DNA of 5,668 bases from a bacterium (GTDB lineage Bacteria > BMS3Abin14). Every line of letters starts with the position of its first letter. Positions within the stretch are counted from its first letter, which is position 1. The translations under genes were made by a program, and so were the position numbers. The stretch spans positions 1 through 5,668 of the forward strand of contig JARGFV010000137.1 of assembly GCA_029210545.1 (NCBI GenBank). The letters run 5' to 3'. Shown here in pieces: positions 1 through 5,668 of the stretch. The notes below the pieces were generated by a model. It was not told the origin of the DNA and made no database searches. It worked only from the letters and a program-made list of their open reading frames with translations.

Positions 1-60
1 CGCCAGGGCTTTGAAGACCTGGGACCGCTTCTCATAATGTGTTCTGTTCGTCTTGAACAT
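1..60 (-). CDS. N-terminal fragment of a probable ArsR-family HTH regulator (runs off the left edge)
   Basis: Only the first 20 codons are inside the window, reading MFKTNRTHYEKRSQVFKALA. The ending RSQVFKALA resembles the first helix of ArsR/SmtB winged-helix repressors, which usually continues into a HPxRL motif; that part is outside the window, so the family call is an inference from a short stretch. The start is well supported: GGAGGT (67-72, read on the minus strand) stands 6 nt before the ATG, and a good promoter lies further upstream. The perfect inverted repeat over the -10 box is what a self-repressing ArsR gene would be expected to carry. The ligand cannot be told from this fragment. 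It could be another small HTH protein. Confidence 0.6.
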   Translation of the reverse strand, partial: MFKTNRTHYEKRSQVFKALA

Positions 61-94
61 GATCTTACCTCCAGAGTGAACTATTAAATCGCAC

Positions 95-116
95 TATTTG
101 GCAATATAGCCAAATA
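95..116. promoter_or_regulatory. Palindromic operator centred on the -10 box
   Basis: Perfect 8-bp arms TATTTGGC (95-102) and GCCAAATA (109-116) flank a 6-bp centre, AATATA. Read on the minus strand, that centre is the TATATT -10 hexamer. The half-site GCCAAA appears once more directly next to it (117-122). A protein bound here would block RNA polymerase, which fits autorepression by the gene that starts at 60. The binding partner is inferred from position only. Confidence 0.6.
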
Positions 117-130
117 GCCAAAGATGTCAA
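103..130 (-). promoter_or_regulatory. Sigma-70-like promoter of the leftward regulator gene
   Basis: Read on the minus strand, TTGACA (130-125, perfect -35) is followed by a 16-nt spacer and TATATT (108-103, 5 of 6 to the -10 consensus). A transcription start near 95-97 would give a leader of about 35 nt that carries the GGAGGT ribosome site. This is the best promoter match in the window. No experimental support can be claimed. Confidence 0.7.
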
Positions 131-153
131 GATGAATATGCCGTGGGAGGGCG

Positions 154-209
154 GGTCCGTAGGTCCGTGAGTCTGAAGGCCGTAATTCCGTAGTTCCGTA
201 AAGGCGTGA
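154..209 (-). repeat. 8-bp degenerate repeat array, left arm (array A)
   Basis: On the plus strand the unit is roughly NNTCCGTN. CCG cores fall at 157, 165, 180, 188 and 196, spaced 8, 15, 8 and 8 bp, and a degenerate GCG continues the register at 204. On the minus strand it reads as CGGANNTA units. The 15-bp step contains an 8-bp unit plus a 7-bp unit that has lost the CCG core. The arm faces the opposite way to the array at 225-288, with AAGATCTT (216-223) between them. There is no coding signal. This is not a known repeat family that I can name. Confidence 0.7.
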
Positions 210-224
210 TGCTTTAAGATCTTG

Positions 225-288
225 CGGACGAACGGATCCACGGACACACGGATTTACGGTTCAACGCACACACGCATTCACGCACTTA
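225..288 (+). repeat. 8-bp degenerate repeat array, right arm (array A)
   Basis: Eight consecutive units keep exact 8-bp register: CGGACGAA, CGGATCCA, CGGACACA, CGGATTTA, CGGTTCAA, CGCACACA, CGCATTCA, CGCACTTA. Every unit starts with CG and ends with A, while the middle varies. A further decayed unit (CGAATTTC) reaches 296, right against the stop codon of the leftward transferase gene. The arm is inverted relative to 154-209: the ACGGA blocks can pair with the TCCGT blocks of the left arm (for example 195-199 with 232-236 and 187-191 with 240-244), giving a stem of repeated 5-bp blocks separated by small internal loops. Confidence 0.75.
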
Positions 289-296
289 CGAATTTC

Positions 297-1933
297 TCAG
301 GGATAAGGTTTTCCGGCGGCAAATCGCGGGACCGGCACAAATTCGGACGAGAGGACATCCCTCTCGGGATCGTAATAATCCCCCTTGATCCCCATCAGAC
401 CGAGCAGGGTATGGTCGAGGATGTCGGTCTGATATGGTCTCTCGCTGAAGCGTGCCGCATCCTGCGCGTTGAGGGGAAAAGCCTTCGACCTCCAGAACAG
501 CATGGGGATCTCGAACATGGCCAGGACCCTGTTGTTGTGTCCCACAAAGTTGGAATAGTGGGCGACATCTTCCCCATGGTCGGGAGCGTACAGCCATGCG
601 ATGGACTGGTCCTCGCGTTTGGCGCAAAGATCGATCGTGGACCGGAGGATATGATCGACATAGAGCATGGCGTTGTCGTAGAAGTCACGCATTTTTCTGG
701 CGCGGAGGCTCCGCCCTTCGGACCTGAGCCTCCTGGCGACCTCGTCATCGGCGTCGTTAAAGCGCGCGAAGGCCTCAGGATAGCGGAAATAGAAAGCAGG
801 ATGGGCCTGCAGAAGGTGGAGGATGATAAATTTTCGCGGCGCCCGATCGTCAAGCGCCCTATCCAGTTCGGGCAGGGCCACCTCATCGTAGGAACCTTCC
901 CCCCTGGAGCCACCCCTGTTGACGTTCACCGTAACATCGGCGTGACCGGCGATAATGGAGAGCGCTCCGGCCATGTCGGTGCTGTGATTTGTTATCCAGA
1001 AGGTTTTGTAACCAGCGCTTCTGGCCATGATGAGGATATCAGGGCTTGCGGCGTAAAGCTCTGGCTCCTCGTGGGTCGCCGGCCCCATTATCAGCCTGAT
1101 ATCCCCCACAGTAGAGCCCAGGGTGGTGATCACATCATCGAACCTTGTGAGACTGTCGCCCAGAGCCGCGAGTTCAGGGTTTGTCAGACGGGGATATCCG
1201 AAGATAACCAGTTGTGCCTCGTCACGGACTCACCGAGCACGAAAACGACTGTCCGGGCCCCCTCCCACGTGTACGTCATGGTGGCAAGAGAACTGTCGGT
1301 CGATATTGCTGCCACGATCTTTTCCTGCATGACCCTGGTATTTTCGACACTCCTTTCCCATTTGGCCTTCCGGATGGGAAAATAAAGGAGAGGATTTTCC
1401 TTGCGCATGGTAGGGTTCAGGTGGACCACCGCCAATAGCACCGTCAGGAATATGGCCCCTGCTCTTCCTGCCAGGCTGTGCCGACCGGCAACAACGGGTC
1501 CGCCCGCTTTTTTGAACCTGAAAATGGGGGGACGCCACCCCAGGAGCAGCCAGTATAACGAAACGGCCACCACCAGGACAAAAACATGTTTACCCAGGTA
1601 AAAGATGTTCTGGGAAATAAACTCCGAAGCCTCACCGCCGTTGGTGTTGAAAAGGGCCTCAACGACTATCATATCGTCCTGTGCTACCCCGAACACATCC
1701 CGAAGGAAAGCGTGGTAACCGCTGATGCCCAGGAAAAGGAAGGCCGTCAGGCCGTTGAGCAGCCTTCCGAACCGGCTTTCAGTGCCGTCCCGGACAGTCC
1801 AGGCCGTAAGCGTAAGAATCGTAAGAGCCCCGAGGAAACCGGTTTTCAGAGCCTGGATGACGTTCAACCAGCCCACAGCCCAGTAAATGGTCATGATGAG
1901 AAACCAGCCCGCGGCACGGATGATCAGCTGCAT
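297..1933 (-). pseudogene. Phosphoethanolamine transferase-like membrane sulfatase-fold protein, frameshifted
   Basis: Two reading frames together make one protein of about 545 residues, the usual size for the EptA/CptA (EptC) family, which moves phosphoethanolamine from phospholipid onto lipid A or core sugars at the periplasmic face. The first part (1933-1184) has about five hydrophobic segments (near residues 8-24, 30-46, 60-72, 112-132 and 158-171), then VVFVLGES at the start of the alkaline-phosphatase-like catalytic domain. The second part continues with GYPRLTNPEL, GYKTFWITNH, LHLLQAHP, the metal-binding APDHGED, and FVGHN ahead of EIPMLFW; the FVGH form is closest to CptA-type members. 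One base is missing between the W codon (1210-1208) and the GGA codon (1199-1197). The start at 1933 is chosen because AGGAG (1945-1941) stands 7 nt upstream; a longer in-frame ATG at 1996 has no such site and falls inside the probable promoter region. The true substrate is not known. The frameshift may be real or a sequencing error, because both halves are otherwise undamaged. Confidence 0.85.
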
Positions 1934-1980
1934 GGAAAATCTCCTGATAAATATTTTCTTCCTGTTTCGATTCCAGCTGA

Positions 1981-2009
1981 ACCATACCCAATACAACCGG
2001 TCCGGTCAA
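1981..2009 (-). promoter_or_regulatory. Probable promoter of the phosphoethanolamine transferase-like gene
   Basis: On the minus strand TTGACC (2009-2004) and TATGGT (1986-1981) are separated by 17 nt, matching 5 of 6 and 4 of 6 consensus positions. A start near 1974 would leave a leader of about 40 nt before the ATG at 1933. The palindrome ACCGGTCCGGT (1996-2006) overlaps the spacer and the -35 box and could be an operator, but it may be chance. Confidence 0.45.
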
Positions 2010-2044
2010 TGGAGGTGGGATTCCCGTAAATGTGTGACTCTTTA

Positions 2045-2115
2045 TGGTCTTACAGGCGAACGGACGTACGGACATACGACATCACGGTCACACGGCCTTC
2101 GGATCTACGGGTCTA
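2045..2115 (+). repeat. 8-bp degenerate repeat array B
   Basis: The units are TGGTCTTA, CAGGCGAA, CGGACGTA, CGGACATA, CGACATCA, CGGTCACA, CGGCCTTC, then a 7-bp GGATCTA, then CGGGTCTA. The form matches the right arm of array A (start CG, end A, variable middle) and has the same orientation. The segment 2092-2116 also resembles the reverse complement of the array A left arm at 162-186 or nearby, including the odd 8+7 bp step after CGGCCTTC. It fills the space between the divergent promoters of the transferase and the CoA ligase. Confidence 0.7.
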
Positions 2116-2122
2116 CTCCTTC

Positions 2123-2151
2123 TTGACGTAAGACTATCCAATGGGCATTCT
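2123..2151 (+). promoter_or_regulatory. Possible promoter of the CoA ligase gene
   Basis: TTGACG (2123-2128) is a good -35 box, but at 17 nt spacing the -10 position holds CATTCT (2146-2151), which matches only 3 of 6. The location is right: just past repeat array B and about 40 nt before the ATG at 2189. The weak -10 box keeps confidence low; an activator-dependent promoter would look like this. Confidence 0.3.
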
Positions 2152-2188
2152 TGCTTCTCAACCACTTCAAACGGGAGGACGTGAAACA

Positions 2189-3433
2189 ATGGTCAATAAT
2201 GAAAGGGATATCGAATACCTGCCCCACGAGGAGGCGATGGAATTTAAAACCACCCGGATCAGGGATCTCATGACCGGTGAGTGGCAAAAGGCTTCCGGGT
2301 TCGTCAAAAGGCTGGCCGAGGCCGGTGTCACTCCTGAAGAGCTCAAGACATCTGATGACGTTCGCAAATTCCCCATCCTCAGGAAGTCGGAGATGACTGG
2401 CATCCAGAGCGCAGACCCTCCCTTCGGCAGCCTGATAACCGTCCCGCCAGGCCAGTTAAGGAGGATCTACTCCTCACCCGGTCCCATTTATGTCCCCGAC
2501 GGCCGCCTTCAGTCCTATTACCGATGGGAACGGGCCTTTTCAGCCTGCGGGATCACCGGGGGAGACATCGTCCTGAACTGTTTCAACTATCACCTGACCC
2601 CCGCCGGAGCCATGTTCGAGGAGGCAGCCGGGAACCTGGGCTGCGCTGTGATCCCGGCTGGTATCGGCAACAGCGAGATCCAGGTCAGGGAGGCCACTCA
2701 TTTCAAAGCCAACGTCTACGTGGGCCTGCCGTCCTACCTTACGGTTCTCATCGAGAAGGCCAAGCAGGTCGGCCTGACCATGCCCCTGGAAAAAGCGTTC
2801 GTTATTGCCGAAAAACTTCCCGAGAGCCTGCGCGCAGAATTCCAGAACAACCACGGGATCAAAGTCCGTCAAGGCTACGGCACCGCCGAGGTGGGGGCTA
2901 TCGCCTACGAATGTGAAGAAGGTAAAGGGATGCATTTCGACCCCTCAGTGCTCCTTGAGATCCTCGATCCCCAGACCGGTGGGCCGGTTCAGCCAGGAGA
3001 GCCGGGCGAGGTCGTTGTGACCGTCATCAACCCGGTCAACACACTTCTGCGGTTTGCGACCGGAGACCTTTCCTCAGCGGTATACGACGAATGCCCCTGT
3101 GGTAGAAAGAGCCCCCGCCTCACCGGGATCCTCGGCAGAGTGGACCAGGTGATCAAGGTCCGGGGACTGTTTGTTCACCCTGGACAGCTTGCCGAAGTCA
3201 TGTCCGAATTTACCGAGGTAGATCGGTTCAGGGCTGTTATCACACGGGACCGGGCCATGGATGACATGACTATTGAGGTCCAAAGCATCCTTTCTTTAGC
3301 CGCGAACACTCTGGAGGACATAGGGAAAAGGCTCAAGGATGTCCTGAAGCTGAGCACTAAGGCTGTCCAGGTGGAACCGGGAACGATCCCGGAGGACGCC
3401 GAGCCCCTGGATGACCGGAGGAAATGGGAATAA
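2189..3433 (+). CDS. Phenylacetate-CoA ligase (PaaK) family adenylate-forming enzyme
   Basis: A 414-residue member of the ANL superfamily, close to the usual 415-440 residues of PaaK-type ligases, which join an aryl or related carboxylic acid to CoA through an acyl-AMP in the cytoplasm. Visible motifs are YSSPGPIY (94-101) where the P-loop is expected, QGYGTAEVGA (228-237, the adenine-binding YGTxE), TGD (291-293, ribose-binding Asp), a CPCGR turn (302-306), and GRVDQVIKVRG (316-326) leading into the C-terminal lid domain. The classic SSGTTGKPT loop is absent; SPGPIY is a form I associate with a large uncharacterised branch of this family. The C-terminal end (GTIPEDAEPLDDRRKW) has no Lys at the place where PaaK proteins usually carry GKAxRV. 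The substrate is unknown. The ATG at 2189 is preferred over one at 2141 because GGGAGG (2173-2178) precedes it by 10 nt. The gene stands alone. Confidence 0.85.
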   Translation: MVNNERDIEYLPHEEAMEFKTTRIRDLMTGEWQKASGFVKRLAEAGVTPEELKTSDDVRKFPILRKSEMTGIQSADPPFGSLITVPPGQLRRIYSSPGPIYVPDGRLQSYYRWERAFSACGITGGDIVLNCFNYHLTPAGAMFEEAAGNLGCAVIPAGIGNSEIQVREATHFKANVYVGLPSYLTVLIEKAKQVGLTMPLEKAFVIAEKLPESLRAEFQNNHGIKVRQGYGTAEVGAIAYECEEGKGMHFDPSVLLEILDPQTGGPVQPGEPGEVVVTVINPVNTLLRFATGDLSSAVYDECPCGRKSPRLTGILGRVDQVIKVRGLFVHPGQLAEVMSEFTEVDRFRAVITRDRAMDDMTIEVQSILSLAANTLEDIGKRLKDVLKLSTKAVQVEPGTIPEDAEPLDDRRKWE

Positions 3434-3536
3434 AGGTCAGTAAGGGGTATGGGGGAAAAGGGTAATGGGTCAAGTCCTTAACCGCGACAACTGAATCACA
3501 TTTTCCATTTGGTCTTTAAATTGCACTCCTCATCAG

Positions 3537-3740
3537 ATGAGGCGTTCATCAAGATCTGTATGTGCAAACATAGCAGAAGCGTGGAAGCGCCGACGTAACA
3601 AACGTGCTTTTATTCCCAGCCTGAACACCGCTGAGAGTGAGGCCAACGAAACGAGAGTGTGGTTGGAGATCGCTTACCGTTGCGGCTACCTTGATATGGA
3701 GAGAAAAGAGGATCTGGATCGGCAATGTGGGGAATCCTGA
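3537..3740 (+). pseudogene. Remnant of a four-helix-bundle protein gene (23S rRNA IVS protein family)
   Basis: The 67-residue translation contains RRSSRSVCANIAEAWKRR, then AFIPSLNTAESEANETRVWL and IAYRCGYLD. This is the core of the small four-helix-bundle family first known from 23S rRNA intervening sequences (TIGR02436/PF05635, also related to the Avd protein of diversity-generating retroelements). Intact members have about 115-125 residues and about 40 residues ahead of the RRSSRSV motif. Here the upstream frame shows none of that first helix and reaches a stop (3492-3494), and the last helix is cut off after LDRQCGES. The ATG at 3537 corresponds to an internal position of the family and has no ribosome site. 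I read it as a decayed gene and not a short functional protein. The 100 bases between it and the CoA ligase stop show nothing recognisable. Confidence 0.75.
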
Positions 3741-3753
3741 CTCTTATAACCAT

Positions 3754-3774
3754 GATCCGGTTACCGCCCGGATC
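3754..3774. terminator. Small hairpin, possible weak terminator
   Basis: Perfect 7-bp arms GATCCGG (3754-3760) and CCGGATC (3768-3774) enclose a 7-nt loop and are followed on the plus strand by a T-rich GCCTTTCCTTT. There is no clean T run, so termination is uncertain. It lies between convergent transcription units. Confidence 0.3.
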
Positions 3775-3796
3775 GCCTTTCCTTTGGAAGAAAAGA

Positions 3797-3820
3797 TCCT
3801 GAGTTCACCAGGAGTTTTTT
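3797..3820 (+). terminator. Possible intrinsic terminator between convergent genes
   Basis: TCCTG (3797-3801) pairs with CAGGA (3809-3813) over a 7-nt loop, followed by G and six T residues (3815-3820). The stem is short, but the T run is right for rightward transcription from the CoA ligase side, just before the end of the leftward VTT gene at 3833. Confidence 0.4.
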
Positions 3821-3832
3821 AAACAGGATATG

Positions 3833-4609
3833 TCAGGAGTTTCTATCCTCAGCGGTCTTGCCCCTGGCGACCTGGTTCATCAGGAACCGTAACAGGGCGA
3901 CTGCCGCAATGAACCCGAAACCGAGCCATATCTGGTAATAATTCCCTTTCACCCCCCCGCTGCCGAACATGGCGAAAACAACGGTAAGCGGGATAAACCC
4001 CAGGATTGAACCCGAGATAAAAGCTGAAAAAGGAACCCGCAGGCTGCCGAAGAGAAGGCTCTGAACGGTGGAGTTGCTGAAGGGGAAAAGCCGCAGGTAT
4101 AAGGTCCACCAGAACGCTTCCCGGTTAAGCCTTTCCACGAATTTTCCGGCGCGGTTTCGTAAACGGCGCTGAGCGACCGAGCCCAGGAATGTTGAACCCG
4201 CAAAGAACAGGGCCGTCGCTCCTATGATGCTGGAACAGAGGCTGAACACTGCTCCCAGCGCAGCACCGTAGACCGCGCCTCCCAGAGCCGAGATCCATAT
4301 CCTCGGTACCCCCAGGCTGATCAGGATACCGGTTCCCAAAACAAACACAGCCCCGCTGCCGGCAAGGCCGCCAGGGACAGCGTCTGACTTGAGGAAGGAC
4401 CTGATTCGATGAACATTTTCAAAAATATCCCGGACCAGATCGCTCCTGAGGAGAAGGGCCAGAAGTAAAAAGATCACACCGACTATAATGATGGTTGTAA
4501 GATCCTTGAGGGGAGAGGAGCTTAATTCAACTTCCGCTAGTGGGCCGGAAGAAACCGTTACAGGTTCTTTTGCAGGTCGCTGTTCAGCTGCCAACCGGAG
4601 TAACCTCAT
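3833..4609 (-). CDS. VTT-domain (DedA/TVP38/TMEM64-like) inner-membrane protein
   Basis: A 258-residue membrane protein with a VTT/SNARE-associated domain (PF09335). There is an N-terminal tail (1-36), a membrane segment near 38-54, then the domain: hydrophobic segments near 83-100 and 105-137 rich in Gly and Ala (SALGGAVYGAALGA), the hallmark YLRLFPFSNSTVQSLLFG (171-188) with an Arg and Pro in a re-entrant region, and RVPFSAFISGSILGFIPLTV before a last segment at 226-243. Relatives in this superfamily include undecaprenyl-phosphate and phospholipid translocases, so lipid-carrier flipping is a reasonable but unproved role. It overlaps the upstream glycosyltransferase gene by 26 bp, and the AGGAGG ribosome site touches the ATG with no spacer. 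That suggests translational coupling, or a start a few codons later (a TTG at residue 6). Confidence 0.85.
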   Translation of the reverse strand: MRLLRLAAEQRPAKEPVTVSSGPLAEVELSSSPLKDLTTIIIVGVIFLLLALLLRSDLVRDIFENVHRIRSFLKSDAVPGGLAGSGAVFVLGTGILISLGVPRIWISALGGAVYGAALGAVFSLCSSIIGATALFFAGSTFLGSVAQRRLRNRAGKFVERLNREAFWWTLYLRLFPFSNSTVQSLLFGSLRVPFSAFISGSILGFIPLTVVFAMFGSGGVKGNYYQIWLGFGFIAAVALLRFLMNQVARGKTAEDRNS

Positions 4610-5342
4610 CCTCCTCAGCTCGAGGCTGGATCACTCTTTTGCTTAGCCAGTACACACCCGCCAGGTCCGCCAGCCCCACCCATAACCTGCTGTTGATGCC
4701 GCCGCCGTATTTGCTCGTGCCAGAGAACCGCGGCCGATGATTGACCGGAACCTCGGCGACGGCAAACCCGTTCATCACAAGCAACGCCGGGAAGAAACGG
4801 TGAAAATTCCTGAAAAGGTGAATATCCTCAAGGCAGTGCCGCCTGAACACACGCATCGAGCATCCCACATCGGTCGTTTTATCCTTCAAGATGGTTGATC
4901 TGACCCCGTTGGCTATTTTACTGGACATACGCCTGACCCAGTTGTCATGCCTGTCAACGCGAATTCCGCTCACCATATCGGCATCCATCGTTTCGATCTG
5001 CTGCAGCAAAAGGGGCAGGTCCGCTGGGTCGTTCTGGCCGTCACCGTCAAGTGTGCCGATGTACTTCCCGGATGCTACGGAAAAACCAAGCTTCAAAGCG
5101 GCTGACTGTCCCAGACGCTCCCGGCTGTGTATCGTTCTCATGGAACTGTTTTTGGCCGCAGCTCCCTTAAGAACGGAGCCGGTGCTATCTTCCGATCCGT
5201 CGTCCACGGCGATCAATTCCCAATCATCACCAAATACAGGGGAAAGAACCTGAAGGATTTCCTCGCAAACCTCCCCGGCACACTCCTCTTCGTTGAAGAA
5301 CGGCACCACAACACTGATCTTCAAACTGTTCTCCTCACCCAT
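4584..5342 (-). CDS. Family 2 glycosyltransferase, DPM1/ArnC-like polyprenyl-phosphate sugar synthase
   Basis: A 252-residue GT-A fold enzyme. It starts with LKISVVVPFFNEEE (7-20), has AVDDGSEDST (45-54, nucleotide-binding Asp pair), TLDGDGQNDP (97-106, the metal-binding DxD and QxDP motif typical of polyprenol-phosphate sugar synthases), GCSMRVFRR (160-168), HRFFPAL (181-187) and VPVNHRPRFSGTSKYG (198-213). It lacks the pair of C-terminal membrane helices found in ArnC/GtrB and so resembles the short soluble or peripheral DPM1 type. The expected reaction is transfer of a sugar from a nucleotide sugar to undecaprenyl phosphate at the cytoplasmic face; the sugar is not known. An upstream ATG (5378) is in frame, but GGGAG (5352-5348) stands 5 nt before the ATG at 5342, which also puts the protein start close to the first strand, as is usual. 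It is the first gene of the pair with the VTT protein. Confidence 0.88.
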   Translation of the reverse strand: MGEENSLKISVVVPFFNEEECAGEVCEEILQVLSPVFGDDWELIAVDDGSEDSTGSVLKGAAAKNSSMRTIHSRERLGQSAALKLGFSVASGKYIGTLDGDGQNDPADLPLLLQQIETMDADMVSGIRVDRHDNWVRRMSSKIANGVRSTILKDKTTDVGCSMRVFRRHCLEDIHLFRNFHRFFPALLVMNGFAVAEVPVNHRPRFSGTSKYGGGINSRLWVGLADLAGVYWLSKRVIQPRAEEDEVTPVGS

Positions 5343-5403
5343 TTCAGCTCCCAGAAAAAAATCCCCTCCGTACTCCATTCTTCCAACTCGGAATGAAAAA
5401 TGC

Positions 5404-5440
5404 GGTGCTTTTATGTTACTCTTAACAGCAGGTTAGCACC
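5404..5440. promoter_or_regulatory. Nested inverted repeats between divergent envelope genes
   Basis: An outer pair GGTGCT (5404-5409) and AGCACC (5435-5440) encloses an inner pair TGTTA (5414-5418) and TAACA (5423-5427) around CTCT. Both pairs are perfect. They lie in the 143-bp gap between the leftward glycosyltransferase and the rightward GT39-like gene, where a shared operator or promoter would sit. I could not find convincing -35/-10 pairs for either direction. Confidence 0.35.
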
Positions 5441-5485
5441 ATCTGTTTCCGATATCCAGAACGGGGTTAAACCATATTACCAGCC

Positions 5486-5668
5486 ATGACAACTTCTCAG
5501 GAAATTTCAGCCGCTGACAAAGATCCCATTAGACCCGGTGCGCACAGGATCATTCTTTTCGGGCTGGCAGCCTATTTTCTCGTCAGTGTCCTTATAAGGG
5601 TCATTATCTCGAGCACGGCTGATATGGACCAGACCGAACAGCTGGTTTACACGCAGACCTTGAGACTG
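5486..5668 (+). CDS. Start of a GT39/ArnT-like integral-membrane glycosyltransferase (runs off the right edge)
   Basis: Sixty-one codons are present. After a polar N-terminus (1-20) comes one membrane helix (about 22-43), then STADMDQTEQLVYTQTLRL. In GT39/ArnT/PMT-type enzymes the first periplasmic loop carries an acidic motif (often DEAEQ) straight after helix 1 and then a GYGxQPPLY stretch; D46, D48 and E51 fit that place. Such enzymes use polyprenyl-phosphate sugars as donors and modify lipid A or other envelope acceptors outside the membrane. The divergent DPM1/ArnC-like synthase is a natural supplier of the donor. The ATG at 5486 has no clear ribosome site (only GGGG at 5463-5466, too far away), so the start is less certain than the family. 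Confidence 0.7.
   Translation, partial: MTTSQEISAADKDPIRPGAHRIILFGLAAYFLVSVLIRVIISSTADMDQTEQLVYTQTLRL

Follow-up and report, generated by a model that had tools for sequence, protein, structure and literature searches.

An intergenic stretch of bacterial DNA in which two arms of degenerate 8-bp units stand in opposite orientation raises the question of what such an arrangement is, and what maintains it. The window analysed here, the entire 5668-bp contig C137 of genome G000, contains one such stretch, and a preliminary description made from its letters had offered three readings: an unnamed genomic repeat family, a transcript-end structure, or a protein-binding array. We find that this stretch belongs to an intergenic repeat family, apparently undescribed so far, with copies at dozens of boundaries between genes in a small number of uncultured bacteria.

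Anatomy of the array in the window

The array takes up the spacer between a sulfatase-domain gene (PF00884, minus strand, ORF end at 297) and a minus-strand neighbour whose first 20 codons (MFKTNRTHYEKRSQVFKALA) we take to be ArsR-like, and its right arm stops 1 bp short of the called sulfatase ORF end. Placed at 154-288 in the preliminary description, the array is real and parses to a slightly longer extent (Table 1). The perfect 8-bp register claimed for eight right-arm units is confirmed, with ACG starting at 232, 240, 248, 256, 264, 272, 280 and 288 and a period-8 identity of 0.62. The left arm is, as described, the same unit in the opposite orientation, but its register is less regular, good throughout the CGT starts (158, 166, 181, 189, 197 and 205) except for one 15-bp step. 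Chain scores of 43 (left arm), 66 (right arm) and 39 (a second array in the window, at 2060-2122) stand against a mean of 8.9 among 120 dinucleotide shuffles of the window, the highest of which scored 14.0; the best period-8 identities (0.64, 0.58 and 0.58) likewise exceed the top value of 300 shuffles, 0.52. Its ACGG units make the window copy a G-rich, divergent version of the family consensus.

Table 1. Coordinates of the octamer arrays in the window and of their parts.
Feature	Position	Strand	Description
Whole two-armed array	137-295	both	Degenerate 8-bp units ACG[G/C]A[C/T]N[C/T] in two opposed arms around AAGATCTT
Left arm, 9 octamers	137-207	-	PWM chain score 43; shuffle maximum 14
Left-arm units		- (as read)	ACGCCTTT ACGGAACT ACGGAATT ACGGCCTT TCAGACTC ACGGACCT ACGGACCC GCCCTCCC ACGGCATA
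Centre palindrome AAGATCTT	216-223		Read from the letters; centre of the 91-site consensus AAGATC-like
Right arm, 9 units	224-295	+	Chain score 66; eight units with ACG in exact 8-bp register
Right-arm units			GCGGACGA ACGGATCC ACGGACAC ACGGATTT ACGGTTCA ACGCACAC ACGCATTC ACGCACTT ACGAATTT
Array core	163-249		Opposite in orientation to the orthologous spacer in G003 and in PFL40 (minus-strand BLAST within plus-strand syntenic alignment)
Outer right units ACGGTTCAACGCACACACGCATTCACGCACTTACG	256-290	+	Identical at 35/35 positions in G003 and 34/35 in PFL40 (G011)
Second array, a single right-type arm of 8 units	2060-2122	+	Chain score 38-39; between divergent sulfatase and AMP-ligase genes

Just outside the left arm, a promoter-like site (TTGACA-16-TATATT) is located at 103-130 on the minus strand; an operator-like palindrome (TTTGGCAATATAGCCAAA, 97-121) before the ArsR-like start overlaps it and is largely kept in three relatives, bin582 among them. 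The sulfatase-domain gene (297-1133 and 1184-1996, minus strand) looks frameshift-split, its PFL40 counterpart being a single 1581-bp ORF, and the frameshift could be an error of sequencing in this draft assembly. Elsewhere in the window, a short plus-strand ORF (3537-3740) matches PF05635, the 23S rRNA-intervening sequence protein family.

Consensus, polarity and two distinct ends

Alignment of 257 units gives the consensus ACG[G/C]A[C/T]N[C/T], of the form WCGSAYNY. ACG is near-invariant across aligned sites, G and C share position 4 equally, position 7 is near uniform, and the positions are nearly independent of one another. Such strongly unequal positions are those of a motif that is read rather than of slippage of a single unit. 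The preliminary description had likewise held the pattern of kept and variable bases to be unlike the product of simple slippage.

Among the fetched loci that were parsed, 86 of 88 neighbouring arm pairs point outward and one points inward; the gap between arms ranges from 0 to 97 bp, and 37 of the 86 gaps are multiples of 8. When oriented, 91 distinct sites from four genomes yield a single asymmetric consensus with two different ends. Read outward, one arm is NCGCANNY-ACGCTYY-ACGCANNY-ACGCANNY-ACG, with a 7-bp unit in second place, and the other is WCGCAYNY-ACKCAYNY-ACGCTYY-ACGCAYNY-ACG, with the 7-bp unit third; the centre between them is AAGATC-like. The element is composed of two outward arms, each with about 4-9 WCGSAYNY octamers and, in a set position, the 7-bp ACGCTYY unit, around a AAGATCTT-like centre. 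Its outer ends are not fixed, the number of units varying among sites.

Distribution among genomes

A pattern of five ACG triplets at 8-bp steps occurs 14 times in G000, compared with twice for the reversed control, and is present also in G003 and G011. We built a sequence-only search model of 81 positions from 14 compact elements and ran it on the twelve family genomes that make up the comparison set of the phylum. Counting both strands, it matches at least 128 times in G000, at least 100 in G003, at least 38 in G011, at least 17 in G002 and at least once in G008, and among the matches listed there are none in the seven others (G001, G004, G005, G006, G007, G009 and G010). The named relatives PFL40 (G011), bin582 and SZUA-204 are MAGs, all uncultured. 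Parsing of loci from bin582, SZUA-204 and one distant relative for chains of units found none, and shuffled sequence gives a background of 3 chains per 285 kb. Chains were parsed by unit since the initial pattern, (ACGN5)x, also picked up a second family (ACGGGGAC and similar). The model matches across genomes, the outward arm pairs and the 91-site consensus support the suggestion of an unnamed genomic repeat family, and with arrays at many other sites of the genome and in relatives, the stretch is not a case of local decay.

A search of 241 genomes with the model also gave matches in G108 and a single one in G097, both outside the family and the phylum. In a search of 386 genomes for three ACGCANNN units, the exact matches in G108 number 28 (the reversed control carries no information here, as this pattern reads identically backwards), and the two-armed clusters of this genome are outward in six of six cases. 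G108 carries ACGCAYNY units, and the octamer is therefore present in a second phylum. These arrays are found at loci L260, L262 and L289-L299, with another short-unit array (AGTTATTAG) at L260. An array precedes a HIT-family-like gene (MADCIFCKI) once in G108 and once in G000 (L133).

Other short-unit arrays were noticed in passing. A second octamer family (GACACGGGG, ACGGAGAC, ACGCGGGG) is seen at L128 (1107-1178), L141 (2992-3066), L149 (2762-2838) and L156-L160; it often starts directly after a stop codon and in several cases is then followed by an inverted partner, in the order opposite to that of the main family. Arrays of an ACGTTCYC octamer occur at several sites (L046, L052) of G056, an unrelated 5.2-Mb genome, with 62 matches and none for the control. 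Arrays of ACGCAAAG in G071, G150, G171 and G241 were judged from their letters to be a different repeat.

Placement relative to genes

Using genes called with a home-made caller trained on codon use, we tabulated the position of elements relative to gene ends, as the preliminary description had proposed, and found that they usually begin at the stop codon of the upstream gene. The cores of 84 of 86 elements are intergenic. Where both neighbours were called, 63 elements lie between co-directional, 12 between convergent and 5 between divergent genes, the difference between the last two classes not being significant (p 0.14). In the co-directional cases the element is nearer to the upstream stop codon in 51 of 61 (p 1e-7), with median distances of 2 bp from the stop and 42 bp from the start. 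This preference may in part reflect the constraint that promoters and ribosome sites place on the start side.

Conservation, turnover and copying

G003 and PFL40 both share synteny with the window locus, and in all three the array of the first spacer is present. Its core is inverted in the window relative to these orthologues, with minus-strand BLAST alignments of 163-259 to L068 1915-1827 (79%) and of 188-249 to L065 10313-10252 (87%), and the outer right units are almost perfectly kept (Table 1) within a syntenic stretch that is only about 70% identical. The array of the second spacer is found in the window and in PFL40, where the orthologue has 20 left units and 2 right units, and is missing from G003 and bin582. 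Indeed bin582 has the same genes as the window and no array in either spacer, so that a given gene can do without one.

Between genera, ten further sites could be matched as orthologues. At these, core letters agree at 262 of 281 positions (93%), an agreement that is conditional on both orthologues having been detected by a model built on core letters, and free letters agree at 95 of 207 (46%), compared with 38% for random pairs of sites. Two G011 contigs, possibly strain variants, have near-identical flanks and differ by exactly 24 bp, or 3 units. In G003, loci L144 and L146 have one element in common over about 80-90 bp, including about 14 bp past one arm, in otherwise unrelated surroundings, and the two copies differ by one octamer (8 bp) and a few bases. 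Units are therefore gained and lost, and an element can copy to a new place. There is no clear target duplication at the L144 and L146 copies. At L213 (about 1540-1680) a direct repeat, CCGCAGTGAATCACG, borders an element, whose left side is masked. Adjacent units within an arm are weakly similar.

Pairing between the arms

The arms had been described as pairing in 5-bp blocks every 8 bp. They can pair in this way, but we see no selection on the pairing at variable positions, and in the consensus two of the five blocks contain a mismatch between the arms (A-A and T-T). The duplex energy of a site's own arms is -29.1, compared with -31.3 for arms swapped between sites (86 sites), and in 19998 of 20000 within-genome permutations the pairing equals or exceeds that of the real arms. 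We considered that a mixture of two element orientations might account for the low complementarity within sites and rejected this, as the weaker own-arm pairing persists after the sites are oriented (59 sites). Palindrome instability, assembly loss in draft genomes, or selection may be responsible. Analysis of column pairs across sites found no coherent helix or covariation. The fold of the window RNA, which had been proposed as a check on the array region, is no more stable than shuffles (z -1.11); no stem with a T-run terminator is present at the array on either strand; and neither the window nor six loci have an Rfam match above the gathering score. With arms less complementary than swapped ones, a fold z of -1.1 and no terminator, a selected hairpin is unlikely, and the proposal of a transcript-end structure is mostly unsupported, save that elements do start at stop codons. 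The pairing that had been noted arises because a shared consensus stands in inverted orientation. CsrA-type GGA motifs and Rho rut sites, considered for ACGGA and for the C-rich arms, were set aside, as many units read ACGCA and arms are found on both strands.

Possible roles of the arrays

A motif that mixes fixed with free letters, has a strict polarity and two distinct ends, and shows no selection for pairing is best fitted by an array for a protein acting on DNA, and of the functional readings offered earlier it is the protein-binding array that remains. We infer the binding, its action at the DNA level and its consequences from the motif, the polarity and the unselected pairing, and give this explanation, the best we have, an even chance of being right. 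A putative protein would read the octamers in double-stranded DNA, starting at the centre and lining both arms, and the arrays, in the spacer past a stop codon, could then act as platforms for organising the chromosome or for regulation. The one-off copying at L144 and L146 is behaviour like that of a mobile repeat and counts against a binding array, as does the fact that close relatives can lack an array in the same spacer. The main rival is a REP- or MITE-like mobile repeat, in which a transposase or recombinase would recognise the arms as ends and copy the element from spacer to spacer, with effects on the host, if any, being secondary. The L144/L146 copy, which extends beyond the arm into unrelated surroundings, favours it, as do the patchy copy number within one family (0 in seven genomes and about 40-130 in three, among the matches listed) and the two spacers with empty counterparts in bin582. 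Yet dead copies should decay evenly, and most copies are saturated at free letters and conserved at core letters, orthologous sites included. Of 14 Y1-transposase matches, 13 have no octamer array within about 1.5 kb and the fourteenth has nothing more than a weak match of two units (score 14) nearby; no Y1 match occurs in G011, which does have arrays; and the elements have no fixed outer ends, a variable number of units, and no autonomous copy that we have seen. We consider a mobile repeat rather unlikely.

An RNA hairpin at the transcript 3' end (a terminator, mRNA stabiliser or processing signal built of 5-bp blocks and 3-nt internal loops) would account for elements that begin a median of 2 bp from stop codons, mostly between co-directional genes, for arms that are able to pair and keep their overall register, and for a mean site MFE of -33.4 compared with -25.2 for mononucleotide-shuffled sites. 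It is nevertheless improbable, given that own arms pair worse than swapped ones with no covariation and with A-A and T-T mismatches in the consensus, that the window fold (z -1.1) comes with neither T-run terminator nor Rfam match, and that divergent genes flank some of the sites; a hairpin selected for unpaired internal loops may be envisaged. Still further down we place neutral microsatellite growth, in which slippage and template switching fill free spacers with functionless octamers. Variants that differ by whole units (24 bp, 3 units; 8 bp, 1 unit) speak for it, as does the weak resemblance between neighbours within an arm, but independent events would yield locus-specific units, and the sharing of one degenerate consensus, with its polarity and its fixed 7-bp unit, at 91 sites in four genomes, together with the octamer outside the family, makes it very improbable. 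Returning to the binding array, we can conceive of a broader and more speculative scheme, possible although we would not call it probable, in which a putative sequence-specific DNA-binding system common to at least two distant lineages marks many gene ends with asymmetric outward octamer arrays nucleated at a AAGATCTT-like centre. The protein could line DNA both ways and shape chromosome structure or transcription, with arrays spreading rarely as units and then being kept by selection.

Comparison with known systems

A literature search for other descriptions of octamer arrays returned only the Geobacter and TAACTGA reports. REPs are short conserved palindromes of 20-40 bp rather than octamer arrays and are linked to RAYT (Y1) transposases; we rejected REP/BIME elements with RAYT as a match, since no multi-unit array stands beside the 14 Y1_Tnp matches and the arms here are octamer arrays with free letters. 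REP/BIME elements are reported as many palindromic intergenic copies per genome (PMC2817692).

Heptamer direct repeats of TAACTGA, found between genes in Beggiatoaceae and cyanobacteria, are patchy over distant phyla and differ by whole-unit indels (PMC4679880). The present arrays are like them in being intergenic, short in unit, patchy across distant phyla and subject to whole-unit indels, whereas the TAACTGA unit is a near-fixed 7-bp one, on the same strand, placed just before start codons and not in inverted pairs. In Geobacter bemidjiensis, multicopy direct repeats of 6-42 nt occupy many intergenic regions, are mostly lineage-specific and have no known function, according to the main text (PMC2996986). 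The resemblance to the present arrays lies in the short units and the many intergenic regions, as judged from that main-text description, which gives neither unit sequences nor inverted pairing.

Paired tandem octanucleotides have been described in Geobacter metallireducens, with consensus GTTGCTYN (class 1) or TCTCCGTS[Y] (class 2, 8-9 nt), as arrays on opposite strands at variable distance, in 24 and 21 pairs per genome; the main text assigns them hypothetically to global regulators of the IHF/HU type and reports them absent from G. sulfurreducens (PMC2700814). Like both classes, the present arrays have tandem degenerate 8-nt units on opposite strands with a variable gap. They differ in consensus (WCGSAYNY) and in length, with about 4-9 units per arm compared with four or three units per site, and whereas insertion sequences are mentioned near the G. 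metallireducens sites, we see none near the present arrays. The asymmetric 7-bp unit, the placement at stop codons and the conservation of orthologous sites belong to the present family and do not appear in the main text of that report. The second octamer family (ACGGAGAC, ACGGGGAC), which occurs in genomes with WCGSAYNY arrays, resembles G. metallireducens class 2 read on the other strand.

Intergenic octamer arrays have thus been noted before in single genomes (Geobacter) and left unexplained. The comparison across genera adds a consensus, a polarity rule, two ends, unselected pairing, whole-unit turnover and occasional spread, and makes the arrays a testable object, the thing to look for being a putative protein that recognises WCGSAYNY at 8-bp intervals. 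For arrays of this general kind, laboratory access is offered by cultured Geobacter species whose paired arrays are comparable. To judge from the sequences, the paired octamers of G. metallireducens are the closest precedent, and the present family is of the same kind, with a different consensus and a different architecture.
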